A stretch of DNA of 60,607 nucleotides from Rhodopila sp. (GTDB lineage: Bacteria > Pseudomonadota > Alphaproteobacteria > Acetobacterales > Acetobacteraceae). The stretch is taken from positions 1 through 60,607 of the forward strand of contig JANXLQ010000024.1 of NCBI GenBank assembly GCA_025355085.1. Direction: 5' to 3'. The notes under the pieces are model-generated. The model did not search any database, was not told the DNA's origin, and saw only the letters and a program-made list of their open reading frames with translations. Positions 1 through 60,607 of the stretch are shown one piece after another. How positions within the stretch are numbered: position 1 is the stretch's first letter; every line of letters begins with the position of its first letter. A program made the translations under genes and the position numbers.

Positions 1-285
1 CCTGCGTTCGACGGCGGAATCATGAACCCCGGTAATCAACAAAGATGGAATGCTGATATCTCGATCCGACAATTTTTCAATCATCTCAAGTCCCGTCATC
101 TGCGGCATGTTTTGATCCACGACCAGGCAGGCCAGACGATCTAAGTGCGTATCGGCCAAAAGTTCCAGGCCGGAACTGTATATCTCAACCTGATACCCCA
201 TGGTTTCCAGCAGGCGTCCGAGAACGGCACCCACATCGGCGTCGTCGTCGATGACCGCCACGATGCTACCATTACCCCGCTCCAT
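1..285 (-). CDS. Response regulator receiver-domain protein (C-terminus off the left edge)
   Basis: The reverse strand reads openly from an ATG at 285 to the window edge, giving the first 95 residues of a CheY-like receiver domain. The acidic pocket is an IDDD run at residues 12-15, and the phosphoacceptor is Asp57 in a VVDQNMPQMTG context. The TG of LLITG near residue 85 fits the conserved Thr/Ser switch position. The style (short VIDDD start, DQNMP) is typical of FixJ/NarL-type regulators in alphaproteobacteria, but the output domain lies outside the window, so a single-domain regulator cannot be excluded. No partner kinase is adjacent. The only kinase here is the hybrid enzyme more than 20 kb away, which already carries its own receiver. 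Confidence 0.85.
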   Translation of the reverse strand, partial: MERGNGSIVAVIDDDADVGAVLGRLLETMGYQVEIYSSGLELLADTHLDRLACLVVDQNMPQMTGLEMIEKLSDRDISIPSLLITGVHDSAVERR

Positions 286-638
286 CGAATCCACCCCTTC
301 TTGAAAGTCGTAACCAGCGTCGCGCTTCCGATGCTACGCGTCTCACGAACCGTGAATAAGCCTTAATCCAACGGATCACTTGCTATTGTAAGTAGCAACC
401 CATAAATAGGCAGTGTGATGTGTTTCGAATCGGATTGGGTTAACGCCGGGTTAATATTTCAACCCGCGCTACCGCGCCCGAATCGGAAAAATCTCTAGAA
501 AAAATGTCTTTTGGCATGCGCTCCCAAGGAAAAACCGACCGAGTGACGGTGACAAAGCAAGCCTACGGTTCCGACGAGACCACAATCGGTCAGTGGAACG
601 CGTTTGCGTGACGATGTCCTCCCACTCCCAATCCCCAG
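286..638. other. Intergenic region between divergent genes
   Basis: About 350 bases separate the divergent receiver gene (leftward) and the coiled-coil gene (rightward). Reading frames here lack protein-like composition. A short GGGTT/AACCC dyad sits at 448-465 in a locally AT-rich stretch. Promoters for both genes are expected here, but no convincing -35/-10 pair stood out. Confidence 0.5.
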
Positions 639-1592
639 GTGATGGAATTGTCTGAAAATCTGAAACTGCGCCTTGATAACCAGTCTGGCGAAACGCAACA
701 GGAAAGACTTGCCCGGGCACCCGACCCTGGCATATCAGGCGACTCGGGTCCGGCCGATGCCGCTGAATCTCAAATGCGAAAAGCCCTCGGCCTGCTTGGC
801 GAAACGTCTCGCAATCGGCAGGAACTGGAACGCATGGACCAGCCCAATCGTATGGGCGGTGTGTTCGGCGGTGGCGGGAACGGCGGGTTGCATCGCCGCC
901 GGTTTGTCCAGGATGGCGATATCCCGGTGACCGTGCTGCGGCGCGAACCGGGACATGAACAGCCTGCTTATCGCAGCGTCGCGGCGCCTGCGGTGCCAAC
1001 CAGCAGCCGTTTACAACGCACCGAGGCCGCATTGGCCGCCGAAACCGCAGCACGCGAAAAGGCTGAGCGGTCGCTGGCAGAAACACAATTTGCCGTGCGG
1101 GATCTGCAAACCAAGATTGGCCATGCGGAACTCGCTAAAAACGAGGCCGTCGAAGCTTTGCGGCGAGAGCGGGAGTCGATTGGTGGACTCCGAGCCAATG
1201 AGGAGGCGCGGGAAGAGCAAATTGAGGAAGCGATGGAACGTACCCGCTCCGCTGAACAACAAGCCCATATTTCTCAGACGCAACTCGCTGACGAGCGTCA
1301 TGCGCGCAAGGCCGCCGAGAAGGCATTGCGGTTAGCCGAAGCCGCCAGAGACACCGCCGAACAACGCGTTCAAACTCTCACCGAAGAGGCTCTGAAGCCC
1401 GCTCCGGCGCCAGTCCTGGCTCCGCTTCGGGTTGAACCCATGGTGCGTCCGCGCGTCGTCGTTGCGGAACCCGAGGTCGTTGCGGTTGCTCCCCGACGGG
1501 GCCGGCCGCCTGCGGTCGCGGTGGTGCCGGAAACCGAACCCGAACCGGTAAAATGGTGGTTGAACACGAAGCCGGTTGGGAAAAAGCGTTAA
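639..1592 (+). CDS. Hypothetical coiled-coil protein with Pro/Val-rich tail
   Basis: Open frame of about 317 residues starting at GTG 639, with an ATG directly after it at 642 that is the more natural start. I do not recognise a family. Residues roughly 120-250 are an Ala/Glu/Arg-rich heptad-like stretch (repeated AA.REKAE, EAR, AEQ patterns) predicted to form a long coiled coil. Residues 250-305 are rich in Pro, Val, Arg and Glu, with an RRGRPP AT-hook-like patch, and the protein ends in a basic KKR. There is no signal peptide or membrane segment. The coiled coil plus AT-hook-like patch would fit a DNA- or scaffold-associated protein, but that is inference only. Confidence 0.6.
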   Translation: MMELSENLKLRLDNQSGETQQERLARAPDPGISGDSGPADAAESQMRKALGLLGETSRNRQELERMDQPNRMGGVFGGGGNGGLHRRRFVQDGDIPVTVLRREPGHEQPAYRSVAAPAVPTSSRLQRTEAALAAETAAREKAERSLAETQFAVRDLQTKIGHAELAKNEAVEALRRERESIGGLRANEEAREEQIEEAMERTRSAEQQAHISQTQLADERHARKAAEKALRLAEAARDTAEQRVQTLTEEALKPAPAPVLAPLRVEPMVRPRVVVAEPEVVAVAPRRGRPPAVAVVPETEPEPVKWWLNTKPVGKKR

Positions 1593-1700
1593 AGGTTACC
1601 GATTTCTTCATCGGCCGGGCAGGGATCGGCCCCTGGCATTCGTTTTGCCCCGGCCGTCGCAGGGGAACGTCGCAAGTGCCGGCAAATTGGACGGAGCAGA

Positions 1701-1723
1701 AACGGCGCCTTTATTTCGCCGTT
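1701..1723. terminator. Small hairpin between convergent genes
   Basis: AACGGCG at 1701-1707 pairs with CGCCGTT at 1717-1723 around a 9-nt T-rich loop. It lies between the rightward coiled-coil gene and the leftward holC. There is no clear U-tract, so terminator function is a guess. Confidence 0.3.
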
Positions 1724-1760
1724 CGATGCTCTGCTTCGGCCTAAAGCGGTTGATTCTGCC

Positions 1761-2201
1761 TCATGCTTTCTTCTGCCAACTTGTCTCGGTCTGCTGCCAG
1801 TAAGCCAATGTATGGCCCGCGTCCTTGGCTTTTTTCCAGCGTAACCGGGCGGCGGCAACTGCGTCCGGAGTGTTGCCGTCGAACAGATCGAACACCCGGT
1901 CGAACGCGGAAATCCGATCGGTGTCCGCACCCTCCACCAAGAACAGAAAGCGTGCGCCGTTCAGTGGTTCGGCTTCGGCGCTGAGCCAGATCGGTTGCAG
2001 ATCGGGATCGCCGTCCGTCGCCAACCCGTGCGGCAACCACGCCGGCTGGGTCCATAGCGCCGTACTGAGCGCCTCCAGTCCCGCCGGATTGCCACCCACC
2101 ACCAATGCACGCTGCCCAGCCGCCAGGGTGCGACCCAGAAGCTGCGGCAGCGCTTGCGCCAGAGTGGAGCGCGTCAGGTGATAGAAGGCGATCTTAGTCA
2201 T
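1761..2201 (-). CDS. holC: DNA polymerase III chi subunit
   Basis: 146 residues, the normal length for chi (E. coli 147). The N-terminus MTKIAFYHLTRSTL and the later LVVGG / LF.DG pattern match the HolC family, which binds psi and the C-terminal tail of single-strand binding protein at the replication fork. The start is ATG 2201 because it overlaps the pepA stop in a TGATG arrangement, implying translational coupling from pepA; a longer in-frame extension would run into the pepA coding region. The pepA-holC order is common in Proteobacteria and supports the call. Confidence 0.9.
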   Translation of the reverse strand: MTKIAFYHLTRSTLAQALPQLLGRTLAAGQRALVVGGNPAGLEALSTALWTQPAWLPHGLATDGDPDLQPIWLSAEAEPLNGARFLFLVEGADTDRISAFDRVFDLFDGNTPDAVAAARLRWKKAKDAGHTLAYWQQTETSWQKKA

Positions 2202-3682
2202 CAGCTTTCGTAATTGTCCGCCACGAGACGATCCAGCAGCCGCACGCCGAACGCGGTCGCACCCTTGGGTGTGACAGCGGTGTCCTTCGTGCTCCAGGCC
2301 ATGCCGGCGATGTCCAGATGCGCCCACGGCTTGCCATTGACGAAACGCTGGATGAATTGTGCGGCGGTGATCGAGCCACCCGGCCGGCCACCGACGTTCT
2401 TCATGTCGGCGATGTCGGAGCGTATTTGCTTGTCGTACGCCTCATCCAACGGCATGCGCCACAGACGTTCTCCGGTTGCTTGCCCGGCAGCCGTTAGTTT
2501 TTGCGACAATTCATCGTCGTTACTGAACAGGCCGCCATATTCATGGCCGAGGCCGATGATGATCGCGCCGGTCAAGGTCGCGAGATCGACCATGAATTTC
2601 GGGTCGTATTTCTGCTGCGCATACCAGAGGACATCCGCCAGGACCAACCGGCCTTCGGCGTCGGTGTTGATCACTTCGATCGTCTGGCCGGAATAACTGG
2701 TGACCACGTCGCCGGGTCGTTGGGCGTTGCCGGAGGGCATGTTCTCAACCAGGCCAACCAGCCCGATCGCATCGACCTTCGCCTTGCGTCCGGCCAAAGC
2801 CGCCATCAACCCGATGACCGTGCCGGCGCCGGCCATATCCCACTTCATATCCTCCATGCCGCCGGCCGGCTTGATGCTGATGCCGCCGGTGTCGAAGGTG
2901 ACGCCCTTGCCGACAAACACGACGGGCTTGTCCCTGGGCTTCTTCCCCGCACCGCTGGCGCCGTTCCAGTGCATGATCACCATGCGCGGTTCTTTGACAC
3001 TGCCTTGCGACACGCCCAGCAGCGCACCGAATCCCAGCTTACCCATTTCCTTGGGGCCAAGAATTTCGACCTTCAGGCCGAGTTCCGAAAGCTTGCGGCA
3101 GCGGTCGGCCATCTCTGGCGGGTCGAGCACGTTGGGCGGCTCGCTGACCAGATCGCGCGTCAGGAATACGCCCTTGGCGGTGGCATCCAGAGGTTCCCAG
3201 GCCGCTTTGGCCTTGGAGTTTTCAGATGTCAGCACCGTCATCCTGGACAGCTTCGGCTTGTCCTCGGCCTTTTCCTTGGTGCGATAGCGGTCGAAGCGAT
3301 AGCTGCGCAGGACGGCACCCAGCGCAACCTCGGCAGCCTGTTGTGCGGTCAGGGAACTATTGGTGACGGTGACCGCCGTCTCTCGCGACAAATTGGAGAC
3401 GACAGCGCCACCGGCTTCTTCCAGGATTTTCTGTGCCAGATCGGCGGGTTTGCCAAGGCCCACCGCCAGAACGCGGGTCAGGTTGGCACCGGGGGCAAGG
3501 ATCGTGCAGGTCTTGCCCTTGGCTCCCGTGAACTCAGCGACATCGAAGGCGCGGGCGATGGCACCGCCGGTTGCCTCATCCAGTTGCGCCCACAGGCCGG
3601 AGGGCTTTTCGCCCTCATGGATCAACAGCGCGAGCGCACCGGATTTCGGCAGAGCCGGCTTGGCGAAGGCGATGTCGAGCAT
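2201..3682 (-). CDS. pepA: Leucyl aminopeptidase (M17)
   Basis: Cytosolic dimetal aminopeptidase that releases N-terminal residues from peptides. From ATG 3682 it is 493 residues, close to the E. coli enzyme (503). The hallmark NTDAEGRL motif is present near residue 330, preceded by the GKGVTFDTGG segment and an MK.DMAGA segment that supply the metal ligands and catalytic residues. The frame stays open upstream to 3946, but that extension is not peptidase-like and would overlap the start of the divergent Sua5 gene, so the internal ATG is preferred. It is followed with one-base overlap by holC. Confidence 0.93.
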   Translation of the reverse strand: MLDIAFAKPALPKSGALALLIHEGEKPSGLWAQLDEATGGAIARAFDVAEFTGAKGKTCTILAPGANLTRVLAVGLGKPADLAQKILEEAGGAVVSNLSRETAVTVTNSSLTAQQAAEVALGAVLRSYRFDRYRTKEKAEDKPKLSRMTVLTSENSKAKAAWEPLDATAKGVFLTRDLVSEPPNVLDPPEMADRCRKLSELGLKVEILGPKEMGKLGFGALLGVSQGSVKEPRMVIMHWNGASGAGKKPRDKPVVFVGKGVTFDTGGISIKPAGGMEDMKWDMAGAGTVIGLMAALAGRKAKVDAIGLVGLVENMPSGNAQRPGDVVTSYSGQTIEVINTDAEGRLVLADVLWYAQQKYDPKFMVDLATLTGAIIIGLGHEYGGLFSNDDELSQKLTAAGQATGERLWRMPLDEAYDKQIRSDIADMKNVGGRPGGSITAAQFIQRFVNGKPWAHLDIAGMAWSTKDTAVTPKGATAFGVRLLDRLVADNYES

Positions 3683-3773
3683 GTGCGTGATGTCTCCAGT
3701 CAATCGGTCGGATAGCGTAAACCGCTTCGCCGGGTTTTGCCATGGATCAGCAAAATCGCTATTGGCTGCCGCC

Positions 3774-4748
3774 ATGACCGAGATTGTGCGCATGGATAAG
3801 GCTGGCGTGACGAGGGCGGCAGCGCTGCTGCGAGAGGGCGCGCTGGTCGCGTTCGGCACCGAGACGGTGTACGGGCTAGGCGCGGATGCGACGAACGCCG
3901 AAGCGGTGGCCGCGATTTTCCAGGCCAAGGGGCGTCCGCGGTTCAACCCGCTGATCTGTCACTACCCATCGTCCGACGCCGCGTTTCGCCATGTTGTCGC
4001 CGATGAACGGGCTCGGGCTATCGGGCGTTCCTTCTGGCCGGGACCTTTGACGCTGGTGTTGCCTCGGCAGCCGGATTGTCCCGTCGCACTGCTGACCGGA
4101 GCCGGGCTGGACACACTGGCGGTGCGGGTGCCGGATCATCCGGCCGCGATGTCGTTGTTACGCCAGGCCGGGCGGCCGATCGCGGCGCCGTCCGCCAACC
4201 GGTCGGGGCATGTCAGCCCTACCTGCGCCCAGCATGTGCTGGATGAACTGGGCGGCCGGATCGCGGCGATTTTGGACAGTGGGCCATGCAAGGTCGGGGT
4301 GGAATCCACAGTGTTGGATCTGAGCGGGCCGGAACCGGTTTTACTGCGGCCCGGCGGCGTTTCAGTGGAGGATCTGGAGGCTCGGCTTGGGCCGATCCGA
4401 CGCGGTGCTGCACCCACTGCGTCCAAGGGTTTGCGTTCGCCGGGCTTGCTGGAATCGCATTATGCCCCGGATCTGCCGGTGCGGTTGGGGGCCGTCTCGG
4501 TCGCGGACGATGAGGCGCTGCTGGCGTTCGGCGCGCCACTGCCGGGGGCCAGATGTTGCTTCCAACTTAGTGAAACCGGCCGCACCATCGAAGCGGCCGC
4601 GCGACTGTTTGAGGGGCTGCGCTGGCTGGATGCCGAAGGGTCGCGGCTGGGACTGCGTGGAATCGCCGTGATGCCGGTTCCCGATACGGAACTGGGGCTG
4701 GCGGTGAACGACCGATTGCAACGGGCGGCGGCGCCCAGGGGTCAGTAG
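3774..4748 (+). CDS. Threonylcarbamoyl-AMP synthase, Sua5/YrdC/YwlC type
   Basis: Makes threonylcarbamoyl-AMP from threonine, bicarbonate and ATP for the t6A37 modification of ANN-decoding tRNAs. The YrdC domain (about residues 10-200) has the FGTETVYGLGADA start, the KGRPRFNPL loop and the APSANRSGHVSPT segment. The extra C-terminal region with SPGLLESHYAP is the Sua5 domain that distinguishes Sua5 from the shorter TsaC. The length, about 324 residues, fits Sua5. ATG 3774 is chosen, though ATG 3792 (MDKAG) is also possible and neither has a strong ribosome-binding site. It is divergent from pepA across about 90 bases. Confidence 0.9.
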   Translation: MTEIVRMDKAGVTRAAALLREGALVAFGTETVYGLGADATNAEAVAAIFQAKGRPRFNPLICHYPSSDAAFRHVVADERARAIGRSFWPGPLTLVLPRQPDCPVALLTGAGLDTLAVRVPDHPAAMSLLRQAGRPIAAPSANRSGHVSPTCAQHVLDELGGRIAAILDSGPCKVGVESTVLDLSGPEPVLLRPGGVSVEDLEARLGPIRRGAAPTASKGLRSPGLLESHYAPDLPVRLGAVSVADDEALLAFGAPLPGARCCFQLSETGRTIEAAARLFEGLRWLDAEGSRLGLRGIAVMPVPDTELGLAVNDRLQRAAAPRGQ

Positions 4749-4899
4749 GCGTTTTGCAGATCGTAGCGATCGGAGAGGCCGAACTGGTGCCCGGAATTCG
4801 GCCCAGCCGCTCATCCACCGTTAACTGACGTTTAAGAATTTTTATCGTGGCGACCACCTCGTTCAAAGTCCGGCCACAGAACAGATGGCCGGATTAAAG

Positions 4900-5241
4900 T
4901 TACGGATGGCGGGGAATAGCCAGACGACGGGCAGTTCGCAGCAACATCTGGCGGTCCTCGGGGTCGCACTCGCGATACAGGCGCAGAAGCGCCAGTTCGT
5001 CGCCTTGCCGCACTTCGCCCATCGCGCGTTTGTCGTCGCCATACATCAGGTATTCGACGTTGACCTCCAGCACGGCGGCGATGCGCGACAGATTGCCGGT
5101 TACCTGCCCGGTGCGCCCGGTTTCCCACTGCGCGACGGCGCTTCGGGAGACTCCGACCTGCTCCGCCAGTTCATCCTGGGTCAGGCCGCGATCCCGTCGG
5201 GCTGCGCGGATGCGGGTTCCGATGTCTGCTGGAGTGCTCAT
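4900..5241 (-). CDS. XRE-family transcriptional regulator
   Basis: 113 residues with a Cro/C1-type helix-turn-helix at about 7-62 (GTRIRAARRDRGLTQDELAE, then VSRSAVAQWETG). The C-terminal half is a short Arg/Leu-rich helical region ending in RRLAIPRHP, with no known ligand domain. Its likely role is a small autoregulated repressor. An inverted repeat sits immediately upstream of the start (5245-5271). It stands alone: convergent with the Sua5 gene and followed upstream by a long non-coding stretch. Confidence 0.88.
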   Translation of the reverse strand: MSTPADIGTRIRAARRDRGLTQDELAEQVGVSRSAVAQWETGRTGQVTGNLSRIAAVLEVNVEYLMYGDDKRAMGEVRQGDELALLRLYRECDPEDRQMLLRTARRLAIPRHP

Positions 5242-5244
5242 AAA

Positions 5245-5271
5245 TGTTAGTATAACTCTCTTTATCTAACA
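5245..5271. promoter_or_regulatory. Inverted repeat upstream of the XRE gene (possible operator)
   Basis: TGTTAG at 5245-5250 and CTAACA at 5266-5271 form a dyad in a distinctly AT-rich segment just 5' of the XRE start at 5241. Position and symmetry fit an autoregulatory operator. The 10-mer TTTATCTAAC at 5261-5270 recurs at 8321-8330 upstream of another small HTH gene. Confidence 0.4.
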
Positions 5272-5684
5272 ATTCCAGCGAAATCGACGGCTCTGCCCTG
5301 CGGTCAGGTTGGGTTGCGGATTATATACGCCGGCCTTTGCGATTACCCTTGTCATCCGGATCGCTGTCGCCTTCATCGGTGCGGCGTAGTCCGGAATGGA
5401 CAGCGCCGAGGTGCCCCTGATTTTGCCTCTTTTACATGATCGGCACGGGAGAGGGTTCAACCTCAACGATCATGGCCTAACGAGCTTTTGCAAGCCACCC
5501 CTGGCAGTCACAGTGCCAGCCGCGTCGAAACCATTCAGCAAGAGGATATTGATTCCGGTGGCAATGACCTGGCTGCCAAAGCCGCCATGACGACGATGAA
5601 TAAGCCGGTCCCACCGCCGATTGGTCGCTTTCCCCCCGCCCACCTCAACATAGCGATGACACACCGCGAGCGTTTGCGTCTCTG
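5272..5684. other. Non-coding stretch, nothing recognised
   Basis: About 410 bases between the XRE promoter and the end of sorB. The short open frames on both strands have no recognisable domain, ribosome-binding site or conserved composition. No repeat or RNA was identified. Confidence 0.4.
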
Positions 5685-6002
5685 CTACCTGCCATAGACT
5701 TGCACCAAATAGTCCACGATCCCGGCCACGTCGGCGTCCTGGACCGGCGCGCCATAAACGCGCTGCATTTTAACAACCTCTGCCTTCCAGAACGCCCGTG
5801 GATCGATAAGACCGGCCGGTTGGGTCGAAATGTAATCCGGCGAATGGCACGCGCCGCAGTTGCCTTGCACCATTTCCATATTCGGCCCCGTCGCGAACTC
5901 AACCGTTTCGTCCGGAAGCTGATAACGCCGAGTTGCGGCCTGCGCTCCCGTGTCGAGAAAGAATCCAAGGGCCAGGGCGATGCCCATTTGAGTATGGCTC
6001 AT
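5685..6002 (-). CDS. sorB: Sulfite dehydrogenase cytochrome c subunit
   Basis: 105 residues with an N-terminal signal peptide (to about ...AQAATRR) and one class-I haem site, CGACH, near residue 50. A Met in the VVKMQRVYG segment is a candidate axial ligand. It overlaps the downstream end of the Moco subunit by ATGA at 5999-6002, which is the SorAB arrangement. In SorAB the small cytochrome accepts electrons from the molybdenum subunit after sulfite oxidation in the periplasm and passes them to cytochrome c and the terminal oxidase. Confidence 0.85.
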   Translation of the reverse strand: MSHTQMGIALALGFFLDTGAQAATRRYQLPDETVEFATGPNMEMVQGNCGACHSPDYISTQPAGLIDPRAFWKAEVVKMQRVYGAPVQDADVAGIVDYLVQVYGR

Positions 6003-7204
6003 GCTGCGTTCACCGTAGTGGTTTCGATTAAATTACGGAGATACCCGGACGGATTCCAGGGCTGCTCCACCGGTTGCGTTTCACCGGAGTTCGATACCGC
6101 GCGGACCTTGAGGGCATGCGGCCCGGCCGTGAGCGTGACCGGCGCCGTCCACCCACGGAACGAGTACCTGCCAAGGTCCTCACCCAGCTTGGCATCGATC
6201 CAGGTTGAGCCGTTGTCGATGGAGATCTGCACTTGCCTGATCCCGCCGCCTCCATCGAAGGCGATGCCACGCAATGGCAGTGGCCGGCCAGCGGTGACGT
6301 GTGCCCCATCCGCAACCGACGTAATGAAGCTGCGCACCTTGAACCGCCCGATAGGCTTGGTTTTGGCGAGTGCCGTTCGCGGGGCGACGCAGTTGCAATC
6401 GTTGTCCGGGATCCGGTAAGCGGTCGTCATCCAAAAATTATCGAGCGGCTTGTCGAGCACCGTGATCTCGTTCAGATGCTTTACCCAGTAGGTGCCGAAA
6501 TAGCCGGGAACGACCAGGCGCAGCGGGTAGCCATTCAGGAACGGCAGGCCGGCGCCGTTCATGCCCCACGCCAGCATAACCTCACCGTCCCGGGCGTGGT
6601 CGAGCATGAGCGCCTTCGCAAAGTCGGGCGTGCCATCCGCCACCGGTCCGTCCAAACCATCGAACCGGACCTGCACGGCGCCAGCCCGGATACCCGCTCT
6701 GTCCAATACAGTCTTTAGCGGCACGCCGGTCCAACGGGCGTTGCCCATCAAGCCGTTGCCAGCCTGCCCGCCCGCTACCCGAGGCTCGAAAAAGCCACGC
6801 CCGTTGCCGGAGCATTGACTGACGGCAACCAACTCTGTGGCACCCATCTTCTTGATATCGTCCAGGCTGAGCGACAACGGCCTGGCAACGAGACCCTTCA
6901 CCTCCAACCGAAATGTGACCGGGTCTATGGTGTCGAGCGGAAGGTCTGCCAGATGATAGCGAACATAGAAGGCATCGTTGGGCGTTATCGGTCCCTCATC
7001 GAACACCGCCATCGGCGTTTCCAACTGTGGCGGGCGGGAGGTCATGCGGATCAGTTTGCGCTTCTCCGGGTAGGCGACCAGCGGCCGCGTTCCATTGGCG
7101 AACGGCATCTCCACCGTTTGGGCCCGGACCGTTGTGCCGGCGCCGAAAATCCCTGCCCCTGCCCCTGCCAGTTGCAGCAATGCACGCCTGTTCACGCCTG
7201 GCAT
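5999..7204 (-). CDS. sorA: Sulfite dehydrogenase molybdenum subunit, Tat-exported
   Basis: 401 residues. The N-terminus has a twin-arginine signal (NRRALLQLAGAGAG followed by a cut near VRAQT). The body is the sulfite-oxidase-fold molybdopterin domain: the Mo-ligating Cys lies in VAVSQCSGNGRGFF, followed by the GNARWTGVPLK segment, and the C-terminal third is the Ig-like dimerisation domain. It oxidises sulfite to sulfate, detoxifying sulfite from sulfur compounds. The next gene (sorB) overlaps by 4 bases, so the two are translationally coupled. A short TGCCCC hexamer run at about 7154-7169 encodes the Gly/Ala run of the signal peptide. Confidence 0.9.
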   Translation of the reverse strand: MPGVNRRALLQLAGAGAGIFGAGTTVRAQTVEMPFANGTRPLVAYPEKRKLIRMTSRPPQLETPMAVFDEGPITPNDAFYVRYHLADLPLDTIDPVTFRLEVKGLVARPLSLSLDDIKKMGATELVAVSQCSGNGRGFFEPRVAGGQAGNGLMGNARWTGVPLKTVLDRAGIRAGAVQVRFDGLDGPVADGTPDFAKALMLDHARDGEVMLAWGMNGAGLPFLNGYPLRLVVPGYFGTYWVKHLNEITVLDKPLDNFWMTTAYRIPDNDCNCVAPRTALAKTKPIGRFKVRSFITSVADGAHVTAGRPLPLRGIAFDGGGGIRQVQISIDNGSTWIDAKLGEDLGRYSFRGWTAPVTLTAGPHALKVRAVSNSGETQPVEQPWNPSGYLRNLIETTTVNAA

Positions 7205-7578
7205 TGTTTCCTCGGCTTGTTAATGGTCGTTTCACGACAAAAGGCGAAGATGCTTTGTGTTATAACGAGTCATGCCTGATCGCCCCCGCTGCTTGTCCGG
7301 GCATCGATCGCCGGGCGAAAATCGCGGCTGCTTTCACATGTGAACCTCGCCGCGAACACGGCACCCGATCACCTCACGGAGGGTGATACCGGGAGGCCGT
7401 GTGCGGGCGGTCGTTGGAACGCACCTTGCCAGATGGGCGCACGCGACCTGTCATGCGCCTACCTCCAGCCAAACATGCGCGAGTCCGTCCGCGGCGGCGG
7501 TATTGCAAACCAGACCCGGACATACCGAACCGAAACCGGACTGTAGGGGTTAATATCCACCGCCGCGCACAGGTTCCA
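7205..7578. other. Non-coding stretch upstream of sorA
   Basis: About 370 bases. It must hold the sorA promoter on the reverse strand, but no sigma-54 (GG-N10-GC) or clear sigma-70 site was found. Short open frames in both directions look like shadows, and no remnant of a known family was recognised. Confidence 0.4.
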
Positions 7579-7965
7579 TCAGGGGTGGGCAAAATGCCAG
7601 ACGTTATTGACGCCGTCGCCGGTCACGTCTCCGGCCTTACTGTCTTTCGTCCATGTGTAAAGTGGCTTGCCCATATAGGCCCACTGTTTAGATCCATCGT
7701 CACGGGTAACGACCGTCCAATTGGGTGGGCCGGATGCGCTGGTGGCCATGAACGGCGGCCAGTTTTGGGCGCAGGGACCGTTGCAGGCCGACTTTCCAGC
7801 CTCGTCCTTGTCGAAAGTGTAGAGGGTCATGCCCTTTGCATCGACCAAAGCCTTGCCTTTGCTGATTTCGGCAACCGTGGCCGGTGCCGCCGCCGTCTGC
7901 GCGGTGGCACATCCGATTATGGACATCGCGAAACATGCTGCGATGACCGTGGTGCGTTGAAGCAT
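7579..7965 (-). CDS. Secreted protein of the COG4315 Y-x-(F/W/Y)-x-x-D repeat family
   Basis: 128 residues with a clear signal peptide (MLQRTTVIAACFAMSII..., cut near ATAQ). Two copies of the family repeat are visible: LYTFDKDEAGKSACNGPC and PLYTWTKDSKAGDV, ending in NNVWHFAHP. Proteins of this family are periplasmic or lipoprotein-like and have no established biochemical role. A Cys in IIGCATA could make it a lipoprotein, but the lipobox is not ideal. It lies alone, convergent with nothing close, upstream of the sorA region. Confidence 0.8.
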   Translation of the reverse strand: MLQRTTVIAACFAMSIIGCATAQTAAAPATVAEISKGKALVDAKGMTLYTFDKDEAGKSACNGPCAQNWPPFMATSASGPPNWTVVTRDDGSKQWAYMGKPLYTWTKDSKAGDVTGDGVNNVWHFAHP

Positions 7966-8370
7966 TCGTGTCTCCTGCTGACGATTGGCTGAGGTGAACC
8001 CTCATACCCGGAGACACCGCGCGCTCGGCTTTATTCCATGGTTTGAAAAATAAAATCCCGAAGGCCGTTCCTGTAATTTTTTCAGCTACCGCGCTGGGCG
8101 GCTGATCCGCCGCGAGCGTAACCAGGAAAGCGGTTTCCAAGCCGCGCCAATTTGCAAAGTCGCGGCCATTTGGGGTTGTGGCCATTTAGGGTTGTGGCAC
8201 TGGCCCGTTCGCGATTCAGCGCGATTTACGGCGCCCGGTTTAACCTCGGGAGACAGCGCGCCGGCTAATCGAGGGAAATTTTCCTCTCGGTCAGTTATTT
8301 TCATTGACGACAATTGTTATTTTATCTAACTAACACTACGTTCTTTTAATGTTCGCAAACGGAGCCAATC
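7966..8370. other. Non-coding stretch with a 16-bp tandem duplication
   Basis: About 400 bases between two divergent genes. GGCCATTTGGGGTTGT at 8164-8179 is followed directly by the near-identical GGCCATTTAGGGTTGT at 8180-8195. The right end (8310-8340) is AT-rich and contains TTTATCTAAC, also present upstream of the XRE gene at 5261. Otherwise nothing was recognised. Confidence 0.5.
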
Positions 8371-8661
8371 ATGCCTAGGAAAACAGTCTGGACAGATGGA
8401 CAGGACACCCAAATCCGCCGGCTCCGCACCGAAGGTGCCGCCTGGGATCTTATCGCGCTCGCCCTTGGTTTGGCCCGCTGGACGGTCATCGAACGTGCAA
8501 GGGCCATCGGCGCCGAACGCCCGCCGGCCCATGCCGCCGCGATCCTGGATGAGGAGGATCGGCAGCCCCTTCCCGCCGGACACGCCGAAACCTGGGGCGC
8601 CATCACACGCGGCACCGGGCTGGAGAATGTGCCCTTCAAGGCACCGGGCACCCGGCGCTGA
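8371..8661 (+). CDS. Small Myb/GcrA-like helix-turn-helix protein
   Basis: 96 residues. The first 48 (WTDGQDTQIRRLRTEG, then a helix and WTVIERARAIG) resemble the N-terminal helix-turn-helix of GcrA-like or SANT/Myb-like alphaproteobacterial proteins. The remainder is polar with no known domain. Family assignment is by pattern only. It has an AT-rich promoter region and a CGGAG site before ATG 8371, and is followed 80 bases later by another small protein, so the two may form one accessory transcription unit. Confidence 0.65.
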   Translation: MPRKTVWTDGQDTQIRRLRTEGAAWDLIALALGLARWTVIERARAIGAERPPAHAAAILDEEDRQPLPAGHAETWGAITRGTGLENVPFKAPGTRR

Positions 8662-8741
8662 GGGCTGCTGTTTCGATCGTCCGCGACCGCCAAAACGCAC
8701 CGCCGAAAACGTACGCCCCAAAAAGCACGAAGGACCCGACC

Positions 8742-9224
8742 ATGACGATCCCGCGCGCCACCAAAACAGCTTCCTCGTCCCGGGCTGTACGTCCACTGAT
8801 GATCAACGGCTACGAAATCGACGCCGACTTTATCGTGTATCGGCTGGAGGAAGCCGGTGCGACCTTGCTCGCACTGCCGGGTACCGGCTGGTCAACCCGG
8901 ATGCGCAGCTCCTCTTTAGAGATCGTGCGAACGGCTTTGGAAGCCTACGGTTGGAGTGAGGCACGCATCCGCCCGTCAGTGCCGTCAGCCGAAAAAATCA
9001 CCCGCATGGATGAAGCCATGGCCTGGATTCCGCTGATCCCGCTGGATCGCTATGTGCTGCGCCGCGTGGTGGGCGCGCGCAGTCTCGTGCATCCGATCAC
9101 AGACCGGCACTTGTTTCCGTGGCGGCGGCTGGGGAAAGCATTGGGGGCAGATCATAAGGCGATCCAGCGGTGGCACGCCCAGGGAATCGCGATGATTGTC
9201 GCGGCACTGAGGGCGGCACCCTGA
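8742..9224 (+). CDS. Small hypothetical protein resembling DUF6362
   Basis: 160 residues with no signal peptide or membrane segment. The second half (WIPLIPLDRYVLRRVVGAR, then FPWRRLGKALGADHKAIQRWHAQG) reads as a helical domain ending in a helix-turn-helix-like segment. It resembles the DUF6362 proteins often found beside phage or accessory genes in alphaproteobacteria; this is from memory of the pattern, not a search. It starts at ATG 8742 with AAGGA 8 bases upstream. Together with the preceding HTH gene it may be a remnant of an integrated element. Confidence 0.6.
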   Translation: MTIPRATKTASSSRAVRPLMINGYEIDADFIVYRLEEAGATLLALPGTGWSTRMRSSSLEIVRTALEAYGWSEARIRPSVPSAEKITRMDEAMAWIPLIPLDRYVLRRVVGARSLVHPITDRHLFPWRRLGKALGADHKAIQRWHAQGIAMIVAALRAAP

Positions 9225-9322
9225 ACAACGGTCAACTTGCGTGAGGGTGCATTTTCAAAAAATCATAGTCGCACCAGAATGCGCCTCACGACCCGGCCCA
9301 TCGGCCCCGTCTCCCGCCCCAC

Positions 9323-9437
9323 CAGCAGTTCTCATTTTGGCAAAGTAGCGATTGTGCCGTCAGTCGTCATGGTGCGCGAAGGCGCACCATGGCGAGAAAG
9401 GTGATCGCGGCCGCCAACCCCAAAATGAGAACTGCTG
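9323..9437. mobile_element. 115-bp MITE-like element with 17-bp terminal inverted repeats
   Basis: CAGCAGTTCTCATTTTG at 9323-9339 is perfectly inverted at 9421-9437. Inside is a palindrome, CGTCATGGTGCGC (9365-9377) and GCGCACCATGGCG (9382-9394), around a GAAG loop with one non-Watson-Crick position. A partial second copy lies at 26424-26505. No open frame is inside and no target duplication was convincing. The structure is that of a miniature inverted-repeat element or REP-like unit. Confidence 0.75.
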
Positions 9438-9499
9438 CCGCTCCACTGCGAACCACCACCGCCCCGGGTGGAGCCCGGGCCGGCCCCGCGCCGAACGGT

Positions 9500-10000
9500 T
9501 TAAGCTGGATGCTTGTGGATCGGATCGACCCAGTAAACCGCCTCGGGCTTTTCCACCGCTTCGATATCCAGATTCACCACCACAGATTCGTTGTCGCTGC
9601 GAACCAGCACGCATTCCAGGGTTTCGTCGGTGGACGCATTGATCTCCTGGTGCGGCACGTACGGCGGAACGAAAATGAAATCGCCCGCCTCGGCTTCGGC
9701 AACATATTCGAGTTTTTCGCCCCAGCGCATCCGCGCCTTGCCGCGCACAATATAGATCACGCTTTCCAAGGCACCGTGATGATGCGCGCCTGTCTTGGCG
9801 TTAGCATGGATGTGCACTGTGCCGGCCCATATTTTTTGCGCGCCGACACGGGCAAAGTTGATCGCGGCCGCGCGATTCATACCAGGCGTTTGCGCTGTGT
9901 TGGTGTCGAGTTGGTCGGCCTTGATGACCCGCACACCGGACAGTTTCCAATCGACCGGCTCGTGATGGTGATCGTGGCCGTGTTCATGATCGTGGCTCAT
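9500..10000 (-). CDS. Cupin-fold protein with His-rich N-terminus
   Basis: 166 residues from ATG 10000, which has an excellent AAGGAGG site 7-8 bases upstream. The N-terminus is strikingly His/Asp/Glu-rich (HDHEHGHDHHHEP). The cupin motif 1 is in AKTGAHHHGALESVIYIVRGKARMRWG and motif 2 in AGDFIFVPPYVPHQEIN, giving the usual His/Glu metal set. It is probably a metal-binding cytosolic cupin of unknown substrate; the His-rich head could bind Ni, Zn or Co. It lies 19 bases after the accC stop on the same strand, so it is likely the last gene of the accBC operon. Confidence 0.85.
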   Translation of the reverse strand: MSHDHEHGHDHHHEPVDWKLSGVRVIKADQLDTNTAQTPGMNRAAAINFARVGAQKIWAGTVHIHANAKTGAHHHGALESVIYIVRGKARMRWGEKLEYVAEAEAGDFIFVPPYVPHQEINASTDETLECVLVRSDNESVVVNLDIEAVEKPEAVYWVDPIHKHPA

Positions 10001-10019
10001 AGAATGCCTCCTTCTTGTC

Positions 10020-11360
10020 TCAGCCGCCCGAGACGAATTTTTCCAGCCAATGGATGGTATAGTCGCCCGATTGAAATTCCGGGTCGTTAACGATCCGCTG
10101 ATGCAGTGGGATAGTGGTTTTGATTCCGACCACCGCGAATTCGTCCAGCGCCCGCCGCATCCGGTCGATCGCCCGTTCGCGGGTCGGTGCATGCACGATC
10201 AGTTTTGCCACCAGGCTGTCGTAATACGGCGGCACGAAATATCCGGCATACAGCGCCGAATCGACCCGCACACCCAGGCCGCCGGGCGCGTGGTATGCCG
10301 TCACCCGGCCGGGAGTCGGCATAAACGTCACCGGGTCCTCGGCGGTGATGCGGCATTCGATCGCATGGCCGTTGAAGGTAATATCGCTCTGATCGTAGCC
10401 CAAAGACGCCCCTGCGGCGATGCGTATCTGTTCGCGCACAAGATCGACATCGCATAGCATTTCCGTGACCGGATGCTCCACCTGCAAGCGGGTGTTCATC
10501 TCGATGAACGAAAACTGGCCGTCCTGATACAAGAACTCCAGCGTGCCGGCGTTGCGATAGCCCAGTTTGCGCAGCGCTGACGTCGCGGTTTCGCCCAGCG
10601 CCTGCCGCTGGGCGGGACTGAGCGCGGGTGAGCCGGCCTCTTCCAACAGTTTTTGGTGCCGCCGTTGCAGGCTGCAATCGCGTTCACCGAAATGCACCAC
10701 GTTGCCGTAATTGTCGGCCATGATCTGGAGTTCGATATGACGCGGGCGGTCGAGATATTTCTCCATATAGACCGCGTCGTTGCCGAACGCAGCGCGGGAT
10801 TCGGTGCGCGCCAGACGGTAAGCCTCATCGATCTCCGATGCATCGCGCGCGACCTTCATTCCGCGCCCGCCGCCGCCCGCCGCTGCTTTGATCAGCACCG
10901 GGTAGCCAATTTCACGGGCGACAGACCTAGCGGTTTCGATGTCGGGAAGTTCGCCTTCGGAACCGGGAACGAGGGGAATCCCCACCGCTTTCATCGCAGT
11001 TTTGGCTGCGATCTTGTCGCCCATCATGCCGATATGGGCGGCGGACGGACCAATGAACGTCAGGCCGTGCGCGTCCACCATGTCGGCGAAACCGGCGTTT
11101 TCCGACAGGAACCCGTATCCGGGATGGATCGCATCGGCGCCGGTGATCGCGGCAGCCGACAGGATCGACGGGATATGAAGGTAACTGTCCTTGGCCGGTG
11201 GCGGCCCGATGCAGACGCTTTCGTCCGCGAGGCGCACATGCATCGCCTCGGCGTCTGCGGTCGAGTGAACCGCGACAGTGGCAATCCCCAGTTCCCGGCA
11301 GGCGCGCTGGATGCGAAGGGCAATTTCGCCGCGATTGGCGATCAGGATTTTTTGAAACAA
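10020..11360 (-). CDS. accC: Acetyl-CoA carboxylase biotin carboxylase subunit
   Basis: 446 residues, the normal AccC length. It starts [17 protein letters not shown], carries the ATP-grasp glycine loop ([12 protein letters not shown]) near residue 160, the [12 protein letters not shown] segment and the catalytic [14 protein letters not shown] segment near residue 290. It carboxylates biotin on AccB with ATP and bicarbonate in the first step of fatty acid synthesis. It follows accB by 4 bases in the usual accB-accC operon. Confidence 0.97.
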
Positions 11361-11364
11361 CCGC

Positions 11365-11808
11365 TTATTCCAGAACGATCAGGACTTCGCCGTATTCCAC
11401 CGGAGCACCCGTCTGCACCAGAATTTTGGCGACGGTGCCGGCTTTGGGCGCTTTGATCTGATTGAAGGTCTTCATTGCCTCTATCAGCAACAAGGTCTGA
11501 CCAGCGGTCACCTGCTGCCCGACCGTTACGAACGCCGGCAAGCCCGGCTCCGGCGACAGATAAGCGACACCGACCATCGGACTGACAACAGCGCCGGGAT
11601 GCGCGGCAAAATCCTGAACCGCCGCTGGTGCGACAGGCGCAATCGGGGGTGCCGGCGCCACCGGAAGCACGGCCGTTGCCACGCCGCCGCCACGCACCAC
11701 GCGGATGCGGCTATCCTTGTCGGCGATTTCGATCTCGGTCAGGCCGGTTTCAATCAGAACTGCCGCCAAGGCGCGAATGGTATCGGGATCGATGGGAATG
11801 CGGATCAA
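11365..11808 (-). CDS. accB: Biotin carboxyl carrier protein of acetyl-CoA carboxylase
   Basis: 147 residues. The N-terminal helix ([17 protein letters not shown]) is followed by a Pro/Ala linker and a biotinyl domain with the biotinylated Lys in EAMKTFNQI. The start is a TTG at 11808: GGAGG lies about 7 bases upstream on the coding strand and the protein homology begins exactly there; the open frame extends to 11982, but the added residues are not AccB-like and cross the palindrome at 11879-11948. It is the first gene of accB-accC-cupin and divergent from thiS. Confidence 0.93.
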
Positions 11809-11878
11809 CGGTCGTCCTCCAGATATCGGCCAGCACCAGCTGAACAGGCCGCGCGTAGCATAGGCGGTGCGGTTGGTC

Positions 11879-11948
11879 CAATGTTGGGGGAGAAAGGTCA
11901 GGCTCTGCCCGGCCTTTCTCCCCCAACACCTTGTCTCTCCCAACATTG
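11879..11948. repeat. Nested inverted repeats between accB and thiS
   Basis: TGTTGGGGGAGAAAGG (11882-11897) is perfectly inverted as CCTTTCTCCCCCAACA (11913-11928). A third copy of the outer part, CCCAACATTG (11939-11948), is the inverse of CAATGTTGGG (11879-11888). The left arm can therefore pair with either right arm, giving two mutually exclusive hairpins. It sits in the divergent promoter region, upstream of thiS on the + strand and of accB on the - strand. Confidence 0.8.
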
Positions 11949-11980
11949 CCCCAACGCCGCCTTCGCGCCATAGTGACGGC

Positions 11981-12205
11981 ATGCATAGCTCTGTGACATT
12001 GACCTTGAATGGCGAAAGCCGGGTGTTCGAAGGACCTGCCGACGGGCCCCTGTCCGTCTCCAGACTTTTGGCCGTGCTTGGCCTCGAGACAAAGAAAGTC
12101 GCGGTGGAGCGGAACGAAGAGATCGTCCCGCGTTCCCGCTACGCAGAGACCTGGCTGGCGAGCGGCGATTCGCTGGAGATCGTGCATTTCATCGGTGGAG
12201 GCTGA
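11981..12205 (+). CDS. thiS: Sulfur carrier protein ThiS
   Basis: 74 residues in the ubiquitin-like fold, ending in the diglycine tail (HFIGGG) that is adenylated and thiocarboxylated to deliver sulfur to the thiazole of thiamine. The start at ATG 11981 gives the family's normal length; the upstream frame crosses the palindrome. It is followed 4 bases later by thiG, its acceptor enzyme. No TPP riboswitch (thi-box) was recognised upstream, although the nested palindrome there could be regulatory. Confidence 0.92.
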
Positions 12206-12209
12206 CAGT

Positions 12210-13016
12210 ATGGATGGAACAATCGCGCCAGAAGGCCCGGTGACGGACGACACCTGGACGGTGGCTGGGCGCACTTTCCAGTCTCGGCTAATCGTCGGCA
12301 CCGGGCGTTATAAGGATCTGGAGGAGACCGGCCGGGCGATTGAGGCGAGCGGGGCGGAGATCGTCACGGTGGCGGTGCGGCGGGTGAACTTGTCGGACAC
12401 CGGTGCGCCGATGTTGCAGGATTACGTCGATCCAAAAAAATACACCTATCTGCCGAACACTGCGGGGTGCTTCACCGCGAATGAAGCCGTCCGCACCCTG
12501 CGCCTCGCACGCGAAGCCGGCGGCTGGAATCTGGTAAAGCTGGAGGTCCTCGGTCCGCCGCCACTGTTATATCCCGACATGCAGGGCACGTTCGAGGCCG
12601 CTGCCGTGCTGATCAAGGACGGTTTTGAGGTCATGGTCTATTGCGCCGACGACCCGCTGGCGGCGCGGCGGCTACAGGACATGGGTTGCGTCGCGATCAT
12701 GCCGTTGGGCGCGCCGATCGGTTCGGGCCTGGGTCTGCAAAATCCGGCGATGCTCCGCATGATCATGGAGAACGTGACGGTACCGTTCCTGGTCGATGCC
12801 GGGGTGGGCACGGCCTCGGATGCGGCCATAGCGATGGAATTGGGGTGTGACGCGGTGCTGCTGAACTCGGCCATCGCCCATGCGAAGGACCCCGTTCTGA
12901 TGGCACGGGCGATGAAGGCGGCGGTTGAGGCGGGGCGGTTAGCCTTCCGGGCGGGGCGGATGCCTCGGCGAATGGGGGCCGATCCATCCAGCCCGCTGAC
13001 GGGGCTGATCCGGTAG
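12210..13016 (+). CDS. thiG: Thiazole synthase
   Basis: 268 residues, a (beta/alpha)8 barrel. Visible features are the [13 protein letters not shown] start, the Schiff-base Lys in NLVKLEVLG, and the phosphate-binding loops PLGAPIGSG and [12 protein letters not shown]. It condenses deoxyxylulose 5-phosphate, dehydroglycine and ThiS thiocarboxylate into thiazole phosphate. It is coupled to thiS (4-base spacer). No thiC, thiE, thiO or thiH is adjacent, so the pathway must be split across the genome; a TenA-type gene lies at 26.5 kb. Confidence 0.95.
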
Positions 13017-13047
13017 GACGGTTACCGGCCGGCCGGTGCACTAACGC

Positions 13048-13356
13048 TTATGCGGCTCGCAACGGCCGGTGCGCGGACATAAAACCTTGTACCGCCGCGA
13101 TCGGTGCGTCGCACTCTGGGGCGTGGTTCGGCAGCGGCATCTGCGATCGTTCCGGATAGGGCAGGCAAACCCCTCGGGTGAGCATATCGAGAAAGAAAAG
13201 CTGCGTCAGTTTCGGATCGACATCCTCGGGCCTTATGGCTAGACGGTATAGCGATTGCACGGCCAGCATCGATCCATTGTCGGCAAAGCATATCGACGCG
13301 GGAGCTTCTTGGCCTATACCTGCGGCGGACTGCGTCCTCCATTTTCTGGCACACCG
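13048..13356 (-). pseudogene. Possible C-terminal remnant of a class III aminotransferase
   Basis: On the reverse strand a stop-free frame from 13356 to 13048 encodes about 100 residues without a convincing start. The stretch GSMLAV...LFFLDMLTRGVCLP resembles the end of glutamate-1-semialdehyde-type aminotransferases, where a GSM segment is followed by a LF..LL.RGV.LP strand. The region before it in this frame is cut by a stop (TAA). It could instead be a small unrecognised ORF starting at ATG 13269. Support is pattern resemblance only. Confidence 0.35.
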
Positions 13357-13427
13357 TTAACCGGGGACTGGCGATAGAGAGCCAACCGCACTAAGGGTGC
13401 GCCGCAACAAACCAGGGACTTATAGCG

Positions 13428-13943
13428 ATGGACTTAAAAGACTGCATCCGCGGCATTCCTGATTTCCCGAAACCAGGCATTATGTTTTACGACATTTCAA
13501 CGCTGTTGCGGGATGCGGATGCCTGGCAGGTAGCGATGGGCCGCATGGCGCGCGTGGTGCGAGCTTACATGCCCGATCTGATTGCGGGCGTCGAAAGCCG
13601 GGGCTTCCTGATTGCCGCGCCGCTCGCCCTGAAATTGGGGTGTGGGTTCATCATGATCCGAAAGCGCGGCAAATTACCGGGCGCGACAGTGGGGCTGGAC
13701 TACGCGCTGGAATACGGCGAGGACCGCGTGGAGATCCAGGCCGACGCCGTGTCTCCCGGTCAGCGCGTGGTGGTGGTGGACGATCTGCTGGCGACCGGCG
13801 GCACGATGGCGGCCGGTATCGCGCTGCTGCGGCAGGTTGGCGCAGTGGTTCCGGCGGCGGCGACGTTGATCGAGCTGAATTTTCTGAACGGCCGCTCTCG
13901 GCTGGACGTGCCTTGCGAGTCGCTTGTTTCGTACGACGATTAG
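13428..13943 (+). CDS. apt: Adenine phosphoribosyltransferase
   Basis: 171 residues, standard for Apt. The N-terminus has [14 protein letters not shown], a GVESRGFLI loop, the RKRGKLPG segment, and the PRPP-binding [13 protein letters not shown] motif near residues 117-129. It salvages adenine to AMP using PRPP in the cytosol. It stands alone, followed by a hairpin and then convergent DUF35/thiolase-like genes. Confidence 0.96.
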
Positions 13944-13951
13944 CGTGCGGA

Positions 13952-13978
13952 GAGAGGGGTGGCCTGGCCACTCCTCTC
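13952..13978. terminator. Strong hairpin between apt and the convergent DUF35 gene
   Basis: The arm at 13952-13962 pairs with 13968-13978 around a 5-nt loop (CCTGG), with one G-T pair. It lies 9 bases after the apt stop and 16 before the end of the convergent gene, so it may terminate both transcripts. There is no long U-tract. Confidence 0.6.
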
Positions 13979-13993
13979 CCTCCGATAATCCAA

Positions 13994-14428
13994 CTAAACC
14001 AATCGCCACTGCACCAAAGTAAACGGTGGGCTGGCGGTCTCATGATGCTCGAACACCGCTTCGACCGCCGCGCCGATAGGCACATCCTGTTTTGGATCGC
14101 CCAACAGATTTCCTACCATCCGCACATTGCCTGCACCCGGTAATTCGACCAATGCCGCGATATAGGGTCCGTGGCCGTTCAGCGCCGGATGCACCGGATG
14201 CCAGACACGTTGATAGCTGTAGATCGTGCCCCGACCTTCGATTTCTCGCCAATCGAGATCGAAGCCGTTGCAGCGGTGGCAGATCCACTCCGGACCCCAC
14301 TGCCAGTGATTGCAGCCCTTGCAGTACTGAATGAGCAGCTTGCCTTTGCGCGTACCTTCCCAGTACGGGGTGGACAATCCATCGGCGCCGGAGGACGGGG
14401 CAGGTAGGCCTTCGGGTAAATACGACAT
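13994..14428 (-). CDS. Zn-ribbon/OB-fold DUF35 protein, partner of the thiolase-like protein
   Basis: 144 residues. The N-terminal rubredoxin-like zinc ribbon has C-x2-C pairs (YCKGCNH and ICHRCNG), followed by an OB-fold domain (GRGTIYSYQRVWHP and later a PYIAALVELP strand). DUF35 proteins bind thiolase-fold or HMG-CoA-synthase-like partners and can form a channel or the active complex, as in the Ltp2-ChsH2(DUF35) steroid side-chain retro-aldolase. ATG 14428 overlaps the upstream thiolase-like stop as TGATG, so the two are translationally coupled; a GTG just before it at 14431 is possible but less likely. Confidence 0.85.
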   Translation of the reverse strand: MSYLPEGLPAPSSGADGLSTPYWEGTRKGKLLIQYCKGCNHWQWGPEWICHRCNGFDLDWREIEGRGTIYSYQRVWHPVHPALNGHGPYIAALVELPGAGNVRMVGNLLGDPKQDVPIGAAVEAVFEHHETASPPFTLVQWRLV

Positions 14429-15609
14429 CACAACGTGGCCTCCGAACCCAGGATCAAGGAGCTGACAGGTGTAACCATTGGGCCACCGATGACAATGACG
14501 GCGTCGCTTTTATTGGCTTGATTGACGGCGGTGCCGCGTATCTGGCGGACGGCTTCGTTCACCAGTTCCAAACCGTGCATGTAACATTCGGCCAGATTGC
14601 CGCCGCTGGTATTGAGCGGCATTTTCCCTGTTGGGGAGATCAAATTTTCCAGGCGCAACAGATCGTTGGCTTCCTCCGGCTTGCAGAAACCGTGTTCGAC
14701 CAGACTCATGAGCACGCCGCCGGTGAAATTTTCGTAGCACTGAACGACATCAATGTCCTGCGGACCCATTTTAGCCATGTTATACAGGTTTGGCGCGACC
14801 GTTGCGAAGTGAGAACTGGCATAGTTCGGCGCGTTATGCACCGGCGCGGCACAGCGATGATCGGACCCTCCCGCAACACCCAGCAGATAACTGGCTTTGT
14901 GCGGCAGGTCTTTCGCCCGATCCGCCGGCATAATGATCACAGCGGCGGCGCCGTCGTTTTCAAGACAGCAATCGAACAGGTGGAACGGCTCAACGATCCA
15001 GCGGGACGCATCGTATTTTGCCTCGTCCAGCGGGCGTCCGTACATCACTGCGCGCGGGTTGTTTTGCGCATGATGATAAGAAGCCATAGAGATCGCGCGT
15101 AACGCGTCCTGCTTGACGCCGTGATCGTGCATGAAGCGCACGACCTTCATGACGAATTTCTGGGCCGGCGACATCACGCCGTAAGGGATGGTGAACGCAT
15201 CGTCGCCCGACGCCAGCGGTGCCCCCGTCCCTCGTCCAAACCTTGCGAACTGACCTTGTGCCAATGCTCGGAATGCCACGACGCAGTTAGCCGTGCCGGA
15301 GGTTATCGCCGCCGCTGCATTACCGACCGCCGCCGCGACACCGCCGCCGCCACCGCCCCACTGCATGTTGGAGAACCGCAACTCCTTCGTTCCCAGCGCC
15401 GCCGCCAGCCGCGAAGGGTCGTTACGGTCGTTGGAGTAGGAGGCAAACCCGTCGATATCCTTGGGGTCGATGCCCGCATCTTTGGCGGCTGCCAGAATGG
15501 CCTGAAGTGCAAGCTTGAACTCGCTGTCCGGCGATTGGCCATGTTTATAATACTGCGTCTCGCCGATACCCGCGATGACTACTTTTCCGCGTAGCGTTCG
15601 TTCCGTCAT
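14428..15609 (-). CDS. Thiolase-fold protein lacking the nucleophilic cysteine (Ltp-like)
   Basis: 393 residues with the thiolase fold: GIGETQYYKHG start, FSNMQWGGGGGGVAA at the position of the usual NxxCxSG nucleophile, CLENDGAAAVI, and NTSGGNLAECYMHG in place of the usual GGxxAxGHPxGA. The nucleophilic Cys is replaced by Gly, so ordinary Claisen thiolysis is unlikely. Relatives in the lipid-transfer/thiolase group pair with DUF35 proteins, and some are retro-aldolases. It starts at ATG 15609 with GGGGAGG 7 bases upstream. It is coupled to the DUF35 gene and divergent from the P450. Confidence 0.85.
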   Translation of the reverse strand: MTERTLRGKVVIAGIGETQYYKHGQSPDSEFKLALQAILAAAKDAGIDPKDIDGFASYSNDRNDPSRLAAALGTKELRFSNMQWGGGGGGVAAAVGNAAAAITSGTANCVVAFRALAQGQFARFGRGTGAPLASGDDAFTIPYGVMSPAQKFVMKVVRFMHDHGVKQDALRAISMASYHHAQNNPRAVMYGRPLDEAKYDASRWIVEPFHLFDCCLENDGAAAVIIMPADRAKDLPHKASYLLGVAGGSDHRCAAPVHNAPNYASSHFATVAPNLYNMAKMGPQDIDVVQCYENFTGGVLMSLVEHGFCKPEEANDLLRLENLISPTGKMPLNTSGGNLAECYMHGLELVNEAVRQIRGTAVNQANKSDAVIVIGGPMVTPVSSLILGSEATL

Positions 15610-15774
15610 GTGGTGCCTCCCCAGAGGTCAGACTGCACCGGATGCGCGGATAAGGCCAGCCGCTCACACATTCGTCTAATAGGTTTTCGTGGAACTGGCG
15701 CATAGTGCCAACAACGGGACCGCGCCAAAGAGTGCGGCCGGAAGATTTGGACGTTCGGATATGGGAGCCAGACG

Positions 15775-17037
15775 ATGAACGCACCGGCCCGGGTTGACCC
15801 GCGTCAAGACGCCTATCGCACGCCGATCGAGCAGATCGACGTCAGTAATCCGCATTTATACCAAGACGATACGTGGCGACCGTATTTCGAACGCCTGCGC
15901 CTGGAAGACCCGGTGCATTGGTGCGAAAATGGCATGTACGGCGCGTTCTGGTCGATCACTCGCTACCGCGACATCATGGCTGTGGATACCGACCACCGGG
16001 CGTTTTCCTCCGATGCGCTGATGGGCGGCATCGTGTTGCGCGACCTGCCGATGGATTTCCGCCGCCCGAGTTTCATCTCGATGGACCCGCCAAAGCACGA
16101 CGAGCAACGCAAGATCGTGGCGCCGATCGTCGCCCCGATGAATCTCGCCAATCTCTCCGGCACTATTCGTGAACGGGTAGGCCGCATCCTCGACGGGCTG
16201 CCGCGCGGCGAAACGTTCGACTGGGTCGAACGGGTCTCGGTCGAACTGACAACGCAGATGCTCGCCACCCTGTTCGATTTCCCGTTCTCTGAACGCGATA
16301 AACTTACCTACTGGTCGAATGTCGCCACGGTGAATACGCGCGCCGGTTCGGAAGTTGATTCCGAGGCCAAACGGAATGAGATACTGGACAAGGCGGTCGA
16401 ATATTTTACAGAACTTTGGCATGAGCGGGCTAGCCAGCCGCCGCGGCCGGACCTGATCTCGATGCTGGCGCATGGGGAGGCGACACGCGATCTGCCGTCG
16501 CGCCCGCACGAATTCATGGGCAATCTTCTGTTATTGATTGTAGGTGGCAACGACACTACGAGGAACTCGATTTCCGGCGGGTTGCTGGCTTTGAACCAGT
16601 ATCCCGATGAATATCGCAAGCTGCGTGAAAACCCCGCGTTGGTGACTGGTATGGTGCCGGAGATCATCCGTTGGCAGACGCCGGTTATCCATATGCGGCG
16701 CACTGCTCTTGAGGACACAAAGGTCGGGGGAAAAACGATCCGCAAAGGCGACAAGGTCGCAATGTGGTATCTGTCGGGCAATCGCGACGAAGATGCCATC
16801 GAACGGGCCGACGACTTCATCATCGACCGCGCCCGTCCGCGCCAACACCTGTCGTTTGGGTTCGGCATCCATCGCTGCGTCGGCAATCGATTGGCGGAGA
16901 TGCAACTGACGATCCTGTGGGAAGAAATCCTGAAGCGCAAACTACCAATGATCGAGGTCGTTGGCGAACCGGCACGCGGCTACTCCAACGTCCTGCGGTC
17001 GATCGGTTCCCTGCCAGTGCGTATTCCCGTGGCCTGA
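15775..17037 (+). CDS. Cytochrome P450, CYP153-like alkane terminal hydroxylase
   Basis: 420 residues. The haem-binding loop is FGFGIHRCVG with the Cys ligand at about residue 368; the I-helix carries VGGNDTTRNS and the K-helix EIIRW. Long stretches (SMDPPKHDEQRKIVAP, SVELTTQMLATLFDFP, MWYLSGNRDE, FIIDRARPRQHLSFGFG) match what I know of CYP153, soluble bacterial P450s that hydroxylate the terminal carbon of n-alkanes, fatty acids or terpenes. The usual ferredoxin and ferredoxin reductase genes are not adjacent, so electrons must come from elsewhere. It is followed by an acyl-CoA synthetase. RBS GGGAG before ATG 15775. Confidence 0.88.
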   Translation: MNAPARVDPRQDAYRTPIEQIDVSNPHLYQDDTWRPYFERLRLEDPVHWCENGMYGAFWSITRYRDIMAVDTDHRAFSSDALMGGIVLRDLPMDFRRPSFISMDPPKHDEQRKIVAPIVAPMNLANLSGTIRERVGRILDGLPRGETFDWVERVSVELTTQMLATLFDFPFSERDKLTYWSNVATVNTRAGSEVDSEAKRNEILDKAVEYFTELWHERASQPPRPDLISMLAHGEATRDLPSRPHEFMGNLLLLIVGGNDTTRNSISGGLLALNQYPDEYRKLRENPALVTGMVPEIIRWQTPVIHMRRTALEDTKVGGKTIRKGDKVAMWYLSGNRDEDAIERADDFIIDRARPRQHLSFGFGIHRCVGNRLAEMQLTILWEEILKRKLPMIEVVGEPARGYSNVLRSIGSLPVRIPVA

Positions 17038-17049
17038 TGGAGGATGAGC

Positions 17050-18561
17050 ATGCCGGCTCCGTATTATGACTGTATTGCCCACCACGCGATGCGCCGGCCG
17101 GATTCTCTTGCGGCGGTCGATCTGGCGACCGGACGGCGGCACACCTACCGTCAGTTCCACGATCGGGTCGCTGGGTTGGCGGGTTCGTTGCGCAGCAGAG
17201 GAATCGCTCCAGGTGACCGGGTCGCGGTCCTGGCACCTAACTCCACCGATACGTTCGATGTTCAATTCGCCTGCGGTCGCATCGGGGCAATCTTCGTGCC
17301 ACTGAATTGGCGGCTGGCGCCACCGGAGTTGCGAGCGATCCTGGCGGATTGTGCGCCCGCGATGCTGATCTACGATCAGGAATTCGCCGATAGGGCAATG
17401 GAACTGGCAGAAGCGTGCGGCATTCTCGGGCTTATTTCGTTCGGTCCCGAATTCGAACGGATCGCACTGGATGGACAACCCATCGACCAGCCGGTGGCGG
17501 CGACGTTGGACGATATTTCGACGATTCTTTACACATCCGGCACGACAGGGCGTCCCAAAGGGGCAATCATTACTCATGGGATGAACTTCTGGAACACCGT
17601 TCACAGCATGAGCATGGCCGGCATCGCGCGATCCAACGTGTTTCTGTGCTTGCTGCCGTTGTTTCATACCGGGGGTCTGAACGTGTTTTCCTATCCGGTC
17701 TTTCAGGCCGGCGGCACGGTGGTGATTATGCGAACTTTCGAAGCAGGCGAGGCACTGCGGTTGATCGGCGATCCGTCAGTCGGGATCAGCCATCTGTTCG
17801 GGGTACCGGCAAATTACCAGTTCATGAGCCAGCATCCCCGGTTCGCGGAAACGGATATGAGCGGCCTGGTGTTTGCCGGTGTCGGGGGCGCGCCTACGCC
17901 CGACGCAATTCTGCTGACCTGGCAGAACCGGGGTGCTATTTTGCAACAAGGTTATGGCATGACGGAAACCAGTCCGCTGGTTCTGGTGCTCGATAGGGAA
18001 GATGCCGTCCGCAAGGCGGGGTCGGCCGGCAAGCCCGCCCTGAACATGGAAATGCGCGTGGTTGGGGATGATGGCGTGGACTCGCCATCCGGAACAATCG
18101 GCGAGTTGTGGGTGAAAGGTCCGAACATCACCAAGGGGTATTGGAACCAGCCGGAGGTAACCGCCGCGTCGTTCACCGGCGGCTGGCTGCACACCGGCGA
18201 TGCGGCCCTGGTCGATGAGGAGGGGTTTTACTTCATCGTGGACCGCTGGAAGGACATGTATATCTCGGGCGGGGAGAATGTTTATCCGGCGGAGGTGGAG
18301 AATGTTCTCTATCAGAACGAGTCAATTGCCGAGGCCGCCGTGATCGGCATCTCCGACACGCGCTGGGGGCAGGTTGGGCGGGCTGTGGTGGTGGTGAAAC
18401 CCGGCCGGACGTTGACCGAGGACGATGTCGTTGCGCATTGCGCTGCCAATCTGGCGCGCTACAAGCTGCCGCAATCGGTGGTGTTTACCGATGTGCTGCC
18501 ACGCAACGCGACGGGGAAGGTGCATAAGCCGACCTTGCGGCGGGAGTTTGGGGAGGGTTGA
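17050..18561 (+). CDS. Acyl-CoA synthetase (AMP-binding, fatty-acid type)
   Basis: About 503 residues. The ATP loop YTSGTTGRPKGA lies near residue 160, with GYGMTETSP, the GWLHTGDAA hinge region, ISGGENVYPAEVE, and the C-terminal catalytic Lys in NATGKVHKPTLR. It activates a carboxylic acid to its CoA thioester. ATG 17050 is preferred because GGAGG (17039-17043) is 6 bases upstream; ATG 17044, in frame, is too close to it. It lies 12 bases after the P450 stop and so is very likely co-transcribed, which makes the P450's oxidised (carboxylic) product a plausible substrate. Confidence 0.9.
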   Translation: MPAPYYDCIAHHAMRRPDSLAAVDLATGRRHTYRQFHDRVAGLAGSLRSRGIAPGDRVAVLAPNSTDTFDVQFACGRIGAIFVPLNWRLAPPELRAILADCAPAMLIYDQEFADRAMELAEACGILGLISFGPEFERIALDGQPIDQPVAATLDDISTILYTSGTTGRPKGAIITHGMNFWNTVHSMSMAGIARSNVFLCLLPLFHTGGLNVFSYPVFQAGGTVVIMRTFEAGEALRLIGDPSVGISHLFGVPANYQFMSQHPRFAETDMSGLVFAGVGGAPTPDAILLTWQNRGAILQQGYGMTETSPLVLVLDREDAVRKAGSAGKPALNMEMRVVGDDGVDSPSGTIGELWVKGPNITKGYWNQPEVTAASFTGGWLHTGDAALVDEEGFYFIVDRWKDMYISGGENVYPAEVENVLYQNESIAEAAVIGISDTRWGQVGRAVVVVKPGRTLTEDDVVAHCAANLARYKLPQSVVFTDVLPRNATGKVHKPTLRREFGEG

Positions 18562-18613
18562 ACGGGACTGGGCACTGTTGTCGTCCTGTAACCCGGCGGC
18601 AAAAACCATCGGC

Positions 18614-18643
18614 TGCCCTTGCCCTTGCCCCTGCCCCTGCCCC
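18614..18643. repeat. Hexanucleotide tandem repeat (TGCCCY)x5
   Basis: Five back-to-back units, TGCCCT twice then TGCCCC three times, in the spacer between the acyl-CoA synthetase and the convergent MetE-like gene. The same unit recurs about 2.7 times inside the sorA signal-peptide coding region near 7154. Confidence 0.8.
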
Positions 18644-18689
18644 TGACGCCGCCCAAAGCGATTCTGATGCGGTAATATTTGGGCGTTGC

Positions 18690-19865
18690 CTAACCCCGCA
18701 TCCCCAGCCGTTCCGACACAATGCGCGCCCCATCCGCCATCGCGCGAAGCTTCGCCCAAACGACATCCTCGGCCACTTTGCCGCGGCCGGCGGACGTGTC
18801 GAACCCGCAATCGGTCCCGGCCATCACTCGGGTGGGGTCGCCGACGACCTGGATTACGCATTCCAGCCGGTCGGCCACAACCTCGGGGTGCTCGACGAAG
18901 TTCGTCAGCGGATCGATCACTCCGGCGACGATCACCTGCCCGTCATCCAGCGGTAGATCCTTCAAACACCGATATTCGTGGGCGTGGCGGGGGTTGGCAA
19001 ACGGCAGCACCCAGCCGCCCACTTTCGCCCGGCTGATCGTCGGCAGGATGTCATGCAAATCGACATCGCAATCGTGCGGCCCTTCGTAGTTGCCCCAACA
19101 GGCGTGAATGCGGACGCGATCCCGAGGAACATTCACCAATGCTTCGTTGATCGTTCCCACCACCCGTTCGGCGAAGTCTATGAAGTGGCCGAGCGGCCGG
19201 TCCTGGAACGAAACATGCCGCTCCAACGCCAAATCCGGAGCATCGATCTGCAACAAAAACCCAGCCCCGGCGATCGCCTCGTATTCCACCCGCAGCGCCT
19301 GTCCCAAAGCGTGCAAATACGCATCCTCGGTGTCGTAATGTTCGTTCAGCAGCGCGGCGGCGATGATGCCGGGCGACGGTGCGGTCATAAACGGTTCGGC
19401 GAAGCCTCCCTCCACTTCCGACAAGGTGGCGAGGAATTCGTCGCATTCGGCTTTCACCAGCGCGGGGTCCAGATACGTCACTGCACCGATTGCTTTTGGT
19501 AACGCACCGCGATTGCTGACCGACCGTTTGACGCCGTCCTGTTCGGCGGCCCACGCCCGGTAACCGGGATACTTCGCGACATCCGCCATGGTTCGGCGAA
19601 TCCAGCTTCCACCAAAGCCCGTCATGCGCCGGCGGACGTACAGGAAGAATGCCTCCCGCTGTTGTTCGCCGTTATTGCCAACGTCGATACCGGATGCGAT
19701 CTGCTGCCGCACGACGTGCCGCGTCGCGACCTTCCCGGCTTTATCCAGCGCGGCTTCGTCGATGTCCTCGCCCTCCGCTCGGCGGGCGTACATCTCGGTC
19801 AATGCGGCCGGCCGAGGCAAACTACCGGTATGGGTGGTCAGAATACGATCCGTGCTGCCAAGCAT
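18690..19865 (-). CDS. Cobalamin-independent methionine synthase-family protein (MetE C-domain only)
   Basis: 391 residues, about half of MetE, corresponding to its zinc-containing C-terminal barrel. The Zn-ligand pattern is visible as HACWGN near residue 255 and GTDCGF near residue 350. The start TTHTGSLPRP is the family signature. Stand-alone MetE-like barrels include epoxyalkane:CoM transferase and other alkylthiol transferases, so homocysteine methylation should not be assumed. ATG 19865 overlaps the preceding desulfhydrase-like gene's stop as TGATG, so the two are coupled and likely act on related sulfur compounds. Confidence 0.85.
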   Translation of the reverse strand: MLGSTDRILTTHTGSLPRPAALTEMYARRAEGEDIDEAALDKAGKVATRHVVRQQIASGIDVGNNGEQQREAFFLYVRRRMTGFGGSWIRRTMADVAKYPGYRAWAAEQDGVKRSVSNRGALPKAIGAVTYLDPALVKAECDEFLATLSEVEGGFAEPFMTAPSPGIIAAALLNEHYDTEDAYLHALGQALRVEYEAIAGAGFLLQIDAPDLALERHVSFQDRPLGHFIDFAERVVGTINEALVNVPRDRVRIHACWGNYEGPHDCDVDLHDILPTISRAKVGGWVLPFANPRHAHEYRCLKDLPLDDGQVIVAGVIDPLTNFVEHPEVVADRLECVIQVVGDPTRVMAGTDCGFDTSAGRGKVAEDVVWAKLRAMADGARIVSERLGMRG

Positions 19866-20869
19866 CAGAGGGCACCTTCGAGGAACATGTTGTAACCAAA
19901 CAGACCGACCGCGCCACCAGTGTGCAGGAACACGACGGTTTGCCCCGCCGCCAGCTCGCCTTTGCGGATCAGGTCGATCATCCCTGCCATCGCTTTGCCG
20001 GAGTAAACCGGGTCTAAAAGAATCCCTTCCTCCTGCGCCATCATGCGAACCGCCTCGCCCATGCCCTCGGTGGGGATGCCGTAGCCGGCGCCGACATAAT
20101 CGCAGTTGGCGACGACCGATTCACGCGGGATACCGCCCTTCATCCCGACGTATTCGGCGGTAGCCAGGGCCAGTTTATACACATTCTCCTCTTGCCGGTC
20201 CCGAGGCAGGCGGACGCCGATACCAAGCACGGCAACGCCCGCGTTCATGCCCTCCAGGCCGACGACCAGGCCGGCGTGTGTCCCGGCGCTGCCGGTCGCG
20301 GTGACGATGCGGTCGATCCGCAGGCCCATCTCATCGGCTTGCTGCATCAGTTCCTGGGCGCAGGAGACATAACCGAGCGCCCCGACTTTGTTCGATCCGC
20401 CGCCTGGGATGACATAGACCGCCTGCCCTTCCGCCCGCAGTTCGGCGCCGCGCTTTTCGGCTTCGGCGTTCATGTCCGTGCCGCCAGGACGATATTCGAT
20501 CCGGCAGCCGAAGAGCTTGTCCAGCAGCACGTTGCCGCTGCCGAGGTAGTCTCGGTCGTTGGTGTCGATGCGGTGCTCCAGCAGCGCCGTGCAGATCATG
20601 CCGAATTTGCGGGCGACGGCGGCGGTTTGGCGGACGTGGTTGGATTGAACGGCGCCCTGGGTGACGATGTGGGTGGCGCCTTGCTCCTTCGCCTCCCCGA
20701 TCAGCCATTCAAGTTTGCGGACTTTGTTGCCGCCGGTCGCCACCACCGTGCAGTCGTCGCGTTTGATCCATATGTCCGGCCCGCCCAAAGTGCGCGTCAG
20801 GTTGTCCAACCGCTCCAGCGGAGTGGGGGCCGGGAATAGGCGAACCCGCGGGAATCGAGCAAGATGCAT
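19865..20869 (-). CDS. PLP-dependent D-cysteine desulfhydrase / ACC-deaminase family enzyme
   Basis: 334 residues from ATG 20869, which has GGAGA 8 bases upstream; the longer open frame to 21052 would run into the divergent msrP gene. Fold type II PLP enzyme: the Schiff-base Lys is in [10 protein letters not shown], followed by the [14 protein letters not shown] segment and the phosphate-binding GSAGTHAG loop near residue 195. The family includes D-cysteine desulfhydrase (DcyD, forming pyruvate, sulfide and ammonia) and ACC deaminase; sequence alone does not decide. Being coupled to a MetE-like Zn protein favours sulfur chemistry. Confidence 0.85.
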
Positions 20870-20992
20870 GAGCGTTCTCCTGAATGTGTCGTTTTGGACG
20901 TGTGACTTATGTTTAATTTCCTCCATCCCGCCTGATACGGCAATGTGTGGCTTTAAATACGTATAAACACGGCAACAGGTAAGGATCAGGCC

Positions 20993-21910
20993 ATGCATAT
21001 CGTCCAGCCGCGCTCGTGGGAGGTCTCGGAACGGCAGGTGACTCCCGAACACGTAGTATTGAACCGGCGCTCGTTGCTGGCGGGCGCTGGTGCGATGACC
21101 ATTCTGCCCGCGCTGGCGGCACGGGCGGACGTCACGGCGAACCCTGCGTTCACTGCCGGTCGTGCGCTGACGGAGGAAAAATACGCCACCACCTACAACA
21201 ATTATTACGAGTTCGGCGAAAGCAAAAACATCTGGAAGGATGCTCAGGCGCTAAAGCAACGCCCCTGGACGATCAAGCTCGACGGGATGATGGCCAAGCC
21301 GCGCACCATTGGCATCGACGACCTTCTGAAGCAGGTCTCGCTGGAGGAACGCATCTACCGCCATCGCTGTGTCGAAGCCTGGGCAATGACCGTTCCCTGG
21401 ACTGGTTTTCCGCTGTCCCAGCTTCTAAAAATCGCCGAACCGCTGAGTTCCGCGAAATATGTGGTATTCGAGACCGCACAGGACAAAACGATGTCCGGAC
21501 TGAATGCACCTTTCTACCCGTGGCCCTATGTGGAAGGTCTGACGATCGACGAAGCCGCCAACGATCTGGCATTCATCTCCACCGGCCTTTACGGTAAGCC
21601 GTTGCCGGCGCAAAACGGTGGGCCGATCCGGCTGAATCTGCCGTGGAAATACGGTTTCAAATCCGCCAAATCCATTGTGAAGATCACATTCACCGACAAA
21701 CGCCCGAAGACATTCTGGGAAGCCATCGGGCCCTCGGAATACGGTTTCTGGGCAAACGTGAACCCCGCCGTCGCGCACCCTCGCTGGAGCCAAGCCTCCG
21801 AACGGCTGCTCGGCAGCGATGAACGCGTGCCGACACAGATTTTTAATGGATACGCCGAACAGGTAGCTGCGCTATACTCCGACCGGAAAGCCGAGAAGCT
21901 ATTTATGTGA
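20993..21910 (+). CDS. msrP: Protein-methionine-sulfoxide reductase catalytic subunit
   Basis: 305 residues. The N-terminus has a twin-arginine signal ([25 protein letters not shown]). The body is the sulfite-oxidase-like molybdopterin fold with the Mo-ligand Cys in [18 protein letters not shown], and the family's [13 protein letters not shown] segment. MsrP repairs oxidised Met in periplasmic proteins, taking electrons from the quinone pool through the haem membrane protein MsrQ. AAGGA precedes ATG 20993. The downstream overlapping gene is not MsrQ but a much smaller membrane protein. Confidence 0.92.
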
Positions 21911-22215
21911 TCGCCCAACGCGCCCTGGCCCTGCTTGCCGCCGCCCTGCTTGTTGCCGCCGTCGCCATCGCGACGTTCGGGACGGAAAGCATGACGCTCG
22001 GCCGGGCATTGTACCTGTTCGACCGCAACCTTTTCGAACAACTTCCGTCGTGGTCGGGCCGGGTTCTGGGCAACTGGATCTGGACAGCGGTAATCCAGCC
22101 TTTGTTGGATCGGCCGGACTGGCTGGTTCCCGCGGCAGCGGGGATTATCTGCGCCGGGCTGTCGCTTTCATTGTTCAATAGGAAGACCCCCCACCGATCC
22201 CACCGCCGTAGCTGA
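21907..22215 (+). CDS. Small two-helix membrane protein following msrP
   Basis: 102 residues from GTG 21907, overlapping the msrP stop by 4 bases (GTGA), so translation is coupled. There are two hydrophobic segments, about residues 5-25 (ALALLAAALLVAAVAIA) and 70-92 (WLVPAAAGIICAGLSLSL), and a short basic tail (RKTPHRSHRRS). It occupies the place where msrQ normally sits but lacks MsrQ's length (about 200 residues) and its haem-ligating histidines. Function unknown; it could be an accessory or stabilising subunit. The GC-rich Ala/Leu start could also be an unusual shadow, but the stop-start overlap argues for a real gene. Confidence 0.65.
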   Translation: MIAQRALALLAAALLVAAVAIATFGTESMTLGRALYLFDRNLFEQLPSWSGRVLGNWIWTAVIQPLLDRPDWLVPAAAGIICAGLSLSLFNRKTPHRSHRRS

Positions 22216-22285
22216 CCTCGAATTCCCCCCGCAAACCTAAAGAAACCGTTTCGTTTGGATCAGTTGCGTGATCTAACCATCGCAT

Positions 22286-25258
22286 ATGTCAGGCACTGCG
22301 TCCGCTACCAAGCATCCAATTATTACCGGGAAAGCCGCAAATGCCGGCCGGGCGCTGATCGGCGCGTTTTCATGCCTTATCCTACTGGTTGCCGCAGCCA
22401 CGGCATTGGCGATTTGGGACGGTAACAGAACTGCGATCCGCATCTATGAAGACAGGCAAACCCGTCTGGGTATCGTCCTGGCGGAACAGACCGGCCGAGC
22501 GCTGCAGGCCGTGGATATGGTGGTGGCGGCGACGGTCGATCAGATCCAGGCCAGCGGCATTCAGACCGGCGATATGCTGCGCGACACGTTGGCGACCGAA
22601 TCGTTCCATAAAGATATGCGACAGAAATTAAGAAATCTTCCGCAGCTCGATGCACTGACCATCCAGGACGCGGATGGGCATGTGGTTAACACGTCCCGTT
22701 ACTGGCCCTCGCTCGGCATCGATCTTACAGCGGGTGACGTGTATCGGCATTTCCACGAGACATCGGGGAACGATTCTTATCTCAGCAACCCCGAAAAAGG
22801 CAGGCTCGGTGGCCCCTGGACTGTGTTTCTGGCTCGCCGCATCAATGATCGCGATGGCCAGTTACTCGGTATCGTGACCGCCACAATCGCACTGGACTAT
22901 TTCTCAGACTTTTTCGGCGCAGTCGATAGCGACGGGGGTGTTCTGATTACGTTGCTTCGCCGGGACGGCATCATCCTGGTAGTCCATCCACCGTCGGCCG
23001 GGGTGGTCGGACGGCAATTACCCATTCAGTCTCCGTGGTACAGGGTTTTGGCAGCCGGAGGCGGCGTTTACAAAACAGTTGGCTTCATCCATGGAAACGC
23101 GCGCTCCACTTCTGTCCGGCCGGTGCGCGACTATCCGTTGGTGATCAATGCCGGCACGGATGATGAGGTCGTGCTGGCGGACTGGCGCCGGCAGACTTTG
23201 TATATCGGCCTGGGAGCAGCCGTCGTCATCTGTACTCTACTCGGGCTGTTCCAACTTCTACGCCGGCAATTTCAACGCCTGACGAATAGCGCACGCGATC
23301 TGAGCGAAGCCGCGACGGCCTTGCGGACGAGCGAGGCAGAACTGGCAGCCAAATCGCAGATGCTTGAGACGACGTTTCATTACATGGATCAGGGTTTGAT
23401 TATGATCGGGCCAGATTTCAGGGTGGCCGCATGGAACCAACGCGTCACGACGTTGCTTGAACTGCCGGAAACGATCCTGGCGGATCACCCGCACATCGAT
23501 ACGATCGCCGATTACCAGCATGCGACAGGTGAGTTCGAGACCGCCAGCGAGGAACTGAAGGCCCTGTTCCGAAAAAGCAGCATAACCATGAAGCCCTATG
23601 TTTACGAACGTACCCGCCCCAACGGCCAGGTGCTGGAAGTTCACAACAGGCCGACTCCGGAGGGAAGCGTAATCCGGACCTATACCGACGTTACTGACCG
23701 CAGGCGGGCCGAAGATCGTGCGGCTGCGGCGCGGGATCAGGCAGAAGCCGCCCGGGCTTTGGCGGAAAAAGCCAATCGAGCTAAGACCGAATTCCTGGCC
23801 AACATGTCGCATGAGATCCGCACACCGCTGCACGGCATTATCGGCATGAACGACTTGCTGCTGCGGTCCAACCCGGGTACCGCGCAGCATGAGTATTCGA
23901 CCGCGATCCGGGATTCCGCCGGCGCCCTTCTCAGCATCGTTGACGACATCCTGGACATTTCCAAGCTCGAAGCCGGAAAGTTGGAACTGGAGCAAACCGA
24001 CTTCCACCTGGGGGATACGATACGGGCTGCCGTGGTGCCGATGGCACCGCTGGCATTGGAAAAACACCTGGCACTTGTCTGTGTGGTCGATCCGGCTGGA
24101 GATCGGCGCGTGCATGGCGATCCGTTCCGGTTGCGGCAAATCCTGCTCAATCTGGTGGCCAACGCGGTCAAATTCACCGAAGCTGGACAGGTAAGCATCC
24201 GAACAAGCGTAGAGGCATCGGCGATCTGCATCGATGTCGAAGATACCGGAATCGGCATTGCGCGTGACACACTGGATCGGCTGTTCCAAAAATTTGTCCA
24301 GGCGGATAGCTCTATCTCCCGCCGCTTCGGTGGCACCGGGCTGGGGCTGGCTATTAGCCGTGAACTGACCGAACTGATGGGGGGCCATCTGACCGTACAG
24401 AGCCAGGTTGGCAAGGGAAGTGTCTTTCGCATCGAACTGCCGCTGCAGGAGGCGATTGGACAGACGCCGACGGTGGTGGAGCAAAGTGAGCCGGAACCTG
24501 CCGTGCGTCCTCTGCACATCTTGGTTGCCGATGACAACGCGATCAATCAGCGGCTGATGACCGCGTTGCTGACCGGCGTTGGGCACAGCGTAACGGTGGC
24601 GGAGAACGGCCGCAAAGCCGTCGAAGCAGTTATGCGCGAACAATTCGACATCGTGTTGATGGATATCCAGATGCCGGTGATGGACGGAATTAAGGCGGCC
24701 AACCATATTCGCGCGTTGCAGCCGCCGCGGCGCGATGTCCCGATTGTTGCGCTAACTGCCGATGCGTTCGAAGGATCCGAAGAGCGTTATCGCAGCGCGG
24801 GAATGGATGGCTATCTGAGCAAACCGCTGTCGGCGCCAGTCTTATTCCAATTACTACATGAATTGACCACCAAGGGCCGATCGAAACACGCCGACGCCGA
24901 CGCAATGCCGTCTCTGGATAAGTCAGTCATCGATATGCTGCGCAGCTTCATGAAGCCGGACCAGATTGAGTCCCTGCTGACCGAATCGCTGATCGATATG
25001 GAGGCCCGCATTCAGCGCCTGGGCGCCCGGCTTGAAGCGGCGGACACCGCAGCGGCAGCGAAGGAGGCGCACGATCTTGTTTCGGTCGCCGGGAATTGCG
25101 GCGCTATCGCTGTGAGCAGCATGGCGCGGGACATTGAGCGTGCTTGCAAGCAGGGTGCCGTAGCGGACGCGGTGGAGGGCTTTGCGCATTTGCAGGATAT
25201 CGCAAACGCGGCGTTGGATGCCCTGAAAACCCTTCGGGATTCCCTGGCAGCCGCGTAG
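22286..25258 (+). CDS. Hybrid sensor histidine kinase with dCache, PAS, receiver and HPt domains
   Basis: 990 residues. TM1 is about 24-43, followed by a periplasmic dCache-like sensor (44-300) and TM2 about 304-326. A PAS-type domain follows (about 358-475). The HisKA domain has its phosphorylated His at 509 (NMSHEIRTPLHG), and the ATPase domain has N, DTGIGI, and GTGLGLAIS boxes. The receiver phosphoacceptor is Asp793 (LMDIQMPVMDG), and a C-terminal HPt His lies near 929 (KEAHDLVSVAGN). This is a full phosphorelay within one chain needing only a terminal response regulator; none is adjacent. The signal is unknown. Confidence 0.93.
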   Translation: MSGTASATKHPIITGKAANAGRALIGAFSCLILLVAAATALAIWDGNRTAIRIYEDRQTRLGIVLAEQTGRALQAVDMVVAATVDQIQASGIQTGDMLRDTLATESFHKDMRQKLRNLPQLDALTIQDADGHVVNTSRYWPSLGIDLTAGDVYRHFHETSGNDSYLSNPEKGRLGGPWTVFLARRINDRDGQLLGIVTATIALDYFSDFFGAVDSDGGVLITLLRRDGIILVVHPPSAGVVGRQLPIQSPWYRVLAAGGGVYKTVGFIHGNARSTSVRPVRDYPLVINAGTDDEVVLADWRRQTLYIGLGAAVVICTLLGLFQLLRRQFQRLTNSARDLSEAATALRTSEAELAAKSQMLETTFHYMDQGLIMIGPDFRVAAWNQRVTTLLELPETILADHPHIDTIADYQHATGEFETASEELKALFRKSSITMKPYVYERTRPNGQVLEVHNRPTPEGSVIRTYTDVTDRRRAEDRAAAARDQAEAARALAEKANRAKTEFLANMSHEIRTPLHGIIGMNDLLLRSNPGTAQHEYSTAIRDSAGALLSIVDDILDISKLEAGKLELEQTDFHLGDTIRAAVVPMAPLALEKHLALVCVVDPAGDRRVHGDPFRLRQILLNLVANAVKFTEAGQVSIRTSVEASAICIDVEDTGIGIARDTLDRLFQKFVQADSSISRRFGGTGLGLAISRELTELMGGHLTVQSQVGKGSVFRIELPLQEAIGQTPTVVEQSEPEPAVRPLHILVADDNAINQRLMTALLTGVGHSVTVAENGRKAVEAVMREQFDIVLMDIQMPVMDGIKAANHIRALQPPRRDVPIVALTADAFEGSEERYRSAGMDGYLSKPLSAPVLFQLLHELTTKGRSKHADADAMPSLDKSVIDMLRSFMKPDQIESLLTESLIDMEARIQRLGARLEAADTAAAAKEAHDLVSVAGNCGAIAVSSMARDIERACKQGAVADAVEGFAHLQDIANAALDALKTLRDSLAAA

Positions 25259-25467
25259 TTGGGTGGGACCTGATGGCGTTCCGACCGGGGCGCATCCCAA
25301 TCCGTTCCCTTTCACCATCGGCAGGGTGCGACCTCAAACAATCATGGTCTGTGGGCCGCGAAAGGGCAGCCCTTTCCGAAGCCGGGCTGGACGGTTACGT
25401 TACCCCAGCGGAAGCGCGTTGCCTGCTTGGCGCCGCGCCGGTCTGACACAACAAAAAAGGAAATATC

Positions 25468-25716
25468 ATGTCCGAATCACTGGCCGTCGTTGCTCAGAAG
25501 GGCTCCTACAAGATCGAGGTCGAGGCCGGGAAGGCCTATTGGTGGTGCTCTTGCGGTCAAAGCAGCAAGCAGCCGTTCTGCGACGGGTCGCACAAGGGTT
25601 CCACATTCTCGCCGATGAAGTTCGATGCGGAAGAATCTGGTATCGTATCGTTCTGCGGTTGTAAAGCGACAGGTAAGGCGCCGCGCTGCGACGGGTCGCA
25701 CAAGAACCTGCCATAA
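25468..25716 (+). CDS. Double CDGSH iron-sulfur protein (CISD3-like)
   Basis: 82 residues carrying two complete CDGSH motifs, CSCGQSSKQPFCDGSH and CGCKATGKAPRCDGSH, each giving the 3-Cys/1-His ligand set of a 2Fe-2S cluster. This tandem arrangement on one chain is the bacterial equivalent of the CISD3/Miner2 type, with roles suggested in redox or cluster transfer but not settled. AAGGA precedes ATG 25468. A UUCG hairpin follows at 25725-25750. It is a stand-alone gene between the kinase and cyanase. Confidence 0.93.
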   Translation: MSESLAVVAQKGSYKIEVEAGKAYWWCSCGQSSKQPFCDGSHKGSTFSPMKFDAEESGIVSFCGCKATGKAPRCDGSHKNLP

Positions 25717-25724
25717 AGGTTAAA

Positions 25725-25750
25725 TACCGCCCGTCTTCGGATGGGCGGTA
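25725..25750. terminator. UUCG-tetraloop hairpin after the CDGSH gene
   Basis: TACCGCCCGTC (25725-25735) pairs with GATGGGCGGTA (25740-25750) around a TTCG loop closed by C-G, an exceptionally stable tetraloop, with one G-T pair. It lies 9 bases after the CDGSH stop and about 150 before cynS. No U-tract follows, so termination could be Rho-assisted or the stem could stabilise the 3' end. Confidence 0.7.
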
Positions 25751-25899
25751 CCCATGGGGCTTTCGTGGCACCGGGTGCAGCGATTAGCCTGCGCAGCCGT
25801 ATCACTTCGGTGCATGCCGCGCTCAGGACAATCGGACCGGTGCCGGTTTATATTTACGCCGGGACTGTCTATCTACTCTCAGATCAGCGGAGATATCCC

Positions 25900-26382
25900 A
25901 TGACCAGAACCCAACTGACCGAGAAAATTCTCGATATCAAACGCGAAAAAGAATGGAGTTGGCAGCATATTTGCGAGCAGATCGGCGGCATGTCAGAGGT
26001 TTTGATCGTCGGGGCTCTGCTCGGGCAGATGAAGCTGGTGAAGCCCCTGGCGAAGAAAGCCGCTACCCTGTTCGAATTGAGCATCGCCGAAGAGCGAATG
26101 CTGAACGAAGTGCCCTATCGCGGTACAAGCATGCCACCGACCGATCCGCTGCTATACCGGTTCTATGAGATGCTCATGATCAACGGTCCCGCATGGAAAG
26201 CGCTGATCGAAGAAGAATTCGGCGATGGCATCATGTCGGCGATTGACTTCGATATGCAGATCGACCGCGAGGCAAATCCCAAAGGCGATCGAGTGAAGCT
26301 AACGATGTCCGGCAAGTTCCTGCCTTATAAATATTACGGCAATGAACAAGGAATTCCGGAGGTTGGTTATAAGGAGGAGTGA
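25900..26382 (+). CDS. cynS: Cyanate hydratase (cyanase)
   Basis: 160 residues. It has the N-terminal HTH-like helical domain and the C-terminal catalytic half with PTDPLLYRFYEMLM and FGDGIMSAIDF, which supply the conserved Arg, Glu and Ser of the decamer's shared active sites. It converts cyanate plus bicarbonate to ammonia and CO2 (via carbamate). GGAG lies upstream of ATG 25900. It is unusual in having a short extra tail (YYGNEQGIPEVGYKEE) after the usual KFLPY end. No cynT carbonic anhydrase or cyanate transporter is adjacent. Confidence 0.95.
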   Translation: MTRTQLTEKILDIKREKEWSWQHICEQIGGMSEVLIVGALLGQMKLVKPLAKKAATLFELSIAEERMLNEVPYRGTSMPPTDPLLYRFYEMLMINGPAWKALIEEEFGDGIMSAIDFDMQIDREANPKGDRVKLTMSGKFLPYKYYGNEQGIPEVGYKEE

Positions 26383-26423
26383 ATCCAGCCTTTCCTTCCT
26401 GCCGGGCTATATTGGCATCAGCG

Positions 26424-26505
26424 GTTCTCATTTTGGCAAAGCGGCGATTGTGTTCCCAGCCGTCATGGTGCGCCTTCGCGCACCATGACGAGGAAGGTGA
26501 TGGCG
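26424..26505. repeat. Partial copy of the MITE-like element
   Basis: GTTCTCATTTTGGCAAAG at 26424-26441 matches 9328-9345, and the internal palindrome CGTCATGGTGCGC (26461-26473) / GCGCACCATGACG (26478-26490) is a perfect 13-bp stem. Its CTTC loop is the reverse complement of the GAAG loop in the first copy. The right terminal repeat is missing. It lies between cynS and tenA. Confidence 0.75.
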
Positions 26506-26531
26506 GGCGAAGGCCCGGCGGGGCCTGACGC

Positions 26532-27182
26532 TCAGGTAGGCCAGGTGCGAAGTTGATATGCCCCGTCCCAGAACAAATACTCATATTGACTCGACCGGAC
26601 GAATGCCGTCATCATGCGCTCTCGGATGGCATCTGTTGCGGTCACAGCCGCAGCATCCGTGGCCGCGATGACGGCGCGGACGGCATTGCCAAAACCCTCG
26701 TCCGAGTAAGTATCGATCCAGGCTCGGTATTTGTTATCCGGCGCCGCCTGTCGCGCAATGGTATTGCCTACATCCCAGTATATCCAGAAGCAGGGAAGTA
26801 GTGCCGCCATCAGAACTTCCCAAGGTTCGTGATAGGCGGTGGCAAGCAAGTAACTGGTGTAACTGAGACAATCCGGCGATGGTTCGACATTCCCCGAACC
26901 GAATTGAGATAGATACATGCCGTGCAGCGCCTGTTCGACTGCCACCGCTTCAAGGGCGGATTCCGCGAACAACCGCAACGTCGCGGCATCCGGTCCTCGC
27001 GCACCGGCCATCAGCAGGATACGGGCGTATTGATCGAGGTACAGGGCATCCTGCTGAATGTAGAACTGGAACTTTGCCTGATCCAACGTGCCGGCGGCAA
27101 GTTCGCGATTGAACTTCAGGCCATCTATCGCGGCCCGAAGCTCTGTTGTGCGCTGCCACGCACGGTCGCAAAAACTGGTCAT
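26532..27182 (-). CDS. tenA: TenA-family thiaminase II-like protein
   Basis: 216 residues, an all-helical haem-oxygenase-like fold. Signature segments are MTSFCDRAW, FQFYIQQDALYLDQYARILL near residue 40, LLPCFWIYWDVG with a Cys near residue 133, YSDEGFG, and SSQYEYLFWDGAY near the end. TenA salvages pyrimidine moieties of degraded thiamine. ATG 27182 overlaps the pepN stop as ATGA, so it is translationally coupled to an aminopeptidase with no obvious thiamine role. The thiSG genes are about 13 kb away. Confidence 0.9.
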   Translation of the reverse strand: MTSFCDRAWQRTTELRAAIDGLKFNRELAAGTLDQAKFQFYIQQDALYLDQYARILLMAGARGPDAATLRLFAESALEAVAVEQALHGMYLSQFGSGNVEPSPDCLSYTSYLLATAYHEPWEVLMAALLPCFWIYWDVGNTIARQAAPDNKYRAWIDTYSDEGFGNAVRAVIAATDAAAVTATDAIRERMMTAFVRSSQYEYLFWDGAYQLRTWPT

Positions 27183-29815
27183 ACCAGGCTCTTCGATGCC
27201 ATTTCGAACGTATTTCTCGACAGGCCGGACAGATCCAATATCCGTTGCAGTTCGGACTTCATCAAGGCCTGCCGCCGTGCATCGAACCGCCGCCATTGAC
27301 CCAGCGGCGAGACCATGCGTGCCGCCACCTGACCGTTGGTGGGATCGAGCTGTATAATCGTATCGGTGTATAGCCGATAGCCCGCCCCCGATGCATCGTG
27401 GAACCGCACCTGGTTACCGGCGAAACTACCAATCAGCGCCCGGACCCGGTTAGGATTGCGCAGATCGAAGTCTGTATGCATCTGAAGCGATTGCACTGCC
27501 TTCACCGTGTCGGGCAGTGGCGAGAACGCCTGAATCGCGAACCATTTGTCCAGCACCAGAGGATCGCCGTGCCACGAGCGGTAAAAAGCCGCCAACGCAT
27601 CGGCACGTTCCAAACAGTCCACACCTGACAAAATCGCCAACGCCGCGAGGACATCCGTCATGTTCTGGCCGGCATCGAACTGCGCCTTCGCCAGCGACAC
27701 CGCCGACGCCTCCCCCGACGCGACCAGATAGCTGAGGCACGCGTTGCGCAATGATCGCCGGCCGATTGCAGGACCGTCGATCACGTAGCCATTTTTGTCT
27801 GTCAGATCATCATACACCGCGCGCAAACGGGCACCCAACGCCTGGCCGACCGCCTGCCGGACCATGTCGCGCGCTGTGTGAATCGCATCGGCATCGACCA
27901 CATCCATTTTATCCGCCAGTGTCGCCTCTCCCGGCAACGACAATACTTCCGCCGCGAAGCCGGGTTCCTGCTCCAGGCCAGACGCCACCGCGTCGATCAG
28001 CGCGGGGTCCACCACCGGTTCGGCGCCCTTCTGAATCGCCGCGACCATGGCCAGCAGCGCAGAGGCCGCGGACTGCTGCCCGGACTCCCACCGCACGAAA
28101 GGATCGGAATCGTGGGCCGCCAGGAAGCGCAGCCGATCAGGCGATAGCCCGGACATTTTTACCGGTGCCGAAAAGTCCCGCAACAACGATGGCACCGGCC
28201 GGCTGGCGACATCGACGAATTCGAAACGGTTTTCCGCTTGTGTGGCCAAAAGCACGCGCGTGCCCGATGTTGCGTCCGGTTCGCCGTCCAGCCGGGTGGC
28301 GAGTTCCTGGCCGTTGCCGTCCAGCAGTCCCATCGAAACCGGAATCACCAGCGGATATTTGTCCGGCTGACCGGGGGTCGGTTTGGTGCCCTGGCGAAGG
28401 ATCAGCGAATAGCGTTTCGTATCAGGATCATAAACATCCTCGACCGTCAGTTCCGGCGTTCCCGCCTGATGATACCACAGCTTGAAACTATCCAGATCGA
28501 CACCGGAGGCATCCTGCATGGCACTGACGAAATCGTCGATCGTCACCGCCTTGTTGTCGTTGCGTTCAAAATACAGGTCCATGCCGCGCCGGAACGCCGG
28601 CCGGCCGATGATGGTAGCCATCATGCGAATGACCTCGGCACCTTTGTTGTAGATGGTGGAGGTGTAGAAGTTGTCGATCGCCATATAGGCGGCAGGTTGC
28701 ACCGGGTGCGCCAGCGGGCCGCCATCCTCCCGGAACTGGGATGCCCGCAATGCCCGGACATCGCCGATCCGCTTTACCGCCCTGCTACCCTGGTCAGCGG
28801 AAAACTCCTGATCGCGATAAACAGTCAGGCCCTCTTTCAGGGAAAGCTGGAACCAATCGCGGCAGGTCACCCGGTTGCCGGTCCAGTTGTGGAAATACTC
28901 ATGCGCGATCACCGATTCGATACCCTGATAATCGGTATCGGTCGCGGTTTCCGGGCGTGCCAGCACGTATTTTGTATTGAAAACGTTCAGTCCCTTGTTC
29001 TCCATAGCGCCCATGTTGAAGTCGGACACGGCGGCGATGTTGAACACATCCAGGTCGTATTCCAGACCGAACACGTCCTCGTCCCACGTCATGGAGTTTT
29101 TCAACGACTGCATCGCATGCGCGCAACGATCCTCGTCACCGCTTCGGACATAGATGCCGAGATCGACCTTCCGGCCAGATTTCGTCATGAAACTATCCTT
29201 CACCGACACAAGATCGCCGGCCACCAGCGCGAACAAGTAACACGGTTTTGGATGCGGATCGGTCCAGGTTACCGAACGCTTACCACCGCCCAAATCCGAC
29301 ACCGGACCCGGATTACCGTTCGACAGCATCACCGGACATGTGGCGACGATGGTCGTGGTATAGCGCGACATCACGTCCGGCCGATCCGGGAAATACGTGA
29401 TCCGACGGAAACCCTGAGCCTCACACTGGGTAAAGTAGTTGCCGCCGGAAACGTACAATCCGCTGAGTTCCGTATTGTCCTTGGGCGATACCAGCGTTTC
29501 GATCTCCAGCACGCAGGAATCGGGCATGTCCGGGATCGTCAGTCCGCCCTTCGTTTCATGATAATCTCCCGGCACCAACGGCGAACCGTCGCGGGTCAGG
29601 CGCACCAGCGTCAGAGCCTCCCCGTCCAGATGCAATGGGGATTGAGACGGCGCGGCGGGATTGCGGCGCAACGCCAGAACGGCGACAACGGTGGCCGCCG
29701 CTTCATCAAGGTCGAAACGAAGATCGACCGTATCGATCAAAAACGCGGGCGGCGCATAATCCACAAGCCGGATTTCAATGGGGGCAGCGTCGGTGCTGAT
29801 GGAATCGGCAGGCAT
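27179..29815 (-). CDS. pepN: Aminopeptidase N (M1 zinc metallopeptidase)
   Basis: 878 residues, the usual length for the gammaproteobacterial-type alanyl aminopeptidase (E. coli 870). The substrate-anchoring GAMEN motif is in FNMGAMENKGLNVF, and the zinc site is HEYFH at 305-309 with the third ligand Glu at 328 in SLKEGL. The C-terminal region is the helical domain (...NPNRVRALIGSFAGNQ). It removes N-terminal residues from peptides in the cytosol. tenA overlaps its end by 4 bases. Confidence 0.96.
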   Translation of the reverse strand: MPADSISTDAAPIEIRLVDYAPPAFLIDTVDLRFDLDEAAATVVAVLALRRNPAAPSQSPLHLDGEALTLVRLTRDGSPLVPGDYHETKGGLTIPDMPDSCVLEIETLVSPKDNTELSGLYVSGGNYFTQCEAQGFRRITYFPDRPDVMSRYTTTIVATCPVMLSNGNPGPVSDLGGGKRSVTWTDPHPKPCYLFALVAGDLVSVKDSFMTKSGRKVDLGIYVRSGDEDRCAHAMQSLKNSMTWDEDVFGLEYDLDVFNIAAVSDFNMGAMENKGLNVFNTKYVLARPETATDTDYQGIESVIAHEYFHNWTGNRVTCRDWFQLSLKEGLTVYRDQEFSADQGSRAVKRIGDVRALRASQFREDGGPLAHPVQPAAYMAIDNFYTSTIYNKGAEVIRMMATIIGRPAFRRGMDLYFERNDNKAVTIDDFVSAMQDASGVDLDSFKLWYHQAGTPELTVEDVYDPDTKRYSLILRQGTKPTPGQPDKYPLVIPVSMGLLDGNGQELATRLDGEPDATSGTRVLLATQAENRFEFVDVASRPVPSLLRDFSAPVKMSGLSPDRLRFLAAHDSDPFVRWESGQQSAASALLAMVAAIQKGAEPVVDPALIDAVASGLEQEPGFAAEVLSLPGEATLADKMDVVDADAIHTARDMVRQAVGQALGARLRAVYDDLTDKNGYVIDGPAIGRRSLRNACLSYLVASGEASAVSLAKAQFDAGQNMTDVLAALAILSGVDCLERADALAAFYRSWHGDPLVLDKWFAIQAFSPLPDTVKAVQSLQMHTDFDLRNPNRVRALIGSFAGNQVRFHDASGAGYRLYTDTIIQLDPTNGQVAARMVSPLGQWRRFDARRQALMKSELQRILDLSGLSRNTFEMASKSLV

Positions 29816-29854
29816 GGTATCTCCGGCTTCTGATCAAGCTTGGATATGGGGACG

Positions 29855-30739
29855 CTATCGGTTTCGTGCCGCCTCTGCGAGAATCTCTTTTGCCATCGGC
29901 AGCATCGCATAGTCTATCATCGCTCCCTGATAAGTCACCGCCCCCAAACCGGCCTTCTCCGCCGCTTCGAACGCCTCCAGCAAGCCCTTGAAGTAGGCCA
30001 CTTCTTCCGCCGTTGGCCGATACACGGCGTTGGCAATTGCGACGTGCGACGGATGCATCACCGCCACCCCGGTGTAGCCAATGTCCCGAGCGCGGCGGAT
30101 CAAACGCTCGACCGCCGGCAAATCGTCCTGCGCAACCCCGAAAATCCCCGCTATCGGATACATCGCCCCGCCTGCCCGGCTGTCCAGCACCATTTTCGAC
30201 GCGAGATACAATTGTTCCTCACCGCCGGTCGTCGCGCGAAATCCGAAGGCGCGGGCGAAATCACCGGACACCGGGCCGCTGAAGGCCCCATGGATGCCGC
30301 GCACGCGCGGACTGGCTTTTGCCAAATGGTATGCGTCGTACATTCCCTGCGCCGTCTCCGGCAGCGGCAATATTCCGACGCTGCCATGTGCAACACCGGC
30401 TCGGCCTTCAGCGTAGCTCAACAGATCGTGCAGCCGGCGGATTTCGTCCGCCGACGAAACTTTCGGCGGCACAATGGCGGTCAGGCCATCGGTGACGGCG
30501 GCCGCTATCTCGGCTTCGGTGCCGTCGTACAGTGGCTGAATGCGGACAAACGCCCCCACGCCCGCGTCACGCAATTCATGAATTTCGCTCTTCAAATACC
30601 CCATCGCCTGCGGCTTGAACTGGGGCGGAACCGAGTCCTCGATATCCAGCACAACGGCACCGGGAGCAGCGCGAATCGCCTTCCCAACCCAGTCGCGACG
30701 ATGGGCGGGCACGAACAGCGCGGATCGAATCGGCCACAT
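29855..30739 (-). CDS. HpcH/HpaI aldolase, CitE-like (citryl/malyl-CoA lyase family)
   Basis: 294 residues. The N-terminal SALFVPAHR and VVLDIEDSVPPQFK segments and the Mg-binding LPLPETAQGM (Glu) and later GIHGAFSGPVSGD segments match CitE-like lyases, which cleave C-C bonds in CoA esters such as malyl-CoA or citramalyl-CoA. Without citD/citF neighbours it is not citrate lyase. Its position next to the type III CoA-transferase (same strand) suggests a shared CoA-ester pathway. GGAG is about 10 bases before ATG 30739. Confidence 0.85.
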   Translation of the reverse strand: MWPIRSALFVPAHRRDWVGKAIRAAPGAVVLDIEDSVPPQFKPQAMGYLKSEIHELRDAGVGAFVRIQPLYDGTEAEIAAAVTDGLTAIVPPKVSSADEIRRLHDLLSYAEGRAGVAHGSVGILPLPETAQGMYDAYHLAKASPRVRGIHGAFSGPVSGDFARAFGFRATTGGEEQLYLASKMVLDSRAGGAMYPIAGIFGVAQDDLPAVERLIRRARDIGYTGVAVMHPSHVAIANAVYRPTAEEVAYFKGLLEAFEAAEKAGLGAVTYQGAMIDYAMLPMAKEILAEAARNR

Positions 30740-30822
30740 TGGTCAGGTCTCCTCAGGCATTGCAGTCCAAGTTTGCGAGGATGCGCCGCGTGGCGCAATC
30801 GTGCGTGCGAATATCCCTTGCT

Positions 30823-30954
30823 ATGTCGTATCCAACCCATCTGCTGCCAACCACCGTCGTGGGCAGTTACCCGCAGCCGCTTTCCGTTCACCCAATTGCC
30901 CTGCCACACAAACCGGCCGGAAAGGCTCCGACCGGCATAATGTGCAGCCGGTAA
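30823..30954 (+). pseudogene. N-terminal fragment of a MetE-like gene
   Basis: From ATG 30823 the frame begins SYPTHLLPTTVVGSYPQP, the unmistakable opening of MetE-like barrel proteins, then changes abruptly after about 18 residues to an unrelated basic sequence and stops at 30954. The rest of the gene is absent; the next gene is a CoA-transferase on the other strand. This is a truncated relative of the intact MetE-like gene at 18.7 kb. Confidence 0.7.
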
Positions 30955-30957
30955 AGC

Positions 30958-32142
30958 CTACCCCTTCATGATCGCTTCGATCTCTTGTTCCGAGCATCCC
31001 GCTTCCACCAGGATCTCCCGGGTGTGCTGGCCTAGCGTGGGCCACGGGCGGTGGACGTTGGGCGGGGTTTTAGAAAACCGGGCAGGGATTGCCGGGATCA
31101 CCACATCGCCCTCAACCGGATGCTTATGGGCCTCGAAGTAACCTGTCTCGGTGAGGTACGGGTCCGTAAACAGCTCATCGAGACCGTTCGCCTTGCCGCA
31201 GGGGATATCCGCCGGACGTAGTTCCGCCAGCCATTCGCCGGTGGTACGCAGCTTCATTCCCTCAGTCAGCGTGGCATAGACCGCGTCGATGTTCTTCGTT
31301 CGCGCCGGAACCGAGTCAAAGCGCGGATCGTGAATCAGGTTAGCCACACCCATCGCCTCGAACAGCTTGCTCCATTGCTCGTTGCTGTGGGCAATCACGC
31401 TAATGTAGCCGTCCTTGGTCTGATACGGCCGGCGGTGCGGCGTCATCATCCGCGGGTAACCCAGGCCCTTTTCCGGTTCCCCCAGCGTGCCGTGCCACAT
31501 GTGCTCGACCAACATGAACGACAGGATGGTCTCCATCATCGGCAGGTGAATTTCCTGCCCCTGCCCCGTGCGCTCCCGATGGAACAGCGCCATGCCGATC
31601 ATCGACGCCAACGTGACCCCCGTCAGCTTGTCCACCATCACGGTGGGGAAATAACGCGGCTCCCCATCCGGACCGGCGTTCAAAGCCGCAGTTCCCGACA
31701 CACCTTGGATCAGGTCGTCATACGCCGGAAATTCCTGCATCGAGCTGCCTTTCCGGAAGCCGGAGGCACACGCGTAGATCAACTTTGGGTTCCGTGCCGA
31801 CAGCGTTTCGTAATCCAGCCCCAGGCGTTGCGCCGCACCGATTCGCATATTATGCACGAACACGTCGGCCGTCTCGACCAGCTTCAGAATCGCTTCCCGC
31901 GCCTCCGGCTTCTTCAGGTCGATCGCCAAGCTACGCTTGTTGCGGTTGAGGTTGGCATAGTACGATCCCATGCCCGGTGTGCGCGACGGTCCGATCAACC
32001 GGGTGGAATCCCCCTGTGTGGTCTCCACCTTGATGACATCGGCCCCCATATCGCCCAACGTCTGGGAACACATCGGACCCAGGACGACAGTCGTAATGTC
32101 GATGACCCGAATACCCGTCAGCGGGCCGGTTGCTTGTGTCAC
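30958..32142 (-). CDS. Type III CoA-transferase (CaiB/BaiF family)
   Basis: 394 residues. The N-terminal LTGIRVIDITTVVLGPMCSQTLGDMGADVIKVE is the family signature, with the RNKRSLAIDLKK segment and the catalytic Asp in the PTVMVDKLTG segment near residue 172. It moves CoA between carboxylic acids (for example formyl-CoA, succinyl-CoA or crotonobetainyl-CoA acceptors); the substrate is not predictable from sequence. The start is GTG 32142 with AGGAAG 6 bases upstream. It precedes the CitE-like lyase on the same strand, separated by the MetE fragment. Confidence 0.9.
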   Translation of the reverse strand: MTQATGPLTGIRVIDITTVVLGPMCSQTLGDMGADVIKVETTQGDSTRLIGPSRTPGMGSYYANLNRNKRSLAIDLKKPEAREAILKLVETADVFVHNMRIGAAQRLGLDYETLSARNPKLIYACASGFRKGSSMQEFPAYDDLIQGVSGTAALNAGPDGEPRYFPTVMVDKLTGVTLASMIGMALFHRERTGQGQEIHLPMMETILSFMLVEHMWHGTLGEPEKGLGYPRMMTPHRRPYQTKDGYISVIAHSNEQWSKLFEAMGVANLIHDPRFDSVPARTKNIDAVYATLTEGMKLRTTGEWLAELRPADIPCGKANGLDELFTDPYLTETGYFEAHKHPVEGDVVIPAIPARFSKTPPNVHRPWPTLGQHTREILVEAGCSEQEIEAIMKG

Positions 32143-32228
32143 GATCGCTTCCTCATTGTTTACCGGCGGGAAGCATCGCGGCCGAATGCCGGATTGGCAA
32201 TGTCCGAACCGCGGCGTTCTTGCACGGC

Positions 32229-32507
32229 GACTGGCTGTCCCGCCTGCCCGCGCAGCCGTTCGCGGGTAAGCCGACCGTCATCCAAAGCGGATCTCCCGGC
32301 GCGTTAGGTGGGGCTCGTGCACAATATCACCTGCGGCAAAGCCTGGTGTTCCTGGATGCCAGGGTCATCAACAAGCCAGAGGCGATGGTCAGCCAAATCA
32401 TGTCGAAGGTGGATGCCTCCACCGGCGAACTGACGGATCAGGCTACCCGGGATTTCATCGCGAGCCAGTTGAATGCCTTTGCCGCAGTCGTCCGCCAATT
32501 CGGCTAA
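32229..32507 (+). pseudogene. C-terminal remnant of an NADPH-dependent FMN reductase
   Basis: From about 32229 the frame reads DWLSRLPAQPFAGKP, then GALGGARAQYHLRQSLVFLD, then INKPEAMVSQ to a natural C-terminus. This is the second half of a ChrR/YieF-type quinone or chromate reductase, which should be about 180 residues. The N-terminal half with the flavin-binding GS.R.GS loop is absent; the preceding 100 bases are unrelated. It ends on the stop of the convergent GGDEF gene (overlap at 32504-32507). Confidence 0.75.
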
Positions 32508-33613
32508 GTTCTTACACCCGGAACCGCCAGCAGTTCATCCACCACCACCCGATTCCGGCCGCCGTTTTTCGCTCGGTACAGCGCGCTGTCGGCCCGCGCG
32601 ATAATTTGCTCAATGGATAGGTCAGACGAACGCTGGGCGGCCAGGCCGATACTAACCGTCATCGCGATGTGCGAGTCTCCAAATGGAATATTTGTTCTGG
32701 CGACCGTCGTGAGAAGCCGTTCGGCAACGCGCTCTGCCGGCCACCGGGCGGTGGCGGGAAGCGCGATCGCGAATTCTTCGCCCCCCAGGCGCCCGACCAT
32801 ATCCACATTGCGGATACCGGCATGCAGGAGCGTGACCAAATGCTGCAACGCGAGATCGCCACCAGCATGCCCGTAACGATCGTTGATCGCCTTGAAGTGG
32901 TCCACATCCAGCATCAGCACCACCAGATCACGCCCGGAACGCCGCGCCAGTTCGGTTTCACGCTGCCCGACCGCCATGAACTCCGATCGGTTCATCGCGC
33001 CGGTCAGTCCGTCCGTCGTTGCCATCCGGCGAAGTTCGACCTCAAGCTGCCGGCGTTCGGCGATTTCGCTTTGTAACAGCAGTTTCGCGGCCTCGGCTCT
33101 TTGCGCATTGTCCTCCGCGGATTCGGCAAGGGCTGCAAGATGCGCGGCCTGACTCTCCATCGTCTCTATGTTGAAGCGCATATCGGCGTGCGACCGCAGC
33201 ATCTCGGCGTCCAGGTCACTGCGAGAAATGTCAGTGTACGTCAGGATACGCCCGCCATCCGGACACGGCTGGCAGCGAAATGCCAGAGTGCGGCCGCGCG
33301 TGAGCTCGATAATACCCGATTGGGTAAATCCGCAGCTTACCGATGCAATCCGCTGGTTCAGATAGGCGGGCAGATCAGACTCCGCAGCCTCGTACCACCC
33401 AGCGGCGGCAACATGTTCCAGCAGCGTCCGAAAATCCCAACCGCTGACGATCAAATCGGCCGGAAGCATAAACAGTTCGTACACCCGGTTGTTAACAAAG
33501 CGAACACGCGAATTGGGATCGAGCAGGATGATTGCAAAATCCACCAGGTCGAGGGCCTTCCCAAGGGCACCAAGCACAGCGTCGGGCGGTTCGGTCACAG
33601 GAAAGCGCTGCAT
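32504..33613 (-). CDS. PAS-GGDEF diguanylate cyclase
   Basis: 369 residues. A PAS-type sensor domain (about 18-135), a coiled linker (about 150-195) and a GGDEF domain (about 200-365). The active site reads GGEEF (RLGGEEFAIAL), an active variant, and an inhibitory RxxD site (RNVD) sits 5 residues upstream, so product inhibition by c-di-GMP is expected. There is no EAL domain or transmembrane segment. It makes c-di-GMP from GTP in the cytosol in response to an unknown PAS ligand. The end overlaps the FMN-reductase remnant on the other strand. Confidence 0.92.
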   Translation of the reverse strand: MQRFPVTEPPDAVLGALGKALDLVDFAIILLDPNSRVRFVNNRVYELFMLPADLIVSGWDFRTLLEHVAAAGWYEAAESDLPAYLNQRIASVSCGFTQSGIIELTRGRTLAFRCQPCPDGGRILTYTDISRSDLDAEMLRSHADMRFNIETMESQAAHLAALAESAEDNAQRAEAAKLLLQSEIAERRQLEVELRRMATTDGLTGAMNRSEFMAVGQRETELARRSGRDLVVLMLDVDHFKAINDRYGHAGGDLALQHLVTLLHAGIRNVDMVGRLGGEEFAIALPATARWPAERVAERLLTTVARTNIPFGDSHIAMTVSIGLAAQRSSDLSIEQIIARADSALYRAKNGGRNRVVVDELLAVPGVRT

Positions 33614-33711
33614 GCATCCTCGCGCATTATGGTCGTCAATCAGACGATCGGGATGCTACGGCAAAAAAGTTACCAATCGGTAAACGACGGAATACGATCG
33701 CAGGCGGCGGC

Positions 33712-33882
33712 CTACTTCGTCACATGCCGCAAGGACGGATCCCGCGTCACCGCCTTCCGCTTGTCGCCAAAGAATGCCACCAACACGATGGACGCGACCA
33801 GTGCCCCCATTGCGATCGCCAGTAATCCGGCGGTGAAACTGCCGGTAGCGTCGCGGATAGTGCCCATAAGATAAGGGCCGAA
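33712..33882 (-). pseudogene. C-terminal remnant of an MFS transporter
   Basis: On the reverse strand about 57 residues, from FGPYLMGTIRDATGSF through a hydrophobic helix (AGLLAIAMGALVASIVLVAFF) to a charged tail, match the last transmembrane helix and tail of MFS anion/sugar permeases. All earlier helices are missing, and nothing upstream continues the frame in a family-like way. Confidence 0.65.
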
Positions 33883-34049
33883 TGCGCTACGTTCACAGCC
33901 ATGAGCCACTCTCCCGGGGAATTGTCATTCTTGCTAACGGTCTATCGGGGAGCGGGCATTAAACGTAGCGGTTGGTCATCGGTTCGCGCGGCGGCAGAAA
34001 AAGCGGCAGAAAAAATCGATGCGAGGCATTATCTGCGCGCCACCGCATC

Positions 34050-35036
34050 CTAACCCGAGGTCAAATCCTTCAGTAACGGCATTGCCTCGCGCGCGAACCA
34101 CTCGATTTGTTCTGCTTTCTGTTCATAGGGGCCGAGCATGTCGAGGATGACGTGCCTGACGCCGGCTGCGTGGAATTCGCGGATGCGTTCGGCGACCATT
34201 TGGGGTGTACCGAGCGCACAGTATCGCTGGGCGGCTTTGCGGAAATCCATGGCGTAACGGACGCTTAACGTTTCCGTCGCGCGGTCCAGGGCTTCCTCGT
34301 AGGTGTGATCGAGGCGGGTGAACAACAGGTGGCCGGTGCCGAAAGGGATGGTGCCGCGGCCCGCCTGTTCGGCTGCCTTATCGATCGTTGCCAGGGCGGC
34401 GCGATACATATCGGGGGATATGACGTAGGCGAGATATCCGTCGCCCAACCGGCCGATTCGGCGCAACGCCGGGTCTTTGCGGCCGGCGAACCAGATCGGT
34501 GGGCCGCCGGGTTGGCGGGGCGGCGGGTTCATCGGGACATCTTCGAATGGGCCATAGAATTTGCCGTGGTGGGTTACCGGTTGGCCGGTGAAGAATTTTC
34601 GGAGGACCTGGACGCCTTCAGACAGACGGGCTCCGCGCTCGTTGTGCGGAACGTCGCAGGCCGCGTATTCGCGGGGGAACTCGCCGCCGACGCCGACGCC
34701 CAGGATGAAGCGGCCCTCTGTCAGGTGGTCCAGAGTTGTGACTTGCTTTGCAACTGGGGTGGGATGGCGCAGCGGCAGCAGCAGGACAGAGGTGCCGAGG
34801 ATCAGGCGGCGGCTGACTACGGCGGCCTGCGCCAGTTGCAGGAGGGGATCGAGAATCGCGACCGGAAACGAAATGTGGTCGCCGGCCCAAAGCGAATCGT
34901 AGCCGCTTTCATCTACGAGTTTCACAAGGTCCACGAGTTCGTCGATCCTCGGCAACCATGGCGCCGTCGCCGGCTCGGTTTGCCGATGGATCGTCTGGAT
35001 GCCTATGCGCAGATGGGTGTCGAGGGTCAGGGTCAT
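34050..35036 (-). CDS. Luciferase-like (LLM-class) flavin oxidoreductase
   Basis: 328 residues from ATG 35036. TIM-barrel monooxygenase family: DSLWAGDHISFP near residue 50, LTEGRFILGVGVGGE near 105, GGPPIWFAGRKDPALRRIGRLGDGYLA in the second half. Members use F420H2 or FMNH2; which one cannot be told here. It is divergent from the enoyl-CoA hydratase across about 90 bases, and a second LLM enzyme follows that gene. The pair with acyl-CoA genes suggests oxidation or desaturation in a catabolic route. Confidence 0.88.
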   Translation of the reverse strand: MTLTLDTHLRIGIQTIHRQTEPATAPWLPRIDELVDLVKLVDESGYDSLWAGDHISFPVAILDPLLQLAQAAVVSRRLILGTSVLLLPLRHPTPVAKQVTTLDHLTEGRFILGVGVGGEFPREYAACDVPHNERGARLSEGVQVLRKFFTGQPVTHHGKFYGPFEDVPMNPPPRQPGGPPIWFAGRKDPALRRIGRLGDGYLAYVISPDMYRAALATIDKAAEQAGRGTIPFGTGHLLFTRLDHTYEEALDRATETLSVRYAMDFRKAAQRYCALGTPQMVAERIREFHAAGVRHVILDMLGPYEQKAEQIEWFAREAMPLLKDLTSG

Positions 35037-35126
35037 GCGGCGCGTCCCGTGGTGTGCGGACACAGTGTTGCAGCGGCGGGCGCGCCAAGCCAAGGTGCCG
35101 GGGACTGACATTCCGGAGAAACGTCC

Positions 35127-35909
35127 ATGCCCGACCTAATCGAGACCGTCGAAGACGGCGTTGCCACCCTGACTTTGAACCGGCCCGAGAACCTGAACGC
35201 CCTGTCCGACGAAATCCGTTTGGGATTATTGGAGTCGGTTTATCGCCTGGGCGCCGACGATTCCATAGGCTGCATCGTGCTGACCGGTGCCGGCCGAGGC
35301 TTCTGCGCCGGCGGCGACGTCAAGACCATGGCCGGGCGGTCAGCCCGAGGCTTCGAGGAACGCGCCGCCGGCATCCAACAATCCAACCGCATCCCGATGC
35401 TGATGCACAACACGCCCAAGCCGATTATCGGCATGATCAACGGCGTTGCCGCCGGCGCGGGTTTAAGCATGGCGGCAGCGTGCGATATTCGGGTGGCGGC
35501 GCGGTCGGCTCGTTTTGGGACCGGGTTTATCAAGATCGGGCTGTCCGGCGATTGGGGCGGCACCTGGACGTTGACCCGGCTAGTGGGCACAGCAAAAGCG
35601 CGCGAACTGTTCTTCACCGGCGACCTGATCGATGCGGAAGAAGCATTGCGGATCGGGCTGGTCAATAAGGTCGTCGATGACGCAGAACTTTTGACCGCGA
35701 CAATGGAATTGGCTCGGAAAATCGCATCGATGCCGCGCATCGCGTTGGGTTACACCAAGAAGAATTTAGGCGCAGCGGAAACCGGCGATTTCGCAACGTC
35801 TTTGGAAGGGGAGGCGTTCAATCAGGCGCGGTGTTCGCAAATGGAAGACCATCGCGAGGCGATCAACGCGTTCAAGGAAAAGCGCAAGCCTGTGTTTACG
35901 GGACGCTGA
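35127..35909 (+). CDS. Enoyl-CoA hydratase/isomerase family protein
   Basis: 260 residues, crotonase fold. It shows the NRPENLNALS start, the oxyanion segment GRGFCAGGDVKTM, and the GVAAGAGLSMAAACDIRVA segment near residue 110. In the position of the second catalytic residue it reads GLSGDWGGTW, with Asp rather than the usual Glu, so the reaction could be hydration or isomerisation. GGAGAA lies just upstream of ATG 35127. It is the first of three closely spaced + strand genes (ECH, LLM, Gfo/Idh). Confidence 0.88.
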   Translation: MPDLIETVEDGVATLTLNRPENLNALSDEIRLGLLESVYRLGADDSIGCIVLTGAGRGFCAGGDVKTMAGRSARGFEERAAGIQQSNRIPMLMHNTPKPIIGMINGVAAGAGLSMAAACDIRVAARSARFGTGFIKIGLSGDWGGTWTLTRLVGTAKARELFFTGDLIDAEEALRIGLVNKVVDDAELLTATMELARKIASMPRIALGYTKKNLGAAETGDFATSLEGEAFNQARCSQMEDHREAINAFKEKRKPVFTGR

Positions 35910-35912
35910 CCG

Positions 35913-36962
35913 ATGCGGGTCCTGAACACACTGCCGCAGGCCGATTTACGTGGAACCGCTGCGTCGGCAATCGCGTCGGAGGCCGCCGGATATGACGGTT
36001 TGCTGACGATGGAGAACAAGCACGATCCGTTCCTGGCGCACGCTATAGCCGCGGTGAACACCGATCGGGTGGAACTGGGCACATCCGTTGCGATCGCGTT
36101 TCCACGCAGCCCGATGGTGGTCGCACATGCTTGCTGGGACTTGCAGAATGCATCGCGCGGACGGTTCGTCCTGGGGATCGGGCCACAGATACGGCCGCAT
36201 AATGAGAAGCGATTCAGCGTACCGTGGACCGCTCCGGCACCTCGGCTGCGGGAATATGTTCAGGCGTTGCGGGCGATCTGGACGACGTGGGAAACCGGAG
36301 CGAAACTGGATTTTCGGGGTAAACACTACACGTTCACGCTGATGCCACCTTACTTCATGCCGCCGTCCACCGGCCAGAAGATGGTGCCGATCACGCTGGC
36401 GGCGGTCGGCGAACATTCGTTGCGTTTGGCGGGGGAGGTCGGCGACGGCGTTCGCCTGCATGGGTTCTGTACCCGCCGCTATATCGAGGAAGCCATTATC
36501 CCCCGCGTGCAGGAAGGCATGGCGCGGACCGGACGTACGCGGGAGCATTTTGAGATCACCGGGGGTGGTTTCGTTGCGACCGGTGCCGACGACGAAGCGA
36601 CGGCGAAAGCTTTCGAAATCGTGCGCGGGCGGGTGGCGTTCTATGGCTCTACCCCGGGCTATTGGGGTGTGTTGGAAATGCACGGCTACGGCGATCTGGG
36701 GCGCGAACTGAACGCAATGTCAAAGGCCGGGAAGTGGAACGAAATGGCCAGCCGCATTTCGGACGACGTGGTACACCTGTTCGCTGCCGTCGGCACGCAT
36801 AAGCACATCGCCGCTCGGATTCAGCAACGTTTCGGTGGCGTGAGCGATGCGTTGAATTTGCGGGCGGACTCTTCCTCTGCCGGTGGCGATGTGCCGCCAG
36901 ACGTAATCCAGGAAATCAAACGCATCGCGACGCAGTTCCAGGGATACAAGACGGCATGGTAA
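35913..36962 (+). CDS. Luciferase-like oxidoreductase of the TIGR03617 type
   Basis: 349 residues with LLM-class features: GYDGLLTMENKHDPFL near residue 27, SRGRFVLGIGPQIRPHNEKRF near 80, and TLAAVGEHSLRLAGEVGDGVRLHGF near 170. The pattern matches the TIGR03617 F420-dependent family, commonly found beside acyl-CoA degradation genes in actinobacteria; in proteobacteria the cofactor may be FMN. It starts 3 bases after the ECH stop and overlaps the next gene by 7 bases, so the three form an operon. Confidence 0.87.
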   Translation: MRVLNTLPQADLRGTAASAIASEAAGYDGLLTMENKHDPFLAHAIAAVNTDRVELGTSVAIAFPRSPMVVAHACWDLQNASRGRFVLGIGPQIRPHNEKRFSVPWTAPAPRLREYVQALRAIWTTWETGAKLDFRGKHYTFTLMPPYFMPPSTGQKMVPITLAAVGEHSLRLAGEVGDGVRLHGFCTRRYIEEAIIPRVQEGMARTGRTREHFEITGGGFVATGADDEATAKAFEIVRGRVAFYGSTPGYWGVLEMHGYGDLGRELNAMSKAGKWNEMASRISDDVVHLFAAVGTHKHIAARIQQRFGGVSDALNLRADSSSAGGDVPPDVIQEIKRIATQFQGYKTAW

Positions 36963-37975
36963 CGACGATTGCGCTGATCGGCCTCGGACCGGGCGCCGAA
37001 CCGCATGCGAAGAGTCTGCTCGATCTTGCCGGCCGGGTGAACGTGAAGGCCGCCGCGTCCCGTACGGAGGCGCGGACACAGGTTTTTGCGGATCGGTTTG
37101 GGTTTCCGGTTACGACCGACATTGACCGGGTGATTGCCGATCCTGCGATCCAGGCGGTCATTGTGCTGACCCCGGCCTCCGCCCATCTGGAGATCGCCGA
37201 ACGGTGTCTGCGCGCCGGGAAGCATGTCCTGGTGGAGAAACCGCTGGAACTGACGGTGGAACGCGCCGAAAAATTGGTACGGGCTGGGCGGCAGGCGGGC
37301 AAACGGGTGGGTGTGGTGCTGCAACACCGGTTTCGTCCGGCGAGCCTGCGTCTGCGAGCGGCCATCGATGCGGGCGAACTGGGACAGATTACCGCCGCCT
37401 GGATGCTGGTACCGTGGTGGCGGCCGCAAGCCTATTACGATGAACCCGGACGCGGAACGATGGCGCGCGACGGCGGCGGTGTCTTGATGACGCAGGCTAT
37501 CCACACGCTGGATTTGTTTCGATCTCTGGTCGGCGTTCGACAGGTGATCGCGGCTCAGGCCGTTACGACGGCGGTACATCGGATGGAGACGGAGGATTTC
37601 GCCTCGGCCCTGGTTCGTCTGGGCAACGGCGCGCCCGGCACGATTATCGCAACGACCGCGGCGTATCCGGGCGATCCCGAACGCATCGAAATCACCGGCT
37701 CGAAGGGCATGGCGTCCTTGGTCGGAGGCGGGCTTCGCCTTTCGGCCATTGGTGGCGTCGATGAAACGATCACCGCCGAGGCAGGGACCGGCAGCGGGGC
37801 CGGCATCATGGACTTTCCGCACGATGCCCATCGTGCCGTGCTGACCGATTTTCTCGATGCTATCGAGCAGGATCGCGATCCGGCCGTGACGGGTGAAGAG
37901 GCGCTGGCGAGCCAGCGCCTGATCGCGGATATCCTGGCAGCGGCCCGGGCAAGCCAGATCATAACGAAAATGTAG
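36956..37975 (+). CDS. Gfo/Idh/MocA-family NAD(P)-dependent dehydrogenase
   Basis: 339 residues. N-terminal Rossmann fold with ALIGLGPGAEPHAK, the VEKPLELT catalytic-Lys segment (EKP) near residue 93, and the second-domain GVLMTQAIHTLDLF segment with the conserved His near residue 180. The family oxidises or reduces sugars, cyclitols and related hydroxy compounds. ATG 36956 overlaps the preceding LLM gene. Its role in an acyl-CoA-type cluster is unclear and may be the reduction or oxidation of a hydroxy intermediate. Confidence 0.88.
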   Translation: MVTTIALIGLGPGAEPHAKSLLDLAGRVNVKAAASRTEARTQVFADRFGFPVTTDIDRVIADPAIQAVIVLTPASAHLEIAERCLRAGKHVLVEKPLELTVERAEKLVRAGRQAGKRVGVVLQHRFRPASLRLRAAIDAGELGQITAAWMLVPWWRPQAYYDEPGRGTMARDGGGVLMTQAIHTLDLFRSLVGVRQVIAAQAVTTAVHRMETEDFASALVRLGNGAPGTIIATTAAYPGDPERIEITGSKGMASLVGGGLRLSAIGGVDETITAEAGTGSGAGIMDFPHDAHRAVLTDFLDAIEQDRDPAVTGEEALASQRLIADILAAARASQIITKM

Positions 37976-38090
37976 CTGAATCGCCATTTCGTTGGACCCG
38001 GCGTTCCTGCTTTGCCTGACCAGAATGCTGGCCTCTTGCCGGTTTGGATGCAACCGGGTCAAACAGAGGCAGCAACAAGGAGTGCGCGCG

Positions 38091-38864
38091 GTGCTTGATC
38101 GGGTCATGCTAACGAACGACGACGGAATCGATGCCCCCGGCATGGAGGTCCTGGAGGCAATCGCTGCCCAAATCGCGCGGGAGGTCTGGGTCGTCGCACC
38201 CGAACACGATCAGTCGGGCCAATCCCACGCTATCAGTCTGCATCACGCACTGCGCATAACCGAACGCGGCGATCGGCGCTTCGGGGTGACCGGAACGCCG
38301 GGCGATTGTGCGGCGATGGGGTTGTGCCACATCATGAAAGATGCACCGCCGCAACTGGTTCTGTCGGGCGTCAATCGTGGGCTGAACCTGGGATTGGAAA
38401 CGGTTTTCTCCGGCACGGTCGGCGGCGCCATGACCGCGATGATGCTGGGGGTTCCCGCACTCGCGTTAAGCCAGGCATTCATCAAGCGCGATGCCGTGCC
38501 CTGGGATACGGCGCGCACGTTGGGCGCCGAAACGATTCGCTCGCTGTGGGCGATTGGATGGGGGAAAAATGCCGTGCTGAACATCAATTTTCCCCCGATT
38601 CCCGCCGCCGAGGCCGGTCCCCCAACGCTGGCTCGGCAGGGTGAGGGCGCAGTCGCCGGCATGCATGTGGAAACGCGGGTCGATCCGCGGGGGATGGAGT
38701 ATCACTGGTTGAATTTCAAACGCGGCAACATCCAGCAAGGGCCGGAGAGCGATTACAGCGCTATGCGTGCGGGAAAGATCGTTATTACACCGTTGCGATA
38801 TGACCGGACGGACGATGAGGCTTATGCGGGTTTGGCCGAGCATTTGCCGCGATTTAGCGGGTGA
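38091..38864 (+). CDS. surE: 5'/3'-nucleotidase SurE
   Basis: 257 residues from GTG 38091, which has AAGGAG 8 bases upstream and gives the family's length; a longer frame begins at 37992 but is not SurE-like. The metal-binding VMLTNDDGIDAPG start, VVAPEHDQSGQSHAI, and SGVNRGLNLG segments are all typical. It is a divalent-metal nucleotidase acting on nucleoside 5'- and 3'-monophosphates and possibly short polyphosphate, linked to survival in stationary phase. Unlike in many proteobacteria, pcm and serS are not adjacent. Confidence 0.93.
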   Translation: MLDRVMLTNDDGIDAPGMEVLEAIAAQIAREVWVVAPEHDQSGQSHAISLHHALRITERGDRRFGVTGTPGDCAAMGLCHIMKDAPPQLVLSGVNRGLNLGLETVFSGTVGGAMTAMMLGVPALALSQAFIKRDAVPWDTARTLGAETIRSLWAIGWGKNAVLNINFPPIPAAEAGPPTLARQGEGAVAGMHVETRVDPRGMEYHWLNFKRGNIQQGPESDYSAMRAGKIVITPLRYDRTDDEAYAGLAEHLPRFSG

Positions 38865-38886
38865 TACCACCGGCAAATGTTTGACC

Positions 38887-39186
38887 CGTTCGGCCCCTTC
38901 TCGTCATGGCAGGCGAAGCAGGCTGTGTGAAAACTCTCGCCCGCGCTTTTGGCGGAGAATGGTTTTCTCCGGCGGCTCCTCTCCGTCATGGCGGGCGAAG
39001 GCCCGTCATCCACGCCTTGCTGTCCCGGCCCAGAAAAGGCGCAGATGGTAGGCATTCTCCTGCCGTGACGGGATTGGGTCGTCGCGACGACAGGGGCATG
39101 CCAGAGAAAAATATTCTCCAACGCAAATTTGGGCGGGAGTTTTCGCACAGCCTGCTTCGCCTGCCTTGACGAGAAGGGGCCGAACG
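38887..39186. repeat. 300-bp imperfect palindrome with 87-bp inverted arms
   Basis: The segment 38887-38973 reappears inverted at 39100-39186 with roughly 14 to 17 mismatches. Both arms begin with CGTTCGGCCCCTTCTCGTCA and end in a GGAGAA...TTCTC hairpin. The middle (38974-39099) contains another CCGTCATGGCGGGCGAAGG unit related to the arm. It lies between the convergent surE and SDR genes, has no open frame of note and fits a MITE or a composite of REP units. Confidence 0.8.
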
Positions 39187-39230
39187 GTCGAAACATTGGG
39201 CCGTTGGTATCCAATACTCCAGGTGTATCG

Positions 39231-39938
39231 CTAACCAAAGCCGGCCAACGCCCCGTTCCGGAGTTCTGCCGGCAAACACAAGGCCGCCAACCAGGGCGCA
39301 ACGGTATCGGGCGCCGCCAAAGTCTTCGGGTCCTCGCCCGGAAACGCATTACCCCGCATCCGGGTCGCCACCACCCCGGGGTCGAACAGATTGACCCGCA
39401 GCGGCGTCGTGGCGATTTCCTGTGCCCAGGTTAGAACCAGATGTTCCATCCCCGCTTTCGTCGCCCCCATCGCCCCCCAATACGCCCTTGGCTCCCGCGC
39501 TCGGTTTTCCGTCACGAACACGGCTCGTCCAGCAGCAGCTTGCCGCAGCAACGGATCGCACGTCCGGATTAGCCGCCACGCCGCCGACAGATTGACCGCC
39601 ACCACATCCGCCCAGTCGTCCGGCAGAATGTGGGACACCGGCGTCAGCTTACCCAACGCTCCGGCGTTATGGACCAGGATGTCCAGCCGCCCGAAACGCT
39701 GGAACAGAGTCGGGCCGATGGCGTCGATAGAAGCCCCCTCCCGCAAATCCAGCGGCAGAATAGTCGCCTCGCCGCCCAGCGCACGAATGGCGTCGTCGGT
39801 TTCTTCCAGGCCGCCTTGGGTTCGCGCGGTGATGACAACCCGAGCACCCAAACGCGCCAGTTCTATGGCCGTAGCCGCACCGATACCGCGGCTGGCGCCC
39901 GTCACCAGCGCGACCGATCCCTTCAGCAAGCCAGACAT
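39231..39938 (-). CDS. SDR-family protein lacking the catalytic tyrosine
   Basis: 235 residues. The nucleotide-binding TGASRGIG (13-20), the DLR segment, NAG (91-93) and the VNLSAAW strand are intact, so NAD(P) binding is likely. The YxxxK motif reads WGAMGATKAG: Lys161 is present but position 157 is Met, and the Ser position (about 143-145, VTEN) is Thr or Glu. Catalysis by the normal SDR mechanism is therefore doubtful. ATG 39938 overlaps the purF stop (TGATG). The radA-cvpA-purF-SDR order is conserved in alphaproteobacteria. Confidence 0.88.
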   Translation of the reverse strand: MSGLLKGSVALVTGASRGIGAATAIELARLGARVVITARTQGGLEETDDAIRALGGEATILPLDLREGASIDAIGPTLFQRFGRLDILVHNAGALGKLTPVSHILPDDWADVVAVNLSAAWRLIRTCDPLLRQAAAGRAVFVTENRAREPRAYWGAMGATKAGMEHLVLTWAQEIATTPLRVNLFDPGVVATRMRGNAFPGEDPKTLAAPDTVAPWLAALCLPAELRNGALAGFG

Positions 39939-41419
39939 CAGTGATGCGCCGCCAGCAAGGTGAGTTGCCGGTCCGCGTTGTCCTGTTGGTCCGGCAAGGC
40001 AATCGGATAGTCACCGGTAAAGCAGGCATCGCAGTAATAGGGCTTGCCCGGATCGCGCCCCGGCTTGCCCAGCGCGCGGTACAGCCCGTCGATCGAGATA
40101 AACGCCAGGCTGTCGGCGCCGATCAGTGCCGCCATTTCCTCCACGGTATGGTTGGCGGCCAGCAGCTTGCTGCGCTCCGGCGTATCGATTCCATAGAAAC
40201 AGGAGTTGACGGTTGGTGGCGAAGAAATGCGCATATGCACCTCTTTCGCACCAGCAGCGCGAACCATCTCGACGATTTTCTTGCTGGTGGTGCCGCGGAC
40301 AATCGAATCATCGACCAGCACGACGCGCTTGCCTTCCAGTACCGGCCGGTTGGCTGAGTGTTTCAGCTTCACCCCGAGGTTACGGATGTGGTCGGTGGGT
40401 TCGATAAAGGTGCGCCCGACATAGTGGTTGCGGATGATCCCAAGCTCAAACGGGATGCCGCTTTGGGTTGCATAACCCATCGCCGCCGGCACGCCTGAAT
40501 CCGGTACCGGCACGATGACATCGGCCTCGACAGCGGCTTCCAGCGCCAGTTCGGCGCCGATGCGCTTGCGGGCGTTATAGACCGGCATGCCTTCCATCAC
40601 GGAGTCGGGCCGCGCGAAGTAGATGTATTCGAAAACGCAGAAGCGTTCCTTCTGCTTGCTGAACGGCTTGACGCTGTGAACGCCGAGGTCGTTGATAACC
40701 ACGATCTCCCCCGGTTCCACGTCGCGGACGAAATCGGCGCCCACGATATCCAGCGCGCAGGTTTCGCTCGCCAGCACCCAGCCGCCTGTGCCTTCCGATC
40801 CAATGCGTCCAAGGATCAACGGCCGCACGCCCAGCGGGTCGCGCACACCCATCAGCGCCTCGTTCGACAGCGCAACCAGGGAGTAAGCGCCGACCACCTG
40901 CTTCAAGGCGTCGATTAGCCGGTCCACCACAGTCGAATACAGGCTGATGGCGATCAGATGGATAAAGACCTCGGAGTCGGTGGTGGACTGGAACAGGCAG
41001 CCGCGCCGCACCAGGGCGCGATGCAGGACATGCGCGTTGGTCAGGTTGCCGTTGTGGGCGACCGCGAAGCCGCCGAACTCAAAATCCGCGTACAAAGGCT
41101 GGACATTTCGGAGAACCGTTTCGCCGGTGGTGGCGTAGCGGTTATGGCCGATGGCGATGCGGCCCGGCAGCTTCTCGATGACCCGGGCATCGCCGAAATT
41201 GTCGCCGACCAGCCCCATGCCGCGATGGGAATGGAAGCGCGCCCCATCGAAACTGGTGATCCCGGTCGCTTCCTGCCCGCGATGCTGCAACGCGTGCAAC
41301 CCTAGTGCGGTGACTGCCGCGGCATCGGGGGTATTCCAGACGCCGAATACACCGCACTCCTCGTGCAGCGAGTCGTCGTCTCCCGTGGAGGTATCAAGGT
41401 CCCGGCTGGTGAATGCCAT
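39938..41419 (-). CDS. purF: Amidophosphoribosyltransferase
   Basis: 493 residues. The propeptide ends before the nucleophile Cys22 in EECGVFGVW, giving the Bacillus-type, iron-sulfur-containing enzyme. The PRPP site is VVLVDDSIVRGTT near residue 360, and the cluster Cys residues are in PYYCDACFTGDY near the end. It makes phosphoribosylamine from PRPP and glutamine, the first step of purine synthesis. GGAGC precedes ATG 41419. It follows cvpA by 12 bases and is coupled to the SDR gene. Confidence 0.96.
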   Translation of the reverse strand: MAFTSRDLDTSTGDDDSLHEECGVFGVWNTPDAAAVTALGLHALQHRGQEATGITSFDGARFHSHRGMGLVGDNFGDARVIEKLPGRIAIGHNRYATTGETVLRNVQPLYADFEFGGFAVAHNGNLTNAHVLHRALVRRGCLFQSTTDSEVFIHLIAISLYSTVVDRLIDALKQVVGAYSLVALSNEALMGVRDPLGVRPLILGRIGSEGTGGWVLASETCALDIVGADFVRDVEPGEIVVINDLGVHSVKPFSKQKERFCVFEYIYFARPDSVMEGMPVYNARKRIGAELALEAAVEADVIVPVPDSGVPAAMGYATQSGIPFELGIIRNHYVGRTFIEPTDHIRNLGVKLKHSANRPVLEGKRVVLVDDSIVRGTTSKKIVEMVRAAGAKEVHMRISSPPTVNSCFYGIDTPERSKLLAANHTVEEMAALIGADSLAFISIDGLYRALGKPGRDPGKPYYCDACFTGDYPIALPDQQDNADRQLTLLAAHH

Positions 41420-41431
41420 CTGTGACAGCTC

Positions 41432-42016
41432 CTATTCGCGTACGGTTTGCTTGCCGGTGGCGCGTCCTTGCGGATTGGCGCGCAGCAAGGCTTCGGCAGT
41501 GGCTTCCCGTCCCGCCGGCGGCGGATCGAGCGTGTGTGGGCGATACAGCGGAGGCAATTGGTCCCGCACCCAGCGGGCTGCCTCATAGGTCGGGGCCAAC
41601 GTGCGTGCTTCAAGCACCGCATCCGGCCACCGTTCAATCGGAAACACCATCTGACCCACGATATAGGCAATGACGACCACCCCCGCACCCCGTGCGAGAC
41701 CAAAAACCAGCCCCAGTGTGCGATCGACGCCACCCAGCGCGGAACCGCGCACAAAGCCGCCGATGGCACGGGCGATCAGCATCAGGACGATCAGGGTGAG
41801 AAGGAAGACAACCACAAAGCTGACCGGATCGACCCATTCGGGGGTGGAAAGCCAGGTGCGCACGACCTCTCGCATTGAGGGCAGCGCCAGAATCGCGGCG
41901 GCGGCCGCCCCGCCCCACGCGCCGATGCCCAGCACTTCTCGCACCAGCCCCCGCACAAACGCGAGCAGGCCGGAGATCGCCAGGAAACCAAAGATCACGA
42001 GGTCAACCCACGTCAT
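41432..42016 (-). CDS. cvpA: CvpA-family inner-membrane protein
   Basis: 194 residues with four predicted membrane helices in the first 150 (starting WVDLVIFGFLAISGLLAFVRGLVREV, the family opening) and a polar Pro/Arg-rich tail. CvpA is needed for colicin V export and envelope homeostasis in enterobacteria; its molecular role is not settled. The location just upstream of purF matches the purF-linked cvpA of many bacteria. It lies 75 bases downstream of radA on the same strand. Confidence 0.9.
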   Translation of the reverse strand: MTWVDLVIFGFLAISGLLAFVRGLVREVLGIGAWGGAAAAAILALPSMREVVRTWLSTPEWVDPVSFVVVFLLTLIVLMLIARAIGGFVRGSALGGVDRTLGLVFGLARGAGVVVIAYIVGQMVFPIERWPDAVLEARTLAPTYEAARWVRDQLPPLYRPHTLDPPPAGREATAEALLRANPQGRATGKQTVRE

Positions 42017-42091
42017 GTCACCGCCAATTGGGTCACCGCAGTTGGAATGGAAGCCGGGTTATCGTCTCCCTGACGCTCGCCGCCAAGCGGA

Positions 42092-43486
<1,395 letters not shown>

Positions 43487-43667
43487 GGGGAGCTCCGAAA
43501 AGGGACGTCGTTCGACGGCGCCGGTAAGTGAGTATTTGGATTGACCCTCGACGTTACGGCCAGCCTTGTCGTCGTCGGGGCCCTCTCAACGTTGCGGTGG
43601 GCGAAGGCCTTTTGGCTGTGCCAGCAGCAACACACGGCGGCATGCGTCCCTCAGGAGACTCTCGACG

Positions 43668-44174
43668 CTACTCCGGAGCCGCCGTTAACATCGCCTCTCC
43701 ACCTTTATCATCTTTCACCGTGGCAGCGAGGATTCGCCACCCTCGGCCATCTTTGGTGGCAAGATATTCCCGGTTATGGATCGCGCTGACCTTGGAATCG
43801 TCGCGCTCGATCACCAATCGAAACGCAAGCCCGGCCTGGCGAAACCCGGCTTCCAGCGCATCGCCAACGGCTTGCCGCGCCGCCCGGTTGGTAACCGCCG
43901 AACATATACCATCGTCGGAGGACACCAAAACCAGCTTCGCCTCGGCAGCGGAGGCATCGAACGCCTGGCCCGGGGCGCCGTGCAGAAAAGCGGTGCGGGC
44001 CTGCTCCGGTACTATCGGCAAGCCTGTGCGTTTGGCCCAATCCCGTAGGGCGGGCGCGTTGCCGGCAAAGGGTACGCACCCCTGAATGAACAGGCCCACA
44101 AGTTCGTCGGCCGCGCCGGCCTGCGCCGCAGTTGGGGCCAGTAAGACGGCCAAAAGCAGAAGGGAGCGATTCAG
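43668..44174 (-). CDS. Periplasmic protein of the NMCC_0638 type, probable CTG start
   Basis: 168 residues if started at CTG 44174, which overlaps the stop of the upstream ATPase gene (CTGA), mirroring the ATGA couplings elsewhere in this window. That start gives a clean signal peptide (NRSLLLLAVLLAPTAAQA, then G). No in-frame ATG or GTG is suitably placed; the only upstream start (TTG 44276) lies inside the ATPase gene. The mature part has FIQGCVPFAGNAPALRDWA, resembling the NMCC_0638-type (lipo)proteins of unknown function. Two Cys residues could form a disulfide. Confidence 0.7.
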   Translation of the reverse strand: MNRSLLLLAVLLAPTAAQAGAADELVGLFIQGCVPFAGNAPALRDWAKRTGLPIVPEQARTAFLHGAPGQAFDASAAEAKLVLVSSDDGICSAVTNRAARQAVGDALEAGFRQAGLAFRLVIERDDSKVSAIHNREYLATKDGRGWRILAATVKDDKGGEAMLTAAPE

Positions 44175-44947
44175 CGCCGCAATTCCATTTGGATGGGGCC
44201 TTCCCGCCGGCCATGAGTGAACTGATCGACCGCCGGATTGCCGCTGTCCATCAAATTCTCGGCCGGCCCGGCCCAAACGATGCGCCCATTCAGCAGCATC
44301 GCTGCCTGATCGCCAATCCGGCGTGCGCTGGCCATGTCATGCGTGATCGCGATGGCGGTGCTGCCCAGGCGCTTGACGCAATCGACAATCAAACCGTCGA
44401 TCACTGCCCCCATGATTGGATCGAGGCCCGTCGTCGGCTCATCGAAGAACATGATGTCAGGCTGCGACGCGATCGCCCGCGCCAAGGCAACACGCTTCTG
44501 CATGCCGCCCGACAACTCCGAGGGCGACAAATCGCCGACTGTGGCGGCGAGGCCCACCTGTCCCAGGAAACTGTCGGCCTGCGTGCGGGCATTGCCGCGG
44601 GTCGCCTTGTGACTGGCAATCAATCCGAACGCGACATTCTCCCAGACCGGCAGGCTGTCGAACAGGGCGCCGGCCTGGAACAACATCCCAATGCGCGTTC
44701 GGACCAGTTCACGGTCGCCGCGCGGCATTTTCATGATGTCTTTGCCATCGATCTCGATGATCCCGTCATCCGGCTCGATCAGGCCGAGCACGCATTTCAG
44801 CAGCACCGATTTGCCGGACCCTGATCCGCCGATCACAACGAGGGAGGTGCCTTGCGGCACGTCCAGGTCCACGCCGTCCAGTACGCGTTTTGCGCCAAAG
44901 CGCTTGTGAAGTCCGCGGATGCGAATTTTTGGGATCGAATCGCTCAT
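44171..44947 (-). CDS. MlaF-like ABC transporter ATP-binding protein
   Basis: 258 residues from ATG 44947. Walker A is GGSGSGKSVLLK, the Q-loop segment LFQAGALFDSLPVWENVAFGL is characteristic of MlaF-type phospholipid transporters, the signature is LSGGMQKRVALARA, and Walker B is IMFFDEPTTGLDP. The usual partners MlaE (permease) and MlaD (MCE protein) are not adjacent, so it must work with subunits encoded elsewhere or belong to a split system. It is coupled to the downstream periplasmic protein. Right upstream is a 15-bp tandem repeat. Confidence 0.85.
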   Translation of the reverse strand: MSDSIPKIRIRGLHKRFGAKRVLDGVDLDVPQGTSLVVIGGSGSGKSVLLKCVLGLIEPDDGIIEIDGKDIMKMPRGDRELVRTRIGMLFQAGALFDSLPVWENVAFGLIASHKATRGNARTQADSFLGQVGLAATVGDLSPSELSGGMQKRVALARAIASQPDIMFFDEPTTGLDPIMGAVIDGLIVDCVKRLGSTAIAITHDMASARRIGDQAAMLLNGRIVWAGPAENLMDSGNPAVDQFTHGRREGPIQMELRR

Positions 44948-44990
44948 GAGCGTGTTGATGCCGTGTGGCTGCGATTTGGGCAAGGCCGGT

Positions 44991-45055
44991 GTCGGACAAC
45001 CCCATGTCGGACAACCCCATGTCGGACCACCCCATGTCGGACCACCCCATGTCGG
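44991..45055. repeat. 15-bp tandem repeat, 4.3 copies
   Basis: GTCGGACAACCCCAT occurs at 44991 and 45006, GTCGGACCACCCCAT at 45021 and 45036, then a partial GTCGG at 45051. Period 15 keeps reading frame, so on the reverse strand it would encode SDMGW/SDMGL pentapeptides. It ends 44 bases upstream of the MlaF-like start. No gene clearly contains it. Confidence 0.9.
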
Positions 45056-45451
45056 TTCGTTTGTCCGTGGCGGGGGAGAGCTTGCATCTTTCCCGGAACA
45101 ATTATGATAATAAGCAATTCTGTATGGTTCAGCGATAGGGCCGTCTCATTGAAAGTTGCGGTGAAATCGGAGAGCTGGATGCCAATGCTGACGATCCCGG
45201 ACGGCCCTCTTGGATACAGGTTAATGTCCGGCGGCAAACGAGCAAATAGCTTCATGCCTGTCATCGCGCCGATAAAAATCCAGTGGTTTAAAATTGGTCT
45301 GACCGTTTGTTGAAGTGGATTGCCAGTTCACTGGTCTATAATTCGCCGATCGAACACTGCAACAGGGCTAAATATCGGACAGCGAGTAATTTCGATATCA
45401 TGCAGGATCTCGGTTCTCAGCATCAGATTTTGTCGTTTCAGTAGCAGGTTT
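45056..45451. other. Intergenic region between divergent MlaF-like and GT-C genes
   Basis: About 400 bases. Open frames on both strands lack family resemblance or ribosome-binding sites. Both promoters should be here, and the 45090-45130 stretch is AT-rich. Nothing else was recognised. Confidence 0.4.
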
Positions 45452-47074
45452 ATGATGTCCAGTTCCTTGCCATTGCCTCTCGATCACGAAGTCGCGTCGC
45501 GAACGCGCATCAAATATGGCGATATCGCCGTCGTTGCTCTGATCGTTCTTATTTTTGCGATCGGTATATATTTGTTCCGATATCAATATGCATTAGGCGA
45601 AGCCGATCTTTACCGCGTGATGGTCGGGATACTCGACGGTGCCGAGACCGGAGAACGTCTCGGCAGCGTGCTGCATTATGATCGCGCTTTTGGGTTCGGC
45701 TATTTGGCCGCGATCTATGCCTTTGCCAGTCCAGCGACACTTCAAGATCCCAATGCACTCATGGCGCTGATCAATGAGATCGGCTTCTGGTCGATCTTAG
45801 TGGGATTGGTGTGCTTTTGGCTATCGTCCCGCCTGATTTATGGTCCCCGTGTCGCAGTCGCGGCCCTCGTGGTGTTCGCCTTTAGCCCGATGATGATGGA
45901 ACTCGGGACATCCGGCCATCAGTCGATGCCAATGTTTGCGTTGTTGAACGCTGCGGCCATCTGTCTTTTCGTCCCGGTAGCCGGTTGGCGCGCGGTCGTG
46001 CTTTGGACATTGGCCGCCGTCTTGCTGTTCGCGGGCCTGTTGACGCGCGGCGAGATATTCCTGGCGTTTCCGTGGCTCGTTTTATCCCGAATCGACACCC
46101 GATCTGTCGGGCGGTTCCTCCGGTCGGGTGCGATCCGATCCCTACCGCCAATCACGGCGTTGGTTGCCTTCTATATCCTTCAGCAAAGCCTGGTGGGCAC
46201 TGGGATGGGCAACACGGTCGGCCACTACTTTAGTATGTTCTACACATGGTCCGCCGTAATTCCAGGATTTGTCTATATGGCGGTCGGCTGTGGTTTGTTG
46301 ACCGCGATAGTGGGTGTCCTTGCCACGGTCCGGATCGGATGGGCGGCCATCCCTGAACGGCACCAAGATGCCGTCGGCGGCCTCGCTGGTTTTCTGGGAC
46401 CTTTGGCCTTGATCGTCGTCCCGATGCTGTTTTTCCTTCCCAATCCGATGCCGACGCGCCACTTCATGCTGACCCTTGCTGGGTTCAGCCTGTTGATCGG
46501 CGTGTGGCTTGCCGGCCTACGCATTCGATTTGTCGCTGTTGTCGTCCTTGCCATCTCTCTCGTTGCCGGTGATCAGATACTCGCGGAAGTGGCCCGCCCG
46601 CTGCTGTTGCGAGAGAATGACGCTCATTCACCCTACATCCCGGTGCCGGCGCCTTATCGGACAACCACGCACGCCAACATCGGATGGGTTTGGGAGCGGC
46701 ATGCGGCGCTGAATGAACGGCGCGAACAGGAAGAGGCCTTTGGCGATATGCTGCTCACGAGTTGCGGTTCGCACACATTGCTGCTCAGCGACGAGCGCCA
46801 GGTGTTCTTCTCTCGCCTTTATGCCGGGGGGCGTCCGGTGAATGCCCGGCCGTTCGATTTTGGACCGTACTTCGGCGTAACCGGGACCGTGGGCGGCAAG
46901 ACCTTCATCGTCCTCGATAAGAGCCCTGGATGGCCAGACGATGCCTTGGGGGCGGTACTGGCCAACCCATTGTTCGACGGATACCGGATCGTCGCAGCCC
47001 CGTATTCAATGTCTAAGTACGATAAAACCCCGATACCGCCGGACCGAGCCGCGCGGTTTGGATGCCATTCCTGA
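45452..47074 (+). CDS. GT-C-type polytopic membrane glycosyltransferase-like protein
   Basis: 540 residues from ATG 45452 (or 45455). There are about ten to twelve hydrophobic helices (first at 22-42), with a periplasmic loop after the first helix containing the acidic EADLYR, a typical location for the catalytic acidic residue of GT-C enzymes. The last 130 residues form a soluble domain. Such proteins take sugar from a polyprenyl-phosphate carrier and add it to a glycan or protein in the periplasm. Convergent with the GtrB-like gene, which would make the lipid-linked sugar. The specific family is not certain. Confidence 0.75.
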   Translation: MMSSSLPLPLDHEVASRTRIKYGDIAVVALIVLIFAIGIYLFRYQYALGEADLYRVMVGILDGAETGERLGSVLHYDRAFGFGYLAAIYAFASPATLQDPNALMALINEIGFWSILVGLVCFWLSSRLIYGPRVAVAALVVFAFSPMMMELGTSGHQSMPMFALLNAAAICLFVPVAGWRAVVLWTLAAVLLFAGLLTRGEIFLAFPWLVLSRIDTRSVGRFLRSGAIRSLPPITALVAFYILQQSLVGTGMGNTVGHYFSMFYTWSAVIPGFVYMAVGCGLLTAIVGVLATVRIGWAAIPERHQDAVGGLAGFLGPLALIVVPMLFFLPNPMPTRHFMLTLAGFSLLIGVWLAGLRIRFVAVVVLAISLVAGDQILAEVARPLLLRENDAHSPYIPVPAPYRTTTHANIGWVWERHAALNERREQEEAFGDMLLTSCGSHTLLLSDERQVFFSRLYAGGRPVNARPFDFGPYFGVTGTVGGKTFIVLDKSPGWPDDALGAVLANPLFDGYRIVAAPYSMSKYDKTPIPPDRAARFGCHS

Positions 47075-47219
47075 TCACGCGTTGGCCGCCGGGAGATGGA
47101 GGCCAGGGAGATGCGGGCCAGGACCACCGGTTCGCATGGCCCCGACATTCACAGCGATGGCCCTGGATTTGTTACCGAAGCGGACTTGAGCAGCATCGTC
47201 TGTCGGTGGTTGTCGATGC

Positions 47220-48227
47220 TTAGGAGTCGTATCGAATAGGTGTTGAACTTTGCTGACTGACAACATTATCCACGATAAACAGCGGTCGTTGCTTCGATTC
47301 CATGTACAATCGGCCGAGGTATTCACCGATCACACCAAGCGTCACGAGTTGGGCACTGCCAATGATCAAGACGATCGTAGTCAAGCTTGTCCAACCATCG
47401 ACCGTTGACCCCGTTAACCAGCTTCCCAACGTATAGATAACCATCATGAGGCTCCCCAGACCGAGGGCTACGCCGAGGAAAGATGCGGTGCGCAAGGGCG
47501 TGACCGAAAAGCCGGTGACGGCATCTACGGCAAATCGCAACATCTTCAACAGAGGGTATTCGGTGGTGCCGGCAAATCGGGGGTCTCGTTCATAATCGAG
47601 CGGAACCTGTTTCAGGCCAATCCAGCTTACCATGCCCCTGATAAACCGGTGATGCTCGGGCATGCTGTTCAACCGGTCGAGGACACGTCGGGTGATCAGC
47701 CTGAAGTCACCGGTGTCTGCGGGAATATCGACATCGATCATCGTCCTTAGCAATCTGTAAAACAGCTTTGCCGACAGGACCTTAAAGCGGGTTTCACCCT
47801 CACGCGTGCTGCGCCGTCCATACACGACGTCTGCGCCTTCATCGATCTTTCGCATCATTGCGCCGAGCAATTCGGGTGGATCCTGGAGATCTGCATCGAT
47901 GATGAGGATTCGCGCGCCGGAACATGCTTGTAGGCCAGCGGTCAGAGCAAGCTGATGACCGAAATTCCGAGACAAATTGATGGCCACAACGTGCGGGTCG
48001 GAAGCGACCAACGTTTCCATGACTTCGCGCGTACGATCTCGGGAACCATCGTTGACGAAAATGATTTCATAGTCTTCGCTGGCCGCTTGCCTTCCCGCGT
48101 CCGTCACCCGGCGATAGAATTCAGGCAAACAAGCCTCTTCGTTGTAACAGGGCGCCACGATCGAGAGGAACGGGCGCTGGGAGCGCCGACGCGAGAAATT
48201 CTCAATATTCTGAACCACCATGTCCAT
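47220..48227 (-). CDS. GT2 polyprenyl-phosphate glycosyltransferase (GtrB/DPM1-like)
   Basis: 335 residues from ATG 48227. The GT-A domain has the LSIVAPCYNEEACLPEFY start, FVNDGSRDRT, and the DADLQDP metal motif near residue 105. Two C-terminal membrane helices follow (about 232-255 and 265-290). Its likely product is a polyprenyl-phosphate sugar (glucose, mannose or similar) on the cytoplasmic face. The neighbouring polytopic GT-C protein is a plausible acceptor enzyme, and a small GtrA-type flippase is missing from the window. Confidence 0.9.
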   Translation of the reverse strand: MDMVVQNIENFSRRRSQRPFLSIVAPCYNEEACLPEFYRRVTDAGRQAASEDYEIIFVNDGSRDRTREVMETLVASDPHVVAINLSRNFGHQLALTAGLQACSGARILIIDADLQDPPELLGAMMRKIDEGADVVYGRRSTREGETRFKVLSAKLFYRLLRTMIDVDIPADTGDFRLITRRVLDRLNSMPEHHRFIRGMVSWIGLKQVPLDYERDPRFAGTTEYPLLKMLRFAVDAVTGFSVTPLRTASFLGVALGLGSLMMVIYTLGSWLTGSTVDGWTSLTTIVLIIGSAQLVTLGVIGEYLGRLYMESKQRPLFIVDNVVSQQSSTPIRYDS

Positions 48228-48498
48228 AGCCGCACCCCTGATACGTTCTGATACCGAATATAGTTCGAGACATCGTGAACGAGGACGTAAGGCGGGGAGC
48301 AGGAGAAGGAACATGAATTTTGCTTGATTCACCCAGGATTGACGGGTTCTATTCGAAATATTGCTATAACGTCTCAATAATATTTTGGCCGGTCTGCGGA
48401 TATCGGCGTGATTTGCAGACGGGCAGGGAACGGCCTTAACTACCCGCCAGGCGTGCCGTCGGGGTGCCCGGCGGGGCGTACCACTCGGGAGAATGAAC

Positions 48499-48912
48499 AT
48501 GAACGATAGCGTAGGGACGGCGGGCGGCAAGCTGGCGCATGCCACGGTGGACGATGCGAAGTATGTGGTTGGCCGCCGCTCTTTCTTCAAATACCGCGAT
48601 CTGGGCGTCACGGACGCGACGGGCGGGAAGATGCGGGCGCAAGTCACCTCCGCGACGCAGGGCCTGGGGGAGCCGACCGGCTGGCACTATCACATCTGCG
48701 AGCATCAGCTTGTTTATATGCTGAAGGGTTGGGTTGATCTGGAGTTTGAGGACGGTTCGAAAATTCACCTGACGGCAGGCGATTCGCTGATGATTCCAGG
48801 TGGCATGCGCCACAACGAGACTGCGACGGCGGATGTGCTGGAACTGCTGGAAGTCTCGGTGCCGGCGGAAATGAAGACCGTGGTGTGCGAGGCGCCAGCC
48901 GGCATGGCTTAG
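48499..48912 (+). CDS. Small cupin-domain protein
   Basis: 137 residues from ATG 48499, chosen over ATG 48493 because GGAG lies about 7 bases before it. The cupin motif 1 is in GWHYHICEHQLVYMLKGWVDLEFEDG and motif 2 in LTAGDSLMIPGGMRHNETA, giving the His/Glu metal ligands. It probably forms a cytosolic single-domain cupin with unknown substrate. It is divergent from the GT2 gene and is followed by an AT-rich spacer before ppc. Confidence 0.82.
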   Translation: MNDSVGTAGGKLAHATVDDAKYVVGRRSFFKYRDLGVTDATGGKMRAQVTSATQGLGEPTGWHYHICEHQLVYMLKGWVDLEFEDGSKIHLTAGDSLMIPGGMRHNETATADVLELLEVSVPAEMKTVVCEAPAGMA

Positions 48913-49316
48913 TGCGTTACCCCCGGCGTTTCGCACGGCGAACTCCGGGGGTATTATCGCAGGACGCCGATGCTCTTATCATCGTTGCCGGGGGTGGTGC
49001 TGAACAAGATATGGCGGTAAGTCAACGTCAAACGCGAGTTGGTATAAGATGAAATTATCCCCGGCCGCCGCGTTGATACGAGAAAATAAATAACGAGTAT
49101 AGTCGCATTATAAAAAATGTAATATTTGTGTCGTCAAACAAAAACAGCACGATCTATTCTGAAAATAAATATCCGATTCAACATGATTGGCCGGTATAAA
49201 TTCTGTATCGTTACACGAAATGAAGTGCGGCGTTGCGGGACGGGAACGCCAAGCCAAAAGTCCACCCAGCCGCCACCTTAACGCCCGGTTCGCTCGGTAA
49301 TTTCCATCTTGCTGCA
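48913..49316. other. AT-rich spacer upstream of ppc
   Basis: About 400 bases. The part from 49070 to 49215 is notably AT-rich against the high-GC background (runs such as AAAATAAATAACGAG and TATAAAAAATGTAATATTTG). It likely holds the ppc promoter, but an exact -35/-10 pair cannot be fixed. No gene is seen. Confidence 0.5.
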
Positions 49317-52142
49317 ATGCACAAAGCAGATCACACTCCTGGCATGCTGGACATGCCAACTCCCTCATCGACCTCCGTTTTGGCCCAGGAACTCCTGGAC
49401 CTCACCGCCCGCCTAGGTGCCCGCGCCGACGAAGATCCATTCGGCAACCCCGTTCTGCTGGTATCGCTAGCGATCACACGCAAGATGGACACCGGCAGCC
49501 TGACAGAGGGAGATATTTCGGCGCTCATTCGACACTTGCGCGATGCTGCATTTCACGACCGCGCCGGTCGCATCCCAACCTATTTGGGCGGCATCGATCA
49601 AGCGGCGAATGACGGCATTCTCGCCAGCCTCGCGCAGCATTTGCTTCGGCCGGACCCGAACGACTCTCCGGTTCGCTGGGCCGAATACCGGGCACTAACC
49701 GAGCGCACGCGTTTCGCGGCGGTTTTCACGGCGCATCCGACGTTTTCGTTGCCGCTGCCCGTCAACCAGGCGCTGGCTGAAATGGCCTGCGGCCGGCCGG
49801 CGCCATCGTTCGAGTCCCATCGCCCCCCACCGATTACCCTTCGCAGTGAATTCGAACAGTCGGTCGCCGCCATTGCCAACGGGCGGGATGCGATCGACCG
49901 GTTCAACGCAGCACTGATTTCGGTCGCGCGTGATGCCTGGCCGGATCGCTGGACGGAACTGACGCCCAGCCCCGTCGTACTTTCCACCTGGGTCGGTTAC
50001 GACACCGACGGCCGCACAGATATCGGGTGGTGGGACACCCTGAAGCTGCGGCTGGAAATGAAGCGGCTGCAACTGGTGCGTCTGCACGCCCAGCTTTCGG
50101 TCCTGCCGAGCGCCGATATCCTGGCGGAACGTGTGGCGGAAGCGCGAGACGCTGTGGACCGGCAAATTACTCTATGTCCGGACCAACCCGAACCCGCCAA
50201 AGTCGCCGCCTTCGCACATGCATTGATCGGTAGCCGGGAAACCGCTCTAACCTCCCCCGCGCCGCTGTTGCCATTGTTCCTGGCAGCGATCACCAAAGCC
50301 AACGACCATGAGAAACTCGCCCTGACCGTGGCGCGTGCCGGTCTGGTGTCGCATGGCATGGCGCTGGCACACACGCACACCCGGCTGAACGCGGCACAGA
50401 TACACAACGTCGTGCGTCAACGGCTGGGCATCGCCGATCCGCCGGAAGACCCATCCCATCGGCGCGCGTTGTTCGCAGCGATCAATGCCGCCCTGGACAC
50501 AGTCACCGCCGAACCGGTGGATTTCGGGGCTTTGATCGGGGAGCAGGCATCAGCCGCCAAACTAATGATGACGGTCGCCCAAATCATTAAGCATGTGGAC
50601 AGTTCGGTTCCCGTCCGTTTCCTGATCGCCGAAACCGAGACGGGTTACACATTGCTGGCCGCGCTTTGGCTCGCCCGGTTGTTCGGGATCGAGCAGCACG
50701 TCGAAATCTCCCCGCTGTTTGAAACGGCGGAGGCGCTGGAACAAGGCGCCAATGTGCTTGAAGAAGCACTGCGCAGCCCGCATTACCGTAACTACCTGAA
50801 GACCACCGGAAAGTTGGCGCTACAGTTCGGGTATTCGGATTCGGGACGGTACGTCGGGCAACTCGCCGCCAGTTATCTGATTGAGCGGCTGCGTCTGAAA
50901 ATTGGCCAGACGTTGGAACGGCACGGCGTCACGGGCGTCGAGGTCATCCTGTTCGACACCCACGGCGAAAGCATCGGTCGCGGTGCGCATCCGGGGTCTT
51001 TGGCCGATCGCCTCAAGTACCTCTCCCCCACAGCATCCCGCCAGGCGCTCGGTCGCGCTGGCCTGAAGGTCCGGGAAGAGGCAGCGTTTCAGGGCGGCGA
51101 TGGGTATCTTTTGTTCGGAACCCCGGAACTGGCGTTGGCGACGATCACCCGCATCGCCGAACAGACCTATCATCCGGCGGCCGGCCCGATCGAGGACCCG
51201 GTCTATGCCGATCCCGACTTCGCCGCCGACTTCTTCGCCACTATCCGCTCCGGCATGGAGGGACTGGTAGAAGACGCCGGGTACGCGGCCCTGCTAGGCG
51301 CTTTCGGCCCATCCTTATTAGATCGCACCGGCTCGCGCCCGGCGGCTCGGCAGTCCGATGGGATGGGGGGCGCCACGCTGATACGCCACCCGCGCGAACT
51401 GCGGGCGATCCCGAACAACGCGATCCTGCAACAGTTGGGTTGGTGCGCGAACACGCTTCAGGGCATCGGCGCCGCCGCCGCGCGTCATCCTGAGACGTTT
51501 ACAGAACTGCGCCAGACCAGCCGCCGCTTTAAGCGGGCGATGGATCTTGCCAGTCATGGCCTGGCACACTCGGACATCGAGGTGTTGCGCGCGGTGATCG
51601 CCACGCTCGATCCCGGCACATGGTTGGACCGGGCCGCCCACACCCGCCGTCCGGGGCGCCGGGAGGCACTGGTCTCGGTCGCCCGGGCATTGGAGCGGCT
51701 GGATATTTGGGCAGCGGCGCAGTCGATGTTCCGCCGTATCTCCGCCGACCATCTGGCACTGCGGGCGACGTGGCCAGAGGTGCCGCATATGGCGAACCGG
51801 GAAATCCTGCTGCATGCCCTGCGGCTGTCGCTGATTCATCGGATTTGGCTGTTGGCCACGGAAATCCCCGATTTCTCCCCCAGGCACGGGGTGACACGTC
51901 TGGCATTGGAGGCCGCGATCCTACGACTGGACATTGACGCCTCGCTGAACATCCTGGCGGAGATTTTTCCCTCGGCCGCCGATCCCGCCGCTGACTGCGA
52001 TTACGCCGAACCCGCGCCAAACCGGCGGACGGCTGCCTATGTGCGGGAGCATGAGGAAATCTTCGCCCCGATGCGCCGGCTGTTCGCGATGGTGCGGGAA
52101 ATCGCGACGGCCGTGACGCATGAGGTTGGGGCGTTCGGGTAA
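49317..52142 (+). CDS. Divergent phosphoenolpyruvate carboxylase with shortened catalytic loop
   Basis: About 941 residues from ATG 49317 (a TTG at 49233 and ATGs at 49344 and 49353 are alternatives). The PEPC-type FTAHPTF box gives His140, matching E. coli His138. Later boxes are AETETGYT, SPLFETAEAL and GYSDSGRYVG. The mobile loop that normally reads HGRGGS(I/V)GRGG is HGESIGRGA (His549), lacking two residues including the catalytic Arg. It may still be a carboxylase of a variant clade or may have another role. It would form oxaloacetate from PEP and bicarbonate if active. Confidence 0.8.
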   Translation: MHKADHTPGMLDMPTPSSTSVLAQELLDLTARLGARADEDPFGNPVLLVSLAITRKMDTGSLTEGDISALIRHLRDAAFHDRAGRIPTYLGGIDQAANDGILASLAQHLLRPDPNDSPVRWAEYRALTERTRFAAVFTAHPTFSLPLPVNQALAEMACGRPAPSFESHRPPPITLRSEFEQSVAAIANGRDAIDRFNAALISVARDAWPDRWTELTPSPVVLSTWVGYDTDGRTDIGWWDTLKLRLEMKRLQLVRLHAQLSVLPSADILAERVAEARDAVDRQITLCPDQPEPAKVAAFAHALIGSRETALTSPAPLLPLFLAAITKANDHEKLALTVARAGLVSHGMALAHTHTRLNAAQIHNVVRQRLGIADPPEDPSHRRALFAAINAALDTVTAEPVDFGALIGEQASAAKLMMTVAQIIKHVDSSVPVRFLIAETETGYTLLAALWLARLFGIEQHVEISPLFETAEALEQGANVLEEALRSPHYRNYLKTTGKLALQFGYSDSGRYVGQLAASYLIERLRLKIGQTLERHGVTGVEVILFDTHGESIGRGAHPGSLADRLKYLSPTASRQALGRAGLKVREEAAFQGGDGYLLFGTPELALATITRIAEQTYHPAAGPIEDPVYADPDFAADFFATIRSGMEGLVEDAGYAALLGAFGPSLLDRTGSRPAARQSDGMGGATLIRHPRELRAIPNNAILQQLGWCANTLQGIGAAAARHPETFTELRQTSRRFKRAMDLASHGLAHSDIEVLRAVIATLDPGTWLDRAAHTRRPGRREALVSVARALERLDIWAAAQSMFRRISADHLALRATWPEVPHMANREILLHALRLSLIHRIWLLATEIPDFSPRHGVTRLALEAAILRLDIDASLNILAEIFPSAADPAADCDYAEPAPNRRTAAYVREHEEIFAPMRRLFAMVREIATAVTHEVGAFG

Positions 52143-52175
52143 GGGTATAAGCGTACGGGCCGCAGCCGCTTGGGT

Positions 52176-53369
52176 TCATCCCGTTGCCGCGACTATCCCG
52201 CGTGGCAGAGCGGAGGCAGCGCTTGTTTTTTCCTGGCGCGGGCGGCGGCGTAGAATCGGTGATTCCAGGAAGCGGTACGACACGTCCGCCAACAGGAAGG
52301 GCAAAGTGATCGCCAGGATCGCGCACGCCAGCGCCGGTAATCGTCCTGCCTGGAACAACTGGACTTCGGCGATGTCCACAAGGATCGTCATGTGAATGAG
52401 GTAAAGCGCATAGGACCGCCCGGCGATCCAGCGCACCGGCCGTTCGAACCACGACGCCGCTTTCGACAGACGTAAGGCGGCCGGCAAACAGAGTGCGCCG
52501 CCCAAAACCTCGGCATTCGATGTCAGGGGAGCGGCAAACTCCGCCGGGATCGGCAACGCATTGAACAGGGCGGCAGCCAGTAGGGCCAAGCCGGCTGCCA
52601 ATAATGCCAGAGGGTATCGAAAAATCGCATTCCCGTCCTGATACAGGCGCGCCATCAGGACACCGTACGCGATTTCGTCGATGCGGAAAAAGACCAGCAG
52701 GCCGCGCTCCATATAGGCGAGACGCAATACCAAAGGGGCCAGCATAAAGATCGCGAGGCAAAAGGGCAGGGCGCGTGCGCCGCCCAGCCATCGAGCCAGA
52801 AGGATCAGAGTCGCACCGAACAACAGATAGAACCATTCCTCGATCGCCAGCGACCAGGTGACCGCGAAATAGTAGTTGGCCGGCATCTCGGCGATCAGGT
52901 TCTGCGACAGCGTGAGAAAGCGCATCGCGGTGACCAGTGCGTCTTGTTGCGGCGGGAATATGCACAGCAGGATGAATAGCCAGAGGAAATACAACGGCAA
53001 GGTTCGCATGGCACGCCTGATCAGGAAAACGCAGAAATCGCGCCACCCGGGATTCGATCCGGCGATGCCGATCAGGATGCGGCCGATCAGGAATCCGCTT
53101 AGGGCGAAGAAAATTTCAACCCCGGTGTCACCGAGCGTTTCCATGATGGCGGGAACACGGATATCGAGCCAGTGTCCGAAATGGCCGGCCCAATGGCTGG
53201 TCAGGACCAGCAGAACGGCCGTCGCTCTCATTAAGTCCAGGCCGAAACTATGACCCGGGGGGCTTTGGGCAGGCGGGCGAAGATTGACCGGCAATTGGAC
53301 GCTCCAGCATATAACCGTACCGTTGTGGGTGACGGACCGTTCCGTCTGGGTGCCACCGGCGAGTAGCAT
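52176..53369 (-). CDS. Acyltransferase 3 family membrane protein (OafA/YrhL-like)
   Basis: 397 residues with about ten membrane helices. The family's GLDLMRATAVLLVLTSHW start and GVEIFFALSGFLIGRIL segment are present, and the WSLAIEEWFYLLF segment near residue 170 is characteristic. Such proteins transfer acetyl or other acyl groups to extracytoplasmic sugars. It may modify surface glycans made by the nearby glycosylation genes, but this is inference. It is convergent with ppc. Confidence 0.9.
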   Translation of the reverse strand: MLLAGGTQTERSVTHNGTVICWSVQLPVNLRPPAQSPPGHSFGLDLMRATAVLLVLTSHWAGHFGHWLDIRVPAIMETLGDTGVEIFFALSGFLIGRILIGIAGSNPGWRDFCVFLIRRAMRTLPLYFLWLFILLCIFPPQQDALVTAMRFLTLSQNLIAEMPANYYFAVTWSLAIEEWFYLLFGATLILLARWLGGARALPFCLAIFMLAPLVLRLAYMERGLLVFFRIDEIAYGVLMARLYQDGNAIFRYPLALLAAGLALLAAALFNALPIPAEFAAPLTSNAEVLGGALCLPAALRLSKAASWFERPVRWIAGRSYALYLIHMTILVDIAEVQLFQAGRLPALACAILAITLPFLLADVSYRFLESPILRRRPRQEKTSAASALPRGIVAATG

Positions 53370-53652
53370 TTATGTGCGGAAGATCGTTAACAATTTGCTA
53401 ACGCCGAACGCCAAGGCGATGCACGAATATGACCGCATCAGGCATGCGCCGTTTCCCCATCGTCGTGGCCAGGCTCGCCGGCCAGGGCATGCGCACATCT
53501 CGTTGCAGGCTCGGCGCATCCTGCCTTAAGCCGTCACAGCCCGGACACGCCGATCTATGATGAAATGAGGGGTCTGACAACCAACCGCCAAAACTTGCCA
53601 GCGAGGCCCTGGTATATTAGAGTAAAAGCTAATAACATGGGAGAAAAATCCA

Positions 53653-55374
53653 ATGCCAGAATTCGATTTGGTTATCCGCGGCGGCACAGTCGTCGATGGC
53701 ACCGGCAGTGAGCCCAGGGAAGCCGACGTCGGCATCGTCGGCAACAAGATCGCCGCGATCGGCGCCAATCTCGGCAGCGGTGCTGAAGAAATCGATGCCA
53801 CGGGTAAGCTTGTCACCCCGGGATTCGTCGATATCCACACGCATTATGACGCCCAGGCGGTATGGGACAGCCACATGGCGCCGTCCTCCTGGCATGGTGT
53901 CACCACCGCCGTCATGGGCAATTGCGGCGTCGGTTTCGCCCCCTGCAAACCCGCAGACCGCGAACGCCTGATTGAACTGATGGAAGGTGTCGAGGACATC
54001 CCCGGCGCGGTCATGCACGAGGGCCTGAAATGGGAATGGGAGTCGTTCGGCGAATACCTCGACGCCCTGGATCGCAAGCCGCGCGACATCGACATTTGCG
54101 CGCTGCTGCCGCACGCGGCGGTGCGGGTTTTCGTGATGGGAGACCGGGCGATTAACTTGGAAAATGCCAACCAGGCCGACATCGCGGAAATGCGCCAGAT
54201 CGCGAAGGAAGCGATGGAGGCCGGCGCGTTTGGGTTCTCCACATCGCGCAGCCTGTCGCACAAGACGTTGCGCGGCGATCCGACGCCGACCCTGCGCGCC
54301 CAGGAAGATGAACTGCGCGGCATAGCGATGGGCATGAAGGACGCCGGATCGGGCATGCTGGAAATGGTGTCCGAATGGGCGCCCGATCATAACGAAGAAT
54401 TTGCGATCCTGCGGCGGGTGATCGAGGCGAGCGGACGCCCGGCGGTGTTCACGCTGACGCAGCGGCACTCCCGCCCCGAAGTATGGCGCGACCTGGTCAA
54501 GCATGCCGACAAGGCAATTCTCGATGGCCTGTCGATCCGCCCGGTCGTTGCTCCCCGGGCAATCGGTGTGTTGCTTGGTTTGGCGGGCAGCCAGAATCCG
54601 TTCTCCGGCACGCCGACCTACAAGACCATCGCGCACCTGCCGCTCGCCGAACGCGCGCGCCGTATGGCCGAACCGGCGATACGGGCGAAAATCCTGAGCG
54701 AGGACCCGAAGGAAGGCAACACCTTCCCGCTGTTCCACCGCATGTCGTTCGAATACATGTTCCGTTTCGGTACCCCCCCGAACTACCAGCCGAAGATGGA
54801 GGACAGCGTCGCCGCCATCGCCGTGCGCGGCAACCAGTCGGCACCGGAAGTCGCCTACGACATGCTGGTCGAGAACGAAGGTGGCAACTTCATCTATCAC
54901 CCGCTCGGTAACTATGCTTACGGCAACTTGTCGATGCCCGAATCGTTGCTGGACAATCCGAACTGCATCATGGGCCTGGGCGATGGCGGCGCGCATGTCG
55001 CGTTCATCCTCGACGCCGGTTACCAGACCTGGCTGCTGTCGCATTGGGGCCGTGACGAGAAGCGTTGGAGCGTGGCGGAATTGATCCGGCGTCTGACCTC
55101 CGATACCGCCGGGGCAGCCGGATTGCACGACCGAGGCGTTTTGGCGGTTGGCAAAAAGGCCGACGTCAACATCATCGATTGGGAGAAGCTGGGCGCCGGC
55201 TCCCCTTACGTCGTCAACGATCTTCCGGCCGGCGGCAAACGTCTGTTGCAGAAAGTCACTGGCTACGATGCGACGATCGTTTCGGGGAAAGTGACATTCC
55301 GGGATGGCGAGGCCACTGGCATTCTGCCGGGCAAGCTGGTGCGTGGACCTCAGGCGGAATTGATGCCGGCCTGA
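53653..55374 (+). CDS. N-acyl-D-amino-acid deacylase-type amidohydrolase
   Basis: 573 residues in the amidohydrolase superfamily. The N-terminal beta-domain (FDLVIRGGTVVDGTG), the zinc-binding HTHYDAQ near residue 66, and the C-terminal GVLAVGKKADVNIIDWEKL segment all fit the D-aminoacylase (PF07969) group. The second half has GLGDGGAHVAF, matching a metal-ligand region of that group. It hydrolyses N-acyl-D-amino acids or related amides. GGGAG precedes ATG 53653. It is convergent with the peptide-binding protein gene, and the pair could handle D-peptides. Confidence 0.87.
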   Translation: MPEFDLVIRGGTVVDGTGSEPREADVGIVGNKIAAIGANLGSGAEEIDATGKLVTPGFVDIHTHYDAQAVWDSHMAPSSWHGVTTAVMGNCGVGFAPCKPADRERLIELMEGVEDIPGAVMHEGLKWEWESFGEYLDALDRKPRDIDICALLPHAAVRVFVMGDRAINLENANQADIAEMRQIAKEAMEAGAFGFSTSRSLSHKTLRGDPTPTLRAQEDELRGIAMGMKDAGSGMLEMVSEWAPDHNEEFAILRRVIEASGRPAVFTLTQRHSRPEVWRDLVKHADKAILDGLSIRPVVAPRAIGVLLGLAGSQNPFSGTPTYKTIAHLPLAERARRMAEPAIRAKILSEDPKEGNTFPLFHRMSFEYMFRFGTPPNYQPKMEDSVAAIAVRGNQSAPEVAYDMLVENEGGNFIYHPLGNYAYGNLSMPESLLDNPNCIMGLGDGGAHVAFILDAGYQTWLLSHWGRDEKRWSVAELIRRLTSDTAGAAGLHDRGVLAVGKKADVNIIDWEKLGAGSPYVVNDLPAGGKRLLQKVTGYDATIVSGKVTFRDGEATGILPGKLVRGPQAELMPA

Positions 55375-55432
55375 GGACGCAATGGCCTGGCTACTTGCCC
55401 GGCTACGGTTGAGCCAGAACACTCAACGCTTA

Positions 55433-55458
55433 GATGGCCGGGGTTTGACCCGGCCATC
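55433..55458. terminator. 10-bp perfect hairpin after the amidohydrolase gene
   Basis: GATGGCCGGG (55433-55442) pairs with CCCGGCCATC (55449-55458) around a 6-nt loop. It sits 58 bases after the amidohydrolase stop and upstream of the convergent binding-protein end. There is no U-tract. Confidence 0.6.
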
Positions 55459-55625
55459 GATGCCGGATCAGGTCACTGAAAAATAAACGCCGATCGCGGA
55501 AAAACTTCCTGCGGGGCACTGGTTTTCGCACGCTTCTGCGACAGGAGGCCCGGACAAGCCCAACGGAATGCTCACATCTCAGAAACAGAGATCGATATTT
55601 CGATGGTCGTATAAAAACGTTCCGG

Positions 55626-55660
55626 TTCGTCATGGCCCGGTTTATCCGAGCCATGACGAA
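55626..55660. repeat. REP-like palindrome with CGTCATGG core
   Basis: The arm TTCGTCATGGCCCGG (55626-55640) pairs with CCGAGCCATGACGAA (55646-55660), a 15-bp stem with one mismatch and a TTTAT loop. Its CGTCATGG core is shared with the MITE-like element and the 300-bp palindrome. It lies 31 bases before the end of the convergent binding-protein gene and could also terminate transcription. Confidence 0.7.
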
Positions 55661-55690
55661 AGACTGGATCAGTGTCAGCGGCAGGTGGAA

Positions 55691-57292
55691 TCACTTATCC
55701 AGCCAAACATCCTCCCACCGCCATCCATTGTAGATGCTGTTCACCATGATGGTGATGTTCTTGACGTAGGGATGCCAGCAGGCCGCCGCCACATCGTGGT
55801 AGATGATGGGACGCACCACATCGTCGGCCAGTTTGCGCTCGATGTCCCAGACCATCGCTTTGCGCCTGGCGATATTCGTTTCCATCGACTGTTGGTCGAA
55901 GTCCTTCTCCAGCGCCGGATTGCAGTAGCCGGTGTAGTTGCGCAAAGAGCCGCACGCATAATTCTCGTACAAATTCTGGTCCGGGTCGTCCAGTGAGCTA
56001 CCCGTCAGGTTGAGCCCAACAGCATAGTCCTTCTTAAATACCCGGCTATAGTATTGAGGCGTGTCCACGACATCCAGATCCGCATCGATAAATATCTGCT
56101 TAAGCTGGTCGTTCAGGATCAGCGCCGGGTCACGAAATGTATTGATATTCCGCGTGAAAATTTTGGTCTTTAAGAAGTTATCCGGGCCATAGCCCAGCTT
56201 CTTCATGATCCCGCGCGCTTCCTCGCGGTTCTTCGTCACATCCGGCCCGTAACCGGTCAGCGTGTGCAGCACCTCATCGGGCATGCCCCAGACTCCCTCG
56301 GGCGGCGGCAGCATGGACCCGCCGATGTGCCCCTGGCCTTCATTGATGATGTCGTTGAAGGCCTTGCGGTCGATCGCCAGCGCCAGGGCGCGCCGCAGGT
56401 CGGCGCTGTCGAATGGCGGCGCGTCCCGGTTGATGATCAGGTTGGTGTTGACGTTGGTGCGGCGCAACTCGCACTGCGCCGTGGGGTCCTGCTGCCTGAT
56501 GTCGCGCAGCAGCGATACGACCACGTCGGCCGGATAGGTCATGTCAAAGGTGCCCGATATGAAGCCCAGCATGCGGGTCGCCCGGTTGGGAACGATGCGG
56601 TATTCGATCGCGTCCAGGTACGGCAGGCCGGGCTTCCAGTAATCGGGGTTGCGTTCCAGGCGCATGCTCTCATTCAGGCGATAGTCCACGAAGCGGAACG
56701 GTCCGGTGCCGATCGGCTTGGTCCGCATCGTTGTGGACGAGACATGGCACGGATAGACCGGCGACCATCCGGCCGCCAGTAACGCGATGAAGGACGGCTG
56801 CCCACGCTTAAGGTGAAAGGTGACCTCGTGGTCGCCGTTGACGGTGATTTCCTTCAGGTTGGTGTACCAGGTCTGTCGGGGGCTTTTGCGTATTTTCCCG
56901 GGCGTCAGGCCGGATACCATGTCCCAGGTGCATTTGACGTCCGCACTGGTAAACGGTTTGCCGTCATGCCACTGCACGCCGGACCGCAGCGTGAAGGTCA
57001 GATCGGTGCCATCGGAACTCCATTTCCAGGCGCTGGCCAGTTCGGGGCGGATTGTGTCCATGGTGTTCTGGGGAATGTGCTGGTCGAACAGCACGAGGTT
57101 GTTGAACATCGGCATGAACGGGATCACGACTGAGGCCGTTGCCTCTTCATGGATGGATGGGCTGGGCGGGCTGTCGATATGCGGGACGACCAAAGTGCCC
57201 CCGTGCTTTTGCGCCCGGGCCGAACCACTCACCAGACTGGCGGCGACAGCAAGGCCGATGCCGGCATTCCTCCAGGTAAACATGCGGCGCAT
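55691..57292 (-). CDS. ABC transporter substrate-binding protein, family 5 (peptide/nickel type)
   Basis: 533 residues. A Sec signal peptide ends near SARAQKHGG. The family-5 signature is in ELASAWKWSSDGTDLTFTLRSGVQWHDGKPFTSADV, and the repeated PDYWKPGLPYLD and LRRALALAIDRKAFNDI segments are typical of DppA/OppA-type proteins. It captures peptides or other solutes for import. GGGGAGG lies upstream of ATG 57292. No permeases or ATPases of the family are adjacent, so it is an orphan receptor for a system elsewhere. The neighbour is a D-aminoacylase-like enzyme. Confidence 0.9.
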   Translation of the reverse strand: MRRMFTWRNAGIGLAVAASLVSGSARAQKHGGTLVVPHIDSPPSPSIHEEATASVVIPFMPMFNNLVLFDQHIPQNTMDTIRPELASAWKWSSDGTDLTFTLRSGVQWHDGKPFTSADVKCTWDMVSGLTPGKIRKSPRQTWYTNLKEITVNGDHEVTFHLKRGQPSFIALLAAGWSPVYPCHVSSTTMRTKPIGTGPFRFVDYRLNESMRLERNPDYWKPGLPYLDAIEYRIVPNRATRMLGFISGTFDMTYPADVVVSLLRDIRQQDPTAQCELRRTNVNTNLIINRDAPPFDSADLRRALALAIDRKAFNDIINEGQGHIGGSMLPPPEGVWGMPDEVLHTLTGYGPDVTKNREEARGIMKKLGYGPDNFLKTKIFTRNINTFRDPALILNDQLKQIFIDADLDVVDTPQYYSRVFKKDYAVGLNLTGSSLDDPDQNLYENYACGSLRNYTGYCNPALEKDFDQQSMETNIARRKAMVWDIERKLADDVVRPIIYHDVAAACWHPYVKNITIMVNSIYNGWRWEDVWLDK

Positions 57293-57419
57293 TGGCCATC
57301 CTCCCCTAAATCCGCCGGGTCTTCCCGGTCCGGATGGAATGCTGCGCCGGTAGCGGGTGCGGATGCAAGTGCGGTAATATGTTCTTGTTTTGTCCGAATT
57401 GCTGGTGTAGCCTGCCGGT

Positions 57420-57617
57420 ATGTTCGATATACCCCTTCAGCCGGTGTCCGACGATGAGCTGGAAGCGATCCTAACGGCGGCGCTGCGGTCTTCCGGCGGG
57501 CACCTAACGCGTCCAACGGAGTGTTTCATGGCCACCGCCTCCGCTCGGCATTTGGTGGATCGGATGGCGTTGGCGGGGCTGCGGGTGGTACGGTTTCCTG
57601 ATCGGCGCCTGACGTAG
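57420..57617 (+). CDS. Small hypothetical protein
   Basis: 65 residues with no recognised domain. It has an acidic start (DIPLQPVSDDELEAILTAALR) followed by a basic half rich in Arg (DRMALAGLRVVRFPDRRLT). No strong ribosome-binding site is visible before ATG 57420. It lies between the divergent binding-protein gene and ssb, 140 bases upstream of ssb. It may be real given amphipathic-helix-like composition, but could be a chance frame. Confidence 0.5.
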   Translation: MFDIPLQPVSDDELEAILTAALRSSGGHLTRPTECFMATASARHLVDRMALAGLRVVRFPDRRLT

Positions 57618-57758
57618 GAGCGGGGGACGGTGATGAAAATTCACCGGAGTCGCCGGTTCGCTTCGGCACGATTTCTTGGGTTTGGTAAGGAGATTTTAAC
57701 CATGTGGCCCGAAGATGGTGTTTGGGCTAGGTTCAGGGTCTTGAGAAAGGATTGATCG

Positions 57759-58310
57759 ATGGCAGGTTCGGTAAACAAAGTGATTCTGGTGGGGAATCTG
57801 GGGAAGGACCCGGAGGTTCGCTCCACTCAAGACGGTAGCAAAATCGTCAATCTAACGCTCGCGACCAGTGAGACATGGAACGACCGCACGTCCGGTGAGC
57901 GCAAGGAAAAGACCGAGTGGCACAAGGTGGTGATTTTCAACGATCGCACCGCCGATGTGGCGGAGAAGTATCTGAAAAAGGGCGCCAAGATCTACGTGGA
58001 AGGATCGCTGCAAACCCGCAAGTGGACCGATCAGGGCGGACAGGAGCGCTATACGACCGAGGTTGTGATTGGCCGCTTCAACGGCGTGCTTACGATGCTT
58101 GATACGCGTTCCGGCGGCGGTGAAGGCGGCGGCGGGTATGGCGGCGGGGCATCTGAAGGCGGCGGTGGCAGCAGTTACACGCCGCGCGAACGGGCACCGG
58201 CAGCAGCAGCGGCACGGCCAGCCAGCGGTGGCGCACGGAGTGGCGGGTCCGGCGGTCCGTCGTGGGATGCGCCGAAGGGCGGCGACCTGGACGATGAGAT
58301 CCCGTTCTGA
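57759..58310 (+). CDS. ssb: Single-stranded DNA-binding protein
   Basis: 183 residues. The OB fold (about 1-112) starts [20 protein letters not shown] and contains TEWHKVVIF and [16 protein letters not shown]. The flexible Gly/Ser-rich tail (about 115-175) ends with the acidic tip DLDDEIPF, which recruits partners such as the chi subunit (HolC). AAAGGA lies about 7 bases before ATG 57759. It is essential for replication and repair. Confidence 0.96.
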
Positions 58311-58346
58311 CAGTTACCGGTGCGCACGGTTCCGGGAAAGCTTGCG

Positions 58347-59453
58347 CTACCCGGCGCCGTAGCCCCAGCAAACCTCGGCTGGAAGAGCCACGGTCACGGT
58401 GTCATCCACCGCGTGGCGGATGCTGCTGCCGACTTCAAGCGCCTCGATAGTCTGGCCGAACACGCTGACCTCATACACTGTCTGCGTGCCTTGATAGTTG
58501 CGTGATACAACGCGTCCGGGGAACTGGTTCGGACCGGGGCTTGCCGGTTCCAGCAACACGTTGTCGGGCCGCAGGGCAACGCTCACCGCCGAACCGGGTG
58601 CCGTACCGCCGGCCAGACGCACGATCAGCGTCTCGCCTGAACCGACGGCGACTTCGCCTCGCACGCCATCGCGCGACACCAAACGCCCGGTAATAACGTT
58701 GGATGCGCCGGTAAACCCTGCAACGAAAATGTCCGCCGGGCGGTTGTAGAGTTCATCCGGCGCGGCCAGTTGCAGCAGGTTTCCGTCGCGCATCACGCCA
58801 ATGCGGTCACCCAACACCACGGCCTCTTGCTGGTCGTGGGTCACGTATAGCGCGGTCAGGCCGACCCGCTTGATGATCCGCCGCAGGTCGTCGCGCAGCC
58901 GCAGCCGCAACTGCGCGTCCAGGTTCGACAGCGGCTCGTCCAACAGCAGGATTTGCGGCTGATAAACCATGCTGCGAGCCAGAGCCACGCGCTGCATCTG
59001 ACCGCCCGATAGCTGTGTCACCGGACGGTCGGCGTAGGCGGACAGTTCCACCAGGGACAATGCTTCCTCGATCAACCCGGCTTGCTCGCTGCGTTTCACG
59101 CCGCGTGCCTTCAACGGATAGGCCACGTTCTGCCGCACCGTCATGTGCGGCCACACGGCATAGGATTGGAACACCATGCCCAGGTTTCGCGCGCGGGGCG
59201 GTACCAGCACACCGGCCTGCGGATCGGTGTACATCGTACCGCCAATGGCGATGCGGCCGGAGGTCGGATGCTCCAATCCAGCGACGCACCGCAGTGTCGT
59301 CGTCTTACCGCAGCCGGACGGACCCAGCAGAACGACGATCTCACCCGCCGCGATGGTAAACGACACATCGTCGATTGCGGCTTTCGCCAGCGGCGTTCCC
59401 TTGGTGGGAGGGAAGATTTTGCGAAGATTTTCGACGCGCAGTTCGGATGACAT
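58347..59453 (-). CDS. ABC transporter ATP-binding protein (FbpC/PotA-like)
   Basis: 368 residues. Walker A GPSGCGKTTTL near residue 45, signature LSGGQMQRVALARS, Walker B ILLLDEPLSNLDAQLR, followed by a TOBE-type C-terminal domain (about 280-360). This architecture is typical of iron(III), putrescine or thiosulfate importers. ATG 59453 overlaps the stop of the binding-protein gene (TAATG). Gene order on the reverse strand is permease, binding protein, ATPase. Confidence 0.92.
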   Translation of the reverse strand: MSSELRVENLRKIFPPTKGTPLAKAAIDDVSFTIAAGEIVVLLGPSGCGKTTTLRCVAGLEHPTSGRIAIGGTMYTDPQAGVLVPPRARNLGMVFQSYAVWPHMTVRQNVAYPLKARGVKRSEQAGLIEEALSLVELSAYADRPVTQLSGGQMQRVALARSMVYQPQILLLDEPLSNLDAQLRLRLRDDLRRIIKRVGLTALYVTHDQQEAVVLGDRIGVMRDGNLLQLAAPDELYNRPADIFVAGFTGASNVITGRLVSRDGVRGEVAVGSGETLIVRLAGGTAPGSAVSVALRPDNVLLEPASPGPNQFPGRVVSRNYQGTQTVYEVSVFGQTIEALEVGSSIRHAVDDTVTVALPAEVCWGYGAG

Positions 59454-60490
59454 TACTGGCGATATCCGTATGTCTTGTTCCAGTCATCCAGCCATGCATC
59501 GTGCAGAGACTCGAATTCGCTGAACTTCGGGGTCCACAGCTTTTCGGTTTTCGGATCGAACACCGGGATGGGGATTGGCGGATTGCGCATGGCTGTCACA
59601 TTGCCCTGGTCGCGGATCGATGCGATCTGGCCCTCGTCCGACAGCATCCAGTCCATCCAAAGCTTGGCGGCGTTGGGGTGTTTGGCGCCGGCGGCGATGC
59701 CGGAGCCGTAGGGGGTGATGGGAATGCCCTCGGTCCCATAGGTCATGTCGATCGGGGCGCCGTCTTTCTTCTTGCCGTACACGATGCTCATAAGGATCGG
59801 ACCCATAGAGACCTCGCCGCGGATCACCGCGTCGCATAGCGGGGCGTTCGACGGAAACAGCTTCGGCTTGGTGGCGGCCTGTTTGGCCCAGTAGTCCTCA
59901 CCCAGCACCTGACGTTCGAACATGACGCGGGTCCAGGTGGTGCCGCCGGACTGGGCGATGACCTGGCCGATTTTTCCGCCGGCGTATTCCGGCTTGCACA
60001 GATCCATCCAGGTCCCGGGTGGATTGCTGACCAGTTCCGGGTTCCAGGCGATGCACCATGCCGGCGTGGTGGTCGGCCAGAGTTTCGGGGATACCAGGGT
60101 TTCCGGCAGATAGTCAGCCGCGTTGGGCGGAGTGTAGTCGGCGAACAGCGCCTCGATAGACTTGGACTGGCTGCGATCGGAGTGGTCGATCACGTCCGCT
60201 TCCAGTTTGTTCGACGCCGCCTCAGTGCGAATACGTGTGATCAACTGGCCGCCGGAGGCACGCACCATGCTGACGCGAATGCCGGGGTAGGATTTATTGA
60301 AGACGTTGATCGTCTCTTGGATCACTTCGGTCAACGAGGCGGTATAGAGTACAAGCGTACCTTCCTTGTTCGCCGCCGCGACCAAAGCCGGGTCGGGGAT
60401 GAACGGCTTTGCCGCACGGGCCGGGCCGAAGCGGGCTATCAGGCCGAGGGACGCAAGTGAGCCGAACGACTGGCGACGGGACAGTTTCAT
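59453..60490 (-). CDS. Extracellular solute-binding protein, family 1 (iron/polyamine type)
   Basis: 345 residues from ATG 60490, preferred because AGGAA lies about 7 bases upstream and the product then starts with a Tat-like signal, SRRQSFGSLASLG, cut near ARAA; a TTG at 60505 overlaps the permease stop but is weaker. The LVLYTASLTEVIQETINVFNKSYPGIRV segment near residue 45 is typical of FbpA/AfuA-type receptors. It captures the substrate for the importer. Substrate (ferric ion or other) is not certain. Confidence 0.9.
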   Translation of the reverse strand: MKLSRRQSFGSLASLGLIARFGPARAAKPFIPDPALVAAANKEGTLVLYTASLTEVIQETINVFNKSYPGIRVSMVRASGGQLITRIRTEAASNKLEADVIDHSDRSQSKSIEALFADYTPPNAADYLPETLVSPKLWPTTTPAWCIAWNPELVSNPPGTWMDLCKPEYAGGKIGQVIAQSGGTTWTRVMFERQVLGEDYWAKQAATKPKLFPSNAPLCDAVIRGEVSMGPILMSIVYGKKKDGAPIDMTYGTEGIPITPYGSGIAAGAKHPNAAKLWMDWMLSDEGQIASIRDQGNVTAMRNPPIPIPVFDPKTEKLWTPKFSEFESLHDAWLDDWNKTYGYRQ

Positions 60491-60501
60491 TGGAAATTTC
60501 C

Positions 60502-60607
60502 TCAACCGGTTCTGGCCGGACCGGTCGGCGTGGAGCCGCGCGAGATCCGGTTGGTTATGGTGATCAGTACGCCCAGCAATACCATTTGCACCAGGCTGAA
60601 GGCGGCG
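60502..60607 (-). CDS. ABC transporter permease, C-terminal end only
   Basis: On the reverse strand the last 34 codons run from the window edge to TGA at 60502-60504: a hydrophobic helix (SLVQMVLLGVLITITNRISRG) and a short polar tail. Position and hydrophobicity fit the end of an FbpB-type permease upstream of the binding-protein gene. The body lies beyond the window. Confidence 0.75.
   Translation of the reverse strand, partial: AAFSLVQMVLLGVLITITNRISRGSTPTGPARTG

Follow-up and report, generated by a model that had tools for sequence, protein, structure and literature searches.

The gene pair described here raises the question of what a protein with a thiolase fold does when the nucleophilic cysteine of thiolases is gone and its gene overlaps that of a DUF35 protein. 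Both genes lie in a stretch of 60,607 nucleotides from Rhodopila sp. (contig JANXLQ010000024.1), referred to below as the window, which belongs to a host genome of 4.94 Mb in 471 contigs (completeness 100, contamination 2.9). A first-pass annotation had likened the pair to the Ltp2-ChsH2(DUF35) complex, in which a thiolase-fold protein and a DUF35 partner perform retro-aldol cleavage of a CoA ester. The features on which the argument relies are collected in Table 1.

Table 1. Features of the window gene pair, its neighbourhood and related loci
Feature	Position	Strand	Evidence
Thiolase-fold protein without Cys (393 aa), proposed as the catalytic subunit of a retro-aldolase for CoA thioesters	14428..15609	-	PF22691, 6ok1_A, fold match
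DUF35 partner, zinc ribbon C-x2-C-x10-C-x2-C plus OB fold	13994..14431	-	PF01796, PF12172, 6ok1_B
Stop/start overlap of the thiolase-fold and DUF35 genes (GTGA or TGATG)	14428..14431	-	sequence
Gly85-Gly90 run at the thiolase nucleophile place, Cys column = Gly88	15340..15357	-	alignment with L134 and EbN1 thiolase
YENF motif, Y292 = Tyr294 (catalytic base) of TcLtp2	14725..14736	-	alignment; roles from an excerpt of PMC12329534
NTSGGNLAECYMHG, Y343 = Tyr344 (catalytic acid) of TcLtp2, at the thiolase His place	14572..14613	-	alignment; excerpt of PMC12329534
CYP153-like cytochrome P450, divergent, possible pathway partner	15775..17037	+	PDB 7ant 557 bits, CYP153A7 3rwl 545.9 bits
AMP-binding acyl-CoA synthetase that may activate the substrate with CoA	17044..18561	+	PF00501 283.1 bits
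ACAD-aldolase-DUF35-MaoC-CitE loci: L048, L049, L053, L057, L058, L060, L077, L079, L080, L081			

The closest PDB match of the thiolase-fold protein is Ltp2 (6ok1_A; E 1.8e-76, 260.9 bits, the next match scoring 139.4), and in Pfam it matches PF22691, Thiolase_C_1, with 96.6 bits. Of the NCBIfam models NF005892 ('lipid-transfer protein' PRK07855) fits it best; the score of 366.9 bits is below the curated Ltp2 cut-off of 469 that was passed by proteins of two of the 249 sampled genomes (682.3 and 554.9 bits). An AlphaFold2 model built from 26 sequences reached a mean pLDDT of 79.2 and a pTM of 0.86, with residues 336-343, Y343 among them, below 50. When this model was searched with Foldseek, 6ok1 occupied ranks 1 and 2 and the Sal-Shy(DUF35) complex 9myr rank 3, with SCP2 thiolases lower; the fold match to 6ok1 had a TM of 0.86/0.88 and 36% identity in the fold alignment. 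By its match to solved structures of the superfamily, the predicted structure is a thiolase fold. The partner is identified as OB_ChsH2_C plus zf-ChsH2 by two Pfam models over their cut-offs (PF01796, 51.3 bits against 27.1; PF12172, 26.7 bits against 23.2) and by a Cys4 zinc ribbon, and its best PDB match is the other chain of the same complex, ChsH2(DUF35) (6ok1_B, E 3.6e-15).

The active site was compared with two Cys-bearing reference rows, a host paralog of SCP2 type (L134, with NACASG, HDCF and GHPIGATG) and a thiolase of Aromatoleum EbN1. Relative to L134, the nucleophilic Cys is replaced by Gly88, the His and Cys of HDCF by Y292 and N294, and the GHP His by Y343; the nucleophilic Cys and GHP His of degradative and SCP2-type thiolases are both absent. 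The first-pass annotation had read NMQWGGGGGG at the nucleophile site and an altered His box, and both readings hold (residues 81-90 and 333-346). What it had not mentioned is the main point about these residues, namely that both catalytic tyrosines of Ltp2 are retained, as Y292 and Y343. According to an excerpt of PMC12329534, Tyr294 of TcLtp2, within the YDHF motif, acts as the base and Tyr344 as the acid, while His296 of the same motif is part of the oxyanion hole. The column of N294 holds this His296 in Ltp2 and Cys304 in Sal. As aligned, the window protein is the paired-tyrosine arrangement of Ltp2 with the third residue changed from His to Asn (YENF).

Relatives of the protein are encoded at 521 GTDB loci, found by six peptide patterns, of which the best 80 were used for locus counts. 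W84-G90, Y292-E-N-F295, C342 and Y343 are identical in all of these best 80 of 521, an identity that is partly built in since the search patterns include FSNMQWGG and NLAECYMH; because these residues recur in 80 of 80 loci, the altered motif is not a sequencing slip. The tree clade that holds the window protein and 28 other rows is here called the window family. Throughout its 29 rows Gly88, Y292 and Y343 are kept, and N294 is found in 28, with Ser in L119. Y292 and Y343 are likewise invariant in a 31-member alignment, two members of which score above the Ltp2 model cut-off and which includes L136, L137, L118 and L123 from the Ltp2 side. The absence of the cysteine from this thiolase-fold protein is a real observation, well supported by sequence; the activity and the complex are predicted. 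It has also to be asked whether the protein is a catalytically dead carrier of lipids or acyl-CoA, as the NF005892 label and the loss of both the thiolase Cys and His would allow. A mere carrier would not need the Tyr pair and Gly88 that 29 of 29 diverse rows keep, and the characterised relatives with the same Tyr pair are aldolases (excerpt of PMC12329534), so that we regard a carrier as very unlikely.

The genes of the pair do overlap, as the first-pass annotation had stated: the DUF35 GTG start at 14431 (145 aa) shares four bases with the thiolase-fold stop (GTGA), and the next codon, ATG at 14428-14426 (144 aa), shares one (TGATG). Of the best 80 of 521 loci, 78 have enough sequence for this question (at least 450 bases downstream); in every one of these 78 the DUF35 gene follows directly and an overlapping DUF35 start is available, nearest to the four-base form in 72 and of the one-base form only in six; the other two loci end at a contig edge and match DUF35 all the same. 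The four zinc-ligand cysteines (CCCC) of DUF35 are present in 78 of 78 loci from the same best 80. A mirror-tree comparison of the two genes gives a correlation of 0.86 (78 loci), a value that common descent alone would yield. As to the role of the domain, the literature, as excerpted, holds opposite statements: the aldolase activity of Ltp2 from Comamonas TA441 requires the DUF35 domain (PMC12502768), and in earlier work it seemed unimportant for aldolase activity (PMC11321319). The coupling to DUF35 alone is insufficient to show aldolase chemistry, because an archaeal thiolase that bears its Cys (6esq) also has a DUF35 partner, and the partner by itself is therefore uninformative on the chemistry.

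Two trees were computed, the first from 47 rows (24 window-family loci, the window, four rows from the model search and 18 others) and the second after removal of four long-branched rows. The 29 window-family rows, which include five taken out of plasmid records and four obtained by the family-model search, stand under a branch of their own (100/100). So do four Ltp2 rows (100/100), comprising the two proteins over the PRK07855 cut-off, TcLtp2 and one protein of pIBU218. Window family, Ltp2 rows and one Aromatoleum row join at 98/93 in the first tree and at 100/97 in the second, with the order inside the join unsettled, and the deeper forks are unsure because several long branches remain. Phylogeny had been named as a check by the first-pass annotation, and both trees place the window protein with Ltp2 and not with Cys-using thiolases. 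On these trees the window family is a relative of Ltp2 that lies outside the Ltp2 clade. The same placement bears on the reading of the protein as a thiolase or acyltransferase with a displaced cysteine, for example C342 beside Y343. C342, C214 and C215 are all kept in 80 of 80 loci (best 80 of 521), and 6esq is an instance of a Cys-bearing thiolase with a DUF35 partner. However, C342 is found in 27 of the 29 window-family rows, being Val in L120 and L141, and is Ala in TcLtp2; C214 and C215 belong to a DCC motif common to Ltp2, and the trees join the family to Ltp2 rather than to the Cys thiolase L134. A displaced-cysteine thiolase is rejected on the variation of C342 and the tree position, and we consider it quite unlikely.

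In the host genome PF01796 is matched ten times and the NF005892 model eleven times. Nine DUF35 genes adjoin a thiolase-fold gene (contigs C17, C87, C176, C275, C296, C303, C305, C343 and C344; loci L152-L159 belong to these DUF35-paired contigs), and the tenth PF01796 match lies at a contig end. All nine DUF35-paired proteins show Gly at the nucleophile position and a Tyr at 292. At the position of the second Tyr they differ: four keep it (window, C343, C305, C176), four have His and one has Ala. The only Cys-bearing host protein in the alignment is L134 on C471, a contig with no PF01796 match. Since all nine have Gly there, loss of the Cys is the rule for the DUF35-paired host proteins, and it is ruled out as a peculiarity of the window gene. 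The absence of the cysteine to which the first-pass annotation had drawn attention is thus true of the window protein and yet not special to it, being common to a large superfamily; the novelty lies not in the Cys loss as such but in the YENF variant, in the breadth of the family and in the nine-pair repertoire. Two observations on individual paralogs may be added. On C303 a further thiolase-fold gene, more distantly related and outside the alignment, stands in tandem with the first, and the paralog of C275 (L006; L156:4729-5937) has a Cys right after the nucleophile column (GGCSF), where a displaced nucleophile is possible.

Among known systems, Ltp2-ChsH2(DUF35) of Thermomonospora curvata (6ok1) belongs to the clade nearest to the window family and shares with the window pair the thiolase fold, Gly in the nucleophile column, the Tyr pair (294/344 for 292/343) and a Cys4 zinc-ribbon DUF35. 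The window protein is 35-38% identical to the Ltp2 rows L136, L137 and L118. It differs in reading YENF where Ltp2 has YDHF, and its DUF35 is a separate gene of 144-145 aa, whereas in the Ltp2 system it is the tail of a MaoC protein (ChsH2), whose fused hydratase the window pair is without. Sal-Shy(DUF35) of Comamonas testosteroni (9myr), also a DUF35-coupled retro-aldolase, has in common the Gly in the nucleophile column and the Tyr at 292. In the excerpt of PMC12329534, Sal has YDCY with the catalytic Cys304 and a Gln (Gln352) at the 344 position, and Shy has a Cys3His1 zinc site in contrast to the canonical type of TcChsH2. The window pair has N294, Y343 and Cys4 instead, and its DUF35 zinc site is of the canonical type. 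A retro-aldolase with a standalone DUF35 gene in one operon is known from Mycolicibacterium neoaurum (Atf1-ChsH4); by the description in an excerpt of PMC10398937 it is Sal-like and acts on sterol side chains, which sets it apart.

A further comparison is offered by IpfD-IpfE of the ibuprofen plasmid pIBU218, identified by gene order, the IpfD record saying hypothetical. The presumed IpfD is likewise without the Cys, with Gly in its place, and has a Tyr at each of the two positions; an OB-fold partner gene adjoins its own. The window pair could be of this ibuprofen type. In the reaction proposed for IpfD, the CoA ester is first dioxygenated and the ring then loses its carboxyalkyl side chain; the order of that pathway is CoA ligase, dioxygenase and retro-aldolase (excerpt of PMC9195938). 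Five Burkholderiales loci of the window family have a CoA transferase, a Rieske oxygenase and a reductase near the pair (by tblastn in L106, L108 and L117, by annotation in L120 and L121), and this setting, by analogy, recalls ibuprofen degradation. On the other hand, IpfD has YDAF in place of YENF and joins the host paralog L128, apart from the window family, at 100/99 in the first tree and 100/100 in the second; no Rieske gene was found among the annotated or scanned genes adjoining the window pair; and the presumed IpfE (L124:1729-2127) appears to be without the zinc-ribbon Cys that the window DUF35 has. An ibuprofen-type role is therefore judged unlikely. The same plasmid carries, beside the presumed ipfDE, a second pair of OB-fold and lipid-transfer genes (L118:11588-13152), which belongs to the Ltp2 clade, has the YDHF motif and lies near enoyl-CoA hydratase and CoA transferase genes.

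The divergent P450 and the ligase next to the window pair were also found within 6 kb of it in four of the seven closest GTDB loci (at least 90% identity; best 80 of 521), divergent at 148-176 bases in three of them and 3-5 kb off on the same strand in one; they are missing in L038, whose flanks cover 10 kb, and in L041 and L043, which have 3.1 and 4.8 kb of upstream sequence. Rhodopila globiformis DSM 161 has a 90% identical copy accompanied by a P450 and a ligase resembling those of the window. The two window neighbours suggest as substrate a branched or cyclic hydrocarbon acid that has been oxidised at its terminus and activated with CoA. Neighbours were counted by tblastn (at least 30% identity, within 6 kb) in the best 80 of 521 loci, whose contigs may be cut: TctC 24, acyl-CoA dehydrogenase (ACAD) 22, amidohydrolase_2 22, CoA transferases 21 and 18 (overlapping probes), MaoC 14, CitE 12, ligase 7, P450 5 (including one of 32% identity that is probably unrelated), FAD_binding_2 4, Rieske 3 and reductase 3. 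Ten of the best 80 loci, from Neoroseomonas, Roseomonas, Paracraurococcus and Siccirubricoccus, have the order ACAD-aldolase-DUF35-MaoC-CitE, a row reminiscent of steroid side-chain removal, in which dehydrogenase, hydratase and aldolase follow in that order. The adjacent MaoC resembles RipB/Ich (146.4 of 340 bits) and the adjacent CitE RipC/Ccl (169.6 of 375 bits), both below cut-off; because of this likeness the MaoC may serve the CitE lyase and not the aldolase, which weakens it as the hydratase partner in Neoroseomonas and its kin.

Elsewhere in the window, ORFs at 29855-32142 (minus strand) resemble by eye a CitE-type lyase and a CoA transferase, close together, and the second of them groups with CoA-transferase-like genes that lie near the pair in other genomes. 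An ORF at 19865-21052 (minus strand) resembles by eye a D-cysteine desulfhydrase, and the methionine-synthase-like gene at 18690-19865 (minus strand; PF01717) shares one base with this desulfhydrase-like ORF upstream.

Retro-aldol chemistry is reversible in principle. The pair might then make bonds, by an aldol-type condensation in a biosynthetic pathway, and an acylating thiolase-DUF35 system, PhlABC, is described in an excerpt of PMC12329534. Against this stand the catabolic-looking neighbours (for example TctC in 24, acyl-CoA dehydrogenase in 22 and CoA ligase in 7 of the best 80 of 521 loci), and a bond-making role appears highly improbable.

The likeness to Ltp2 makes it necessary to consider steroids. 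KshA_C is a marker of steroid ring opening. The host genome gave no KshA_C match, and both genomes with a true Ltp2, used as control, have strong ones; steroid ring catabolism is thus not supported as a role in the host, and the substrate of the pair probably does not come through that route. The window family itself was found in 34 of 118 related genomes, host included (E 1e-90 or better). Among the 28 family-bearing Acetobacteraceae genomes examined of these 34, KshA_C is absent in 25, clear in G014 (91.7 bits) and marginal in G005 and G050, the window-family match of G050 being only 46% identical. Since all 28 share the taxonomic family of the window, the survey is silent on the Burkholderiales members, and the absence of KshA may be compatible with an attack on the side chain of steroids only.

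Taking into account that: (i) the two proteins find the two chains of 6ok1 as their first matches; (ii) both catalytic tyrosines are in place, and (iii) the genes are paired, a complex analogous to Ltp2-ChsH2(DUF35), as the first-pass annotation had supposed, is the best-supported reading of the sequence, and we propose that the pair probably forms a heteromeric retro-aldolase of the Ltp2-DUF35 type acting on beta-hydroxyacyl-CoA. In the model, Y292 would take the proton from the beta-hydroxyl of the substrate and the C-C bond between the alpha and beta carbons would break. The resulting enolate of acetyl-CoA or propionyl-CoA would be held in an oxyanion site built by the N294 side chain, in place of the Ltp2 His, and by backbone amides of the Gly run, until it is protonated by Y343. 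A ketone or aldehyde would be released together with a short acyl-CoA. The DUF35 protein would sit on the flank of the aldolase dimer and shape the substrate cleft. The roles of the residues may have shifted, because the oxyanion His296 of Ltp2 is Asn in the window protein.

In the plasmid records, members of the window family go under acetyl-CoA acetyltransferase (H1, H5, H6, H7, H9) or, in the case of H8, hypothetical protein; the labels thiolase and lipid-transfer protein are given to more distant relatives. Among open-licence PMC papers no title or abstract opening naming the family was found. A broader reading, to which we give even chances, is that the window family is a large Tyr-Asn-Tyr family of CoA-thioester retro-aldolases serving the non-steroidal catabolism of Proteobacteria (oxidised hydrocarbons, terpenoid or aryl-alkanoic acids), and that the host owns a repertoire of nine C-C lyase pairs that databases list under acetyltransferase, thiolase or lipid-transfer protein. 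Such labels would predict the wrong reaction. If the proteins are retro-aldolases, many Proteobacteria could complete beta-oxidation without a thiolase when the 3-keto step is blocked by a tertiary or ring carbon, and the Asn, at the position of the His of Ltp2 and the Cys of Sal, would be a natural variant for studying how this position governs chain length and substrate.
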